From: Candidatus Loosdrechtia aerotolerans
GTDB lineage: Bacteria; Planctomycetota; Brocadiia; Brocadiales; Brocadiaceae
Assembly: GCA_021646405.1 (NCBI GenBank)
Contig: SOER01000021.1
Coordinates: forward strand, 1-50,662
DNA length: 50,662 bases
Reading direction: 5' to 3'
This document shows, in pieces, positions 1 through 50,662 of this stretch. Under the pieces are notes generated by a model. It was given only the letters and a program-made list of their open reading frames with translations, had not been told where the DNA came from and ran no database searches. The position numbers and the translations under genes are program-made. Numbering within the stretch: the stretch's first letter is position 1; each line of letters starts with the position of its first letter.

Positions 1-125
1 ATTGTGAAAGGCTACAGTTGGATTTACTCTTCTACTTAGTGAGTCTGTTTGAAGAGCCGTGTGCGGTAATTCTGCATGCACGGTTCTGTGAGGGGCGGCG
101 GGAGTAATCCTGCCGTCTACTCGAC
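1..125 (+). mobile_element. 3' end of a group II intron (domains V and VI)
   Basis: Positions 54-86 match the bacterial group II domain V pattern: GAGCCGT at the 5' side, CACGGTTC at the 3' side and a short loop between, so the two sides pair into the conserved catalytic hairpin. A second hairpin follows at about 95-115 (GGCGGGA pairing with TCCTGCC), as expected for domain VI with the branch-point adenosine, and then CTACTCGAC, a typical bacterial intron 3' end. The intron boundary is therefore placed near 125. The 5' domains and any maturase gene would lie upstream of this window. Seen: the domain V/VI hairpins. Inferred: the exact 3' splice site and intron subclass. Confidence 0.8.
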
Positions 126-514
126 CATGATACACTTTTTGATACCAACAGAAGCCTCGTATAATTAAAAGGGCTTTTTTGTGAGCTACAGATATCCAGA
201 TACTTAAAAACATTTTATTATCAATTTTGCGATATTTTTACCTTTGGTATACACTTTGTGATACTTTATGTCATAGTTTTAACGATTACATACACATGTT
301 CACAGGATTCGAATTTTCACGATAGATTTATTGATGGCATTAAGTTTTTGCAGGTAAATAATAAAGAAGTCTTCTGCAAGGAACACAATAAGTACAAGGT
401 TGTTACCAGGACCGGTTGACTCGTTTAAGATTGAGACCGATAAAGATTCGTTAGTATTGAAATTCATGTACAGACGAGAGATGTAGCAAAGACCATGGAA
501 AGGAGGTGAGAGAA
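126..514. other. Intergenic stretch after the intron
   Basis: No convincing gene. A short hairpin (AAGCC 152-156 with GGCTT 172-176) followed by a T run could be a weak terminator for whatever gene hosts the intron. A 53-codon open frame (GTG 258 to TGA 417-419) has no ribosome binding site and no recognisable similarity, so it is not called. AGGAGG at 501-506 belongs to the next gene. Confidence 0.5.
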
Positions 515-742
515 ATGAGCATTGAGGCCGTGAAGATGAAACACGAGGAACAACTGATGCGGCTACCTAATGTTACGGGTGTAGGCATCGGGGAGAGGGC
601 AGGTAAGACAGTCATAAAGGTCTTTGTAACGCGCAAGGTACCTGAGTCTGCTTTACGGCCTCAGGAGATCGTTCCTAAATCGTTAGAGGGATATGAGACT
701 GACGTGGAAGAGATCGGCGTCGTGACGGCGCAACCCCGTTAA
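515..742 (+). CDS. Small protein equal to the N-terminal domain of the next gene's protease
   Basis: A 75-residue protein starting at ATG 515, chosen because AGGAGG (501-506) sits 8 bases upstream; a longer GTG start at 506 would lie on that ribosome binding site. No signal peptide and no cysteines. It carries an NVTGVGIGE block, a hydrophobic strand (KVFVTRKVP), then VPKSLEGYETDVEEIG. The same order of blocks (NVVGMGVGV, LLVLVTQKL, VVPTKLAEMQTDVLAIG) forms residues 38-93 of the serine protease encoded 20 bases downstream. The two genes are almost certainly co-transcribed. By analogy with free-standing propeptides it may bind, inhibit or help fold the protease; this is inference. No enzymatic function can be assigned. 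Confidence 0.8.
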   Translation: MSIEAVKMKHEEQLMRLPNVTGVGIGERAGKTVIKVFVTRKVPESALRPQEIVPKSLEGYETDVEEIGVVTAQPR

Positions 743-762
743 CAAGAAAAGGAGAAAATTCT

Positions 763-1812
763 ATGAAACGAGATGAGAAAAAGATGACGTTGACAGAGTC
801 CTCAAGGGAGGAGGCACAAAAAGCATGCAGTGTCGCTGTCGGGGACTTCCTTGACCCTCTGAAACAACAGGCAAATGTGGTCGGTATGGGAGTTGGAGTT
901 AAATGGAAGAAAGGGCACCCCACAGGTGAGCCTGCATTGCTGGTACTTGTAACTCAGAAACTAGAGAAAGACCAGTTGAGTCCGGCTGATGTTGTACCGA
1001 CAAAGTTAGCGGAGATGCAGACGGATGTTTTGGCTATTGGGTATCCTTTTGCCGGAGAAGGTGATCTGTTTGCTGGAGGTACTCAAACCCTTGCCAATCG
1101 CATCCGCCCGGCAAAAGGCGGCTACAGTGTAGGTCACTTTAAGATTACGGCTGGTACTATCGCTACTTGTGTCTACGATATCCTGCCTGGTGGCACAGTG
1201 AGCCCACCCGCCCCCGGAATAGGCGTTCCGCCCCGGTATTATATTCTCAGCAACAATCATGTATTGGCCAATGGCAATGATTCCTCCCTCGGTGATCCAA
1301 TTTTGCAGCCAGGACCGTTTGACGGAGGGGTGGATCCGGCAGACAGGATTGCCAGGCTAAGCCGGTTCATTCCCATCACCTTTGAACCACCCGTTCCCCG
1401 GACCCAGCATAACAACCTTGTTGATGCAGCTATTGCTGAAGGAAACTTCCATGGTTTGGATCGGGAAATCCACTGGATCGGGCATGTACGAGGCTGGCGA
1501 CGGAAGGCGAACGTGGCTGTGGGGTCGATTGTTCAGAAGACCGGACGTACCACGAACTACACTACCGGCCAAATTACGGCCATTAACGCTACAATTGATG
1601 TGGGCTTCGGTGGTGGAAGGGTGGCACGGTTTAAAGATCAGATCATTACCACCAACATCTCTGCCGGTGGCGATTCCGGTTCGCTGGTGACCACACTTGA
1701 TGACGTCGCTGTAGGGCTATTGTTTGCGGGTTCTTCCACTGCAACAATTATTAACCAGATTGAAAATGTGCGATCGCTTCTGAAAGTGGAGGTAGCAGAA
1801 CAGATACTGTGA
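763..1812 (+). CDS. Trypsin-fold serine protease with N-terminal accessory domain
   Basis: A 349-residue protein with AAGGAG just before ATG 763. Residues 25-95 form an accessory domain shared with the small upstream protein. Residues about 120-345 look like a chymotrypsin-fold peptidase: SNNHVLA (H166), NLVDAAIA (D221) and GGDSGS (S305) supply a complete His-Asp-Ser triad in the right order. It resembles the NAL1-like branch of trypsin peptidases more than DegP: there is no PDZ domain. No signal peptide or membrane segment is visible, so it should be cytoplasmic unless exported unusually. The substrate is unknown. The triad makes the peptidase call firm; the NAL1-like placement is from memory of the family and less certain. 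Confidence 0.85.
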   Translation: MKRDEKKMTLTESSREEAQKACSVAVGDFLDPLKQQANVVGMGVGVKWKKGHPTGEPALLVLVTQKLEKDQLSPADVVPTKLAEMQTDVLAIGYPFAGEGDLFAGGTQTLANRIRPAKGGYSVGHFKITAGTIATCVYDILPGGTVSPPAPGIGVPPRYYILSNNHVLANGNDSSLGDPILQPGPFDGGVDPADRIARLSRFIPITFEPPVPRTQHNNLVDAAIAEGNFHGLDREIHWIGHVRGWRRKANVAVGSIVQKTGRTTNYTTGQITAINATIDVGFGGGRVARFKDQIITTNISAGGDSGSLVTTLDDVAVGLLFAGSSTATIINQIENVRSLLKVEVAEQIL

Positions 1813-2401
1813 AACAGCCCAGCAAACGGTTGCCAAACATCTGTGGAGAGCGGATGCGGTAAAAATGCTGCGCCGCTCATACAGAATATTAAATATCTGG
1901 ATATAAATTTTTTGCTTACTTTATCAGAGTAATAAGGCTTTATCTTCAAAAGCTTTTTTAAAAATGCACAAATTTTCTATTGCTTTTTTGTATCTGTTTT
2001 GATAAAAGGATTTTTAGTTCATGCACACAAAATTTATGATAACAACAATCCCGAATGATTTACGATACGTAAAATATCTTTAGAAATGCGAAAAATATCC
2101 AGAACTATCCTAAAACCTATTTCTACATTGAATATTCCCTATAAATCCCAGGAAATCGAATGCTTATATACCTTATGTTAGGGTTTGTAATGGCTTCTAA
2201 AGATAACCCTCATACTGAACATACGATCAACCCAAAAGATTTTATTGAAAAGACCTTACAATTGAGGATGTTTAAATAATATTCTTGACTGTAAGGCTTT
2301 TTTGTTTGTGGTTCCATCCATAAATGTGTATAGGGTGGCATAACCGACATTCAAGAGGTTTTTATATTTCTTGTAATTTGAATAGTTTATGAAACCGATA
2401 T
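1813..2401. other. Intergenic AT-rich stretch with a terminator-like hairpin
   Basis: No gene seen. CCTTACA (2254-2260) pairs with TGTAAGG (2290-2296), with further wobble pairing inside, and is followed by CTTTTTT: a terminator-like structure with a long loop. It lies about 440 bases after the protease stop, so what it terminates is unclear. Confidence 0.35.
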
Positions 2402-2734
2402 TTTATTGCTAAATTAATTAAGCCCTTAAATAACAATGGCTTAACAATATTGAGATATCTCAAAACATTTCCTGTTCATACAATCAAGATAGACCGTTCA
2501 TTTATTCATGGTGTGATGGATGACCTGAACGATGCTGCGATAGTTACAGCAATCATTGCTATGGCAAAAAGTATGGGGTTAAAAGTAGTTGCCGAGGGTG
2601 TGGAAACTGAAGAACAACTTGCATTTCTTAAACAACTTCAGTGTAATGAGGTACAGGGTTATTTATTTAGCAAACCATTGCCTACCGAAGAGTTTGAAAA
2701 GATATTGGTGCAAGATAAACAATTATTACTCTAA
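2402..2734 (+). pseudogene. Decayed C-terminal fragment of an EAL-domain (c-di-GMP phosphodiesterase) gene
   Basis: The reading frame from about 2402 encodes the last third of an EAL domain: LRYLKTFPVHTIKIDRSFI, then AIIAMAKSMGLKVVAEGVET and QGYLFSKPLP, all hallmark blocks of the C-terminal half. The EAL signature itself, the substrate Asp pair and all metal ligands N-terminal to KIDRSF are missing. Upstream of residue RYLK the translation loses similarity with no plausible start or ribosome binding site. EAL domains are about 240 residues; fewer than 100 remain. I read it as a remnant of a GGDEF/EAL signalling protein, not a functional enzyme. Confidence 0.8.
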
Positions 2735-2884
2735 TTTAAAACGGTAAATCCAGCCAGTACCTGAAAATACTTTAAAAAAAACTATGATTTTTCAGAAAAT
2801 CTATTAAAATTTAGCGGGTGTTTTTTTGTTCAATATAAGATATTTTACAAAGTGATTGTAATGATATGGATTAGGATATTTCAG

Positions 2885-3883
2885 ATGCATATAAGGTATA
2901 ATGTAGTATTATTATTGTCTGTTATCTTCTCTGTTGCCACATCCTCATACGGAGCTGTAAGTGAATTAAATAAAATTAGTGTTAATTCTGTCAGGGCCAT
3001 TGTCGGCGATGATATTATTACGCAAGGAGAACTTGTCCGGCATGCAGCCGTGGCAATTCGGGAGGCACAGGGACGGTATAAAGGCCACGAGTTAGCTGAT
3101 AAAATTGATGAGATTCTTAAGAATACCCTGGAAGAAATGATTAACAGAAAGATACTCGTTAAAGAGGCCAATCGGATATTTGGCACAAATGCAGCAGCAA
3201 TGAAGGAGGTTCAAAATGACTTGGATTCCTTTTTAAAAGGTGCCGTCAATAAGGTTGGCTCTTTATCAAAATATTATGAGATTGCTGAAGCGCAGGGAAT
3301 AAATCCTATCGAAAAGAAAAATGAACTGAAGGAAGATATCATGATTGACAAAATCATGAAAGAGCATGTTTACAACAGGGTTAAAATTCAACCGAAATTA
3401 TTACGACGCTATTATTGCGAGAATATTGATGAATTTCGTCAGAAAAAAGAAGTAAAGTTAAGACATATTATGATAAAGTTTTCATCCCATAACAATAATA
3501 GAGAAGAAACGTTATCCAGAGCACAACAGGTGATGCGGCATATCATAAAAGGTGATGACTTTGCAACCCTGGCCAGGCAATATTCCGAAGGCCCTCATGC
3601 TGAGGAGGGAGGATTGTGGAGTTTTGAAGAAGTGAGTGAATTAAGAAAGGACCTTCGGGACGTTGTTTACAGTTTAAAAGATAATGAATACAGTAGGGTA
3701 GTCGAATCGCCTGTCGGGTACCATATCTTCAAAGCAGAGCTCGTTAAACCCGAGGAGACTCAGGATTTTCAGGAGGTTCAGGATGAAATATACCAGAGAA
3801 TATATCGGGAAGAAATCTCCAGGTTAAAAAAACAATATATAAATAGTTTGAAGGAAGGTGTTTTTATTAAGATTGTTCAGTAA
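2885..3883 (+). CDS. Secreted parvulin-type peptidyl-prolyl isomerase (SurA/PpiC-like)
   Basis: Periplasmic folding helper that isomerises prolyl bonds. ATG 2885 gives a clean signal peptide (MHIRYNVVLLLSVIFSVATS, then SYGA); GTG 2852 or ATG 2861 would add 8-11 residues in front. The following SurA_N-like segment starts with VRAIVGDDIITQGEL, continues through the helical pair LEEMINRKILVKEA, and leads into one parvulin domain: KLRHIMIKF, FATLARQYSEG, GGLWSF and SPVGYHIFKAE, about residues 195-310. Usual SurA has two parvulin domains; this protein has one, as do PrsA-like and many planctomycete homologues. It stands alone, with intergenic DNA on both sides, so there is no operon clue to its client proteins. 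Confidence 0.85.
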   Translation: MHIRYNVVLLLSVIFSVATSSYGAVSELNKISVNSVRAIVGDDIITQGELVRHAAVAIREAQGRYKGHELADKIDEILKNTLEEMINRKILVKEANRIFGTNAAAMKEVQNDLDSFLKGAVNKVGSLSKYYEIAEAQGINPIEKKNELKEDIMIDKIMKEHVYNRVKIQPKLLRRYYCENIDEFRQKKEVKLRHIMIKFSSHNNNREETLSRAQQVMRHIIKGDDFATLARQYSEGPHAEEGGLWSFEEVSELRKDLRDVVYSLKDNEYSRVVESPVGYHIFKAELVKPEETQDFQEVQDEIYQRIYREEISRLKKQYINSLKEGVFIKIVQ

Positions 3884-4335
3884 TGTCTTTTCTATTATTG
3901 GTAATTCCTCAGGTTGTCAGGCCTGTGGATCATAATCTACGGTTGTCTTGCCCGCTTTCATTTTTCCCCTTCCCTGTTACTAAAATTCCTTATTATCAAG
4001 TTAGTAAACGCATAGTATCTCCTGTGTAACCAGGAACAGAAAAAAGTTTACGAAAATATATAAAAAATGTTTGAAATAGAAGTATTATTTCGGATATTTT
4101 TAAAATATAATTATATGGAATAACTTAGTGAAACAAGTGACACAATAGTTTTTCGAAGAGCAATAGTATGCATTATGATCGAGAATCTATTGAGGTTATA
4201 TGCGGTAAACAACCGTGTGTTCTTATTCCTGATATCCTAACCTACAATCCTGCCAATAAGGTACTTTCTAAACAATCTAAACGTAAATATTGTGTTATTC
4301 GTATAATAGAGATTTTATATATTTAAGAGAACTTT
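3884..4335. other. Intergenic AT-rich stretch
   Basis: About 450 bases between the isomerase and the histidine kinase. No open frame with a ribosome binding site, no RNA gene and no strong hairpin. TATAAT near 4303 could be the -10 box of the kinase promoter, but no convincing -35 box precedes it. Confidence 0.3.
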
Positions 4336-5979
4336 ATGATTAAACAGAAAAAGAGAACTAATAAAGAAATCGCGCAACATACCATTCGGTTTTTTGAAAA
4401 ATTGCTTCGTGCATCACATGATGGAATTTTAATTGTTGATGCAGCACACAATATTATCGTTGTTAATGAAGCATTTTGCAATTTTCTGGATATACAGTAT
4501 CGGGAGGTTATTGAGACAAATTTGTTCTTTTGGTTAGAGCAGCTTGGTTCTCATACCATTAAACGTTGGACAGAGATGGAGAATCTTGTTTATAGTGAGG
4601 GTTCATGCCAGGACATAGAGTTTACATTACCAGCCCTGAACGGAGCACGGTTTCTCAGCGTTAACGCCTCCCTTATGGAGAAGGTTGATATAGAGGAAGA
4701 GGGGATCATAATCAGCATCTGGCGAGATATTACAAGACAAAAAAAAATTGAAGAAAAATTAAAGGTCCTCAACAGGTCTCTGGAGCAGCGCATAAAAGAA
4801 CGAACCGCCACACTCGTAAAAGTAAATGAAGAGCTTCACAGAAAGATTGAAGAACAGGAGCTGACAGAAAAGGCATTGCGTACAAGTGAGAGCAAATACC
4901 GGAAGCTTTTAGAAAATCTTCCGCAAAAGATATTCTATAAGGATAGGAATTCAGTATATGTATCATGTAACGAAAATTTAGCCAGGGATTTGTATATAAG
5001 ACCGGATGAAATTACCGGAAAAACCGATTATGATTTTTATCCGAAAGCACTCGCCGAAAAATACCGGGCAGATGATAAACGGATCATGGAATCAGGAAAG
5101 GCCGAAGACATAGAAGAACAGTATATCGGGAATGGAAAAGAATTAACGATCCATACCGTCAAAACCCCGATAAAAGATGAAAAGGGTAATATCAACGGTA
5201 TACTGGGTATTTTCTGGGACATCACTGAAAAAATCGTTATGGAAAAGGAGGCGATACGGAACAGGCAACTGGCAGCACTAGGGGAATTGGCGGCAAGTGT
5301 GGCCCATGAGATTAACAATCCAATATCCGGTGTGATTAATTATGCTCAGATATTATTTAACAAGGGTAGTGATGGAAGCAAAGGTAAGGATATTGCCGGT
5401 CGGATTATCAAGGAAGGTGACCGTATAGCCAATATCGTAAAGAGTCTTCTCTTTTTTGCAAGGAATGCTGATATAAAAGAGAAAAAGGATATGGTTTGTA
5501 TTCACGAAATACTATCAGATACGCTTGCTTTAGTAAGTGCACAATTGCGGAAAGATGGTGTTAAGGTAAAATTAAACGTTCCAAAAGACCTCCCAAAGAT
5601 ATCAGCATACCCGCAGCAGGTTCAACAGATTTTTTTAAATGCTGTAAGTAATGCACGGTATGCCCTCAACCAAAAATATCCAGGACCATACGACGATAAA
5701 AAACTTGAAATCTTTGCTGAAACAACGACAGACAATTACCCGTCTGTAAAGATAACCTTCTATGACCACGGTACCGGAATACCTGCTACGGTAAAAGATA
5801 AAATAATGGATCCGTTTTTTACTACAAAACCAAGGGGGAAGGGAACTGGCCTGGGGTTAAGTATTTGTGATGGTATTATGAAAGATCATGGTGGAAAACT
5901 TATCATTGACAGTATTGAAGGGGAGTATACAAAATTCATAATTATTTTCCCTGTACTTTTAAAAACTCCGAAAAAATAG
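4336..5979 (+). CDS. Cytoplasmic sensor histidine kinase with two PAS domains
   Basis: A 547-residue soluble kinase. Order: PAS domain at about 16-135 ending in the PAC motif IIISIWRDITRQ, coiled coil 136-182, second PAS 183-300 ending ILGIFWDITEK, then HisKA with the H box LGELAASVAHEINNPISGVI (phosphorylated His at about 324). The catalytic domain shows the N box around NAVSNARYAL, the G1 box DHGTGIP, the F box DPFFTTK and the G2 box GTGLGLSI. There are no transmembrane helices and no receiver domain, so it senses an internal signal and needs a separate response regulator, none of which is in this window. It is an NtrB/AtoS-like type common upstream of sigma-54 activators, but that link is only inferred. 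Confidence 0.92.
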   Translation: MIKQKKRTNKEIAQHTIRFFEKLLRASHDGILIVDAAHNIIVVNEAFCNFLDIQYREVIETNLFFWLEQLGSHTIKRWTEMENLVYSEGSCQDIEFTLPALNGARFLSVNASLMEKVDIEEEGIIISIWRDITRQKKIEEKLKVLNRSLEQRIKERTATLVKVNEELHRKIEEQELTEKALRTSESKYRKLLENLPQKIFYKDRNSVYVSCNENLARDLYIRPDEITGKTDYDFYPKALAEKYRADDKRIMESGKAEDIEEQYIGNGKELTIHTVKTPIKDEKGNINGILGIFWDITEKIVMEKEAIRNRQLAALGELAASVAHEINNPISGVINYAQILFNKGSDGSKGKDIAGRIIKEGDRIANIVKSLLFFARNADIKEKKDMVCIHEILSDTLALVSAQLRKDGVKVKLNVPKDLPKISAYPQQVQQIFLNAVSNARYALNQKYPGPYDDKKLEIFAETTTDNYPSVKITFYDHGTGIPATVKDKIMDPFFTTKPRGKGTGLGLSICDGIMKDHGGKLIIDSIEGEYTKFIIIFPVLLKTPKK

Positions 5980-6141
5980 TTTTATAAAAATTTAGTAAAC
6001 TATAACAGGCCATTTATTGTATACTGTAAATTGTTTTTACCAGTAACTCTTTTTCAGAAGAGTGTACTATTTTATAAAATATCAAAGATAAAGGATCTGT
6101 GCGGGGAATCGATGAGGATTTAATGCGCTTCGGACAAAAAT

Positions 6142-7209
6142 ATGGCAAAAAAAACAACCAGGCTTACCTATAAGAATGCAGGCGTAGATATTGACATAAA
6201 GGGGCGATTTACGGCAAATATTTACTCAAAAATGCAAACGACCTTTGGTCCCCGGGTAATTGAGAATCCCGACGGGTTCGGAGGCCTGTTTGCCCTAAAC
6301 TCGCGTATCAAGAAATATCGTCAACCGGTACTCGTTTCTTCGACCGATGGTGTAGGCACAAAATTGAAGATTGCCTTTATGATGAATAAACACGATACCA
6401 TTGGGATCGATCTTGTTGCTATGTGTGTTAACGATATCGTGGTATTGGGTGCGGAACCTTTATTCCTGCTGGATTATTTGGCAAGCAGTAAGATTGTATC
6501 AAAGGTTTTACATGAGGTTTTAGACGGGATTGTAACAGGATGCCGCCAGGCAGGTTGTGCTCTTATTGGTGGCGAGACACCCGAGATGCCTGGTTTTTAT
6601 CACGAAGGGGAATATGATATTGCCGGATTTGTCGTTGGTGCGGTTGAGAAGGATAGAATTATCAATGGCAAAACGATAAAACCCGGTAATGTGGTTATAG
6701 GATTGAGTTCCAGTGGTATCCACAGTAACGGGTTTTCCCTTGTACGGAAGGTGTTTTTTGATATGGCAAGAATGAAAGTAACCCAGAGGCTCACGAAATA
6801 TGGATTACCGGGAACATTAGGTGAGCAACTATTACAACCAACCAGGATTTATGTCAAACCCATCTTGAATATCTTAAACAAGTACAGAACAAAAAAGGTT
6901 ATAAAAGGAATGGCACATATTACGGGAGGTGCACTCATAGAAAATATTCCCCGTATCCTGCCGGATGGCTGTGCTGTAAGACTTGAACGAAAAAGATGGG
7001 CCGTCCCCAGGATATTTGAAATTATTCAGGAACTTGGTGATATTCAGGACGATGAAATGTTTCGTGTATTTAATATGGGCATTGGAATGGTACTGATAGT
7101 TGCCAAAGCAGATGCAGAAAAACTCTTACAAGACCTGAATTCCGTTCACGAACCCGGGATAATTATTGGTGAGGTTGTAAAAGGTAATAAGATTGTACAC
7201 GTTGTTTGA
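6142..7209 (+). CDS. purM: Phosphoribosylformylglycinamidine cyclo-ligase
   Basis: Makes aminoimidazole ribonucleotide from FGAM with ATP, the fifth step of purine synthesis. The 355 residues match the family length. Diagnostic blocks: the N-terminal YKNAGVDID, GFGGLFAL, the ATP-binding SSTDGVGTKL, GIDLVAMCVND (the VNDI block), GGETPEMPGFY, SSGIHSNGFSLVRKV and HITGGALIENIPRILP. The C-terminal FNMGIGMVLIV is also typical. The gene stands alone rather than with purN or purL and converges on pssA, with only 17 bases between the two stop codons. Start ATG 6142 is the only start that keeps the conserved YKNAGVD segment at residue 10. Confidence 0.97.
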   Translation: MAKKTTRLTYKNAGVDIDIKGRFTANIYSKMQTTFGPRVIENPDGFGGLFALNSRIKKYRQPVLVSSTDGVGTKLKIAFMMNKHDTIGIDLVAMCVNDIVVLGAEPLFLLDYLASSKIVSKVLHEVLDGIVTGCRQAGCALIGGETPEMPGFYHEGEYDIAGFVVGAVEKDRIINGKTIKPGNVVIGLSSSGIHSNGFSLVRKVFFDMARMKVTQRLTKYGLPGTLGEQLLQPTRIYVKPILNILNKYRTKKVIKGMAHITGGALIENIPRILPDGCAVRLERKRWAVPRIFEIIQELGDIQDDEMFRVFNMGIGMVLIVAKADAEKLLQDLNSVHEPGIIIGEVVKGNKIVHVV

Positions 7210-7226
7210 TGTACAAGGTATTCTTT

Positions 7227-7973
7227 TTACGAAAAACTGCGTTGCGGGGAGTACCCCTTTCTTATCTGTTTGCCTTTGATAACACCGTACATAATACAGA
7301 TGATTAAATAACAACTTAATGTAGTAGAAAGGGCTAGTTGGGGGGTAATTATGAAGAATAGGATTGCAGCAGAGAATTCCAAGACCATTGCCGGAATACC
7401 CTGTTGAATACCAATCTTGCCTGTGATGTTAAAGAAAGGAATTTTACTAACCATAACGATACCTAATAAAAAGGTAATGAAGGGGAGTAGCGTTATAACG
7501 GTATCTATACCAAAGCTCGTCCGGAGAAAATGATTGAGAATAATAAGTTGCGCAACGGTTCCTCCCGAGAGTGTTGTGGGTAAACCGGCAAAAAAATGTT
7601 TCGGTATATCTTTTCCCTCATCTTTTTGTGCGTTAAATCTTGCTAACCGAAAAGCAGTACACATCAGAAAGAATAGCCCGATACCCCAAAGAATGACATG
7701 AGGAAGATGAGAGCATGCCTTTACAATGAGTACAGCAGGGGCAATTCCAAAGGTTATTAAGTCGGCCATAGAGTCCAACTGGGCACCTATCCTGCTTGTA
7801 CTATTCATTATACGGGCTAATTTTCCATCGAAGGCATCTAACGCCATGGCTGCTACGATTAGCCACGCTGCTATTTCAAATTTCTGGTTCAGAACACATA
7901 AGACTGAAATAAAACCACATATCATATTTCCCAGTGTTACTGTTGTGGGGATTAGTTCCTTTGTTTTCAACAT
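7227..7973 (-). CDS. pssA: CDP-diacylglycerol--serine O-phosphatidyltransferase
   Basis: Membrane enzyme that makes phosphatidylserine, precursor of phosphatidylethanolamine. The CDP-alcohol phosphatidyltransferase signature is intact, with ALDAFDGKLARI followed by GAQLDSMAD carrying the four metal-binding aspartates. Several hydrophobic helices follow, as in Bacillus-type PssA. The start is set at the ATG complementary to 7971-7973, because AGGAGG lies 4 bases before it; the upstream extension of 15 residues has no ribosome binding site. That gives 248 residues. The gene is monocistronic and convergent with purM. Confidence 0.93.
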   Translation of the reverse strand: MLKTKELIPTTVTLGNMICGFISVLCVLNQKFEIAAWLIVAAMALDAFDGKLARIMNSTSRIGAQLDSMADLITFGIAPAVLIVKACSHLPHVILWGIGLFFLMCTAFRLARFNAQKDEGKDIPKHFFAGLPTTLSGGTVAQLIILNHFLRTSFGIDTVITLLPFITFLLGIVMVSKIPFFNITGKIGIQQGIPAMVLEFSAAILFFIITPQLALSTTLSCYLIICIMYGVIKGKQIRKGYSPQRSFS

Positions 7974-8190
7974 AAGCCTCCTGAGAATAGAGAGATAATC
8001 AACCCTTAAATAAATCACAGCAAAATATATTTTGAAAATTTAAAACATCGGGGATTAATAACAAAAATAATGCCTAATGCGTATAATACTGATATTTAAA
8101 ATCTTATTTCGTAACTGTCTGATATAATTAATGTTAAATAATGGAAACACCAGGTCAAATTGCACAAGTCCGGGCAGAAAAAACAGAAAG

Positions 8191-8260
8191 TGCAGTATAT
8201 TTACTGCATTCTTAAATATAATTACTGCGGTTTAAGTTATAATCAGGGTATGTTTTACTG
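8191..8260. promoter_or_regulatory. Cluster of TACTGC half-sites upstream of the aquaporin gene
   Basis: A perfect inverted repeat TGCAGTA-TATT-TACTGCA lies at 8191-8208, and two further TACTGC motifs follow near 8222 and 8253. A weak promoter (TTGACA 8297-8302, 17 bases, TAGGTT 8320-8325) lies about 40 bases further on. Repeated half-sites before a promoter suggest an operator; the regulator is unknown and this could be chance. Confidence 0.3.
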
Positions 8261-8552
8261 CACAGTTAGGACTCATAATTTTTAAATCTTTTTTTCTTGA
8301 CAGTACTAAATGATTGTGCTAGGTTGTGACAAATTTATATTTTTTGTATAGTTATGGAAAAAGAGATTACTATGAAAGGAGGTTTTAAAGAGGACACCTA
8401 CAAAGGTGGATTAAAAATACAATAGATAGATTATAAAAAATAGCCTCATAAAATTACCTACCGGTAAAGATTTACCTGTCATAATGAGAATATAAATGTT
8501 CTTGCTAAGTCTGAAAACAAATTCGGGTTTACATTATACGGGAGAAAAACGA

Positions 8553-9251
8553 ATGAATGCGTACAAAAAGTATATAGCCGAGCTCGTTGGAACATTTGCT
8601 CTGGTGTTTATTGCGGCTGGTTCTGTATGCGCAGATTTTTATTTAAGGCAAGCAGGTGGGCAAGGACTTGGTCTGTTAGGTATTTCTATAGCATATGGTG
8701 TTGTTGTAACTGCTGTCATTTATGCAACAAGTTATATATCAGGCTCTCATGTCAATCCTGCAGTAACAATATCGTTTTGGATTACCAAAAGGATGGATCC
8801 CAATATTGCAATTATGTATATTATTTCACAAATTGCCGGTGCCACACTGGCAGGGCTTGCAGTAAAAACCCTTTTTCCCGATGCGCTCAAGACTGTATTT
8901 TTAGGAACACCCGTATTAGCATCCGGCGTTACCGTTGCACGTGGAATGCTTATGGAATTTATTATTAGTTTTCTTTTAGTTTTTACTATTTATGGAACAC
9001 TCGTAGATAAAAGATCACCTGCCGGATTTGCAGGGGTTGCTATTGGACTTGTCGTACTCTTTGGTGCTATGATTGGTGGTACGATTAGTGGCGGTGCGAT
9101 GAATCCGGCCCGTGTATTCGGTCCGGCTATTGCATCAGGCCAATTTACTCACCATTATATTTGGTGGATCGGCCCGATTTTAGGTGGAATTGCAGCAGGC
9201 TTTACTTACGATAAAATCTTTGCTGATGGCAGAAGATCATCAAAAGAATAA
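8553..9251 (+). CDS. MIP-family channel (aquaporin/glyceroporin type)
   Basis: A 232-residue six-helix channel with both half-helix signatures, SGSHVNPAV (NPA at residues 68-70) and SGGAMNPARVFGP (NPA at 183-185). The start at ATG 8553 follows GGGAGA; a longer version from 8496 adds 19 residues with no ribosome binding site. Lined up with E. coli AqpZ by eye, the selectivity filter would be Tyr48, Ala171, Gly180, Arg186 instead of Phe, His, Thr, Arg. This is a wider, less polar pore than a strict water channel. Small neutral solutes are therefore plausible substrates (inference). It stands alone and is followed by a strong terminator. Confidence 0.92.
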   Translation: MNAYKKYIAELVGTFALVFIAAGSVCADFYLRQAGGQGLGLLGISIAYGVVVTAVIYATSYISGSHVNPAVTISFWITKRMDPNIAIMYIISQIAGATLAGLAVKTLFPDALKTVFLGTPVLASGVTVARGMLMEFIISFLLVFTIYGTLVDKRSPAGFAGVAIGLVVLFGAMIGGTISGGAMNPARVFGPAIASGQFTHHYIWWIGPILGGIAAGFTYDKIFADGRRSSKE

Positions 9252-9312
9252 GATGAACAACCGATAAATATAAATAAGAAAAGAACGTGTTTTTGTACCG
9301 ATAAAAAACAGG

Positions 9313-9354
9313 CGGCAGCGTGTAAAATTAATCTAACCACGTTGCCGTTTTTAT
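9313..9354 (+). terminator. Rho-independent terminator
   Basis: CGGCAGCGTG (9313-9322) pairs with CACGTTGCCG (9338-9347), with a single G-T wobble, and is followed directly by TTTTTA. It ends the channel gene 60 bases upstream and separates it from nth. Confidence 0.9.
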
Positions 9355-9366
9355 TGAGAGGTTGCA

Positions 9367-10014
9367 TTGTTTGATATTGACACGGTAGTAGAGCTTATTA
9401 AACAAGAAAATACAAAATTTGTTGAACCGGTTGTAACAACGATTTCCCGGAAACAAACCCCGTTTCATATATTAATTTCCTGTATTTTGAGTCTCAGGAC
9501 TAAAGATGAAACTACCCGCGCAGCCTCTAATCGTCTCTTTGCTGTCGCTGACACCCCTGAGGATATAATTAAGATTCCTGCTGAGAGAATAGAGAAGCTT
9601 ATTTATCCTGTAGGATTTTATCGGGTAAAGGCAAAGAAGATTAAAGAAATTTGTGAGGAGTTACATACAACATATCAGGGTAGAGTACCGGATGAGATTG
9701 ATGAATTATTAAAACTCAATGGGGTGGGGCGTAAGACGGCTAATTTAGTGGTAACATTAGGATATAAAAAACCCGGTATTTGTGTTGATACCCATGTTCA
9801 CCGGATTACCAATCGCTGGGGATATGTCAGGACGAAAAATCCACATGAGACCGAATTTGTACTTCGCAGGAGACTTCCGGAGAAATACTGGCTTATTATA
9901 AATGATCTTTTGGTTACCTTTGGTCAAAATATCTGTGTTCCTGTCTCACCGAAATGCAGTGTATGCCCGGTCAACAGGTACTGCCAAAAAATTGGTGTAA
10001 CAAGACACCGCTGA
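9367..10014 (+). CDS. nth: Endonuclease III (DNA glycosylase/AP lyase)
   Basis: Base-excision repair enzyme removing oxidised pyrimidines. 215 residues, family length. The helix-hairpin-helix [12 protein letters not shown] holds the catalytic Lys, and [13 protein letters not shown] holds the catalytic Asp. The C-terminal four cysteines have the exact C-x6-C-x2-C-x5-C spacing of the [4Fe-4S] loop ([17 protein letters not shown]). The start is TTG at 9367, preceded by GAGAGG; no ATG is available without losing the N-terminal helix. It converges on larE with almost no gap between the stop codons. Confidence 0.95.
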
Positions 10015-10015
10015 T

Positions 10016-10831
10016 TTATTTCTGTGCTGTGAGTACTTCATTCATACTGCCGCTTCGGTAACCCTCCATATCAAGGGTGATGTAGGTATAACCGATCTCT
10101 TTAAACCTTTTCACAAGTTCCTTCCGTCTGTTGGCCTGTAAAAGAAATGGAATATCCTCCGGCAGTACCTCAATTCGTGCAATGGTATTATGATGCCGGA
10201 CACGGAACTGCCGTAATCCAATACTCCTCAAGTAATCTTCTGCTGCGGCTATAAGGGATAGTTTGCCTTCTGTAATGGATTCGCCGTAGGGGAAGCGGGA
10301 TGACATGCATGCATAGGGGGGTTTATTCCAGTTAGAAAGATTAAGGTATTTCGATATTTGGCGAATATCTGCCTTTCTCAATCCACTCTCTTTAAGAGGA
10401 CTGCATATATTCAGCTCTCTTGCTGCATCGAGTCCGGGCCGATATTCATTTGCATCATCGAGATTTGCACCGTCGGCAACATTTTTGTATCCCTTTTCCT
10501 GCGCAATATCTTTCAGTTTTCCAAACAGTTCGGATTTGCAAAAATAGCATCGGTTCGGAGGGTTGTTCGCAAATCCTTCAATACCAAGTTCGGAAGTATG
10601 AATTGTCATATGAGGTATGCCGATCTCTTTTGCTATCCTTTTTGCCTCCTCATACTCATGTACCGGATATGTTTCTGAACGGGCCGTTACGGCTAAAGCC
10701 TTTTCTCCAAGAATATCATAACAAACTTTCGCTACGAGTGAGCTATCTACTCCTCCCGAAAAGGCTACCACAACACTCTCTAAGGTCCTTATGGTTTCTT
10801 GCAGTTTTTTTAGTTTTTCATTTACATCCAT
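10016..10831 (-). CDS. larE: LarE-type ATP-dependent sulfur transferase, three-cysteine (probably iron-sulfur) form
   Basis: LarE adenylates and thiolates the pyridinium biscarboxylate intermediate of the nickel-pincer nucleotide cofactor. Seen: an N-terminal PP-loop SGGVDSS (residues 25-31), then NRCYFCK (C95, C98) and KPPYACMSSRFPYGE (C175). C175 aligns with the single sacrificial cysteine of Lactobacillus LarE. The additional CxxC is typical of the three-cysteine LarE group reported to hold a [4Fe-4S] cluster and act catalytically. 271 residues, family length. It follows nadA by 60 bases on the same strand, so the two are probably co-transcribed. No larA, larB or larC is in the window, so the cofactor's user is unknown. 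Confidence 0.9.
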   Translation of the reverse strand: MDVNEKLKKLQETIRTLESVVVAFSGGVDSSLVAKVCYDILGEKALAVTARSETYPVHEYEEAKRIAKEIGIPHMTIHTSELGIEGFANNPPNRCYFCKSELFGKLKDIAQEKGYKNVADGANLDDANEYRPGLDAARELNICSPLKESGLRKADIRQISKYLNLSNWNKPPYACMSSRFPYGESITEGKLSLIAAAEDYLRSIGLRQFRVRHHNTIARIEVLPEDIPFLLQANRRKELVKRFKEIGYTYITLDMEGYRSGSMNEVLTAQK

Positions 10832-10891
10832 GTCTGATATACGATAAAAAGTTTTATTTCCCTGTATTTTCTGCTATTCTGTGGTAACCTG

Positions 10892-11797
10892 TCACGATAA
10901 GTCGAGCATTCTTTGAATAGCTATTCGTGCCCTTCCCATGATTGTATCCGGCACCTTCACCTGGTAAACGAGGTCTTCGAGGGACCAGAGTATTTTTTCT
11001 AAAGTAATGAGTTTCATATTGGTACAGTCAGCAAGGCGAGTGATTGCGTAAAAGGATTTTTGAGGGTTCTCTTTCTGTAAACGATGGAGAATACCAATCT
11101 CTGTTCCCACAATAAATTCCTGACTATCACTTTCCCTGCAATATTTAGCAATTCCCGTGGTACTGGCGACATGATCTGCCAATGCTATGACATCAGATGT
11201 ACATTCCGGGTGAACAACAACCCTGGCATGAGGATACTCTTTCTTCATGCTTATAATATGTTCTGCCAAAATCCTGTGATGGGTAGGGCAGTATCCTTCC
11301 CAGAGTATCATAGAGCGATGTAATTTTGATGCTACATACCCTCCTAAGCTCTTATCAGGTATGAAAAGAATCTCCTGGTCTTCGGGAATAGATGATACTA
11401 TTTTCATTGCGTTAGAGGAGGTACAGCAAATATCACTCTCAGCCTTCACGGCAGCAGTACTATTTACATAACAGACCACTTTCGCATTTGGATGTTCCTT
11501 TTTCTTTAATTGAAGTTGTTTGAGAGTAACCATATTGGCCATAGGGCACCCTGCATGTTCATCAGGCAGTAGCACAAGCTTATCGGGGCAGAGTATGGAA
11601 GCCGTCTCGGCCATGAAATGTACACCGGAAAACACAATGATATCGGCTTGTGTCTTCGCTGCTTGTTGCGAAAGCCCTAAAGAGTCACCGGTAAAATCTG
11701 CAATATCTTGTACTTCTCCTCTCTGATAGTTGTGTGCCAGAATTACAGCATTTCTTTTTGTTTTGAGTTCTTTTATTTTATCTACTATACTTGACAC
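10892..11797 (-). CDS. nadA: Quinolinate synthase
   Basis: Condenses iminoaspartate (from NadB) with dihydroxyacetone phosphate to quinolinate, feeding NAD synthesis. 301 residues; three pseudo-repeated domains. Blocks seen: AHNYQRGEVQDIADFTGDSL, CPDKLVLLPDEHAGCPMANM, CTSSNA, SLGGYVA and TEIGILHRL. Cluster cysteines sit at 84, 170 and 258, matching the 81/168/254 spacing of the Thermotoga enzyme. No nadB or nadC is nearby. It leads a two-gene unit with larE, whose cofactor pathway begins from nicotinic acid adenine dinucleotide, a product of the same route. Confidence 0.96.
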   Translation of the reverse strand: MSSIVDKIKELKTKRNAVILAHNYQRGEVQDIADFTGDSLGLSQQAAKTQADIIVFSGVHFMAETASILCPDKLVLLPDEHAGCPMANMVTLKQLQLKKKEHPNAKVVCYVNSTAAVKAESDICCTSSNAMKIVSSIPEDQEILFIPDKSLGGYVASKLHRSMILWEGYCPTHHRILAEHIISMKKEYPHARVVVHPECTSDVIALADHVASTTGIAKYCRESDSQEFIVGTEIGILHRLQKENPQKSFYAITRLADCTNMKLITLEKILWSLEDLVYQVKVPDTIMGRARIAIQRMLDLS

Positions 11798-11971
11798 AGT
11801 TATACAATCGCTCCGTATGTTATGTTAAAAAATTTAATTTTTCATGATTAATGATAACAGAGCATCGGTTATTTTTAAATACTTTTTTTAAAGGAGTCCT
11901 TTAACAACTTTTAAGTTCTATACAACCATTGAAATTGGGGGTAGTGAAAATGTCTGGTAAGTCGTTTTCAC

Positions 11972-12000
11972 TTGACAGAGAAAATTCTTTCTGATATGAT
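11972..12000 (+). promoter_or_regulatory. Strong sigma-70-type promoter for tRNA-Val and the thrS cluster
   Basis: TTGACA (11972-11977), an optimal 17-base spacer and TATGAT (11995-12000). Transcription would begin near 12007, about 64 bases before the tRNA. No terminator is visible between the tRNA and thrS, so the transcript probably continues into the translation genes. Confidence 0.8.
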
Positions 12001-12070
12001 TACTTTGCCTAAGTACGATATTTTTAAAGATTTCGGAAGAAATCTGTGTATCCTTTCATGGGTGATACTT

Positions 12071-12147
12071 GGGCGATTAGCTCAGTTGGCTAGAGCGCTT
12101 GCTCGACAAGCAAGAGGTCACTGGTTCGAGTCCAGTATCGCCCACCA
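12071..12147 (+). tRNA. tRNA-Val (GAC anticodon), CCA encoded
   Basis: A full cloverleaf: acceptor GGGCGAT (12071-12077) with ATCGCCC (12137-12143), D stem GCTC/GAGC, anticodon stem CTTGC/GCAAG, T arm ACTGG-TTCGAGT-CCAGT, discriminator A and genomic CCA (12145-12147). The anticodon loop is TCGACAA, giving GAC at 12105-12107. Position 33, before the anticodon, is C (12104) where nearly all elongator tRNAs have U. It lies 103 bases upstream of thrS. Confidence 0.93.
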
Positions 12148-12250
12148 TGTGTCAGGAAAATATCCGACAGAGAGGGTATGTATAGTAACTTCCGTAAATA
12201 TTTGCATATAAGCGATACAAATACAACAGGACAAATTTTTCTGAAGACAT

Positions 12251-14173
12251 ATGATTAAGGTTACGTTACCTGACGGGACAGAAAAAGAATACGAAAAGAA
12301 TACAACAATTGGTGAGGTTGCTCATTCTATTAATGGCAGATTGCACGAGAAGGCTTTAGCCGGAAAGATTGGTGGTATACCCGTTGACCTCAGTTACCCT
12401 ATCAAAGAAGACACTTCACTTTTGGTAATTACTGAAGATACTGAAGAAGGATTGGATATCCTTCGGCACAGTGTAGCTCATATTATGGCACAGGCAGTTA
12501 AAAGGCTGTTTCCCGAAGCAAAACTTGGTATAGGTCCTACGATTGAGAACGGGTTTTATTATGACTTTGGTCTTCAGCATAGTCTGACCGAGGACGATAT
12601 CAAGAGAATTGAAGAAGAAATGGCAGAAATCATCCGTGAAGATATTCCCATTAAGAGGGTAGAGTTGTCCCGTGATGTTGCTATAAAGAAGATGGAAGAG
12701 CTTGGTCAGTCTTTCAAGGTAGAACTTATTAAAGATATTGAAGACGATGTTGTTTCATTTTACACACAAGCCGAATTTATCGATTTGTGCCGCGGTCCTC
12801 ATATTCAGCGGACGGGTGTGGTAAAGGTTTTCAAACTTTTGAACGTTGCAGGTGCCTATTGGCGTGGGAAAGAAACAAATCCTATGCTTCAGCGTATTTA
12901 TGGTACTGCATTCTTTACCCGGAAGGAACTTGACAGGTATTTAACATTTCTTGAAGAGGCGCAGAAGCGTGACCACCGGAAGATTGGCAGGGAGTTAGAT
13001 CTGTTTAGTTTTCATGAAGAGGGCGGGCCGGGATTAGCTTTCTGGCATCCAAAGGGTGCCCGGATGCGGAGTATCATAGAGAATTTCTGGAGGGAAGAAC
13101 ATTTCAAAAGGGGGTACGACACCGTATATAGTCCGCATATTGCGAAGATCAACTTATGGAAGACAAGTGGTCACTGGAACTTTTACCGGGAGAGTATGTA
13201 TTCACCCATTGAGGTCGATGGGCAAGAATATATTCTCAAACCAATGAACTGCCCATTTGCCGTACTTATGTATAAGACGAAGCTTCGCAGTTATCGTGAT
13301 TTACCTTTACGGTGGGGGGAATTGGGGACGGTATATCGGTATGAGAGGTCCGGTGTTCTTCACGGGCTGCTCCGTGTTCGTGGATTTACCCAGGATGATG
13401 CTCATATATTCTGTACCCCGGGTCAGCTTGAAAATGAGATCCTCGGTGTGATTGAACTGGCACAATTTATGCTGTCTAGTTTTGGATTCCATGAATACGA
13501 GATAGAATTAAGTGTTCGGGGTAAGGGTGAAAAAGAGAAATACATAGGCAGAGACGAAGTTTGGGAACATGCAGAGGATGCACTAAAGACAGCGCTGGAG
13601 AAAAAAGGATTACCGTATATCCGTATGGAGGGTGAGGCAAAGTTCTACGGCCCGGCTATTGATATAAAGGTTAAGGATGCTATAGGAAGGGGGTGGCAGG
13701 GACCCACTATTCAGGTGGACTTTAACCTTCCCGAGAGATTTGATATTCAGTATGTAGGTCCGGATGGTCTTTACCATCAGGTTGTCATGGTTCATCGTAC
13801 GGTTCTTGGGGCAATGGAACGGTTTATCGGATGTTTGATAGAACATTATGCTGGCGATTTCCCGTTATGGATTGCACCAGTTCAGATGCGGATACTATCC
13901 ATTACGGATATGCATATTGATTACGCAAAGAAATTACAGGCCCGGTTGCTTTTAAAGAATTTTCGGGTAGAATGTGATACCGGGAATGCAAAAATTAATT
14001 ATAAAATCCGTCAGGGCACCCTGGAAAAAATTCCCTATTTATTAATTGTTGGTGATAAAGAAATACAATCCGGAACTGTCTCCATCCGAAGTAGAAAGAA
14101 GGGAAATGAGGGGGTACTTTCGGTTGAAGATTTTATAGAGAAAGTTGATAGTGAAGTCCGGGAAAAAAGGTAA
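12251..14173 (+). CDS. thrS: Threonyl-tRNA synthetase
   Basis: Charges tRNA-Thr. 640 residues with the full bacterial architecture: TGS domain 1-60 (starts MIKVTLPDGTEKEYE), the editing domain with LRHSVAHIMAQAVKRLFPEA, a class II core with motif 2 around YRYERSGVLHGLLRVRGF, the zinc-site Cys in KPMNCPF and the motif 3 region VHRTVLGAMERFIGCLIEHY, and the C-terminal anticodon-binding domain from about 540. It heads thrS-infC-rpmI-rplT-pheS-pheT, an ancient arrangement. The infC start follows its stop by 31 bases. Confidence 0.97.
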   Translation: MIKVTLPDGTEKEYEKNTTIGEVAHSINGRLHEKALAGKIGGIPVDLSYPIKEDTSLLVITEDTEEGLDILRHSVAHIMAQAVKRLFPEAKLGIGPTIENGFYYDFGLQHSLTEDDIKRIEEEMAEIIREDIPIKRVELSRDVAIKKMEELGQSFKVELIKDIEDDVVSFYTQAEFIDLCRGPHIQRTGVVKVFKLLNVAGAYWRGKETNPMLQRIYGTAFFTRKELDRYLTFLEEAQKRDHRKIGRELDLFSFHEEGGPGLAFWHPKGARMRSIIENFWREEHFKRGYDTVYSPHIAKINLWKTSGHWNFYRESMYSPIEVDGQEYILKPMNCPFAVLMYKTKLRSYRDLPLRWGELGTVYRYERSGVLHGLLRVRGFTQDDAHIFCTPGQLENEILGVIELAQFMLSSFGFHEYEIELSVRGKGEKEKYIGRDEVWEHAEDALKTALEKKGLPYIRMEGEAKFYGPAIDIKVKDAIGRGWQGPTIQVDFNLPERFDIQYVGPDGLYHQVVMVHRTVLGAMERFIGCLIEHYAGDFPLWIAPVQMRILSITDMHIDYAKKLQARLLLKNFRVECDTGNAKINYKIRQGTLEKIPYLLIVGDKEIQSGTVSIRSRKKGNEGVLSVEDFIEKVDSEVREKR

Positions 14174-14204
14174 ATATTGTTAATTTTTTTAGAGGAGAAA
14201 GTTT

Positions 14205-14702
14205 ATTTCACAAGAATTAAGGATTAATGAGCGTATCCGTACTCAAAATGTAAGATTAATTGATGAGAACGGTGTACAAATTGGTGTGGTAAGTAGAGAA
14301 GATGCCCTTGAAAGGGCGAAGAATGCGGGACAGGACCTTGTAGAGGTAGCTCCAGATGCAAATCCCCCCGTTTGCAGGATATTGAATTATGGTAAATACA
14401 AATATAAGCAAAAAAAGAAATTGCAGCAAAAGCAGCATGTAGCTCAGCTAAAAGAATTACGTGTCAGACCAAAAACAGGGGAACATGACATCCAGACGAA
14501 AATCCGCCAGGCCAGGAAGTTTTTAGAAGGTAAAAATCGCGTCCTTATTAACATGATGTTTAAAGGAAGAGAACGGGCTCATACGGAAATAGGGATAAGT
14601 ATATTAAAACAAATTGCAGCATCATTAGAAGATGTTGCTAAAGTGGAAATGGAGAAGACGGGTGATGACCGGAAAATGGGAATAATTTTATCACCGAAAT
14701 AA
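14205..14702 (+). CDS. infC: Translation initiation factor IF-3 with AUU start codon
   Basis: Binds the 30S subunit and checks start codons. Conserved IF-3 N-terminal sequence (RINERIRTQNVRLIDENGVQ) runs in frame upstream of every ATG, GTG or TTG start; without it the N domain is lost. The only sensible start is ATT at 14205-14207, with AGAGGAG (14191-14197) 7 bases upstream. This gives 165 residues, the normal length. AUU is the classic infC start in E. coli, where it lets IF-3 repress its own translation by rejecting non-canonical starts; the same control is inferred here. The C domain blocks ELRVRPKTGEHDIQTK and MMFKGRERAH are intact. Confidence 0.93.
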   Translation: MSQELRINERIRTQNVRLIDENGVQIGVVSREDALERAKNAGQDLVEVAPDANPPVCRILNYGKYKYKQKKKLQQKQHVAQLKELRVRPKTGEHDIQTKIRQARKFLEGKNRVLINMMFKGRERAHTEIGISILKQIAASLEDVAKVEMEKTGDDRKMGIILSPK

Positions 14703-14777
14703 AGGAAAGTGTATTTCTATAGTTTCATCATGTCGCTCCCCCCCAAGGACAACTAGTTATTATGGAGGTTTGTATAA

Positions 14778-14987
14778 ATGCCAAAGTTAAAAACCCACAA
14801 AGGGATTAAAAAGAGAATAAAGATTACTGCTAAAGGCAAGGTAATCATGGCCAGGGCAGGAAAAAGTCATTTAATGTCGGGAAAGTCAGGAACAAAAAAG
14901 CAGTCCTTGAGAAAAAAGAAGGAGGCATCTCCTGCTTTCAGTAAGATCATGAAAAAGGCTTTACATAATATCGAATATAGTAAATAA
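14778..14987 (+). CDS. rpmI: Ribosomal protein bL35
   Basis: 69 residues, very basic, starting [20 protein letters not shown] as in bL35. A TGGAGG ribosome binding site (14762-14767) precedes ATG 14778. It sits in the standard infC-rpmI-rplT order. The 75 bases between infC and rpmI hold a C-run; in other bacteria this leader is where L20 represses the operon, but I cannot see a clear pseudoknot by eye. Confidence 0.95.
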
Positions 14988-15026
14988 GCTATTTATACAT
15001 TTACATTTTTATAAGAGAGTTGTACT

Positions 15027-15380
15027 ATGCCAAGAGCAACAAAAGGTTCAGCAAGAAAAAGAGCAAGGAAAAGGTTATTAAATAAAACAGAAGGGTATTG
15101 GGGCGGACGTGGTAATTTGTACCGAAAAGCCATGGAAACCTATATCCGTGCTATGGCCTATTCATTCCGTGACAGGAAGGCACGTAAAAGAAAGTTTAGA
15201 GAATTGTGGATATCCAGAATTAATGCTGCAGTGAGGGCATATGACCTTTCCTATAGTAGTTTTATTCACGGGTTGGCAAAAGCCAATATTAATATTAATC
15301 GAAAAATGCTGGCTGATATGGCAGTAAACGATAAACCCGCCTTTCATAATCTCGTTGAACAGGTTAGGGCAGCAGGATAA
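15027..15380 (+). CDS. rplT: Ribosomal protein bL20
   Basis: 117 residues. The 23S-binding basic extension and core are canonical: [17 protein letters not shown], then [37 protein letters not shown] and [11 protein letters not shown]20 is needed for 50S assembly and in many bacteria is the autogenous repressor of its operon. It is preceded by GAGAG and lies 39 bases after rpmI. Confidence 0.96.
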
Positions 15381-15483
15381 AATACACTTTCGATAAAGGT
15401 TGCAGAATTTGTGAGATATTTAGGCACGTCTTTCATTACAGATACGGCCGGAAGACGCGCCTATATTTTTTATAAATGAAGAA

Positions 15484-16500
15484 ATGATAAAAGAATTGGA
15501 AGAGGTTAAAAAGGACTTCCTGAACGAGATTAATTCGGTTGCAACCCTGAAGGATATAGAACAACTGAAGATAAAATACCTGGGAAGAAAAGGTATTATT
15601 AGCGATTTCATGAAAACAATTCCAACTGTACCGGCAGAGCAGCGTGCTACGTATGGACTGCAGATTAATACCTTAAAGAATGAATTTACCAGTCTCATAG
15701 GGGATGTTACAAGAAGGTTATCCCGGGGAGCGATTCCCAGGACTGAAAAGGAACTCTTTGATATAACCTTACCCGGCAAACAGCCTCCTCTTGGGAAGAA
15801 ACACCCGATTACCCAGACAATAGATGATGTCAAAGAAGCCTTTGCCCGATTGGGTTTTGATGTGGCGTATGGGCCAGAGGTTGAATTGGAATATTACAAT
15901 TTTGATGCCCTGAATATACCCTCTGATCATCCATCCCGGACTGATTTTGATACGTTTTATATTAAAAACGATATACTCTTGAGAAGTCAGACATCAACGG
16001 TTCAGATTCGTATTATGGAAAAGCAAAAGCCCCCTATACGCATTATTGCACCTGGCAGGGTATACAGACCTGATACGGTTGATGCCCGGCATTCATTTAT
16101 GTTTCACCAGGTGGAAGGTTTACTGGTTGATGAGGGTGTGAGTTTTACAGACCTGAAAGAGGTACTGAACCAGTTTATTAAGACTTATTTTGGAAAAGAT
16201 GTTCAGATGCGTTTCCGGCCGTCCTTCTTCCCTTTTACTGAACCGAGTGCTGAGGTAGATATCTCATGTTCTATTTGTTCAGGCAAGGGATGTAGTGTAT
16301 GTTCTTATAGCGGGTGGGTGGAAATATTAGGAGCCGGAATGGTTGATCCTCACGTATTTAAAGCCGTGCATTACGATGCAGAAAAATATACGGGTTTTGC
16401 ATTCGGGATGGGTATTGAACGGATTACCATGCTGAAGTATGGTATTGATGATATTCGTCTTTTTTATGAAAATGATATACGTTTTTTATCTCAATTTTAA
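15484..16500 (+). CDS. pheS: Phenylalanyl-tRNA synthetase alpha chain
   Basis: 338 residues. N-terminal coiled coil (1-85) binds tRNA; the class II core contains VEGLLVDEGVSF and the motif 2 and 3 regions (TEPSAEVDISCSIC, GFAFGMGIERITMLKYGI). CSICSGKGCSVC is the two-CxxC loop found in many bacterial PheS, likely metal-binding. It is joined directly to pheT: its TAA (16498-16500) is followed by the ATG at 16501 with no gap, so translational coupling is likely and helps keep the alpha2-beta2 ratio. Confidence 0.96.
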   Translation: MIKELEEVKKDFLNEINSVATLKDIEQLKIKYLGRKGIISDFMKTIPTVPAEQRATYGLQINTLKNEFTSLIGDVTRRLSRGAIPRTEKELFDITLPGKQPPLGKKHPITQTIDDVKEAFARLGFDVAYGPEVELEYYNFDALNIPSDHPSRTDFDTFYIKNDILLRSQTSTVQIRIMEKQKPPIRIIAPGRVYRPDTVDARHSFMFHQVEGLLVDEGVSFTDLKEVLNQFIKTYFGKDVQMRFRPSFFPFTEPSAEVDISCSICSGKGCSVCSYSGWVEILGAGMVDPHVFKAVHYDAEKYTGFAFGMGIERITMLKYGIDDIRLFYENDIRFLSQF

Positions 16501-18504
16501 ATGAAAATTAGCTATAACTGGTTAAAAGAATACGCTTATTTTTATTTATCTCCGCAAGAACTGGCAGATAAGTTAACGAATGCAGGGTTAGTTGTTGCCG
16601 ACATAAAACCAAAAGAAGATGACTTCTTCTTAGAAATAGAAATAACCTCAAACCGCCCCGATTGCCTTGGCATGATTGGCATTGCACGTGAGGTAACGGC
16701 AGCAGTTGGAGGAAGTTTGCACCTCCCAGATACAGATTTTGAGACGGGAAATACCGATATAACAAACCTTGTTACCGTCTCCGTTGAAGATCCTTTATTA
16801 TGCCCCCGTTATACAGCAAGGGTTGTCCGGAATGTAACAGTAAGACCTTCCCCCGAATGGTTGCAGAAAAGGTTATTATGTATAGGTCTTCGGCCGGTGA
16901 ATAACATTGTAGACATTACCAATTATGTGATGTTTGAAACGGGACAACCCCTCCATGCTTTTGATCTGGATAAGGTACCTGACCGGAGGGTAGTGGTCAG
17001 AAAGGCGAGTAACGGAGAAAAGATAACTACTATTAACGGAGCGCAGAGGGTACTTTTTCATACGATGCTTGTTGTTGCAGACAGTAAGAAACCCATTGCC
17101 GTTGCCGGTATCATGGGAGGGAAAGAGACTGAAGTTTCTGAATCAACCAGGGATATCCTCCTCGAATGTGCTCACTTTGAGCCAAGACAGGTACGGCGCA
17201 CATCAAAGGAATTAGGTATTACCTCGGATTCCTCATACCGTTTCGAAAGAGGTACCGACCTTGAAGGTGTGGAATTTGCGTCGAAAAGGGCTGCAAAACT
17301 TATGAAAGACCTTGCAGATGGAGAGATTGCAGGTGAAGTTGTTGATATAAGATCAAGAAAATGTAAAGAGAAGATGATTACCCTTCGTGTCGATAGGCTT
17401 CATACAGTGCTTGGGGTGGAGATAAAAAGAGATGTTGCCAGTGATATCCTGAGAAGGCTTCAGTTTACGATTGCCCGTGAGGTAAATAACTTTATTGATG
17501 TTACGGTACCAAGCTTTCGAAGGGACATTGATCGTGAGATAGATCTCATCGAAGAAATTGCCAGGGTTTACGGATACAACAATATTCCCACAAAGACCTC
17601 TATTCATATCCGTAGTAGTGGAAAGACAAAATATGAGATAGCAGAAGACTGTATCCGTCAGTGTTTAACCGGTCTCGGATTCTATGAGATTAAAACATAC
17701 AGCATTGTCGATACTTCTTCGCTGCAATCAATGCATCTCTGGTCAGATAAAGAACCTATCGATATTGCCAATCCGTTGAGACAGGAAGAGAGCCGGTTAC
17801 GGATGTGTCTTTTACCGAATCTTATCAATGTAAAAAGATATAACGCAAATTATGGCGTTGAGCGCGTGAGGATTTTTGAGATCGCCAGGGTTTATCTTGC
17901 TGGTGATACATTGCCACACGAAAAAACATGCCTGTCGGTTATAACAGATGCAGATTTTTATAGTTTGAAGGGGATACTTGAATTATTGCTGCAGCAGTTG
18001 GGTATTCCCTCAAAAGGTGAATGGACACCATTTAAAGAGCCGAAACTCTTTAAAGACGAACGAGCTGCGCAGGTTTTCCTTGATGGCAGAGTTCTGGGAT
18101 ACCTTGGGGAAGCGAGTAAAGAATTAGAATTTAAAACACAAACCAGTCTCCTGGAACTGGATGTGGATCTTTTAATTGAAAGTGCGAATTTTACGAAGAA
18201 ATACCAGGTCATATCACAATATCCCTCCGTCATACGTGACCTTGCAATTATTATTGATGAAAGGGTGGCATGGTCATCCATTGAACAATGTATTGCTGAC
18301 ATTCGTATACCCTTTTTCAAGGGTGTAAATTTCTTTGATATTTATCGTGGCAAACAGATACCCGAAGGGCAGAAGAGCGTCGCTTTTAGTCTTTGTTTTC
18401 AGGCACAGGATCGGACACTAAAAGGGGAAGAGGTTGATATTGCTGTGCAAACAGCCCTTGATACTCTGCGGGAAAAGCTTGGCGCTGAACTGCGGAAGAT
18501 ATAA
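16501..18504 (+). CDS. pheT: Phenylalanyl-tRNA synthetase beta chain lacking the EMAP-type tRNA-binding domain
   Basis: 667 residues against about 795 in E. coli. The N-terminal strand MKISYNWLKEY through LTNAGLVVADIKP runs straight into FFLEIEITSNRPDCLGMIGIAREV, so the roughly 110-residue OB-fold (EMAP-like) insertion near residue 40 is absent. The remaining domains look complete: B3/B4 editing (RPVNNIVDITNYVMFETGQPL), B5 (LRVDRLHTVLGV), the catalytic-like core and the C-terminal FDX-ACB anticodon-binding domain (SQYPSVIRDLAIIIDE, FDIYRG, VAFSLCFQAQDRTL). No frameshift is seen, so this is probably a naturally compact form rather than damage. Confidence 0.95.
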   Translation: MKISYNWLKEYAYFYLSPQELADKLTNAGLVVADIKPKEDDFFLEIEITSNRPDCLGMIGIAREVTAAVGGSLHLPDTDFETGNTDITNLVTVSVEDPLLCPRYTARVVRNVTVRPSPEWLQKRLLCIGLRPVNNIVDITNYVMFETGQPLHAFDLDKVPDRRVVVRKASNGEKITTINGAQRVLFHTMLVVADSKKPIAVAGIMGGKETEVSESTRDILLECAHFEPRQVRRTSKELGITSDSSYRFERGTDLEGVEFASKRAAKLMKDLADGEIAGEVVDIRSRKCKEKMITLRVDRLHTVLGVEIKRDVASDILRRLQFTIAREVNNFIDVTVPSFRRDIDREIDLIEEIARVYGYNNIPTKTSIHIRSSGKTKYEIAEDCIRQCLTGLGFYEIKTYSIVDTSSLQSMHLWSDKEPIDIANPLRQEESRLRMCLLPNLINVKRYNANYGVERVRIFEIARVYLAGDTLPHEKTCLSVITDADFYSLKGILELLLQQLGIPSKGEWTPFKEPKLFKDERAAQVFLDGRVLGYLGEASKELEFKTQTSLLELDVDLLIESANFTKKYQVISQYPSVIRDLAIIIDERVAWSSIEQCIADIRIPFFKGVNFFDIYRGKQIPEGQKSVAFSLCFQAQDRTLKGEEVDIAVQTALDTLREKLGAELRKI

Positions 18505-18576
18505 GTGCTGTGCAGGATGAGGCAGGGTGGTTGTCCATTCTCGTCAGTCTCTTATAAAAATCGGTATTAAAATCAT

Positions 18577-19527
18577 ATGATACTACAAATAATATTATTT
18601 TTTGCAGGTCTTGCAACGCTTTATTTTGGTGCCGAATGGCTCGTGAAGGGAGCATCGAGATTTGCCCGTTCATTTGACATTAAACCAATGGTTATAGGGC
18701 TCACCATCGTTGCCTTTGGTACATCAACCCCGGAACTTGTTACGAGTGTAATAGCTAGTATTAGACATTTAAACGATATTGCGGTGGGTAATGTCATCGG
18801 AAGTAATATTGCAAATATTGGTCTTATCCTGGGTTTGACTGCTATCGTTCAGCCTCTTAAAGTTGATATGAAGCTTCTTTACCGTGAGATGCCAATTGTA
18901 GTTGGTACTTCTCTGTTATTATACTTTATGGGCTGGGATGGCATTTTAAACCGTTGGGAAGGGATCATACTTCTGGCCGGTATTGTTGTTTATACATTTT
19001 ACCTGTATCGTATGGCCTCAAAAGAACCTAAAATTATTGAACAAGAATTTCTGGAATATGAAGAATTCATTGGTGCAACACGCAATACTATTATAAAGGA
19101 TATCTTATGGATGGTTCTTGGTTTTGGGGCACTCGTTGGTGGCGCACATTTGCTTGTTCATTCAGCTATTTATATAGCAAAGGTCGTAGGGATCAGTGAC
19201 CTTATTATAGGGCTTACCGTTGTTGCGGTCGGTACTTCTCTGCCCGAACTAGCGACATCAATGGTTGCTGCTATCCGGAAGGAGTCCGATATCAGTATAG
19301 GTAATGTGCTGGGCAGTAACATCTTTAATATCCTTGCCGTTCTGGGTGTTGCTGCAATAATTCAACCCCTGCAAATTACCACTGCCTCGCTCCGTATTGA
19401 TATGCCTGTCATGCTCATGTTCAGTATATTCCTCATTCCGATAATTACCTGGAAATTTGTCCTTACCCGTCTCCAGGGTTTTTTCTTACTGGCCGGGTAT
19501 AGTGTTTATATATTCTGGTTGTTTTGA
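18577..19527 (+). CDS. Calcium/sodium antiporter (CaCA family, YrbG-like)
   Basis: 316 residues, about ten membrane helices in two homologous halves. Each half carries the alpha-repeat signature: AFGTSTPELVTSVIAS with GNVIGSNIANIGLILG in the first, AVGTSLPELATSMVAA with GNVLGSNIFNILAVLG in the second; the two glutamates bind the ion. It exports Ca2+ in exchange for Na+ or K+. No coupled neighbour: pheT ends 72 bases upstream and an IS scar follows. Confidence 0.93.
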   Translation: MILQIILFFAGLATLYFGAEWLVKGASRFARSFDIKPMVIGLTIVAFGTSTPELVTSVIASIRHLNDIAVGNVIGSNIANIGLILGLTAIVQPLKVDMKLLYREMPIVVGTSLLLYFMGWDGILNRWEGIILLAGIVVYTFYLYRMASKEPKIIEQEFLEYEEFIGATRNTIIKDILWMVLGFGALVGGAHLLVHSAIYIAKVVGISDLIIGLTVVAVGTSLPELATSMVAAIRKESDISIGNVLGSNIFNILAVLGVAAIIQPLQITTASLRIDMPVMLMFSIFLIPIITWKFVLTRLQGFFLLAGYSVYIFWLF

Positions 19528-19544
19528 CTAAACCTCAGGTGATA

Positions 19545-19676
19545 TTCTCGTTCCGTTGATGATAGAGTAGTATCAAAATCAAATTCATACTTCCACCCAT
19601 AAAGAAGTCTCTTGAGCATCTTTTTGATCCCCAATTCCTCCCACAGCCTTTCAAAAATCAATGCTGGTCCAATCTC
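19545..19676 (-). pseudogene. IS1634-type transposase remnant
   Basis: The reverse strand from 19676 encodes about 40 residues: IGPALIFERLWEELGIKK, then RLLYGWKYEFDFDTTLSS. This matches the N-terminal region of IS1634-family (IS4 superfamily) transposases from memory. A stop lies immediately upstream in frame, and no catalytic DDE segment or terminal repeats are left. It marks an old insertion next to the antiporter gene. Confidence 0.6.
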
Positions 19677-19680
19677 TTAT

Positions 19681-20138
19681 CTCTCATGATAACCCCCTGT
19701 ATTTATGCGGCTTTCCTGCTACTTATCCCCTCTCAATTGTCAAAGAAAAGTTAGACCATATGATGAGACTTGGGATGTATGCAAGCTGTGCTGTCACATA
19801 AATTACAAGATTCGGATTTTTTTATCGGTCTTGTGCAACAAAGCCTTAACCAATTCCCATGTTTTAAGATACAATATGGATTGTTTAAAAACAGAAATTA
19901 TCATGGATATGGATTGGTACATAATTTGTTAAATAGAGTTTTAAAATTCATCTAAAATTATAGAGGTAAAATCGGTTTCAATTTCCCTTATAGGAGAGAT
20001 AATTTTAGAAAAGATATTAACAGGTGGTATCCTGGTTTAATTCTAACATATTATAATGTGTCAACGAAAAGGGGGTGAGAGAGTTAATTGACCTATTTAT
20101 CAGCGAGTCAAAACTAACATACTATGAGGAGATGAATT
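19681..20138. other. Intergenic stretch with no supported gene
   Basis: Two overlapping open frames of 60-75 codons lack ribosome binding sites and any recognisable sequence. The last 60 bases hold the GAGGAGA ribosome binding site of the next gene. The stretch may contain more of the decayed IS, but I cannot show it. Confidence 0.3.
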
Positions 20139-20717
20139 ATGAAAAACAAATATTACGTAGGGCTTATTGTAATTCCACTATTTCTTATTACATTTTCTAC
20201 ATTTGTCAATGCTCATGAAAATACAAACTTGAGCGATATATTGCTTGTTCAAGATTCCCCCGGAGAAGCTGCGAAGCAAACAGAGAGGCAACAGAGACCG
20301 AAAGATTATCCAGATAATTTGAAACTCCCTTCTGCTACAGGACGGCCTCAATATGTTCTTTTCAAAGGTAAAGTTAAAGAGAAATCAGTCAGAAAACTTG
20401 AAAAGTTTTTCCGAGAAGAAGTAATGCCTGTTATTGCCAGGGATGAGAATATTTTAGGACTCGAGACTTATACGAATGTTTTTGGATGCGATGATTTTAA
20501 ATATGTTGTATTGTTAAAAATAAGACCCGATGTATCGTTATCATTTGATGCTGTACTTAATGTATTTTCTCGTAGCAAAACTATGGAAGAATCCTTTAAG
20601 ATGATCAACCGTCTAGCTGGCTTCTTTGAAAGCAGCTCAACTTCGATCATTCTTCATCGCCCTGACCTCTCCATCTCTAGAAGGCCAATGGGATACGTTC
20701 AGACAATAAAAAAGTAA
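20139..20717 (+). CDS. Secreted protein of unknown function
   Basis: 192 residues with GAGGAGATGAATT before ATG 20139. Residues 1-25 are a clear signal peptide (KKYYVG-type start, hydrophobic LIVIPLFLITFSTFV, cleavage after NAHE-like Ala). The mature part has a charged linker to about residue 65, then a folded region: YVLFKGKVKEKSVRKLEKFF, EEVMPVIARDENILGLETYT and KYVVLLKIRPD. That strand-helix-strand pattern resembles antibiotic-biosynthesis-monooxygenase-like ferredoxin folds, but only loosely. It precedes the lipoprotein gene by 12 bases; the two are likely one operon. Function unknown. Confidence 0.75.
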   Translation: MKNKYYVGLIVIPLFLITFSTFVNAHENTNLSDILLVQDSPGEAAKQTERQQRPKDYPDNLKLPSATGRPQYVLFKGKVKEKSVRKLEKFFREEVMPVIARDENILGLETYTNVFGCDDFKYVVLLKIRPDVSLSFDAVLNVFSRSKTMEESFKMINRLAGFFESSSTSIILHRPDLSISRRPMGYVQTIKK

Positions 20718-20729
20718 GGAGATGAAAGT

Positions 20730-21464
20730 ATGAAATCTTTAAGATTAAAAATCAGCCTCATTTTATTAGGACTATTCGTATGTTTTTTTAACATTGGATG
20801 CCCTTGCGAAGAGCATCTAAATTTGTATGTATTTGTTGGGCATCTTACTCCTGATGAGTGTAGAAGAGCCATACAGGAGGGAAGAGAGGATACTGGTCAG
20901 GTAAGATTTCTATGTAAAGGTGAAGAAGTTACTATTTGTTGGCATACGAGCGGTGCAAATATTCAGCTTGATCCTGGCTTTGGTATGCAGGATGCTTCTG
21001 GTTTGGTGTATCTCACCGTAGAATCAGACACTACAGTTAAAGCTACTCCGCTGACTGGCTGTGCAGGCTCAAAGGAAGTTAAAATTAAGGTTGTAACTGA
21101 GCCTACACCATCAACCTGGATTGGCAAATGGAACCGAGAGTGTAGTGCCATCGAATTCGAAATACATGAACAATTCGTTAGTACAAATATTAAGGCAATA
21201 GACATTACCGCACAATGGGAACCAACAGTAGTATTGCCTGATGGAAGTACTTTGACTTGTACTACACCCCCTTTCCTCGACGGCTTTCATCAAGAAGAAG
21301 TTTTTGGATTCCAAATAAGGAGTCCATTTATTACAGAAACTTTCACCAGAAGGCTAAAGGCGGTAGGGCACTGGGCGTTTGTGTTGAAAGCGGATTGTGG
21401 TGTTGACTTTCAATGTAACCCAACTGCGAGTTTCGAGTTTAATATTACATTGGTATGTGATTAA
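20730..21464 (+). CDS. Predicted lipoprotein of unknown function
   Basis: 244 residues, preceded by AAGGAGATGAAAGT. A hydrophobic leader ends in the lipobox-like FNIGC, so the cysteine at residue 24 is probably lipidated. The mature protein is beta-rich with scattered cysteines (CPCEEH, CKGEEVTICWHT, GCAGS, CSAIEF, CTTPP, CGVDFQC, VCD), suggesting disulfides and two Ig-like or jelly-roll modules. EVTICWHTSGA resembles the edge of Ig-like domains found in surface proteins. It is co-oriented with the secreted protein upstream. No family recognised. Confidence 0.75.
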   Translation: MKSLRLKISLILLGLFVCFFNIGCPCEEHLNLYVFVGHLTPDECRRAIQEGREDTGQVRFLCKGEEVTICWHTSGANIQLDPGFGMQDASGLVYLTVESDTTVKATPLTGCAGSKEVKIKVVTEPTPSTWIGKWNRECSAIEFEIHEQFVSTNIKAIDITAQWEPTVVLPDGSTLTCTTPPFLDGFHQEEVFGFQIRSPFITETFTRRLKAVGHWAFVLKADCGVDFQCNPTASFEFNITLVCD

Positions 21465-21577
21465 TAAATCCATGAATCCTTCTGTATCAATAATATTATC
21501 AGAAAGTGTGGTTACATTTTCATGAGATCCTTACCTGCACTTTCGATATAAGTGACAGTATCAGTACATCTTAAAAT

Positions 21578-21637
21578 GGGGTTGCTGATCTCATTATGCT
21601 ATTTTCGAATCATCTTAAATAGCCTCACAGCAACCCC
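21578..21637 (+). repeat. Inverted repeat, terminator-like, after the lipoprotein gene
   Basis: GGGGTTGCTG (21578-21587) and CAGCAACCCC (21628-21637) are perfect complements separated by 40 bases, and flanking AAAAT/ATTTT-like sequence extends the pairing. With the long loop and only a short T run it may be a weak terminator or the footprint of a small repeat element. Confidence 0.55.
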
Positions 21638-21726
21638 TAATTTTAAAGAATTGGTCATATCATTTTTTCTTTACAATTGCTTTTAGCACATAATTGAGAG
21701 AAGAACCAAAATAAAAATTTTTTTTA

Positions 21727-21766
21727 TTGACATTTAGTAATAATTGTTATCTAATAACAATTATTA
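21727..21766 (+). promoter_or_regulatory. Promoter overlapped by a perfect 29-bp palindrome (Fur/PerR-like operator)
   Basis: TTGACA (21727-21732), 17-base spacer, TCTAAT (21750-21755). A 13-base arm TAATAATTGTTAT (21738-21750) is repeated inverted at 21754-21766 around the centre CTA; the match is perfect. The palindrome covers the spacer and the -10 box, where a bound repressor would block RNA polymerase. AT-rich palindromes of this kind are typical targets of Fur-superfamily regulators. Rubrerythrin and ferritin downstream fit PerR- or Fur-type control by peroxide or iron. The regulator's identity is inference. Confidence 0.75.
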
Positions 21767-21772
21767 ATTTAG

Positions 21773-21967
21773 ATGACTGGAGAATGCAGGTGCAGATGCT
21801 CAGAGAATCTGGAAGGAAGAACATTAGCATGCTCGCTGCCTGAGAAATGCTATAGAGTTGCTGACTTTCACTACAAAGCGCATGACGATTCGAGATGCCG
21901 TCATAATTCTGCCAGCTGTCCGGAAGGCTATTGCAAAGACTGTAATAAGGATAAATTTGGACAATGA
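21773..21967 (+). CDS. Small cysteine-rich protein
   Basis: 64 residues, nine cysteines (5, 7, 9, 20, 26, 42, 49, 54, 57) and several histidines: ECRCRCSE at the start, SLPEKCYRV, then CRHNSASCPEGYCKDC. It begins about 11 bases after the expected transcription start, so it would be almost leaderless; no Shine-Dalgarno is seen. The rubrerythrin gene starts 33 bases later. The cysteine pattern suggests a metal-binding peptide, which fits its place ahead of two iron/peroxide proteins. It could instead be an untranslated leader that happens to be open. I do not recognise a family. Confidence 0.45.
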   Translation: MTGECRCRCSENLEGRTLACSLPEKCYRVADFHYKAHDDSRCRHNSASCPEGYCKDCNKDKFGQ

Positions 21968-22000
21968 AAATATAATACATTGAGAAAAGGAGGGATTTGT

Positions 22001-22573
22001 ATGTCAGTAAAAGGTACAAAGACGGAAAAGAATATTTTGACGGCGTTCTGCGGCGAATCACAGGCGCGGAACCGGTACACCTATTTTTCCAGGCAGGCCA
22101 AGAAAGAAGGTTATGAGCAGATTTCTGCGATTTTTACCGAGACGGCCGACCAGGAAAAAGAACACGCCAAGCGGTTGTTTAAGTTTCTTGAGGGTGGTGA
22201 AGTTGAGATTTCTGCAGTATTTCCTGCCGGTATGATTGGTACGACAGAGGAAAACCTCGAAGAGGCAGCTAAAGGCGAAGACTATGAAACTACCCAAATG
22301 TATCCGGATTTTGCACAAATTGCAGAAAGTGAAGGTTTAAAAGAGGTCGCAATCGTCTTTCGCAATATTGCCGTCGCCGAGGCCCGTCATCGTGACCGCT
22401 ACATTGCGTTGAGGAAAAATATTAAGACAGGCAAGGTCTTTACGCGTGAAAAACCCGTTCGCTGGGTCTGTCGTAACTGTGGTTATGTACACGAAAGCAC
22501 AGAAGCTCTTAAGAACTGTCCGGCGTGTGCTCATCCGCAGGCTCATTTTGAACTTGAGGCAGTTAATTATTAA
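22001..22573 (+). CDS. Rubrerythrin
   Basis: Peroxide reductase with a di-iron ferritin-like domain and a rubredoxin domain. ATG 22001 is preceded by AAGGAGG; an in-frame TTG at 21980 has nothing upstream. 190 residues: the first ExxR helix (FCGESQARNRYTYFSRQA), DQEKEHAKRLFKFLEGG, AESEGLKEVAIVFRNIAVAEARHRDRY supply the iron ligands; the C-terminal CRNCGY...CPACAHP loads one Fe. It removes H2O2 in anaerobes using rubredoxin or NAD(P)H-linked electrons. Clustering with ferritin points to peroxide and iron stress. Confidence 0.96.
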   Translation: MSVKGTKTEKNILTAFCGESQARNRYTYFSRQAKKEGYEQISAIFTETADQEKEHAKRLFKFLEGGEVEISAVFPAGMIGTTEENLEEAAKGEDYETTQMYPDFAQIAESEGLKEVAIVFRNIAVAEARHRDRYIALRKNIKTGKVFTREKPVRWVCRNCGYVHESTEALKNCPACAHPQAHFELEAVNY

Positions 22574-22639
22574 ACTAAAAATCACAATTGCAAGCCGTTG
22601 CAAACCGTTCCATGAACGGCACCGTTGGTTTTGAAAATG

Positions 22640-22679
22640 TCCGGGCTCCCGGTTCCGGAGGCGAAAGGAGGGGCCCGGA
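22640..22679 (+). repeat. GC-rich hairpin between rubrerythrin and ferritin
   Basis: TCCGGGCTCC (22640-22649) pairs with GGGGCCCGGA (22670-22679) over 10 bp with one G-T. No T run follows, so it is not a standard terminator; it may be an RNA-stability or processing element, or a small repeat. Confidence 0.5.
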
Positions 22680-22782
22680 TATGTAGTTTCGCTCTTCTGC
22701 AACTTTTATGAAAACTATGAAAAACGGTTAGAATGTGAAAAGTATGAGTTGAAATTTGATAATTGAGATCAAAGAATAGAGA

Positions 22783-23313
22783 ATGATTATGATAAACGAG
22801 AAGATGGAAAAAGCCTTCAATAGACAGATTAATGCGGAAACCTACTCGGCCTATTTGTATTGGTCAATGTCAGCAGCGCTGGAATATATGAATTTGCCCG
22901 GATTTGCCAACTGGATGCAAGTTCAGGCACAGGAAGAAATGACGCATGCAGTAAAGTTCTTCCGTCACATTATGGAGCGGGGCGGCAGGGTAGCGCTTAC
23001 CGCTATTGACGGTCCGCCGACCGGATGGAAGGATGTTGAGGATGTCTTCAAAAATATTCAAAAGCATGAGGAGCATGTAACCAGCCTTATCAATGATCTG
23101 ATGGATCTTGCTCTGACGGAAAAAGATCACGCGGCGGTGATGTTTCTGCAGTGGTTTGTAACCGAGCAGGTTGAAGAAGAATACATGGTACATGAAATTC
23201 TCGGCAAGCTGAAAGTTGCCGGAACGGCATCGGCTGCACTCTATATGCTTGACAGGGAAATGGCTCAGCGTGTCTTTGTGCCACCGACAACCGCTCAGAA
23301 GGTTCAAGGGTAG
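22783..23313 (+). CDS. Ferritin
   Basis: 176-residue bacterial non-haem ferritin of the FtnA type, storing iron as ferrihydrite in a 24-mer. Four-helix ferroxidase ligands are seen: NRQINAETYSAYLYWSMSAA (first Glu), QAQEEMTHAVKFFRHI (Glu-Glu-x-x-His), and TEQVEEEYMVHEIL (Glu-rich last helix). Two nearby starts exist, ATG 22783 and ATG 22789; neither has a strong ribosome binding site. It follows rubrerythrin by about 210 bases and could share the palindrome-controlled promoter. Confidence 0.95.
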   Translation: MIMINEKMEKAFNRQINAETYSAYLYWSMSAALEYMNLPGFANWMQVQAQEEMTHAVKFFRHIMERGGRVALTAIDGPPTGWKDVEDVFKNIQKHEEHVTSLINDLMDLALTEKDHAAVMFLQWFVTEQVEEEYMVHEILGKLKVAGTASAALYMLDREMAQRVFVPPTTAQKVQG

Positions 23314-23390
23314 GGCCTATACTGTTTTTATATTTGTAATTGGGTGTAATTGGGGACACATCCCATTTGTTGCAAGGGCAAAAGATGGTA

Positions 23391-24521
23391 AGTACCTGAC
23401 CATAAATAAATGCATAAAATATTAGGGTGTTTGAAATGAGATATTGTATTGAGAGCCAAAAAACTTAAGAATATGTTCTACAGAACGAACTAAACGACGA
23501 AAAGAAGTGTAAGCAGAAAAGGGTAACCATTTGTATTTCATCAACCGCCAAAGATTTTCAATAAGGTTGAGTTCCGGGCAATAGGGTGGCAAATATTTAA
23601 TAATAAGGTTCTTTTTAGCCCAGAAAGGGATATGCCGGATAAATTCCCTGGAGGTATGAACGGGGGCATTATCAAGAAGAACAAAAGTCTTCTTCTGGAT
23701 ATGCTCGATAAATTGGTTAAAGCACATGATGACAACAGAAGTATCTACTTTCCCTTCTATAACAAAAGGATAGAGCCTGTTTTGTCTGTTCAGAAAGCCC
23801 AACACATTCAGACGACTACTACGAGAAGAAGGAATCCTGAGGGTTTCTCCAACACCTTGCCATGCATAAGGAACACAAGGTTCCAGGGAAAATCCTGTAG
23901 CGTCAAAATAGCGAAGGTCAATTTCTCCAGCTTTTTCTCTTTGCTGAAGCTTCTCAATCATTTGTTGCCGCTGATGATACCGATAGGGATGAGGTTGTTT
24001 TGCAGGAGATTTTTTTATTCGTTTCCATACAAGGCGAGCTCTTTTTGCAATTCTCCTAATCGTTTTTGTGCTCACTCGCTTATCGGTTTTCTGCTGGAGG
24101 ACAGCAGCAACCTTTTTTAAATCTCTGGGATATTCTTTGAGGTATTTCAAAGCTTTTTGTTGCTCTGCCGGGGTAAGGATACGAGGACGTCCACTTCGAG
24201 GAAGATTGTAAAGGCCAACTAATCCTAAGCTCTGCCAACGATCAATCCAGGAAGAAACGCTTCTGCGATCCACTTGATAAATCTTGGCAATTTCATTAAT
24301 GGGAAACTTCTGATGACTCAGGAGAATACTATGGGCTCGCATCCGAACCCATCGAGAGTGATGACGTTGATACAATTCCTGTAATGTCTGAATTTCTTCT
24401 TTATTAAGAGGAGATACATATTTCATAATTCTTTTTCCTATAAAGATTCTTCAAAAATTAACTCCTTAAGTTTATATTACAAAATCTCCTCCATTTATAC
24501 AAATATTTATGTCCAGGTACT
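23391..24521 (-). mobile_element. Complete IS630-family insertion sequence
   Basis: The left end AGTACCTGACCATAAATA (from 23391) is matched inverted at the right end (up to 24521); 24 of about 28 bases agree by eye. TA (23389-23390 and 24522-24523) flanks both ends, the target duplication expected for IS630/Tc1-mariner. Length 1131 bp with one intact transposase on the minus strand. It appears complete and possibly active. The flanks rejoin into non-coding DNA, so no gene was broken. Confidence 0.85.
23422..24426 (-). CDS. IS630-family transposase
   Basis: 334 residues. N-terminal helix-turn-helix DNA-binding region (INEIAKIYQVDRRSVSSWIDRW, then a second HTH around RVSTKTIRRIAKRA), followed by a DDE domain: first Asp in LRYFDATGFS, second Asp in VLLDNAPVHTS, and Glu in PELNLIENLWRLMK. 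All three catalytic residues and the LPPYCPELNLIEN block are intact. Unlike many family members it is a single open frame and needs no frameshift. Confidence 0.95.
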   Translation of the reverse strand: MKYVSPLNKEEIQTLQELYQRHHSRWVRMRAHSILLSHQKFPINEIAKIYQVDRRSVSSWIDRWQSLGLVGLYNLPRSGRPRILTPAEQQKALKYLKEYPRDLKKVAAVLQQKTDKRVSTKTIRRIAKRARLVWKRIKKSPAKQPHPYRYHQRQQMIEKLQQREKAGEIDLRYFDATGFSLEPCVPYAWQGVGETLRIPSSRSSRLNVLGFLNRQNRLYPFVIEGKVDTSVVIMCFNQFIEHIQKKTFVLLDNAPVHTSREFIRHIPFWAKKNLIIKYLPPYCPELNLIENLWRLMKYKWLPFSAYTSFRRLVRSVEHILKFFGSQYNISFQTP

Positions 24522-24658
24522 TATAACGGAAACAAAGGCACTGAAAAAATTTTAAATGGTGATCACAAAACAGAAGTATTGATTATAGATGGTAAAACTA
24601 TTCAGGGTAAAATACCCTGTTTTTTGGAAAGATAATCCAAAATGGTAAAACAAAATAT

Positions 24659-26470
24659 ATGCTTATTTCACCGGTAAAGACGTTTCTTTTTATAATGGCT
24701 ATTATAGTGCTTTGCCAATCGACAGGGATTTGCAGTTCTCATATTAGAATTGTAGACAACAACGAACCAATGGCCGTTATTGTTATTGCTGATGATGCAT
24801 CACAGCAGGTACAATTGTCTGCAAAGCTTCTAGTGGAATACGTTAAAAAGTCGACAAAAACTGAGTTGCAGATATTGAATTGTTCACAATTACAAGAGAA
24901 AACAAACAAAGTAAAAATCCGGATAGGTACCGGAGATTATTTGGACAAACATAAACTTAACCTGGATAATCTTGATGAGGATGGTTTCGTAATTTCGTTT
25001 CCTGACGAAAATAATATTATTATTGCAGGCCCCACTGACTGGGGAACTGAATTTGGAGTTTATGAATTTTTAGAAAGATACGCAGGCGTTCGATGGCTTA
25101 TGCCAGGCACCGATGGTGAACATGCACCTGAACACTCAACACTGAATATCCCCGTAAAAGAAGTACGGCAAGAGCCTGTATTTTTCTCACGTAATATTAG
25201 CGGACTCCGTGGTGAAGCGCAAATTGCCTGGGCACGCCGTAACCGTATGCATGGAAGAGTGAAGTTCCATCATAATCTCCTTCATCTCTTCCCGCCAGAT
25301 CAGTATACAAAATCACACCCTGAGTTTTTCCCTGTACATAAGGGGAATAGGTATCTGCCTCCTACAAACAATACCCACAGATGGCAACCATGTTTCTCTG
25401 CACCAGATATTGTAAACGAAGCTATAAAGAATATCTGTAGTTATTTTTCTGAGCATCCTGAAGCAACATCCTACTCGCTTGGCGTAAACGACTCCGGTGG
25501 CCATTGCGAATGTGAAAAGTGCATGATAAAAAATAGTGGTAAAAAGAATTTCATAGGTTACAGAGATGTTTCTGATCTGTATTTTGAATGGGCTAATGCA
25601 GTTGTGGAAGGTGTACTGGAAAAGTTTCCTGATAAATGGTTCGGCTGCTTGGCCTATAGGGAGATAGCACAACCCCCATCCCGCATTAAAGTTCACCAGC
25701 GGATAATTCCTTATATGACCTATGATCGAATGAAATGGATAGATAAGGATGTTGAGGCAGAAGGAAAAAGGGTTACACAATGGTGGGCAGAGGAGGCCCC
25801 ATCTTTTGGTTGGTATGATTATATCTATGGTACGCCTTATCTGCTTCCCCGTGTTTATTTTCATAAGATGGCAGATTATTATCGCTATGGGCATGCACAT
25901 GGCGTTCGGGCAATGTATGCCGAGGCTTATCCAAATTGGGGTGAGGGTCCTAAGTTATACGTAGCGTTGAAACTCCAATGGAATCCTGACCTGGATGTAG
26001 ATGTCTTGTTGAAGGATTGGTACGTTTCTGCTGTTGGAGAAGAAGCTGCTTCAGACCTGGCAGCATATTATGGAATCTGGGAAGAATTTTGGACAAAAAG
26101 AATTCTCAGTTCTAAATGGTTTACAGAAGAAGGCCAGTATTTATATTTTAATAGTAAACCAATGTACCTTGATTTGGTAACCTATGAAGATATTTCAAAA
26201 AGCCGGAAATTATTGGAATCTGTGCTAGCAAAGGCCAAGACCCCGAAACAAAGGGCTCGGGCAGAAATTTTTCTGAAGGCATTTGAGTATTATGAAGCAT
26301 CGGCTGTCTCTTACCTGGGGTTAGTGAAGCAGATAAAGCTACCCGATAAGGATAGGAAATATTATGAGGATATGTATAAACGACGCTTTGAATTGGTTAA
26401 TGAGTTTGAAAAGGATCCTGTTCTAGTGCATCCGGTTCGGTTTGATAAACGGGGAATATTGGAATATTGA
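24659..26470 (+). CDS. Secreted DUF4838-family protein, probable carbohydrate-active enzyme
   Basis: 603 residues with an N-terminal signal peptide (hydrophobic FLFIMAIIVLCQSTGIC). Residues about 30-165 form a GH67-N/GH20b-like small alpha/beta domain (LLVEYVKKSTKTELQIL, GPTDWGTEFGVYEFLERYAG, VRWLMPG). The rest is a barrel-like DUF4838 region with SLGVNDSGGHCECEKC, FEWANAVVEGVLEKFPDK and AMYAEAYPNWGEG, and a helical C-terminus. The Asp in GVNDSGG and the Glu in AEAYPN could be catalytic, but this is inference. It directly precedes the heparinase-like gene (10 bases apart), so it likely trims or modifies the polysaccharide made by this locus. Confidence 0.8.
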   Translation: MLISPVKTFLFIMAIIVLCQSTGICSSHIRIVDNNEPMAVIVIADDASQQVQLSAKLLVEYVKKSTKTELQILNCSQLQEKTNKVKIRIGTGDYLDKHKLNLDNLDEDGFVISFPDENNIIIAGPTDWGTEFGVYEFLERYAGVRWLMPGTDGEHAPEHSTLNIPVKEVRQEPVFFSRNISGLRGEAQIAWARRNRMHGRVKFHHNLLHLFPPDQYTKSHPEFFPVHKGNRYLPPTNNTHRWQPCFSAPDIVNEAIKNICSYFSEHPEATSYSLGVNDSGGHCECEKCMIKNSGKKNFIGYRDVSDLYFEWANAVVEGVLEKFPDKWFGCLAYREIAQPPSRIKVHQRIIPYMTYDRMKWIDKDVEAEGKRVTQWWAEEAPSFGWYDYIYGTPYLLPRVYFHKMADYYRYGHAHGVRAMYAEAYPNWGEGPKLYVALKLQWNPDLDVDVLLKDWYVSAVGEEAASDLAAYYGIWEEFWTKRILSSKWFTEEGQYLYFNSKPMYLDLVTYEDISKSRKLLESVLAKAKTPKQRARAEIFLKAFEYYEASAVSYLGLVKQIKLPDKDRKYYEDMYKRRFELVNEFEKDPVLVHPVRFDKRGILEY

Positions 26471-26480
26471 TAATAAATGA

Positions 26481-28511
26481 ATGAATTTTAGTAGACTGAA
26501 AAATAGCTTTGAAGAACTTAGACTACTGGGGATAGAAGGTTCTCTATTCAGGGTTTATTATGAGTTTGGTTTAAAGACGGGATTAAAGAAGGTACAGAAC
26601 CATATTCCTGTAAGTAAGACAGATATTGATGCATGGCAGAAAAAGAGGAAAAAAAGTTTTTTCCCTTCAATATCAGAAGCAAAGGGTGGTTTAGATACTC
26701 TCTTACCTGAAGAATCCAAAAGAGGTGTTATAGATTTAGCTGAAAAAGCGACGAAAGGCGAGATTTATTGTTTTTCAAAATGGTATGGCAATTATGGTAA
26801 TCCAATAAACTGGCATTTGAATCCCCTGAAAGGAGTTTCGTGGCCTTCCAATGTTCATTGGTCAAAGGTAATGCAGTATGAGAAAGATTGTGGAGATATT
26901 AAACTTACCTGGGAAGTGAGTAGGTTTCCGCATGTATATTACCTTGTTAGGGCTTATGTCTTAACCGGTAATAGTACCTATGTAAATGAATTCTGTAACC
27001 AACTAAGGTCATGGGATGAGCAAAATCCTTATGGACATGGGGTAAATTGGTATAATGGACAGGAATTAGCCATAAGGTTATTGTCCTGGATTTATGCAGT
27101 CTATATGATGGGAGATGATGACGGCTTTAGTGAAGAAGACTTTGAAAGATTTTTGAAACTTTTATACATCCATACGAAACATATAGATGAAAATATAAAT
27201 TACGCCTATTATGCCGTCCATAATAATCATCTGATAGGAGAGGCTTTAGGTTTATATGTCTCAGGAACTCTTTTCCCCTATTTCTCTGAATCTGAACGAT
27301 GGAGAAAAAAGGGGAAAGATATTTTAGAGGGAAAGAGGTGTACCGGACAGTTTTATAACGATGGAGGATATTGCCAATTATCTTTTAACTATCACAGATT
27401 AGCCTTGCACTATTACTTATGGGCATTAAGGGTTGCAGAACTAAACGGGGATGAATTTGATAGAGAAATTTATGTCATCCTGGATAGGTCTGCAAGGTTT
27501 TTGTATTCATGCATGAATCTGGAAGATGGTACGTTACCCAATTGGGGTGCTAATGATGGTGCGCTGCTCAACCCATGGACAACGTGTGATTACCGTGACT
27601 ACAGACCTCTCGTAAATGCACTGAGTTATATAACACGGAAAAAGAGGGTGTTTGAATCAGGTCCCTGGGATGAAGAGTTATTGTGGTTTTTTGGCAAAAA
27701 ATCGTTGAGTTCAGAGATAGAACCATATCATTTGAAGTCTGAGAGTTATTCAACGACAGGGTTGCATATCCTGAGAAATTCGGAAAATACCTTTGGTACG
27801 TTTCGATGCGGTACTGTACGGGATAGATTTGGTCAGGCAGACCAGCTTCATGTAGATATCTGGTGGAAGGGGTTGAATATTGCTATTGATGGAGGTTCTT
27901 ATTTATATAATGATGAACTTCAATACCATAAATATTTTATGGGGACAAGGTCCCATAATACAGTGACTGTTGATAATCAAGACCAGATGTTTTTCTACAG
28001 AAGATTTAAGTGGCTTTACTGGACGAAGGCCTATTTGGTAAATTTTTTGAATAATTATGCCAAAGGAGAGCATTACGGATATAAAAGATTAGGCGATAAT
28101 ATTACTCATAGAAGGGCCTTTAAGGCGTTAGATGAATCAAGTTTCTTAATTGAAGATTTTTTAACCCAAAATGGAGACACCGTTCATTCTTTTGATCTTC
28201 ATTGGCTGATAAATGATTTTCCTTATACAGAATCCAGAGTAAGTGGGAGAAAATATGTAATTACCTTTGAAACCCCAAAAGGTAGTTATTACTTATTATT
28301 AGAAAGCGATAAGGATGCTGAGTTAACTATAAACAGGGCAAAGGACGATGTAGTTAATCCTGATGGCTGGCAGTCAGGATATTATGGAGAAAAGTGTCCT
28401 GCCTTGAGTGTTCATCTGCTATGTAATTCAGAAAATGGATGTAAGTTTACGTCGTTGTTTACCGAAAAAAGCATGGTGAAAATGAAAGGACTTATTGAAG
28501 ATCCATTTTGA
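26481..28511 (+). CDS. Heparinase II/III-family polysaccharide lyase-like protein
   Basis: 676 residues: an alpha/alpha toroid (about 90-390; SWIYAVYMMGDDD, NYAYYAVHNNHLIGEALGL, YNDGGYCQLSFNYHRLALHY) and a C-terminal beta-sandwich (from about 410; QADQLHVDIWWKGLNIAIDG, TRSHNTVTVDNQDQMF). HNNH, the Tyr in FNYHR and the His in RSHNTV are the residues expected at the lyase site. No signal peptide, as in other members encoded in capsule and EPS loci. It probably cleaves or processes an amino-sugar/uronate polymer. Start ATG 26481; an ATG four bases earlier is out of frame. Confidence 0.85.
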   Translation: MNFSRLKNSFEELRLLGIEGSLFRVYYEFGLKTGLKKVQNHIPVSKTDIDAWQKKRKKSFFPSISEAKGGLDTLLPEESKRGVIDLAEKATKGEIYCFSKWYGNYGNPINWHLNPLKGVSWPSNVHWSKVMQYEKDCGDIKLTWEVSRFPHVYYLVRAYVLTGNSTYVNEFCNQLRSWDEQNPYGHGVNWYNGQELAIRLLSWIYAVYMMGDDDGFSEEDFERFLKLLYIHTKHIDENINYAYYAVHNNHLIGEALGLYVSGTLFPYFSESERWRKKGKDILEGKRCTGQFYNDGGYCQLSFNYHRLALHYYLWALRVAELNGDEFDREIYVILDRSARFLYSCMNLEDGTLPNWGANDGALLNPWTTCDYRDYRPLVNALSYITRKKRVFESGPWDEELLWFFGKKSLSSEIEPYHLKSESYSTTGLHILRNSENTFGTFRCGTVRDRFGQADQLHVDIWWKGLNIAIDGGSYLYNDELQYHKYFMGTRSHNTVTVDNQDQMFFYRRFKWLYWTKAYLVNFLNNYAKGEHYGYKRLGDNITHRRAFKALDESSFLIEDFLTQNGDTVHSFDLHWLINDFPYTESRVSGRKYVITFETPKGSYYLLLESDKDAELTINRAKDDVVNPDGWQSGYYGEKCPALSVHLLCNSENGCKFTSLFTEKSMVKMKGLIEDPF

Positions 28512-28588
28512 AAGAGGAAAAATTGCCGAGAAACTTGAAGGTTTGTTTGCTTCATTAAGCGCTTAATGCCTTCATGATAAACAAAAGA

Positions 28589-28713
28589 TTCACCGCAAAG
28601 GCGCAAAGGACGCAAAGGAAAAGAACTTGGGAAGTTAAGAGGTTGAGTTTTCTCAGCTTCCTAACTTCTCATATTCTCAACTTCTGCCTCCCTCTTTGCA
28701 ACTTTGCGGTGAA
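28589..28713. repeat. Nested inverted repeat (GCAAAGG family) before the AlbA gene
   Basis: TTCACCGCAAAG (28589-28600) pairs with CTTTGCGGTGAA (28702-28713). Inside lie purine-rich GGAAGTTAAGAGGTTGAG and pyrimidine-rich complements. The same GCAAAGG motif recurs at 30238-30313, so this is a dispersed family. Confidence 0.7.
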
Positions 28714-28763
28714 CTTTCACTTCTCAACTTCTGGTAAAACAAAATCATGGAATGTATTAGCAT

Positions 28764-30143
28764 ATGAATAAAAAAGAACTGGAAGCTATTTTGGCAGGCG
28801 GTGAAACTGAAGTCATTGAATTTAAAGAAAACCTTAACGAATCTTTTTATAAAAATATAGCTGCCTTTGCTAATGCCGAAGGTGGCTTCATACTTCTCGG
28901 AATTGATAAGAATGGACAGATTAAAGGCATGGATTCGTCCAGCCGGTTTCTTGAAGATTTGACCAACCGTATAGTAAATAAGTTGTCGGTGTATCCTGAT
29001 ATAGAAACATATGATACTAAAGGGAAACGAGTTATAATGGTAAAGGTGTCACGCTCAAGTTATCCGGTTTCATATGAAGGCCGATATTACGAACGGGTTG
29101 GAAATACGACGAGGGAAATGATGCCCGATAAACTCCAGATACTGTTTTCACGGGGAAAACCCTGGGATTCTCTGAGTGGAGAATTCTCGCTGAAAGAAAT
29201 TGACGTCCAAACTGTCCAGAGTTTTGTTAATCTTGCCGTAGAAACGAACAGACTTTCTGATGCCTCCCTGAATGAATCTCCGGAAATGCTTTTGGAAAAG
29301 CTTGATCTTCTGTCGGAAGGCAAGCCGACAAACGGAGCGGTTCTCCTCTTTTGGAAAAATCCTCAAAAATACTTTATCAATCTCTGTGTACGTATTGGAC
29401 GCTTTAAAACAGAGACGACAATAATTGACGACAAGTGGCTTAAAGGAAATCTTTTTCAGCAATTCGAAGAGACGATCGCTACCCTTAAGCAGCTTATAAG
29501 TGTTCGCTATGAAATAAAAGGGATACAAAGGGAGGATATATGGGATTATCCGATTCCTGTTCTCCGTGAGGCGGTTTTAAATGCCCTTATTCACAGGGAC
29601 TATTTCAATGTAGCCAATTTCATTTTGATAAAGGTTTACGATGACCGCATCTGGGTATCGAACCCGGGAGGACTTCCTGAAGGAATAACTGTTGATGAGT
29701 TGAAAAGGCCTCATAAATCCTACGTCCGAAATCCTCTTATTGCCAAGGTTTTTTATCTTGCTGGCTATATTGAGCACTATGGGAGCGGTACTGTGCGTAT
29801 GATGGAATGGATGAGAGAAGCAGGTTTGCCTGAGCCTGACTTTAAAGAAGAAATGGGCGGGTTTTCTGTTTACTTTCATAAAGATATTTATACTGAGCCA
29901 AGTTTAATAAAAATGGGATTGAATAAACGGCAGATTAGGGCTGTAACTTATGTAAAGGATAAAGGGAAGATTAGCAATAAAGAATATCAAGAGCTTGTTA
30001 ATACTACAAAAAAGACCGCAAGCAGAGATATGACGGATTTAGTAGAGAAAGAGATTTTGGAACAAATTGGAACTACGGGTAAAGGAACATACTACATTCT
30101 AAGGGGACAAAGGGGACATAAAGGGGACATAAAGGGGACATAA
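28764..30143 (+). CDS. AlbA_2-domain ATP-binding transcriptional regulator-like protein (RecG-like/Schlafen type)
   Basis: 459 residues. N-terminal AlbA_2 domain (ETEVIEFKENLN, FANAEGGFILLGID, VIMVKVSRSSYPV, YYERVGNTTREM), central HATPase_c_4-like region (LREAVLNALIHRDY, RIWVSNPGGLPEGI, NPLIAKVFYLAGYIEHYGSG) and a C-terminal winged helix (ISNKEYQELVNTTKKTASRD). Such proteins are often annotated as RecG-like helicases but have no helicase core; many are accessory, defence-linked or TA-associated regulators. The last residues come from a short tandem repeat at 30101-30145. It separates the polysaccharide genes and is bracketed by dispersed hairpins, so it likely arrived later. Confidence 0.85.
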   Translation: MNKKELEAILAGGETEVIEFKENLNESFYKNIAAFANAEGGFILLGIDKNGQIKGMDSSSRFLEDLTNRIVNKLSVYPDIETYDTKGKRVIMVKVSRSSYPVSYEGRYYERVGNTTREMMPDKLQILFSRGKPWDSLSGEFSLKEIDVQTVQSFVNLAVETNRLSDASLNESPEMLLEKLDLLSEGKPTNGAVLLFWKNPQKYFINLCVRIGRFKTETTIIDDKWLKGNLFQQFEETIATLKQLISVRYEIKGIQREDIWDYPIPVLREAVLNALIHRDYFNVANFILIKVYDDRIWVSNPGGLPEGITVDELKRPHKSYVRNPLIAKVFYLAGYIEHYGSGTVRMMEWMREAGLPEPDFKEEMGGFSVYFHKDIYTEPSLIKMGLNKRQIRAVTYVKDKGKISNKEYQELVNTTKKTASRDMTDLVEKEILEQIGTTGKGTYYILRGQRGHKGDIKGT

Positions 30144-30145
30144 AG
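30101..30145 (+). repeat. Short tandem repeat at the 3' end of the AlbA gene
   Basis: Four units of about 10-12 bases built on AAGGGGACATA run across the stop codon. They encode the C-terminal RGQRGHKGDIKGT. Slippage here would change the protein tail length. Confidence 0.8.
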
Positions 30146-30237
30146 AGTGAGGCTTAGGGAATGCAGGTAGCATAAAAAAACTCATCCAATTATACAAATG
30201 AAAGATGGGATAAAGAGAATTGTCAACCATCTTTAAA

Positions 30238-30313
30238 CCTTTGCGTTTTTTGCGCCTTTGCGGTGAATCTTTTACGGTAGTATTACACCGCAAAGGCGCA
30301 AAGAACGCAAAGG
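30238..30313. repeat. 28-bp inverted repeat, GCAAAGG family
   Basis: The arms at 30238-30265 and 30286-30313 are complementary over 28 bases with one mismatch, around a 20-base loop. They share the CACCGCAAAGGCGCAAAG core of the hairpin at 28589. No T run follows, so it is a dispersed repeat rather than a terminator. Confidence 0.85.
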
Positions 30314-30390
30314 AAAATTTGTATATTGGTTAATGATAAGGTAATCGTAGAGATAAAGGTAACAAAAGGATTATGTAGTAGAGGGTGAAG

Positions 30391-30495
30391 ATGATTGAGC
30401 GATGGATTAGCGATCTGGAACGAAAGGGTCTTATTAAATACCATGGAAGCAAGAAAACAGGATACTGCATTTGCTGTATAGCAGGTCACGGTTAA
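30391..30495 (+). pseudogene. C-terminal winged-helix fragment of an AlbA/RecG-like gene
   Basis: ATG 30391 encodes 34 residues, MIERWISDLERKGLIKYHGS followed by KKTGYC. This is the usual end of AlbA_2/HATPase proteins (a winged helix ending in an SKKTGGY-like tail). It differs from the end of the intact gene just upstream, so it comes from a second related gene now lost. No ribosome binding site is convincing. Confidence 0.5.
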
Positions 30496-30627
30496 GCAGT
30501 AGCGCTACTGTAGTTGAAAGCGAGGGGTTACTGGTACGCGAAGAGTCACCCCCAAGCGGGGTGTTGGCTTTTGACAAATGCAGGCAGAATAACTCTTGTC
30601 AATGTTGATTAATTCTTTTCCCTCGGG

Positions 30628-31740
30628 ATGAAAAACTTGAAGTTTATCGATATAATTGCCGGGGCACGGCCTAATTTTATGAAGATTGCACCGATTATTC
30701 GGGTACTGGAGGTGCATAAGGCCCGGGGCGGGCACTTACGCTACCGCTTGGTTCATACCGGTCAGCACTATGACGCCTGTATGTCAGGTAATTTTTTTGT
30801 GCAATTAGGCATTCCCGAGCCGGACGTAAATCTGGAAGTCGGCTCCGGGACTCAAGCCGAGCAGACGGCGGCGATCATGGTACGTTATGAAAAGTTGCTG
30901 CTGGAACAGCGTAGCGATCTTTGTTTAGTGGTGGGTGATGTTACTTCGACCATGGCATGTTCCATCGCAGCGCAAAAGTTGTGCGTGCCGGTGGCCCATG
31001 TGGAGGGAGGCATCCGTTCGGGCGACTGGACCATGCCGGAAGAGATCAACCGGATGGTGACCGATGCCATTACCAACTATTTTTTCACCACTAGCGTGGT
31101 GGCCAACGACAACCTGCGGCGGGCCGGGGTGGCGGAAGAGCGGATTCATTTCGTCGGCAATACGATGATCGATACACTGTTGATGAACTTGGATCGTTTG
31201 TGTCCTCCCGGCTTTTGGTCGGAACTGGCACTGGAGCCGGGCGGCTATTTCGTGGTGACGCTGCATCGCCCGGGGAATGTGGACGGCTTCGCCGGCTTTG
31301 CCCGTTTGCTGACGGCAATCGGTGAGGCGACGCGGGGATTGCCAGCGGTCTTTCCGGTCCACCCACGTACCGCCAAGACCTTGGGAGAGGTGGTGGATGT
31401 GCCGTCCAATATCCGGCTGGTTGAGCCTCAGCCTTACCTGGAATTCAACTACCTTGTGAAGAATGCCAAGGCTGTAATCACCGATTCCGGCGGCATCACT
31501 GAAGAGACTACAGTGCTTGGCGTGCCATGCATCACCCTGCGGGATTCCACTGAGCGGCCGGAAACGGTGACTATAGGGACCAACGAGTTGTTGGGCACCG
31601 ATTCTTCGAAGCTGAAACCGGCCTTGGACCGGCTGTTTGCTGGAGAGTGGAAAAAAGGTTCCATTCCCGATAAATGGGACGGCAAGACCGGGGAGCGGAT
31701 CGTGGAAATTCTGGAGCGCTTACTTACCTCGGTTCCTTAG
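30628..31740 (+). CDS. wecB: UDP-N-acetylglucosamine 2-epimerase (non-hydrolysing)
   Basis: 370 residues. Makes UDP-ManNAc for surface polysaccharide. Blocks: AGARPNFMKIAPI at the start, VHTGQHYD, VVGDVTSTMACSIAA, HVEGGIRSGDWTMPEEINRMVTD, HFVGNTMIDTL, VVTLHRPGNVD and ITDSGGITEETTVLGVPCITLR. Catalytic Asp, Glu and His positions are present. Codon use and G+C are clearly higher than in the neighbouring genes (long runs of C/G-ending codons), suggesting a different source. It is followed 8 bases later by what looks like a heparinase gene start that is cut off. Confidence 0.95.
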   Translation: MKNLKFIDIIAGARPNFMKIAPIIRVLEVHKARGGHLRYRLVHTGQHYDACMSGNFFVQLGIPEPDVNLEVGSGTQAEQTAAIMVRYEKLLLEQRSDLCLVVGDVTSTMACSIAAQKLCVPVAHVEGGIRSGDWTMPEEINRMVTDAITNYFFTTSVVANDNLRRAGVAEERIHFVGNTMIDTLLMNLDRLCPPGFWSELALEPGGYFVVTLHRPGNVDGFAGFARLLTAIGEATRGLPAVFPVHPRTAKTLGEVVDVPSNIRLVEPQPYLEFNYLVKNAKAVITDSGGITEETTVLGVPCITLRDSTERPETVTIGTNELLGTDSSKLKPALDRLFAGEWKKGSIPDKWDGKTGERIVEILERLLTSVP

Positions 31741-31748
31741 TGAATTCC

Positions 31749-31850
31749 ATGAATTCTTGGGTAAAAGCGCGCACCGCTATGGTGCTGGGGTCGGCGAATA
31801 CCGGTCATGTCGTTTTTTACCGATTAGGTGAGCTATCCGGTGCGAATTAA
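31749..31850 (+). pseudogene. Possible N-terminal stub of a second heparinase II/III-like gene
   Basis: ATG 31749, 8 bases after the epimerase stop, encodes 33 residues (NSWVKARTAMVLG, HVVFYRLGELSG) before a TAA. The KARTA...VxxYRLG...SG pattern resembles the first residues of heparinase-like proteins from EPS loci, including FRVYYEFGLKTG in the gene at 26481. It shares the GC-rich character of the epimerase. The remaining several hundred residues are absent. The identification is tentative. Confidence 0.35.
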
Positions 31851-31980
31851 AGATGGAAATTGTTCTAAAGCATTGAGATGTTACCGCCAACCTTTACTGT
31901 TAGCCTGTAAATGATTTGCTATTTTAAAAGATTGAAAGTGATAGGCTCGGGAGGGTGATAACGTAATTCTCGTCGTAGCA

Positions 31981-33228
31981 ATGAAAGTTCTTTATTTTTA
32001 TCAACATTTTTCAACGCCTAAAGGATCTACTGGTATTCGTGCTTACGAATTTGCCAGAACGCTTGTAAAGAAAGGCCATAGAGTTACAATGGTATGTGGT
32101 GCATGTGCCACAGCTGATACAGGTTTAACGGATAGTTATATTAATTGTGTTAGGAGAGGTACAATAGATGGTATTGATGTGATTGAATTTAACCTCAACT
32201 ACTCCAATAATGATAACTATCTGAAAAGAACCTTAACTTTTTTGAAATTTGCCTTTAAAAGTATTTCCATTGCGTTGTTCCACGATTATGACATGTTGTT
32301 TGCCACCACAACACCTTTAACTGCAGGAATTCCAGGAATCTTTGCTAAGTTATTGAGAAAGAAGCCTTTTGTTTTTGAAGTACGAGACCTATGGCCAGAG
32401 CTTCCAAAAGCAATGGGTGTAATAACTAATCCAATAATTCTTTCTCTTTTGTCTTGGTTGGAATGGTGTTCGTACCATTCTGCCGATGCATGTATTGGGC
32501 TGGCTCCAGGTATAGTTGAAGGAATTATCAAACGTGGCGTCTCACCTGGCAATGTTGTTCTTCTGCCGAATGGTTGCGATTTGTCAATTTTTGGAAATAG
32601 TAAAACCAATGGATGGAGGCCAGAAAGTGTTCATAGTGATGATTTTATGGCGGTGTTTACAGGTGCACATGGCGTTGCTAATGGTTTGAATGCCGTTTTA
32701 GACGCAGCTAAGGTTTTGACAAACGATAATAGGACAAATATAAAGTTTGTGTTTATCGGAGAGGGAAGCCTTAAGGGGGAGCTAAAAAAGCGAGCAGCTA
32801 AAGAAGGGTTGAGTAATTGTATTTTTCTTGATGCTGTCCCCAAGGATAAACTGGCTGGGTTGTTATCTGAAGCAGATATTGGCTTAATGATTTTGGCCAA
32901 TGTGCCTGCCTTTTATTATGGGACATCACCGAATAAGTTTTTTGACTATATTGCAGCGGGTTTACCGGTGCTCAATAATTATCCTGGTTGGCTTGCTGAT
33001 ATAATAGAGAAGTTCCGGTGTGGGCTTGCGGTACCTCCTGATGACCCTCGTGCTTTTGCTGATGCCCTTGTTTCAGTTGCGGACAATCCGGAAATCATTG
33101 ATGAAATGGGTAGGAATGCCAGAAAATTAGCTAGCGAACAATTTAACCGATTAGATATAGCAGATAAGTTTGTAACTTTCCTTGAAAGTGTTTTAGCAAA
33201 GCATAGAGAGAAATACCATGAAAGATGA
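31981..33228 (+). CDS. GT4-family glycosyltransferase (WbuB-like)
   Basis: 415 residues, GT-B fold. N-terminal YFYQHFSTPKGSTGIRAYEFARTLVKKGHRVTMV is characteristic of WbuB-like enzymes that add N-acetyl-fucosamine or related residues. Donor-side blocks are present: KFVFIGEGSLKGELKKRA, FLDAVPKDKLAGLLSEADIG and TSPNKFFDYIAAGLPVLNNYPG (the E/D-x7-E-like region). A hydrophobic patch at about 90-135 suggests membrane association. It overlaps the methyltransferase gene by 11 bases, so it belongs to the same operon. The sugar is not predictable from sequence alone. Confidence 0.9.
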   Translation: MKVLYFYQHFSTPKGSTGIRAYEFARTLVKKGHRVTMVCGACATADTGLTDSYINCVRRGTIDGIDVIEFNLNYSNNDNYLKRTLTFLKFAFKSISIALFHDYDMLFATTTPLTAGIPGIFAKLLRKKPFVFEVRDLWPELPKAMGVITNPIILSLLSWLEWCSYHSADACIGLAPGIVEGIIKRGVSPGNVVLLPNGCDLSIFGNSKTNGWRPESVHSDDFMAVFTGAHGVANGLNAVLDAAKVLTNDNRTNIKFVFIGEGSLKGELKKRAAKEGLSNCIFLDAVPKDKLAGLLSEADIGLMILANVPAFYYGTSPNKFFDYIAAGLPVLNNYPGWLADIIEKFRCGLAVPPDDPRAFADALVSVADNPEIIDEMGRNARKLASEQFNRLDIADKFVTFLESVLAKHREKYHER

Positions 33229-34126
33229 AGATATTACAGAGCAGGTTAATTGCTTGTTATGCGGAGAAAAAAACAATGTTCCGAGTTTCTACGAAGAATA
33301 TTATTTAAAAGCAACTAAAATAGTTTTAGGGATAAATCAATGTCGCTCATGCTCTCTTTGTTATGTGTCTCCTCGCCTTAATGCACAAGGACTTGCCCTG
33401 TTGTATAATTCATCATATTTGGATGATACGGTTTCAGGACGTTATAATACAGAAGAATGTGTTTCCAGGAATGAGTACGTGCAGTTTGTGCAGTATGTTT
33501 CCAAAAATATCCCACGAGGTTCTCGTGTGTTGGATGTCGGTTGTGGGGTAGGTTTATTGCTAGATGCTCTCCGTGAGGCAAGCATTGATTTGCAACTGAG
33601 CGGTGTTGAATTATCTTCTTTTGCTGCAGAGAAAGCTATATCTAAAGGATTTGATGTTTGTGTTGGTGACTTCTCAAGTGATAACCTTGTTGCTTCTGGT
33701 TCAATTGATGCTATCATTTTTCTCTATGTTTTAGAGCATGTTCCTGATCCTGCCAGCTTTTTAAAAGCTGCGCATTATGCATTGAATGATAGTGGCTGCC
33801 TTTTTCTTGCTGTGCCTAATTATAGATACCTCAAAATTGTTAAGACGGGATTTTTATCCAAAATAATTTTTGGTAAATCCTCTAATATTCATGCCGCAGA
33901 ACATTTGTTTAACTTTACACCTAGAACTATAGGAATAATGTTGCAACAAGCAGGCTTTGAAATTATTTACTTAGGGCAGTCAAAACCTTTGAACATCGGT
34001 TCCCCTCTGTTTAGATTGATAAAAATGATCGGAGCCGGATTTGCGAGGCTTTTTGGCATATTTGGTTTTTATGTAGGTGGTATACATATCATTGCCAGAA
34101 AAAAGAATAGTACTGATGATGTTTGA
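33218..34126 (+). CDS. Class I SAM-dependent methyltransferase with N-terminal zinc-type motif
   Basis: 302 residues. N-terminal CLLCGEKN and CRSCSLCYVSPRL supply paired cysteines as in sugar C- or O-methyltransferases with a zinc-binding module. The SAM fold has motif I RVLDVGCGVGLLLDAL, acidic loop GVELSSF, and DAIIFLYVLEHVPDPASFLKAA followed by a Methyltransf_23-like tail. It probably methylates a sugar or lipid-linked glycan made by this locus. ATG 33218 overlaps the upstream gene, and the stop overlaps the next, suggesting coupled translation. Confidence 0.88.
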   Translation: MKDEDITEQVNCLLCGEKNNVPSFYEEYYLKATKIVLGINQCRSCSLCYVSPRLNAQGLALLYNSSYLDDTVSGRYNTEECVSRNEYVQFVQYVSKNIPRGSRVLDVGCGVGLLLDALREASIDLQLSGVELSSFAAEKAISKGFDVCVGDFSSDNLVASGSIDAIIFLYVLEHVPDPASFLKAAHYALNDSGCLFLAVPNYRYLKIVKTGFLSKIIFGKSSNIHAAEHLFNFTPRTIGIMLQQAGFEIIYLGQSKPLNIGSPLFRLIKMIGAGFARLFGIFGFYVGGIHIIARKKNSTDDV

Positions 34127-35376
34127 CTCTGCTGCAGAAAAGTTGCATTGAACGACAAAACCTCATGGTGCTGGTGGTGGGCGATATTTTATTAACATAT
34201 GCATGGGTGCGGTCATCTTATGCGGCCTTGAGGAATCTCCATTCTCACGGCCTTGAGGTTGTCGCAGCCGACAGTTACCCCTTCGGCATGTGTCAATGGT
34301 CCCGCCTCAAGAAAGATTTTGTCCGCTATCCCTCTCATTATGATGGTGAGGATGAGTTCGTAGAAACAATTGCTCGTCTCTGCGACAAGTATGCAATCCG
34401 TCTTCTCATGCCGTCTCATAATGAAACTGAGATTCTGGCCCGGAATCGCCGGCGATTGCCGGAGAAGGCATGTGCAATTCTTCCCGAGGCAGAACATTGC
34501 GAACTTTTTAATAATAAGGCGCGCTCTTATGAGCTAGCTCAATCCGTTGGCTTGCCTCTTCCTGGACGAGTTTCCTATAGCGCGCCGGGCGAAGTTTCGG
34601 TTGCGGTTACAAAGGCTGGATTGCGAAGGGTTGTTGTCAAGCTTCTTACCGGTAATAGTGCGAAAGGCATATTTTATGCGGATACTCCGGAGCAGGCTGA
34701 GGAAATAGTAAGGAGATTGATTAAAGAATATTCACTTCCTGTCGAACGTTATCCACAGATTGAAGAAAGGATTTACGGAGAAGGTTGGGGGTGCTCGGCG
34801 CTTTATTGGCATGGAGAGCCTATTTCTTTGTTTTGTCACCGCCGGCTGCGGGAAAAGATAGCTACCGGTGGCACCAGCACTCTGCGTGAATCTGCCCGAA
34901 ATGATAGGTTGCGGGAAATGACGCAGACTCTTTTAGGCAAGATTGGTTGGCACGGCTTGGCGATGGTCGAATATAAGGTTTGTCCCGATACCGGCAAGAT
35001 ATGGTTTATCGAAGTAAACCCGAGACTATGGGGATCTCTCCCCCTGGCTATCAGTGCTGGAGCTGAGTTCCCCTATCTTGCCTGGCTATGTGCTACCGAA
35101 GGGCCGGGTGCAGCCAGGCGTTATCAGGAAAATGCCATTATTAGATATCCCTGGCGAGGCAGATGGTTGATGGGGGATCTCATGATTGCAGCTACGCAGT
35201 GTGCACACCTGAAACCATTGCAGGCCTGGCGGACAGTATTTTCCGGGAATTGCGATGCCATCGATGATTTGCATCTTGACGATCCCTTCGCCTTCCTCGG
35301 GGAAGTATTTCACTACGGCAGCCGCTTTCTGGTTAACATGAGCAACAATCCTGCCGAAAAAGGGATGGTGGGTTGA
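34123..35376 (+). CDS. ATP-grasp-fold ligase (CarB-like)
   Basis: Up to 417 residues. The TTG at 34123 overlaps the methyltransferase stop (TTGA); ATG 34165 is an alternative that removes 14 residues and begins at the first beta strand (VLVVGDILL). Neither has a clear ribosome binding site. Pre-ATP-grasp segment 15-110, then LFNNKARSYELAQSVGLPLP, RRVVVKLLTGNSAKGIFYAD, the Glu-rich PQIEERIYGEGWGCSALYW and the Mg-binding FIEVNPRLWGSLPLA. The typical ATP-grasp residues are in place. In EPS loci such proteins often add an amino acid or carboxylate to a sugar. Overlaps the HAD gene by one base. Confidence 0.85.
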   Translation: MTLLQKSCIERQNLMVLVVGDILLTYAWVRSSYAALRNLHSHGLEVVAADSYPFGMCQWSRLKKDFVRYPSHYDGEDEFVETIARLCDKYAIRLLMPSHNETEILARNRRRLPEKACAILPEAEHCELFNNKARSYELAQSVGLPLPGRVSYSAPGEVSVAVTKAGLRRVVVKLLTGNSAKGIFYADTPEQAEEIVRRLIKEYSLPVERYPQIEERIYGEGWGCSALYWHGEPISLFCHRRLREKIATGGTSTLRESARNDRLREMTQTLLGKIGWHGLAMVEYKVCPDTGKIWFIEVNPRLWGSLPLAISAGAEFPYLAWLCATEGPGAARRYQENAIIRYPWRGRWLMGDLMIAATQCAHLKPLQAWRTVFSGNCDAIDDLHLDDPFAFLGEVFHYGSRFLVNMSNNPAEKGMVG

Positions 35377-36023
35377 TGAAATATGTCGCCCTTGACTTTG
35401 ATGGGACCATCACCACCAGAGATACGATTCGTTTTTTAATTCGTGAGTTGATTCGCTTGCGACCTCTGCAAGCGCCGGGTGTTTTTTCTCTTTTAACTCG
35501 AATGGTGATGAGTTACTCGCCGGACAGTATTCAAGAGCTGAAAAACCGATGCGTTGGCAAGTTGATAAAAGGTTTATCCGAGGATCAGCTGGTGCCGGCG
35601 CTTGAGCGATTCTGCAACAGCGTGCGGCCGCTTTTTCGGCTTGATCTAATAAGCTATATCAACAAGAGCCTTGCCGATGGGAAAAAAATCATCGTCGCCA
35701 GCGCATCTCCTGCCTTTGCATTGAGATATCTTTTTTCCGGGCAGGATTTGATTATAATTGCAACTGAGTTCGAGGTTATGGGGAAAATCTACACAGGGAA
35801 TCTCTCCGGAGATTCCTGTTATGGCGATGCCAAAGCCGAAGCGGTTCTTGGCTATCTGAGAAATGAAGGAGAAAAAGATGTGATAATCGAAAGTGCTTGG
35901 TCGGACGCTATTTCTGATCTTCCTTTTATGAATTTGGCAGAGAAACGATATTGGTACTGTTCTGCTGGCCTTATAGATAAAATTAAAGGAATGGATCCAA
36001 AAGCTGAATGTATCCCAACTTGA
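35376..36023 (+). CDS. HAD-superfamily phosphatase (HAD-IB, SerB-like)
   Basis: 215 residues from ATG 35376, which shares a base with the upstream TGA (TGATG). Motif I ALDFDGTITT (nucleophile and acid Asp), motif II Ser in IIVASASPAFALR, Lys in GDAKAEAVLGYL and motif IV SDAISDLPFM. The cap is a helical C1 type, as in HAD-IB phosphatases such as SerB and PGPase-like enzymes. Substrate unknown; its coupling to an ATP-grasp protein suggests the two act on consecutive intermediates of one pathway (inference). Confidence 0.88.
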   Translation: MKYVALDFDGTITTRDTIRFLIRELIRLRPLQAPGVFSLLTRMVMSYSPDSIQELKNRCVGKLIKGLSEDQLVPALERFCNSVRPLFRLDLISYINKSLADGKKIIVASASPAFALRYLFSGQDLIIIATEFEVMGKIYTGNLSGDSCYGDAKAEAVLGYLRNEGEKDVIIESAWSDAISDLPFMNLAEKRYWYCSAGLIDKIKGMDPKAECIPT

Positions 36024-36267
36024 TTAGGGTATTGTTGGGCTGGCGACGTTCGCTCTCTTGGACCGAGTATCTGGAGGCCCTGCAATCTTTCATCGCTTTT
36101 CCAACCTAACCCTATAGGTTCAACCAGGAAAGTTTGGTCGCTGTTTTGTCCTGTCGGGATATCTGCACTTATGACCTTTTATTAATGAAAAATCATTGCT
36201 TATGCAATTCTGAAAGTTTTCCACACCGGCAAGGGGGGTTAGTGGAAATGATGAACAAGTTGATAGA

Positions 36268-36894
36268 TTGGAATGGTCAATGCAAGGGGTATCCTGTTTC
36301 AACCAATTTTTAAAAAGATGTTTTGATTTTACTGTATCGGCAGTAGGTTTGATAGTAACAGGATGGATAATTATTTTTGCTTATATAATCATGTCAATTG
36401 ATACAAAAAAAGGCGGCTTTTTTACCCAGACCCGCATCGGAAAGGGAGGTAAACCCTTTAAGGTTATTAAAATCCGTACCATGAAGGACGTTTCGTCTTT
36501 TTATACAACAGTTACAACCAAGAATGACCCTCGCATCACACCTTTTGGTAAATTTTTCCGCAGGACAAAGATAGATGAATTGCCTCAACTAATCAATGTC
36601 TTTTTGGGACATATGAGTTTTGTTGGTCCACGCCCGGATGTTCCTGGCTTTGCTGATAAGCTGGTTGGAGAAGATAGAATTATTCTGTCGATAAGGCCCG
36701 GTATTACCAGTCCGGCAACCTTGAAATATAAAGATGAAGAAGAGATTTTAGCAAGGCAGGCTGACCCTGAAAGGTATAATCGGGAGGTTATTTTCCCGGA
36801 TAAGGTGCGGTTGAATCGAGAGTATGTTGAGAATTATAGTTTTGTGAGGGATATTGAGTGTATTTTTCAGACGATATTTTCTAATGTAAAATAA
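36268..36894 (+). CDS. Undecaprenyl-phosphate sugar-1-phosphate transferase
   Basis: 208 residues from TTG 36268, or 204 from ATG 36280; no strong ribosome binding site separates them. A single membrane helix/re-entrant segment (FTVSAVGLIVTGWIIIFAYI) leads into the bacterial sugar transferase domain: FFTQTRIGKGGKPFKVIKIR, RRTKIDELPQLINVFLGHMS, FVGPRPDVPGF, RPGITSPATLKYKDEEEIL. The Asp-Glu catalytic dyad is in KIDELPQ. Short (monotopic PglC type). It initiates glycan assembly on undecaprenyl phosphate. A second, paralogous enzyme is encoded at 40467. Confidence 0.93.
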   Translation: MEWSMQGVSCFNQFLKRCFDFTVSAVGLIVTGWIIIFAYIIMSIDTKKGGFFTQTRIGKGGKPFKVIKIRTMKDVSSFYTTVTTKNDPRITPFGKFFRRTKIDELPQLINVFLGHMSFVGPRPDVPGFADKLVGEDRIILSIRPGITSPATLKYKDEEEILARQADPERYNREVIFPDKVRLNREYVENYSFVRDIECIFQTIFSNVK

Positions 36895-36970
36895 GAAGTT
36901 GGGAAGATGGGAGGTTGAGAGGATAAGAAGTTAAGAAGATAAGAAGATAAGAAGTTAGGAGGATGGGAAG
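36893..36970 (+). repeat. Purine-rich simple repeat, left arm
   Basis: Repeats of AAGAAGTTGGGAAGATGGG and AAGATAAGAAGATAAG between the transferase and the S23-type gene. The complementary pyrimidine-rich CTTCTCATCTTCATAACTTC follows the gene at 37365-37405, so the two arms could pair around it. Confidence 0.75.
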
Positions 36971-36972
36971 GT

Positions 36973-37354
36973 ATGGAGAATAGAAATAGGCATTTAAAGC
37001 ATTTTAGGGATCTTGATGTGTATAAATTGGCGTTTAAATATGCTATGGAGATTTATCAGCCTACTAAATCGTTCCCACCAGAAGAAAAGTATGCTCTCAC
37101 TGACCAGATCAGACGTGCGTCAAGGTCTGTGTGTTCTAACCCTGTTAAGAGGAAAAGGAAATATAGAGCGGTTTTTAAGAATAAACTAACAGATTCAATG
37201 CAGGAAGCATCTGAAACTCAGTGCTGGCTGGAGTTTTGTTATGCCTGCAAATTATATTGATACTATTGCTTTTGAAAATTTCGATATTAAATATGAATAA
37301 ATAATAGGTATGTTGAATTCAATGGAGAAAAAGGCAGAATCTTTTTGTTTTTGA
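36973..37354 (+). pseudogene. S23-type four-helix-bundle protein gene, frameshifted
   Basis: Begins well (RDLDVYKLAFKYAMEIYQPT, KYALTDQIRRASRSVCSN) and matches the family found in 23S rRNA intervening sequences. The expected NIAEAW-like block is altered to NPVKRKRKY. The frame breaks at TGCAAATTATATTGAT, where one extra T converts the expected CKYIDT into CKLY-stop. After shifting frame, YIDTIAFENFDIKYE, a TAA, then IIGMLNSMEKKAESFCF complete the family's C-terminus. So there is at least one frameshift and one nonsense codon. Confidence 0.8.
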
Positions 37355-37405
37355 TTTTTTTTCATAACTTCTCATCTTCATAACTTCATAACATCATAAC
37401 TTCTC

Positions 37406-38602
37406 ATGAATAAACGCATATATCTCTCTCCACCTCACATGGGAGGAGAAGAAATAAAATTTGTCCAGGAGGCATTTGAGAGTAATTATATCGCCCCTTT
37501 GGGTCCTCAGGTGGATGCCTTTGAACGTGAATTTACCGATATAGTTGGAATTCCCCATGCCGTTGCTCTTGCAAGCGGTACTGCAGCAATGCACCTTGCC
37601 TTACGAATACTAGGCGTGGGGCATGGAGATGAGGTTATAGCCCCTTCTTTAACGTTTATCGGTGGCGTTAGCCCTGTGATTTTCCAGGGTGCCCGTCTTT
37701 CTTTTATAGATTCCGACAGGATTTCGTGGAATATGGACCCGGATTTGTTAGCAGAAGAACTTAAAAAACGGGAGGTTGTCGGTAAACTGCCAAAGGTTGT
37801 TATTACTGCGGATATCTACGGGCAATGTGCAGATATGGATAAAATTTCAGAAGTATGCACCCGGTATGATATACCTGTCGTTTCTGATTCAGCAGAGGCC
37901 CTTGGTGCGACTTATAAAGGGCGAAGCGCAGGAGCCGGTGCACGGGCTGTTATTTATTCTTTCAATGGGAATAAGATTATTACAACATCCGGCGGCGGCA
38001 TGCTGCTCTCGGAGGATAAAGCTATAGTTGAGCAGGCACGGTTCCTTTCTCAGCAGGCACGCGATGCAGCCCCTCACTACGAACACACTCAATTAGGTAA
38101 TAATTATCGTATGAGCAATATCCTTGCAGCTATTGGCCGCGGGCAGCTAAGGGTGCTCGAAGAACGGGTACAGGAAAAACGCCGGATCTTTCAATATTAT
38201 AAAAATGCACTGTCTGATATCCCGGGAATAGAATTTATGCCGGAGGCACCTTACGGCCAATCAACACGGTGGCTGACCGTTGTTTTGATTGATCCTGAAA
38301 AGTTTGGTGCAACCAGAGAATATGTTCGTATAGCATTAGAGATACAAAATATAGAGTCACGCCCTGTATGGAAACCCATGCACCTCCAGCCTGTGTTCAA
38401 AGATTGCCCGATGCGCGGCGGGAGTGTATGTGAATATTTATTTAACCGGGGACTCTGTTTACCTTCCGGTTCTGCAATGACTACTGATGATTTGGATAGG
38501 GTAATACAAACAATCGTGGATTGCCGTAAGAAAGGAACCGAAGTTCCGCAATTGGCTGTAGATTATGGACAGAGAGTAAGTCCGCGGATTACGCAGAATT
38601 AA
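37406..38602 (+). CDS. DegT/DnrJ/EryC1-family sugar aminotransferase
   Basis: 398 residues. PLP enzyme transferring an amino group to a 4-keto nucleotide sugar. Starts IYLSPPHMGGEEIKFVQEAF; SGTAAMHLAL binds phosphate; PSLTFIGGVSP, DSAEALGATYKG and SFNGNKIITTSGGGML with the Schiff-base Lys at about 190. The length and start resemble PglE/WlaK-type C4 aminotransferases that make bacillosamine-like sugars. With a PglC-type transferase 500 bases upstream, the pair suggests an aminosugar-initiated polymer. A 4,6-dehydratase and acetyltransferase are not in the window. Confidence 0.93.
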   Translation: MNKRIYLSPPHMGGEEIKFVQEAFESNYIAPLGPQVDAFEREFTDIVGIPHAVALASGTAAMHLALRILGVGHGDEVIAPSLTFIGGVSPVIFQGARLSFIDSDRISWNMDPDLLAEELKKREVVGKLPKVVITADIYGQCADMDKISEVCTRYDIPVVSDSAEALGATYKGRSAGAGARAVIYSFNGNKIITTSGGGMLLSEDKAIVEQARFLSQQARDAAPHYEHTQLGNNYRMSNILAAIGRGQLRVLEERVQEKRRIFQYYKNALSDIPGIEFMPEAPYGQSTRWLTVVLIDPEKFGATREYVRIALEIQNIESRPVWKPMHLQPVFKDCPMRGGSVCEYLFNRGLCLPSGSAMTTDDLDRVIQTIVDCRKKGTEVPQLAVDYGQRVSPRITQN

Positions 38603-38660
38603 GAGTTGAGAAGTTAGGAAGTTAGGAAGTTAAGAAGTTAAGAAGTTGAGAGGTTGAAAA
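38603..38660 (+). repeat. Purine-rich simple repeat
   Basis: Seven near-copies of GAAGTTAGGAAGTTAAG immediately after the aminotransferase stop. Same family as 36893-36970 and the inner arms of the compound repeats that follow. Confidence 0.75.
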
Positions 38661-38760
38661 GATTGTACTTTGATTGGTTGGTTTTGTTTCAATTGTTTGT
38701 TGATTATTGTTAATAATAAAAGCTGATACATTTCTTATATACGCTCCCCTACGATTCATG

Positions 38761-39193
38761 CCTTATACATCATTCCTTTTTTCCTGCCTTTATTATTTTC
38801 CAAATGATTAAAAATGAAATGGGACACGGATGAACGCAGATGGACACGGATTTTAAGAAAATTTTTATAAGAGAAGTAATCACACAGAGGCACGAAGAAT
38901 AATGGGACGCAGATGAACGCAGATTGGCGCAGATTTAAAAACTTAAGGAGTTGGGGAGTTGAGAAGATGGGAAGTTGGGAGGATGAGAAGATTGTGCTTT
39001 GATTAGTTGGGTTGGTTTTATTCGTTTTCTTAACCTCTCAACTTCTTATCCTCCTAACTTCTCAATCTCATATCCTTGATGGTCAATAGTGTTTTATACC
39101 CATTCCAATTCGTCTTATCCGTGTCCATCTGCGTTCATCCGTGTCCCATTTAAATTGATTTGGATTGCATGGTTAAGTAGAATAAGGAAAATA
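38761..39193 (+). repeat. Compound intergenic repeat, copy 1 (longest)
   Basis: Block order: CTTATACATCATTCC and a T-rich stretch, then arm 38821-38851 (begins GGGACACGGATGAACGCAGA), then purine-rich and pyrimidine-rich inner arms, then 39117-39147, the exact 31-base reverse complement of the first arm, then TTTAAATTGATTTGGATTGC and AGTAGAATAAGGAAAAT. The other seven copies keep the outer blocks and vary inside. No open reading frame of note. A further shared tail (39194-39285) recurs after copy 6. Confidence 0.9.
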
Positions 39194-39289
39194 CTATTAA
39201 GAAGGTTATAAAGAATTTTTATAAGAGAAGTACTCACACAAAGGCACGAAGGCACAAAGAATAATCTACGAATCTATGAGGATATATAA

Positions 39290-39463
39290 TGTACCCTAAA
39301 AACTGGACAGTAAAATAAGATAAAATATCCAAGAAGAAAATTGAGATGAAAGTCGAAAAAATGGGAGGATATTTTCAGGATGCAGAGGAAGAGATATAGT
39401 AGTGAGTTTAAGGCAAAGGTGGCGATAGAAGCGATAAAGGGGAAAAGACAGCCGGTGAGATAG
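39290..39463 (+). pseudogene. IS3-family insertion remnant (orfA start)
   Basis: Begins with the terminal sequence TGTACCCTAAAAACTGGACA. ATG 39380 encodes [20 protein letters not shown], the standard IS3 OrfA start, then a one-base loss in the G run (four G against five in the other copy at 45205-45554) shifts the frame to a stop at 39463. Nothing of OrfB follows. Confidence 0.85.
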
Positions 39464-39486
39464 ATGGATCTGGGATCTGAAACCCA

Positions 39487-39507
39487 CCTACACCTCATAG
39501 GTGTAGG
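39487..39507. repeat. Perfect 9-bp hairpin
   Basis: CCTACACCT (39487-39495), loop CAT, AGGTGTAGG (39499-39507). It sits just after the IS3 remnant; no gene is visible from here to 39739. Confidence 0.6.
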
Positions 39508-39739
39508 TATGGGCCATGGGATTGAAGGATTGTTAAAAGCGGATTTGCCTGATAAAATATATACAGGTTGCACATGAAATGATAAAAAAGCTTGCTATAA
39601 GGTTACCAGCCAGACGGCAGATAGATATTTAAAAAAAGTGGAGTATTCAGAGCTGAAATGGACTAAAAAATTTTTTGTTTACTGATTCTATTACACTAAA
39701 TTTACAAAATATTTGGGATAGTTGGGAAGGAAAAGGGTT

Positions 39740-39961
39740 ATGATTAATATTAAATATGTAGATAATAATACAGTTTTAAGTTTCCCCAAGGGATTGGTAT
39801 CAGATGATTATGTTCAGGATTTTATAGATAGATTGAAAGTAGAAGATATAATCCAAAAGGGTAATTTTGAAGAAAAGGAACTCATGGAATTATCTGAGAA
39901 AATCAAAAAAAAGTGGTGGGAGAAAAACAAAAATAGATTCATAAGCAGGATTAAAGATTGA
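39740..39961 (+). CDS. Probable antitoxin of a PIN toxin module
   Basis: 73 residues from ATG 39740, which follows GGAAAAGGG; a TTG at 39722 would add six residues. N-terminal strand-rich part (INIKYVDNNTVLSFPKGLVS), helical charged C-terminus (ELMELSEKIKKKWWEKNK) that would wrap the toxin. It overlaps the next gene by 4 bases, the usual toxin-antitoxin layout. No exact family recognised; the role is inferred from partner and size. Confidence 0.65.
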   Translation: MINIKYVDNNTVLSFPKGLVSDDYVQDFIDRLKVEDIIQKGNFEEKELMELSEKIKKKWWEKNKNRFISRIKD

Positions 39962-40353
39962 AAAAGATAATAGTAGATACAAATATAATGTTTTCTGCTT
40001 TGCTTGGTAAGAGCAAGAAGATTCGGGAAAAATTGTTTTCATCTGAAGACATAAAACCATACTCGTGTAAATATTTAATAGTTGAACTATTTAAAAATAA
40101 AGATAAGTTAATCAAGAATTCTGCTACTTTTCCAAAGTTTGAATTGTATGAATTGGGTTCACAACTAAGGAGGTCCTCAAACTCTTCTCCAGCTAATATA
40201 GCCGAGGGATGGAATAATAAACATATTAATATTTATCTTGAAGGAATTAATAGGGCGTTGGGAGAAATTAGAGAAACCAGGCATCATATTAAAATGGCCT
40301 CCAGAAAAGGGTATATTGAACAAACAAAACTTACGGATCTAATAAATCGATAG
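39958..40353 (+). CDS. Chimeric PIN-toxin N-terminus fused to a four-helix-bundle (S23-type) C-terminus
   Basis: 131 residues from TTG 39958. Residues 1 to about 56 are the start of a PIN ribonuclease (KKIIVDTNIMFSALLG with the first catalytic Asp, then YSCKYLIVELFKNKDKLIKN). From about residue 58 the sequence switches to an S23-type protein: TFPKFELYELGSQLRRSS, PANIAEGW, LEGINRALGEIRETRHHI. The PIN's other acidic residues are gone, so nuclease activity is very unlikely. The join is in frame near 40126 and looks like a deletion between two neighbouring genes. Whether the fusion is expressed is unknown. Confidence 0.75.
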   Translation: MKKIIVDTNIMFSALLGKSKKIREKLFSSEDIKPYSCKYLIVELFKNKDKLIKNSATFPKFELYELGSQLRRSSNSSPANIAEGWNNKHINIYLEGINRALGEIRETRHHIKMASRKGYIEQTKLTDLINR

Positions 40354-40466
40354 GATGAATGCGGACGTATGTTGAAATCTCTCGAAAAATCCTTAAATTC
40401 CTGGAAAACAAAACACCACCCATAACCTACCACCCACCACCCATCACCTATAACCTACAACCTATT

Positions 40467-41060
40467 ATGACAAAGCGCCTCTTTGATGTGATTTCCTCAT
40501 CCATGGTCCTTCTTTTACTCCTGCCTTTTTTCCTCATAATTGCAATTCTTATAAAATTAGACAGTTCCGGTCCTGTATTTTTTTCCCATATAAGGATCGG
40601 CAGGGATTTTAAACCTTTTAAATTATTTAAGTTTCGTACAATGATAGCAAATGCGCATAAGAAAGGACTTTCTATTACAACCGGAAATGATCCTCGAATT
40701 ACAAAAGTTGGGGTGGTTTTAAGGAAAACTAAACTCGATGAATTTCCGCAGTTGATTAATGTCCTGAAAGGTGACATGAGTATTGTGGGGCCAAGGCCTG
40801 AAGTGTCTAAATATGTTGAGATGTTTAGAGATGAGTATAGAGAAATACTAAAAGTAAAACCTGGTATAACAGATTATGCAACGATTGAGTTCAGAGATGA
40901 AGAGAGTATATTAAAAAAATACCATGATCCGGAAGATGGATACATTAAGGAAGTACTTCCAGGGAAGATAGAACTTTACAAAAAGTATCTTAGGGATAAG
41001 GGTTTTTTTACCGACATGAAGTTGGTTTTTTTGACATTTTGGAAGATTATGAAAACATAA
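40467..41060 (+). CDS. Undecaprenyl-phosphate sugar-1-phosphate transferase (second copy)
   Basis: 197 residues from ATG 40467. A longer frame from 40359 only adds residues translated from a CCACCCATCACC-type repeat, so it is not used. Same architecture as the enzyme at 36268: one hydrophobic segment (MVLLLLLPFFLIIAILIKL), FFSHIRIGRDFKPFKLFKFR, RKTKLDEFPQLINVLKGDMS, IVGPRPEVSKY and KPGITDYATIEFRDEESIL. The Asp-Glu pair is in KLDEFPQ. It is separated from the main EPS genes by the repeat and TA DNA, which suggests the locus was split by later insertions. Confidence 0.92.
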   Translation: MTKRLFDVISSSMVLLLLLPFFLIIAILIKLDSSGPVFFSHIRIGRDFKPFKLFKFRTMIANAHKKGLSITTGNDPRITKVGVVLRKTKLDEFPQLINVLKGDMSIVGPRPEVSKYVEMFRDEYREILKVKPGITDYATIEFRDEESILKKYHDPEDGYIKEVLPGKIELYKKYLRDKGFFTDMKLVFLTFWKIMKT

Positions 41061-41155
41061 TTTTGTCTGCAGATTACGTAGATTGTTGGTATGAAGGGGG
41101 TACATAGGGTACACCCGACACACCAGCTTTGTATACATTTCCTTACGATTCAAGC

Positions 41156-41624
41156 CTTATACTTCATTCCTTTTTTCCTGCCTTTATTATTTTCCAAATG
41201 ATTAAAAATGAAATGGGACGCGGATGAACGCAGATGGACGCAGATTTTAAGAAAATTTTATAAGAGAAGTAATCACACAGAGGCACGAAGAATAATGGGA
41301 CGCAGATGAACGCAGATTGGCGCAGATTTAAAAACTTAAGGAGTTGGGGAGTTGAGAAGATGGGAAGCTGGAAGGATGAGGGGTTGAGAAGATTGTACTT
41401 TAATTGGTTGGATTGGTTTTATTCGTTTGGTTGGTTTTGTTTAAGGTTAAAATGAAATGGGACGCAGATGAACGCGGATTTTAAAAAGATTCTTATAAGG
41501 AGTTTGTCGGGTTAATAGCTGTACTATTAACTATGAACAATTCGTCTTATCCGTGTTTATCCGCGTTCATCCGTGTCCTATTTAAATTGATTTGGATTGC
41601 CTGGTTAAGTAGAATAAGGAAAAT
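41156..41624 (+). repeat. Compound intergenic repeat, copy 2
   Basis: Starts CTTATACTTCATTCC and ends AGTAGAATAAGGAAAAT. It contains two successive GGACGCRGATGAACGC stretches (from 41217 and about 41458) and a CGCGTTCATCCGTGTCC block near the end, so it looks like two overlapping units. It separates the second sugar transferase from the first TumE-type module. Confidence 0.9.
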
Positions 41625-41686
41625 ACTATTAGAAGGATAGGAAGATGAGAGATTGGGAGGTTTTGCGGTTAGGAGGAAAATAGAGC

Positions 41687-41986
41687 ATGTCTATTACCAA
41701 AGAGATTATTAAGAAGGTTGCTGAAGATACTGGTATTACTGTGGATGAACTTACTATATCCGGGTTTCTTGCGCTTCTTCGTGAAAAAAGACGAAAGGTT
41801 ATGTTAGACCGATTGGATGTACTTGCAAGATATAATGTTACCACAGGTGAAGAGATTGAAAAAAAAATAAAGACCGGCGAAATACCTGAACATCCTGCAT
41901 GGGAGGATTTGATTTTACTTGAAAATTTAGAGTCTAGTATTGCACGTATCGATGAAGATATTGAGACTATACAAAAATCTTCTTGA
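41687..41986 (+). CDS. Probable antitoxin partner of a TumE/DUF6516-type toxin
   Basis: 99 residues, ATG 41687 after GGAGGAAAATAGAGC. A helical N-terminus (EIIKKVAEDTGITVDELTIS) and LLREKRRKVMLDRLDVLARY lead to GEEIEKKIKTGEIPEHPAWED and a C-terminal coiled segment. It overlaps the next gene. The protein at 45950 has the same plan (RYKVPSEKFLKE, then charged helix) and also precedes a TumE-like gene. The antitoxin role is inferred from this pairing. Confidence 0.7.
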   Translation: MSITKEIIKKVAEDTGITVDELTISGFLALLREKRRKVMLDRLDVLARYNVTTGEEIEKKIKTGEIPEHPAWEDLILLENLESSIARIDEDIETIQKSS

Positions 41987-42335
41987 TTTAGCAATTATTG
42001 AATTTAGAGTTATCGTCGAGTCTGGTGAAATTTTCTATTCTCAAAGTAATGAACCATGGAAATTACGCCTTTATTTATGTGATGGCAGTTTTATAGATAT
42101 ATATTATTCTATAAAAGGTAAATATTCTTATCATTGGGATCGACGTTTTGTTGCAAATGGAATATTTCGCCATGATAATGCGCCACATCAAATATGGAAA
42201 GATATAGCTACTTTTCCAAAGCATTTTCACAATGGTTCAGAAGATATTGTTGTTCCAAGTTTTATTCCAGATGCTCCTGATTTGGCCATGAGAGAGTTTT
42301 TGAAATTTGTTGTAAAATATATGGTAAAGGGATAG
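41952..42335 (+). CDS. TumE/DUF6516-family toxin-like protein
   Basis: 127 residues from ATG 41952 (a TTG at 41940 is an alternative). The family pattern is visible: strand-rich LRLYLCDGSFIDIYYSIKG, KYSYHWDRR, IFRHDNAPHQIWKDIATFPKHFH and a helical tail. DUF6516 proteins are annotated as toxins of the TumE type paired with small helical antitoxins; the molecular target is not well established to my knowledge. It overlaps the upstream gene by 35 bases. Confidence 0.75.
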   Translation: MKILRLYKNLLDLAIIEFRVIVESGEIFYSQSNEPWKLRLYLCDGSFIDIYYSIKGKYSYHWDRRFVANGIFRHDNAPHQIWKDIATFPKHFHNGSEDIVVPSFIPDAPDLAMREFLKFVVKYMVKG

Positions 42336-42397
42336 AGGAATTAAAAGGATTTTAGAAAAGGTTTTAAAATTTGTATGCCTTTCCTCACGATTCATGC

Positions 42398-42935
42398 CTT
42401 ACATCTCATTCCTTTTTTCCTGCCTTTATTATTTTCCAAAAGAAATGGGACACGGATGGACGCGGATTTTAAGAAAATTTTTATAAGAGAAGTAATCACA
42501 CAGAGGCACGAAGAATAATGGGACGCAGATTGGCGCAGATTTAAAAACTTGTAACAATTTAGTTTTTTGAAAAACGTATTTTCTATGAGCTCCATAGGAG
42601 CGATCTGTTTGTAGATAAGAGGATACCGTACAGGTTTAGCTCCGTCAGGAGCGGCCTGTTTCTCTGTGAATCACATACAGGCCGCTCCTACGGAGCTATT
42701 TACCCTGGAATTTTATTGAGCTACAAACAGATCACCCCTAGCGGGGTTATGTATGTTTCATATATTGGATTTTCAAAAAGCTAAATTGTTACAAAAACTT
42801 AAGGAGTTGAGAAGATGGGAAGTTGGGAGGATGAGAGGTTGAGAAGATTGTGCTTTGATTAGTCGGGTTGGTTTTATTCGTTTTCTTAACCTCTCAACTT
42901 CTTATCCTCCTAACTTCTCAATTTCGTGCCCTTTG
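42398..42935 (+). repeat. Compound intergenic repeat, copy 3, interrupted by a MITE
   Basis: CTTACATCTCATTCC block, GGGACACGGATGGACGCGGA, and the purine/pyrimidine arms as in copy 1, but split at 42551-42792 by a small element and lacking the TTTAAATTGATTTGG end block. An AlbA-like gene head follows instead. Confidence 0.85.
42551..42792. mobile_element. MITE-like element, 242 bp, with 23-nt TIRs and 8-bp target duplication
   Basis: Ends: GTAACAATTTAGTTTTTTGA at 42551 and its inverted partner ending at 42792; one mismatch in 23. AAAAACTT flanks both sides (42543-42550 and 42793-42800) where the uninterrupted copy 1 has a single AAAAACTT. Inside, 42638-42659 and 42677-42697 form a long hairpin (AGCTCCG...GCGGCCTGT), and GATCTGTTTGTAG pairs with CTACAAACAGATC. 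No coding capacity, so it must be moved in trans. Confidence 0.9.
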
Positions 42936-42970
42936 TGGTGGAAATTGTGCTTGCTTTTACGCATATTAAA

Positions 42971-43001
42971 AATGTATTAGCATATGAATGAAAAAGAACT
43001 G
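42971..43001 (+). pseudogene. Head of an AlbA-type gene, truncated
   Basis: 31 bases (AATGTATTAG, CATATGAATG, AAAAAGAACTG) match 28751-28781, the start region of the AlbA gene, with one difference. The match ends after five codons and a TGA follows. It shows that the same gene start was once linked to this repeat too. Confidence 0.65.
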
Positions 43002-43002
43002 A

Positions 43003-43128
43003 ATAAGTTTTGAGATTGCAAGTTGTTTGAAGCTGAATTTAAAACTTAACGAAGCATTAACATTGGCAGACGAGGATATAAAAGAAAATTGGAAGGCTTA
43101 TCACAAGGCTTTTCTGGAGGGTAAATAA
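43003..43128 (+). pseudogene. Headless small frame directly upstream of the DUF5647 gene
   Basis: Open from 43003 with no start codon or ribosome binding site of its own; ends ALTLADEDIKENWKAYHKAF then LEGK and TAA. The stop abuts the next ATG (43129) with no gap, as in a co-translated antitoxin-toxin pair. Probably the C-terminal end of a lost partner gene. Confidence 0.4.
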
Positions 43129-43392
43129 ATGATAGATATTTTAGAGAAAAAACACAGCATATTAGTAATGGAGTTTGATCGTTATATCGTGGAACACCCT
43201 AAATTTGCTGAGAAAATACCGCAGAATGCTCAAATTGTTTTACAGGTTGAAGGAGACGAGGAATACAATCAGTGGAGTAGGCAGATCGCTGAGGAACAAA
43301 GAGAGCCGGGTCAGCCAATTGTATACATTCGTATCAAGGGACTCAAACCTGCCAAATCAAGACTTCTTAAACCTGAAGTTGCTGTCGCTTGA
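43129..43392 (+). CDS. DUF5647-family small protein
   Basis: 87 residues. YIVEHPKFAEKIPQNAQIVL, then EDEEYN-like acidic segment and EPGQPIVYIRIKGLKPAKSR match DUF5647 as I remember it. The ribosome binding site is GGAGG inside the end of the preceding frame. Such proteins occur next to short antitoxin-like genes in anammox and cyanobacterial genomes; function unknown. Confidence 0.65.
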   Translation: MIDILEKKHSILVMEFDRYIVEHPKFAEKIPQNAQIVLQVEGDEEYNQWSRQIAEEQREPGQPIVYIRIKGLKPAKSRLLKPEVAVA

Positions 43393-43412
43393 CTTGAATT
43401 TCTTTCTGATCT

Positions 43413-43668
43413 CCAAAAATGAAATAGGACACGGATGAACGCGGATGGACACGGATTTTAAAAAGATTTTTATCAGGGGTCTGTTGGGTTAATAGTTGTA
43501 CTATTAACCATTCAGTATCACAACCTCCTAACTCCTCAATTTCATATCCCTGATGACCAATAGTGTTCTTATATCCATTACAATTCGTCTTATCCATGTT
43601 TATCCGCGTTCATCCGTGTCCTATTTAAATTGATTTGGATTGCATGGTTAAGTAAAATAAGGAAAATA
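43413..43668 (+). repeat. Compound intergenic repeat, copy 4
   Basis: Arms AGGACACGGATGAACGCGGA (43426-43446) and 43602-43622 are perfect 21-base complements. Ends with the shared TTTAAATTGATTTGGATTGC and GGAAAAT blocks. The T-rich first block is missing. Confidence 0.9.
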
Positions 43669-43736
43669 TGTAATCATTCAGACTCAACTGTTTAAGTTAG
43701 GAAGATATAAAGAATAATAGCAGGAGATAATAAATA

Positions 43737-43958
43737 ATGAGGAAATATAAGTATAGAATAGTCATAGAAAAGGATGAAGATGATGTTTATATTGTATCGT
43801 GTCCTGCCTTGAAGGGATGCTATTCTCAAGGTGTGACTATTGAGGAAGCGATAGAGAACATAAAAGATGCTATTAAACTTCATATTGAAGCACGTAAGTC
43901 TTTAGGAGAACCAATACCAATAGAGGTTCTTCTTGACGAGGTTGAAGTGTGTGTCTAA
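43737..43958 (+). CDS. hicB: HicB-family antitoxin
   Basis: 73 residues, ATG 43737 after AGGAGA. The partial RNase-H-like fold is typical: KYRIVIEKDEDDVYIVSCPA, LKGCYSQGVTIEEAIENIKD, AIKLHIEARKSLGEPIP. No C-terminal DNA-binding domain, so autoregulation would rely on other contacts. Overlaps hicA by 8 bases, with antitoxin first (the reverse of the E. coli order). Confidence 0.88.
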   Translation: MRKYKYRIVIEKDEDDVYIVSCPALKGCYSQGVTIEEAIENIKDAIKLHIEARKSLGEPIPIEVLLDEVEVCV

Positions 43959-44175
43959 ATTAAGCCCTGCAAAATCTGAAGAAATAATAAAAGTCCTCAA
44001 AAAGCTTGGGTTTGAAAGGATTAGACAGAGTGGAAGTCATGCCATATTTTATCATACAGACGGAAGATGGACTACTGTTCCTATTCATAAAGGTAAAGAT
44101 GTTGCAAAAGGTACACTTCATAAAATATTAAAGGATGCAGGTCTTTCATATGAAGAGTTTTTAAAACTGAAATAA
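43951..44175 (+). CDS. hicA: HicA-family mRNA interferase toxin
   Basis: 74 residues from GTG 43951 (a TTG at 43933 would add six). dsRBD-like fold: AKSEEIIKVLKKLGFERIRQ, SGSHAIFYHTDGR with the catalytic His, TVPIHKGKDVAKGTLHKILK. It cleaves mRNA until bound by HicB. Appears intact. Confidence 0.88.
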   Translation: MSKLSPAKSEEIIKVLKKLGFERIRQSGSHAIFYHTDGRWTTVPIHKGKDVAKGTLHKILKDAGLSYEEFLKLK

Positions 44176-44229
44176 TACGAATAGTAAATACTGATAAGTA
44201 TCTTGTATACATTTCCTCACGATTCAAGC

Positions 44230-44560
44230 CTTATACATCATTCCTTTTTTCCTGCCTTTATTATTTTCCAAAATGAAATGGGACACGGATGAACGCAGAT
44301 GAACGCGGATTTTAAAAAGATTCTTATAAGGAGTTTGCCGGGTTAATAGCTGTACTATTAACCATGAACAATTCAATATCTCAACTTCCCAACTTCCTAT
44401 CCTCTTAACCTCTCAATTTCGTGCCCTTGATGGCGAACATTGCGCTTGTTCTTATGTACAGCAGAAATAGTTCTATCTGTGTATATCAGCGTTCATCCGT
44501 GTTCTATTTAAATTGGTTTGGGTTGATTTAGATTGCCGGGTTAAGTAGAATAAGGAAAAT
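44230..44560 (+). repeat. Compound intergenic repeat, copy 5
   Basis: CTTATACATCATTCC block, GGGACACGGATGAACGCAGA, pyrimidine-rich AACTTCCTATCCTCTTAACC, then GCGTTCATCCGTGTTC and the AGTAGAATAAGGAAAAT end. More diverged on the right side than copies 1 and 4. Confidence 0.88.
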
Positions 44561-44613
44561 GCTGTTGTTATATTAAAAATTAATCATAAATTTAAAATCG
44601 CAGGAGGTTTTCT

Positions 44614-44925
44614 GTGGATGGACCTAAAATAATGTTACAAGAAAAGGTGCTTTCTCTTTTATTGGCTTTAGATGAAGGAAAATTTTGCGCTTATTGTCCG
44701 GAATTAGACTTGGTGACAGAAATGGATAACCCTGAAGACGCCGTTGAAGATATGGTGGAAGCTATAAAGGATTATGCGGAAGAATATATGAAGAATTTTG
44801 AAGTATATACGAAAAGCCCAAATAGGGCACATCATCTTCCTTATATAAAGGCTATATCTGCCTGCAAGACAGAGTGGGAATTGAGAATGTTAATAGAGAT
44901 AAAACATGGCATCGTACACGTATGA
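44614..44925 (+). CDS. HicB-like antitoxin (second module)
   Basis: 103 residues from GTG 44614, chosen because AGGAGG (44602-44607) lies 6 bases upstream. ALDEGKFCAYCPELDLVTEM and NPEDAVEDMVEAIKDYAEEY follow the HicB core, extended C-terminally with SACKTEWELRMLIEIKHG. It overlaps the following HicA-type frame by 20 bases. Confidence 0.75.
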   Translation: MDGPKIMLQEKVLSLLLALDEGKFCAYCPELDLVTEMDNPEDAVEDMVEAIKDYAEEYMKNFEVYTKSPNRAHHLPYIKAISACKTEWELRMLIEIKHGIVHV

Positions 44926-45201
44926 CCAGTTTAGAACCGTTCTTAAAAGACTGAATTTTGAGTATATACGATCGGGAAAACACGAAACATGGCATAAAAC
45001 ATTGCCCAATGGTACGATTTTAAGGGTAAGGATTAGTCATAAACATGGAAAAGACATACCACTTCTTCAGGTGTTTAGTTGTGTATTGCTTGGTATATTA
45101 GTCATAAACATGGAAAAGGCATACCTCGTTGGTTATTCCATGAAATGTTAAGACAGACGGGGATTGATAAAGATGAGTTTATAAGGGTTTTGGATAAATA
45201 G
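44906..45201 (+). pseudogene. HicA-type toxin disrupted by a 65-bp duplication
   Basis: Starts TYDQFRTVLKRLNFEYIRSG and KHETWHKTLPNGTILRVRIS. At 45032 ATTAGTCATAAACATGGAAA begins a segment that is repeated at 45097, 65 bases later, which is not a multiple of three. After the second copy the expected ending (PRWLFHEMLRQTGIDKDEF, IRVLDK) continues in another frame to TAG at 45199-45201. The active toxin is therefore lost while its antitoxin is kept. Confidence 0.85.
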
Positions 45202-45204
45202 GTT

Positions 45205-45554
45205 TAAATAAAAATCCTCTCTTCAGATATAATCCCATCTGCCTCATCAGGCGGTTTACCCGCTTACGATTTACTTTATGTCCCTCCTTTCTTAACCACT
45301 TTGAAAATATCTTCGGTATCTCTTCCATTGCTTGTTTTTTCCACTGGGTTATTTGAGTCGGATGTACCCATATTCTCCTGCTATCTCACTGGCTGTCTTT
45401 TCCCCCTTTATCGCTTCTATCGCCACCTTCGCCTTAAACTCACTACTATACCTCTTCCTCTGCATCCCGAAAATATCCTCCCATTTTTTCAATTTTCATC
45501 TTATTTTTTTCTTGGATATTTTATCTTATTTCACTGTCCAGTTTTTGGGGTACA
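45205..45554 (-). pseudogene. IS3-family remnant (orfA joined to part of orfB)
   Basis: Minus strand. Terminal sequence TGTACCCCAAAAACTGGACA ends at 45534. OrfA starts at 45465 ([20 protein letters not shown]); a one-base loss after EIAGEYG shifts frame, then [20 protein letters not shown] continues and joins OrfB sequence (HKVNRKRVNRLMRQMGLYLK). A large internal deletion fused the two. Partner of the remnant at 39290. Confidence 0.85.
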
Positions 45555-45579
45555 TTATACATATCTCCTTGGTGGCGAA

Positions 45580-45780
45580 TAGTGTTCTTATACCCATTAC
45601 AATTCGTCTTATCCGTGTTTGTCCGCGTTCATCCGTGTCCTATTTAAATTGATTTGGATTGCACGGTTAAGTAGAATAAGGAAAATGCTATTAAGAAGGT
45701 TATAAAGAATTTTTATAAGAGAAGTATTCACACAAAGGCACGAAGGCACAAAGAATAATCTACGAATCTATGAGGATATA
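45580..45780 (+). repeat. Compound intergenic repeat, copy 6, right half plus tail
   Basis: Carries TCCGCGTTCATCCGTGTCC, TTTAAATTGATTTGGATTGC and AGTAGAATAAGGAAAAT. Its left half is replaced by the IS3 remnant. The tail after 45687 (AAGGCACGAAGGCACAAAG and following) is nearly the same as 39194-39285 behind copy 1. Confidence 0.88.
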
Positions 45781-45949
45781 GGGATAAATCTCTTGAGAAT
45801 CGAAGCGTGGATATTGCTACCGGGATTTATATTGTATTTGGACTCCGGTAAAGCGTAGATATATCTGGAAAGTATGAGATTGTCCGTATTTCACGTTTTA
45901 CATGAAAATAAAAAGATTAAGAGAATAGAAAAAGAGGAGGTGAATATAT

Positions 45950-46246
45950 ATGGTAAAACTAAAAATTATATCCGATAAACAAGAAGATATAACGGAAATT
46001 ATTAAGTCTGCTATTTCTGCTGAAATAAAGAGATTAGAAATTGGTTTAAATAGGACAAACAGGGAAATAAAAGGGTTTGAAGAAAGATATAAGGTACCAT
46101 CTGAAAAATTCTTAAAGGAATTTACTGCAGAAGATTTACAAGGTGGCGATGATGAATACATTAGATGGACAGGTGAATTGAAAATACGGGATAAAATCCT
46201 CGATGAGCTGAAAAAACTTAAAGATATTGAATATGTTAATTGCTGA
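45950..46246 (+). CDS. Probable antitoxin partner of the second TumE-type protein
   Basis: 98 residues; AGGAGGTGAATATAT precedes ATG 45950. Helical and charged: AISAEIKRLEIGLNRTNREI, FEERYKVPSEKFLKEF, DEYIRWTGELKIRDKILDEL. Its plan parallels the protein at 41687 and it overlaps the TumE-like gene by 14 bases. Antitoxin role inferred. The 170 bases upstream hold only broken coding-like sequence. Confidence 0.7.
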   Translation: MVKLKIISDKQEDITEIIKSAISAEIKRLEIGLNRTNREIKGFEERYKVPSEKFLKEFTAEDLQGGDDEYIRWTGELKIRDKILDELKKLKDIEYVNC

Positions 46247-46622
46247 ATATTTTCAAGATTTTACAAAAACAATTAACGAATTCTCAAAATCCGGCTTTAT
46301 TACAACATCGGAACTAAAGATTGATCCCAGAACAGAAAAGATCGGCTTAATAAAAGCAATTATACAATTCATTGATGATTCGAGGTTATTTGTTACTGAG
46401 TACGTTGACCTGAGATACAAGATTGAGAAGCTTTCATATTCATTCCATTACCAGGATAAAAATGACAATATAATATTCCGATATGATAATGCTATACATA
46501 AATCAATGTTAAACTTTAGTAATCACAAGCACTTTAAGGGGACTATTCTCAATTCTGAGGTTCCGGAACTAAGAAATGTTTTAGAAGAGATAATAAGTAA
46601 TTGTTTTAACAAATATTCATAA
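46233..46622 (+). CDS. TumE/DUF6516-family toxin-like protein (second)
   Basis: 129 residues from ATG 46233. Pattern: LFVTEYVDLRYKIEKLSYSF, HYQDKNDNIIFRYDNAIHKS, then SEVPELRNVLEEIISNCF. The sequence matches the core of DUF6516 more closely than the one at 41952. A paired system with the upstream antitoxin-like gene. Confidence 0.78.
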   Translation: MLIAEYFQDFTKTINEFSKSGFITTSELKIDPRTEKIGLIKAIIQFIDDSRLFVTEYVDLRYKIEKLSYSFHYQDKNDNIIFRYDNAIHKSMLNFSNHKHFKGTILNSEVPELRNVLEEIISNCFNKYS

Positions 46623-46638
46623 TTATTTGGGTTCAAGC

Positions 46639-46830
46639 CTTATACTTCATTCCTTTTTTCCTGCCTTTATTATTTTCCAAAATGAAATGGGACACGGATG
46701 AACGCGGATGAACGCAGATTTTAAGAGTTAGGGAGTTGGAGAGTTACGAGTTAGGGAGTTTTGGTTTGTCTGATTGGTTTTGTTTGTTTGGTTTGGGTTG
46801 ATTTGGATTACCGGGTGAAGGAGAATAATG
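46639..46830 (+). repeat. Compound intergenic repeat, copy 7 (short)
   Basis: CTTATACTTCATTCC block, GGGACACGGATGAACGCGGA, a short purine-rich run and TTGATTTGGATTACCGGG. The CGTTCATCCGTGTCC arm is absent. Confidence 0.85.
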
Positions 46831-46893
46831 AAAACCTTGTAGCCAGGCAAGACAACTTGCTGATGTACTTGTATCAAAATGATAGTGCAGGTT

Positions 46894-47133
46894 TTAACTT
46901 TTTCTTAAATTTTCAAACTCTTCTATTGTTAACCCTGCTGATAGTATTATTGATTTTAATGTCTTTCTTTTTATAATTTTTCCAGAATGAATAGGGATGT
47001 TGACACGCCTTTTATCCTCTTGCCTATAGTAAATCACATGGCTGCTTCCAGACTGCCGTTTAAATTTAAAGCCTGTTTTTGATAAGGTCTTTATAACTTC
47101 ACTCGATGTGACAGCAGGAAACTTTGGACTCAT
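46894..47133 (-). CDS. hicA: HicA-family mRNA interferase toxin (third module)
   Basis: 79 residues on the reverse strand. TSSEVIKTLSKTGFKFKRQS, GSSHVIYYRQEDKRRVNIPI with the catalytic His, and HSGKIIKRKTLKSIILSAGL are typical. It starts inside the last bases of the hicB stop (ATGA overlap), antitoxin gene first. Appears intact. This module faces against the rest of the array. Confidence 0.88.
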   Translation of the reverse strand: MSPKFPAVTSSEVIKTLSKTGFKFKRQSGSSHVIYYRQEDKRRVNIPIHSGKIIKRKTLKSIILSAGLTIEEFENLRKS

Positions 47134-47363
47134 ACAGCAACTTTAAGAGATGTGACTGTTACCTCGTCTTCAGGTATAGGTTCTCCCTCTTTAATATAAT
47201 CTGATATAAAGGCATTTATAGACGCCCTCATCTCTGTCAGGATTTCTTCGTAAGTTTCTCCCTCAACGTGACAGCCAGGAAATGCGGGACACATTGCGAA
47301 ATAACCGCCCTCCTCACATGGTTCAATTATTACCGTAAATCTATATTCTTTATTGTTGGTCAT
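47130..47363 (-). CDS. hicB: HicB-family antitoxin (third module)
   Basis: 77 residues from the ATG complementary to 47361-47363, with AGGAGA just before it; an upstream start would add 11 residues. YRFTVIIEPCEEGGYFAMCP, FPGCHVEGETYEEILTEMRA and FISDYIKEGEPIPEDEV are the HicB core. Small form without a DNA-binding tail. Confidence 0.88.
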   Translation of the reverse strand: MTNNKEYRFTVIIEPCEEGGYFAMCPAFPGCHVEGETYEEILTEMRASINAFISDYIKEGEPIPEDEVTVTSLKVAV

Positions 47364-47518
47364 AATACACTCTTCTCCTATAAGTTTCAGATACAAATTG
47401 TTTTTATGGTGTAGAGTATAAACTTAAGAAAAATAGCTGTCAATGGAAAATAAGGATTAAATGATTATAAGTTTGTTTTAGACAGTCCCTTACAATTGAA
47501 TCCGTTTTTGAATTAAGT

Positions 47519-47612
47519 CTTATACTCATTCCTTTTTTCCGTGTTTATCTGCGTTCATCCGTGTCCTATTTAAATTGATTTGGATTGCATGGTTAAGTAG
47601 AATAAGGAAAAT
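47519..47612 (+). repeat. Compound intergenic repeat, copy 8 (minimal)
   Basis: Only the outer parts remain: CTTATACTCATTCC, then directly TCTGCGTTCATCCGTGTCC, TTTAAATTGATTTGGATTGC and AGTAGAATAAGGAAAAT. It shows which blocks can stand alone. Confidence 0.88.
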
Positions 47613-47691
47613 ACTAATGTTTTGTCAATTTATTATGTATTACATACTATAGCAATATGTTTAAAGGAGTTTTGATAGGAGAACGTAAATA

Positions 47692-47886
47692 ATGATAAAT
47701 GTCGAAAATGTAGAGGCTGATATATTAAAAATGTTGAAACTGCTTCCTGAAAACAAAAGAATGGAGGTATTAGATTTTATAGATTTCTTGATAAAAAAAA
47801 GTAGCAACGAAGAATATCAGAAAGATTTAAGAACTGCTGTTGCAGCTGATGAGCGACAATTAGAATTCCCGATCAACGACAATTAA
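47692..47886 (+). CDS. DUF2281-like antitoxin, 3' end replaced by an IS end
   Basis: 64 residues; ATG 47692 with AGGAG upstream. DILKMLKLLPENKRMEVLDF, IDFLIKKSS match the DUF2281/VapB-like helix region. The last dozen codons (ERQLEFPINDN) are read from the IS21-type left end, which begins at about 47850, so the native C-terminus is lost. No toxin gene follows. Confidence 0.65.
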   Translation: MINVENVEADILKMLKLLPENKRMEVLDFIDFLIKKSSNEEYQKDLRTAVAADERQLEFPINDN

Positions 47887-47958
47887 AATTCCCGTTTTAT
47901 AAGAAAACCACTAGACTATCCAAGAAAACGAAAATTCGAGAATCAGGAGGGTACCTGG

Positions 47959-49445
47959 ATGGTCACCGACAAGCAAGTGAGGATGCTTATGAAACTTATA
48001 AAAACGGAAAAGACACAATATTTAGCAGCAAGGAAAGCCGGTATGGACGAGAAGACCGCCCGGAAATATCTCCGCAGCAGAGAACTGCCAGGTCAACACA
48101 AAAAAGACCATACATGGAGAGGACACGCAAAGACCCATTTGAAGAAGTATGGAGTGAAATCAGAGATTACCTTGAAGCAAATCCAGGCATTGAAGGTACC
48201 ACCATTTTTTCCTATCTTCAAAGAAAGTATCCCGGGAAATTCTCAGATGGACAACTGCGGACACTTCAAAGAAAGATAAAGATATGGAGAGCACTGGAGG
48301 GGCCCGGCAAAGAGGTGATTTTTCCACAAGAGCACAAACCGGGTCAACTTTCAGAATCAGACTTCACGGATATGTCAAAATTATCGATAACCATAGCTGG
48401 TCAGCATTTCAAACACTTGTTGTATCACTTTGTGATGACCTATTCCAACTGGGAGCACGGGACACTCTGTTTTTCAGAGAGTTATGAGAGCCTGAGCGAA
48501 GGATTACAAAATGCGTTACGGGAACCTGGAGGAGTTCCGGTAGAGCATCAAACCGACCGGTTAAGTGCTGCGGTCCATAAGGTCGGTCATCCAGATGAGT
48601 ATACGCGGGATTACAATCGATTGTTAAAACACTATGGTCTAAGGGGCAGGAAGACCCAGGCAGGCAAAGCGAACGAGAATGGAGATATAGAGCAAAGGCA
48701 TTTTCGTTTCAAGAAAGCAGTAGATCAGGCATTAATGCTGAGAGGCAGCAGGGAATTTTCAAGCCGGAATGAGTACAGGGCATTTTTAGATCAACTCTTT
48801 CAGCAGTTAAATGCTGGTCGTCAGAGTAGATTGATAGAAGAGCTGAAGGTGCTGAGGGGATTACCAGCAAGACGGCTGAATGATTGTAAGAGACAAAGGG
48901 TTAAAGTAGGTCCGAGTAGCACAATCCATGTCCAGCACAATGTGTATTCGGTACCGAGCCGTCTGATACGAGAGTGGGTAGATGTTAAAATATATGCCGA
49001 GTATATCGAGATATGGTATGCGCAAAAACATATCGAGACCCTACCAGGGTTAAAGGGGGAGTACCGGCATGCTATAGAGTACCGTCATGTTATTGATTGG
49101 CTAGTGAGAAAGCCAGGAGCTTTTGAGAATTACCGTTACCATGCGGACATGTTCCCTACAAGCCGTTTCAGGATGGCATATGATTATTTAAAGAAGAAGA
49201 GACCAACGAGGGCAGATAAGGAGTATCTGGAGATACTGTACCTGGCATCGAAGGAGAGCCAAACGGGAGTCGATGAGGCGTTACGATTTCTTTTTGATCA
49301 GGAGCGGGATATTTCTTCTGAAGCAGTAGAGGAAATAGTCAGACATGATCAGGTTGTACCAGCTATCACCGAGGTGGTAATAGACACAATCAACCTCTCA
49401 GCATATGATGAATTGTTAAGTGAAAGAGAGGTTTTTCATGGTTGA
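47959..49445 (+). pseudogene. istA: IS21 transposase istA with a 2-base frameshift
   Basis: The first frame (47959) encodes the N-terminal HTH region TDKQVRMLMKLIKTEKTQYL, ARKAGMDEKTARKYLRS. At 48114-48122 TGGAGAGGACACGC has an extra AG relative to the expected TGG-AGG-ACA-CGC; the remaining 440 residues (TRKDPFEEVWSEIRDYLEAN to the end) are in another frame. The DDE core (FTDMSKLSI, TDRLSAAVH, NGDIEQRHFRFKKAVD) is intact. As it stands no full-length IstA would be made, barring ribosomal frameshifting or an assembly error. Confidence 0.85.
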
Positions 49446-50202
49446 TAGAAAATATCAAATAACGAATTACCTCCGAGATCTCCGATTGCCGACAATAAGG
49501 AGGCTTTACGAGGCCCATGCGGTAAAAGCAGCTCGTGAATCGTTAAGCTATGAGGTGTATTTATATGAATTGCTGGAAAGGGAGTGTGAAGTACGCCGCC
49601 ATAAGAAGATAGAGCGGTTATTAAGGGAATCAAGACTACCGTTAGAGAAGAATTTAGATTCTTTTGACATGAAAAGACTGCCACGAAGAGTTGCTCAGGT
49701 GGTAAATAGCCTTTTAGATGGATCGTTTCTTGAGAGGAAAGAAAATATCCTGTCATTTGGCAACCCCGGAAGTGGGAAAACCCATTTGTTATCAGCCATA
49801 GGCCAGGAGTTAATCCAGAGGATGGGAAAAAGAATATACTTTAGCCAATGTTCTCTGTTAGTGCAGGAGTTGCTGACGGCAAAGAGAGAATTGAAACTTG
49901 CCCGTATACTGAAAAGATTTTCAAGGTATGATGCGATGATAATTGATGATATTGGGTATGTGCAGCAGAACCGGGAAGAGATGGAAGTGCTCTTTACCTT
50001 GCTTGCCGAGAGATATGAGCGAGGCAGTATAATGCTAACGAGTAATCTTCCTTTTTCAAAATGGGAGAAAATCTTTAGGGATCCGATGGTAACAGCAGCG
50101 GCAATAGACCGTCTGGTACACCACTGTGTTGTGCTTGAATTAAATATTCCAAGCTATCGAATGGAAAAAGCGAAACAATCAAAAATACAGAAAGGAGGTT
50201 AA
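49438..50202 (+). CDS. istB: IS21 helper ATPase IstB
   Basis: 254 residues from ATG 49438, which overlaps the istA stop and follows AGAGAGG. AAA+ ATPase of the DnaC/IstB group: Walker A GNPGSGKTH, Walker B MIIDDIGYV, sensor region MLTSNLPFSKWEKIF and Arg in AAIDRLVHHCVVLEL. It assembles on target DNA and directs IstA. Intact. Confidence 0.95.
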   Translation: MVDRKYQITNYLRDLRLPTIRRLYEAHAVKAARESLSYEVYLYELLERECEVRRHKKIERLLRESRLPLEKNLDSFDMKRLPRRVAQVVNSLLDGSFLERKENILSFGNPGSGKTHLLSAIGQELIQRMGKRIYFSQCSLLVQELLTAKRELKLARILKRFSRYDAMIIDDIGYVQQNREEMEVLFTLLAERYERGSIMLTSNLPFSKWEKIFRDPMVTAAAIDRLVHHCVVLELNIPSYRMEKAKQSKIQKGG

Positions 50203-50662
50203 AGAAACAGGGTCTTCTCCGTTTTGTGTGGGTAAATTATCAGTACAATTCTTTCTCTTGAGCACAAAAGATAAGGCTTTTTTGAAAAACAGGAAATTGT
50301 GAGGAATGAGATATAAAGAGGGAAGATTTATCGCATTGAGGGCTAACGAATGTACAAAAGAGAGGCCGTAACACAAGTACAATCCACCACTGACAAATGT
50401 GCTCAGGTTATTTCTCAGTATTGCCTTATCCTCCTTATGAGCAAAAAGAACAAGAAGACCCAAAAAATTTTTTTGCACAGTTGACGCCAGACAGCCTCTT
50501 CAGAAGGCGCCTTGAGAGATGGAATTGCCGCTGTATTATAGTTAACAGCAGTTGAAACCGAACAAATAAGAAACACACCGAGAAAGTACTTCAGAAGTTC
50601 TCTGAGCCATAGAGGCAACAAAGCCATTGAACGATCGAATTAACGTCTTAAGAGTTTCCCAA
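50203..50662. other. Unassigned end of the window
   Basis: No IS21 right end and no gene I can support. On the reverse strand 50627-50415 a 70-codon frame (MALLPLWLRELLKYFLGVFL) has a hydrophobic start but no ribosome binding site or recognised family. The reverse strand around 50210-50250 (ACCCACACAAAACGGAGAAG) resembles sequences I associate with ends of other transposase genes, so another broken element may lie here. Confidence 0.3.

Follow-up and report, generated by a model that had tools for sequence, protein, structure and literature searches.

Operons that join perR to a rubrerythrin gene (rbr), with palindromic PerR operators, are already known in deltaproteobacteria, from Desulfovibrio and Geobacter, in the portion of Rodionov et al. 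2004 (PMC545781) considered here. The literature that we searched contained no PerR operators of the lineage of Candidatus Loosdrechtia aerotolerans. In the window, by which we mean the whole stretch of 50,662 nucleotides that was analysed, we found a perfect 29-bp palindrome on a promoter ahead of rubrerythrin and ferritin genes. From sequence comparisons, we consider it probable that this is a PerR-type (Fur-family) operator in a former perR-rubrerythrin-ferritin promoter, bound by the resident PerR. Most likely, a PerR-type switch site has been kept here although the operon's own repressor gene has decayed to a remnant.

The promoter consists of a -35 box TTGACA (21727–21732, plus strand), in a register common to the sister genome G001 and several perR-rbr operons, a 17-bp spacer and a -10 box TCTAAT (21750–21755, plus strand; a 5/6 match, TTTAAT in the sister). 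It is not listed by our promoter scan, because the -10 box is without the usual A at position 2. The palindrome (21738–21766, no strand assigned) reads TAATAATTGTTAT-CTA-ATAACAATTATTA, with 13 of 13 arm pairs complementary around a 3-bp spacer, and takes in the final 12 bases of the promoter spacer, the whole -10 box and a further 11 bases downstream. A preliminary description had reported exactly such 13-base arms around CTA; they are confirmed, and its range of 21727–21766 correctly spans TTGACA, the 17-bp spacer and TCTAAT. The palindrome is exact and no product of chance. Perfect arms of 13 bp were reached in none of 100 dinucleotide shuffles of the window (longest 12, at spacers of 0–10), in none of 2000 shuffles of 21465–22000 and in three of 5000 when 21701–21780, which is 83% A+T, was shuffled. 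At up to three mismatches, there is no second copy of the palindrome in the 3,260,342-bp (3.26-Mb), 61-contig genome of the window (G000).

The rubrerythrin and ferritin named in the preliminary description are borne out by Pfam. The rubrerythrin gene (22001–22573, plus strand; PF02915) also matches the NCBIfam equivalog NF045767 with 283 bits against a cut-off of 200. The ferritin gene (about 22783–23313, plus strand; PF00210) follows in the same order as in G001, and its alternative start at 22789 is the one used in the sister. GC-rich inverted repeats (TCCGGGC...GCCCGGA, 22638–22680), partly conserved in the sister, lie between the two genes, and directly 3' of ferritin is a DDE-type transposase gene (23422–24426, minus strand), which we take to resemble IS630. 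Elsewhere in the window, a group II intron end (Rfam RF00029) is located at the contig start (52–125), and a 28-nt inverted repeat (30238–30313) has 96% complementary arms 20 nt apart.

The 230 bp separating the palindrome from rubrerythrin contain a degraded perR gene. This refines the operon as previously described: its own perR was originally present and is now a relic. In G001, the same promoter is followed by an intact gene for a 150-aa Fur/PerR-family protein, whose best solved relative is Bacillus subtilis PerR, and then by rubrerythrin (88% identical). The window's copy of this perR has lost about 250 bp, including the DNA-binding half, and a damaged 3' part is left, of which 21827–21970 aligns to the sister gene with a score of 58 (shuffles: mean 25, maximum 43, n = 200). 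The relic still carries DFHYK and the CxxC end. In the original frame there are a TAG stop at the Q of the HQH metal motif and a 2-bp insertion causing a frameshift; thus, the nominal 64-aa ORF at 21773–21967 (plus strand) is only partly in the PerR frame. We rejected this ORF as a working small protein and treat it as a relic because its first half is out of the PerR frame and it matches no Pfam family. No intact copy of the linked perR was found elsewhere in G000, where the only matches are a Fur-like protein on contig C33 and a PerR-like protein on contig C59.

We compared this promoter with those of other perR-rbr operons. Of 80 named rbr loci, 12 have a Fur-family ORF directly upstream of rbr (same strand, ending at most 400 nt before it), and in a phylum search rbr adjoins perR in all nine loci (L166–L174) with a PerR 51–67% identical. 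We analysed 22 perR-rbr promoters, including the window and the sister, three of them without a promoter match; 11 of the 12 linked loci were used, L101 being omitted for its uncertain start. The 15-mer abutting the -10 box is at least 5/7 palindromic in eight of the 22, against a mean of 0.79 and a maximum of 4 with shuffled spacers (n = 300). The sister's spacer box, TAGTAAT-A-ATTACTA, is a perfect 7/7 repeat and the sole exact copy in G001. Its counterpart in the window, identified through the relatives, is TAGTAAT-A-ATTGTTA (21735–21749, plus strand), in which the right half of the ancestral box is altered; it is 5/7 palindromic, with the larger 13-3-13 symmetry in addition. The locus has the 7-1-7 inverted repeat of a PerR-type operator, and it overlaps the core promoter: the 17-bp spacer is taken up by the box, and the -10 box lies within the palindrome. 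This refines the site of the preliminary description: the conserved element is the 7-1-7 box, which overlaps only the left arm of the palindrome, whose centre lies 10 bp further downstream. The relaxed palindrome ATTGTTATNNNATAACAAT with three mismatches gave 110 matches (55 per strand), and its reversed control gave 100, which is no signal, and TAGTAATNATTACTA at two mismatches showed no excess per strand (43 versus 46 in G000, 19 versus 62 in G001). Two adjoining sites one mismatch from TAGTAATNATTACTA (L194/L196, G000:C29:236-267) are found close to a contig end.

The genome encodes a PerR on contig C59. The best NCBIfam match of this resident protein is the PerR model NF052545 (134.7 bits, under the cut-off of 180), and its closest solved relative in the PDB is B. 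subtilis PerR (2fe3). Resident-perR promoters (21 sequences) have TTAACAATCATTTTTnTTTA in common. The arm TAATAATTGTTAT occurs exactly three times in G000: in both arms of the palindrome and at C33:65513-65525, where an AhpC/TSA peroxiredoxin gene starts about 20 bp downstream. The promoter of the resident perR contains the near match TAACAATCATT. Thus, the genome-wide half-site search proposed in the preliminary description yields one other exact copy, at a peroxide gene, and the same motif recurs at perR, both of which support its Fur/PerR reading. G001 has no exact TAATAATTGTTAT; a single copy with one mismatch, TAGTAATTGTTAT, precedes its own peroxiredoxin gene. At one mismatch, the half-site is in no excess genome-wide (20 against 35 in the control). 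The 14-mer TAAYAATYATTWNT has 12 matches in G000 against 6 in the control, and 5 in G001 against 6. Four of the 12 are at peroxide genes (the two arms, the perR promoter and the peroxiredoxin promoter), and the remaining eight are without an evident peroxide link; one of these eight PerR-like 14-mers (L225, G000:C55:18703-18716) has a multicopper-oxidase-like gene about 240 bp downstream. In the promoters of the other rubrerythrin paralogues, the motif is weak or absent and not consistent.

Motif models (PWMs) free of this genus were trained on 18 peroxiredoxin and/or 17 perR promoters from outside it, at widths of 13, 15 and 17, with L003, L059, L061, L069 and L164 excluded from the perR set. 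In all nine settings, some position within the palindrome ranked third or better out of about 101,300 in the window, and in four it ranked first. The 12-, 15- and 20-mer PWMs that include this genus were built on 17 sites chosen from 21 after near-duplicates were thinned, with the perR sites of the window genome and its sister among them; L059 had been dropped from the 21-sequence resident-perR set as a duplicate of L003. Palindrome positions take ranks 1, 2 and 3 of 101,296 with the 15-mer and just ranks 5 and 8 with the 20-mer, under which the sister's site scores higher. A symmetric PWM, built on 12 sites including that of the own genome, has one other window site (2547) outscoring the palindrome. 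Just past the -10 box, a pattern match revealed a right inverted box, TAACAAT-T-ATTAATT (21755–21769, plus strand), with a PWM rank of 2 out of 101,296; it is weaker under other models. Which of the two sites, the window's or the sister's, is the better fit to the resident PerR depends on the model: the window site is with the 12-mer, 15-mer, symmetric, perR-only (13, 15 and 17), peroxiredoxin-only 13 and combined 13 and 17 models, and is not with the 20-mer, peroxiredoxin-only 15 and 17 and combined 15 models. In the symmetric-PWM count, which covers 20 family-level promoters out of 30 peroxiredoxin loci (L247 and L254 are uncounted as incomplete genes), a box exceeds the threshold, set at the window's 51st best score, in 19 of the 20, own genome and sister included, and a second box does so in just three. 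The box is mostly missing from the peroxiredoxin promoters of order-level relatives.

The likeliest mechanism suggested by these sites is the action of resident PerR through two inverted boxes. Metal-loaded PerR would bind as two dimers, one at 21735–21749 and one, inverted, at 21755–21769, with the box centres 20 bp apart. Models of Fur-family tetramers exist, as the part of PMC3293774 considered here describes. The bound protein would cover the promoter from the spacer through the -10 box to the expected start site and so block RNA polymerase, and peroxide, by oxidizing PerR, would release rubrerythrin and ferritin from repression. This two-box form is seen in one genome, with a single congener compared.

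Rubrerythrin of the window type is present in two of 24 family genomes, G000 and G001; elsewhere in the family it is missing or the best match reaches 38% over the full length, apart from one split match of 47–63% in G021. The linked perR is found among family genomes only in G001, and a genome from another class has an rbr 82% and a perR 67% identical. This distribution would fit an import after which the window's species lost the linked perR. We put forward only tentatively, as a possible and rather doubtful history, a regulatory capture between the two sister species: the operon would probably have arrived together with its perR, and after this repressor was lost in one species the operator would have been tuned to the resident PerR, its arms becoming the same as the resident peroxiredoxin operator and the site doubling into a symmetric one for two dimers.

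Alternatively, the palindrome might be a fossil that served the operon's own PerR, the operon now being constitutive, like the derepressed perR operon of Clostridioides difficile 630Δerm; in the part of PMC11841134 considered here, an rbr operon that lost its PerR is documented to be expressed constitutively. The linked perR is indeed destroyed, and the right half of the ancestral box has changed. However, drift would be expected without selection, yet the palindrome is more exact than its counterpart in the sister (13 versus 10 of 13 pairs), and its arms are identical to the resident peroxiredoxin operator. We thus regard a fossil as unlikely. It is quite improbable that the site belongs to another metalloregulator, either the second Fur-family protein (C33) or one of the proteins with a FeoA domain (C8 and C60), presumably DtxR-like to judge from their length and this domain. 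Such proteins are encoded in the genome, and ferritin is often iron-regulated; a FeoA search, used as a test for Fur, returned mostly long proteins resembling DtxR-type regulators. The preliminary description had proposed a search for the half-site before fur or perR, and a near match was found for perR only: across the family, the motif occurs in the promoters of the resident perR and of peroxiredoxin, but the fur promoters in G000 and G001 lack it (best scores 3.5 and 4.9), which favours PerR over Fur. An RNA hairpin or terminator is hardly credible: the 13-bp arms and 3-nt loop could fold if transcribed, but the overlap of the palindrome with the spacer and -10 box puts its left arm ahead of the expected start, G-C pairs are few, no T-run terminator was called at the site and an Rfam search there matched no family.

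A PerR-type operator used by the resident PerR would define a candidate PerR regulon, consisting of perR, peroxiredoxin and rubrerythrin-ferritin, for a little-studied lineage, and offers a concrete case of the fate of an operator once the adjoining repressor gene decays. If the resident PerR took over, the pair of sister species shows an operon changing hands.

Within the portions of PMC545781 considered, the locus is similar to those of Desulfovibrio and Geobacter in its perR-rbr order, in a palindrome placed before the operon and, as in Geobacter, overlapping the -10 box, and in having ahpC as a co-target, here a putative one; its site also resembles the Desulfovibrio site AtCAGTAATtGTTACTGgT with a GTAAT-N-(A/G)TTAC core. 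In those bacteria, however, perR is intact and the palindrome has 19 bp, whereas here perR is a relic and the palindrome has 29 bp. The B. subtilis PerR box quoted in the same source, TTATAATNATTATAA, shares the 7-1-7 form, the A+T-richness and the location at promoters of peroxide genes, but has different core bases from the TAGTAAT / TAACAAT type found here. The rbr1-perR-rbo operon of C. difficile 630Δerm, as given in the part of PMC11841134 considered, is likewise a rubrerythrin operon in which the linked perR function has been lost; there, a point mutation led to derepression, whereas the perR of the window has largely disappeared and its genome retains a second PerR. What appears unusual is that the operator persists, and is more symmetric, after the adjoining repressor gene has decayed.
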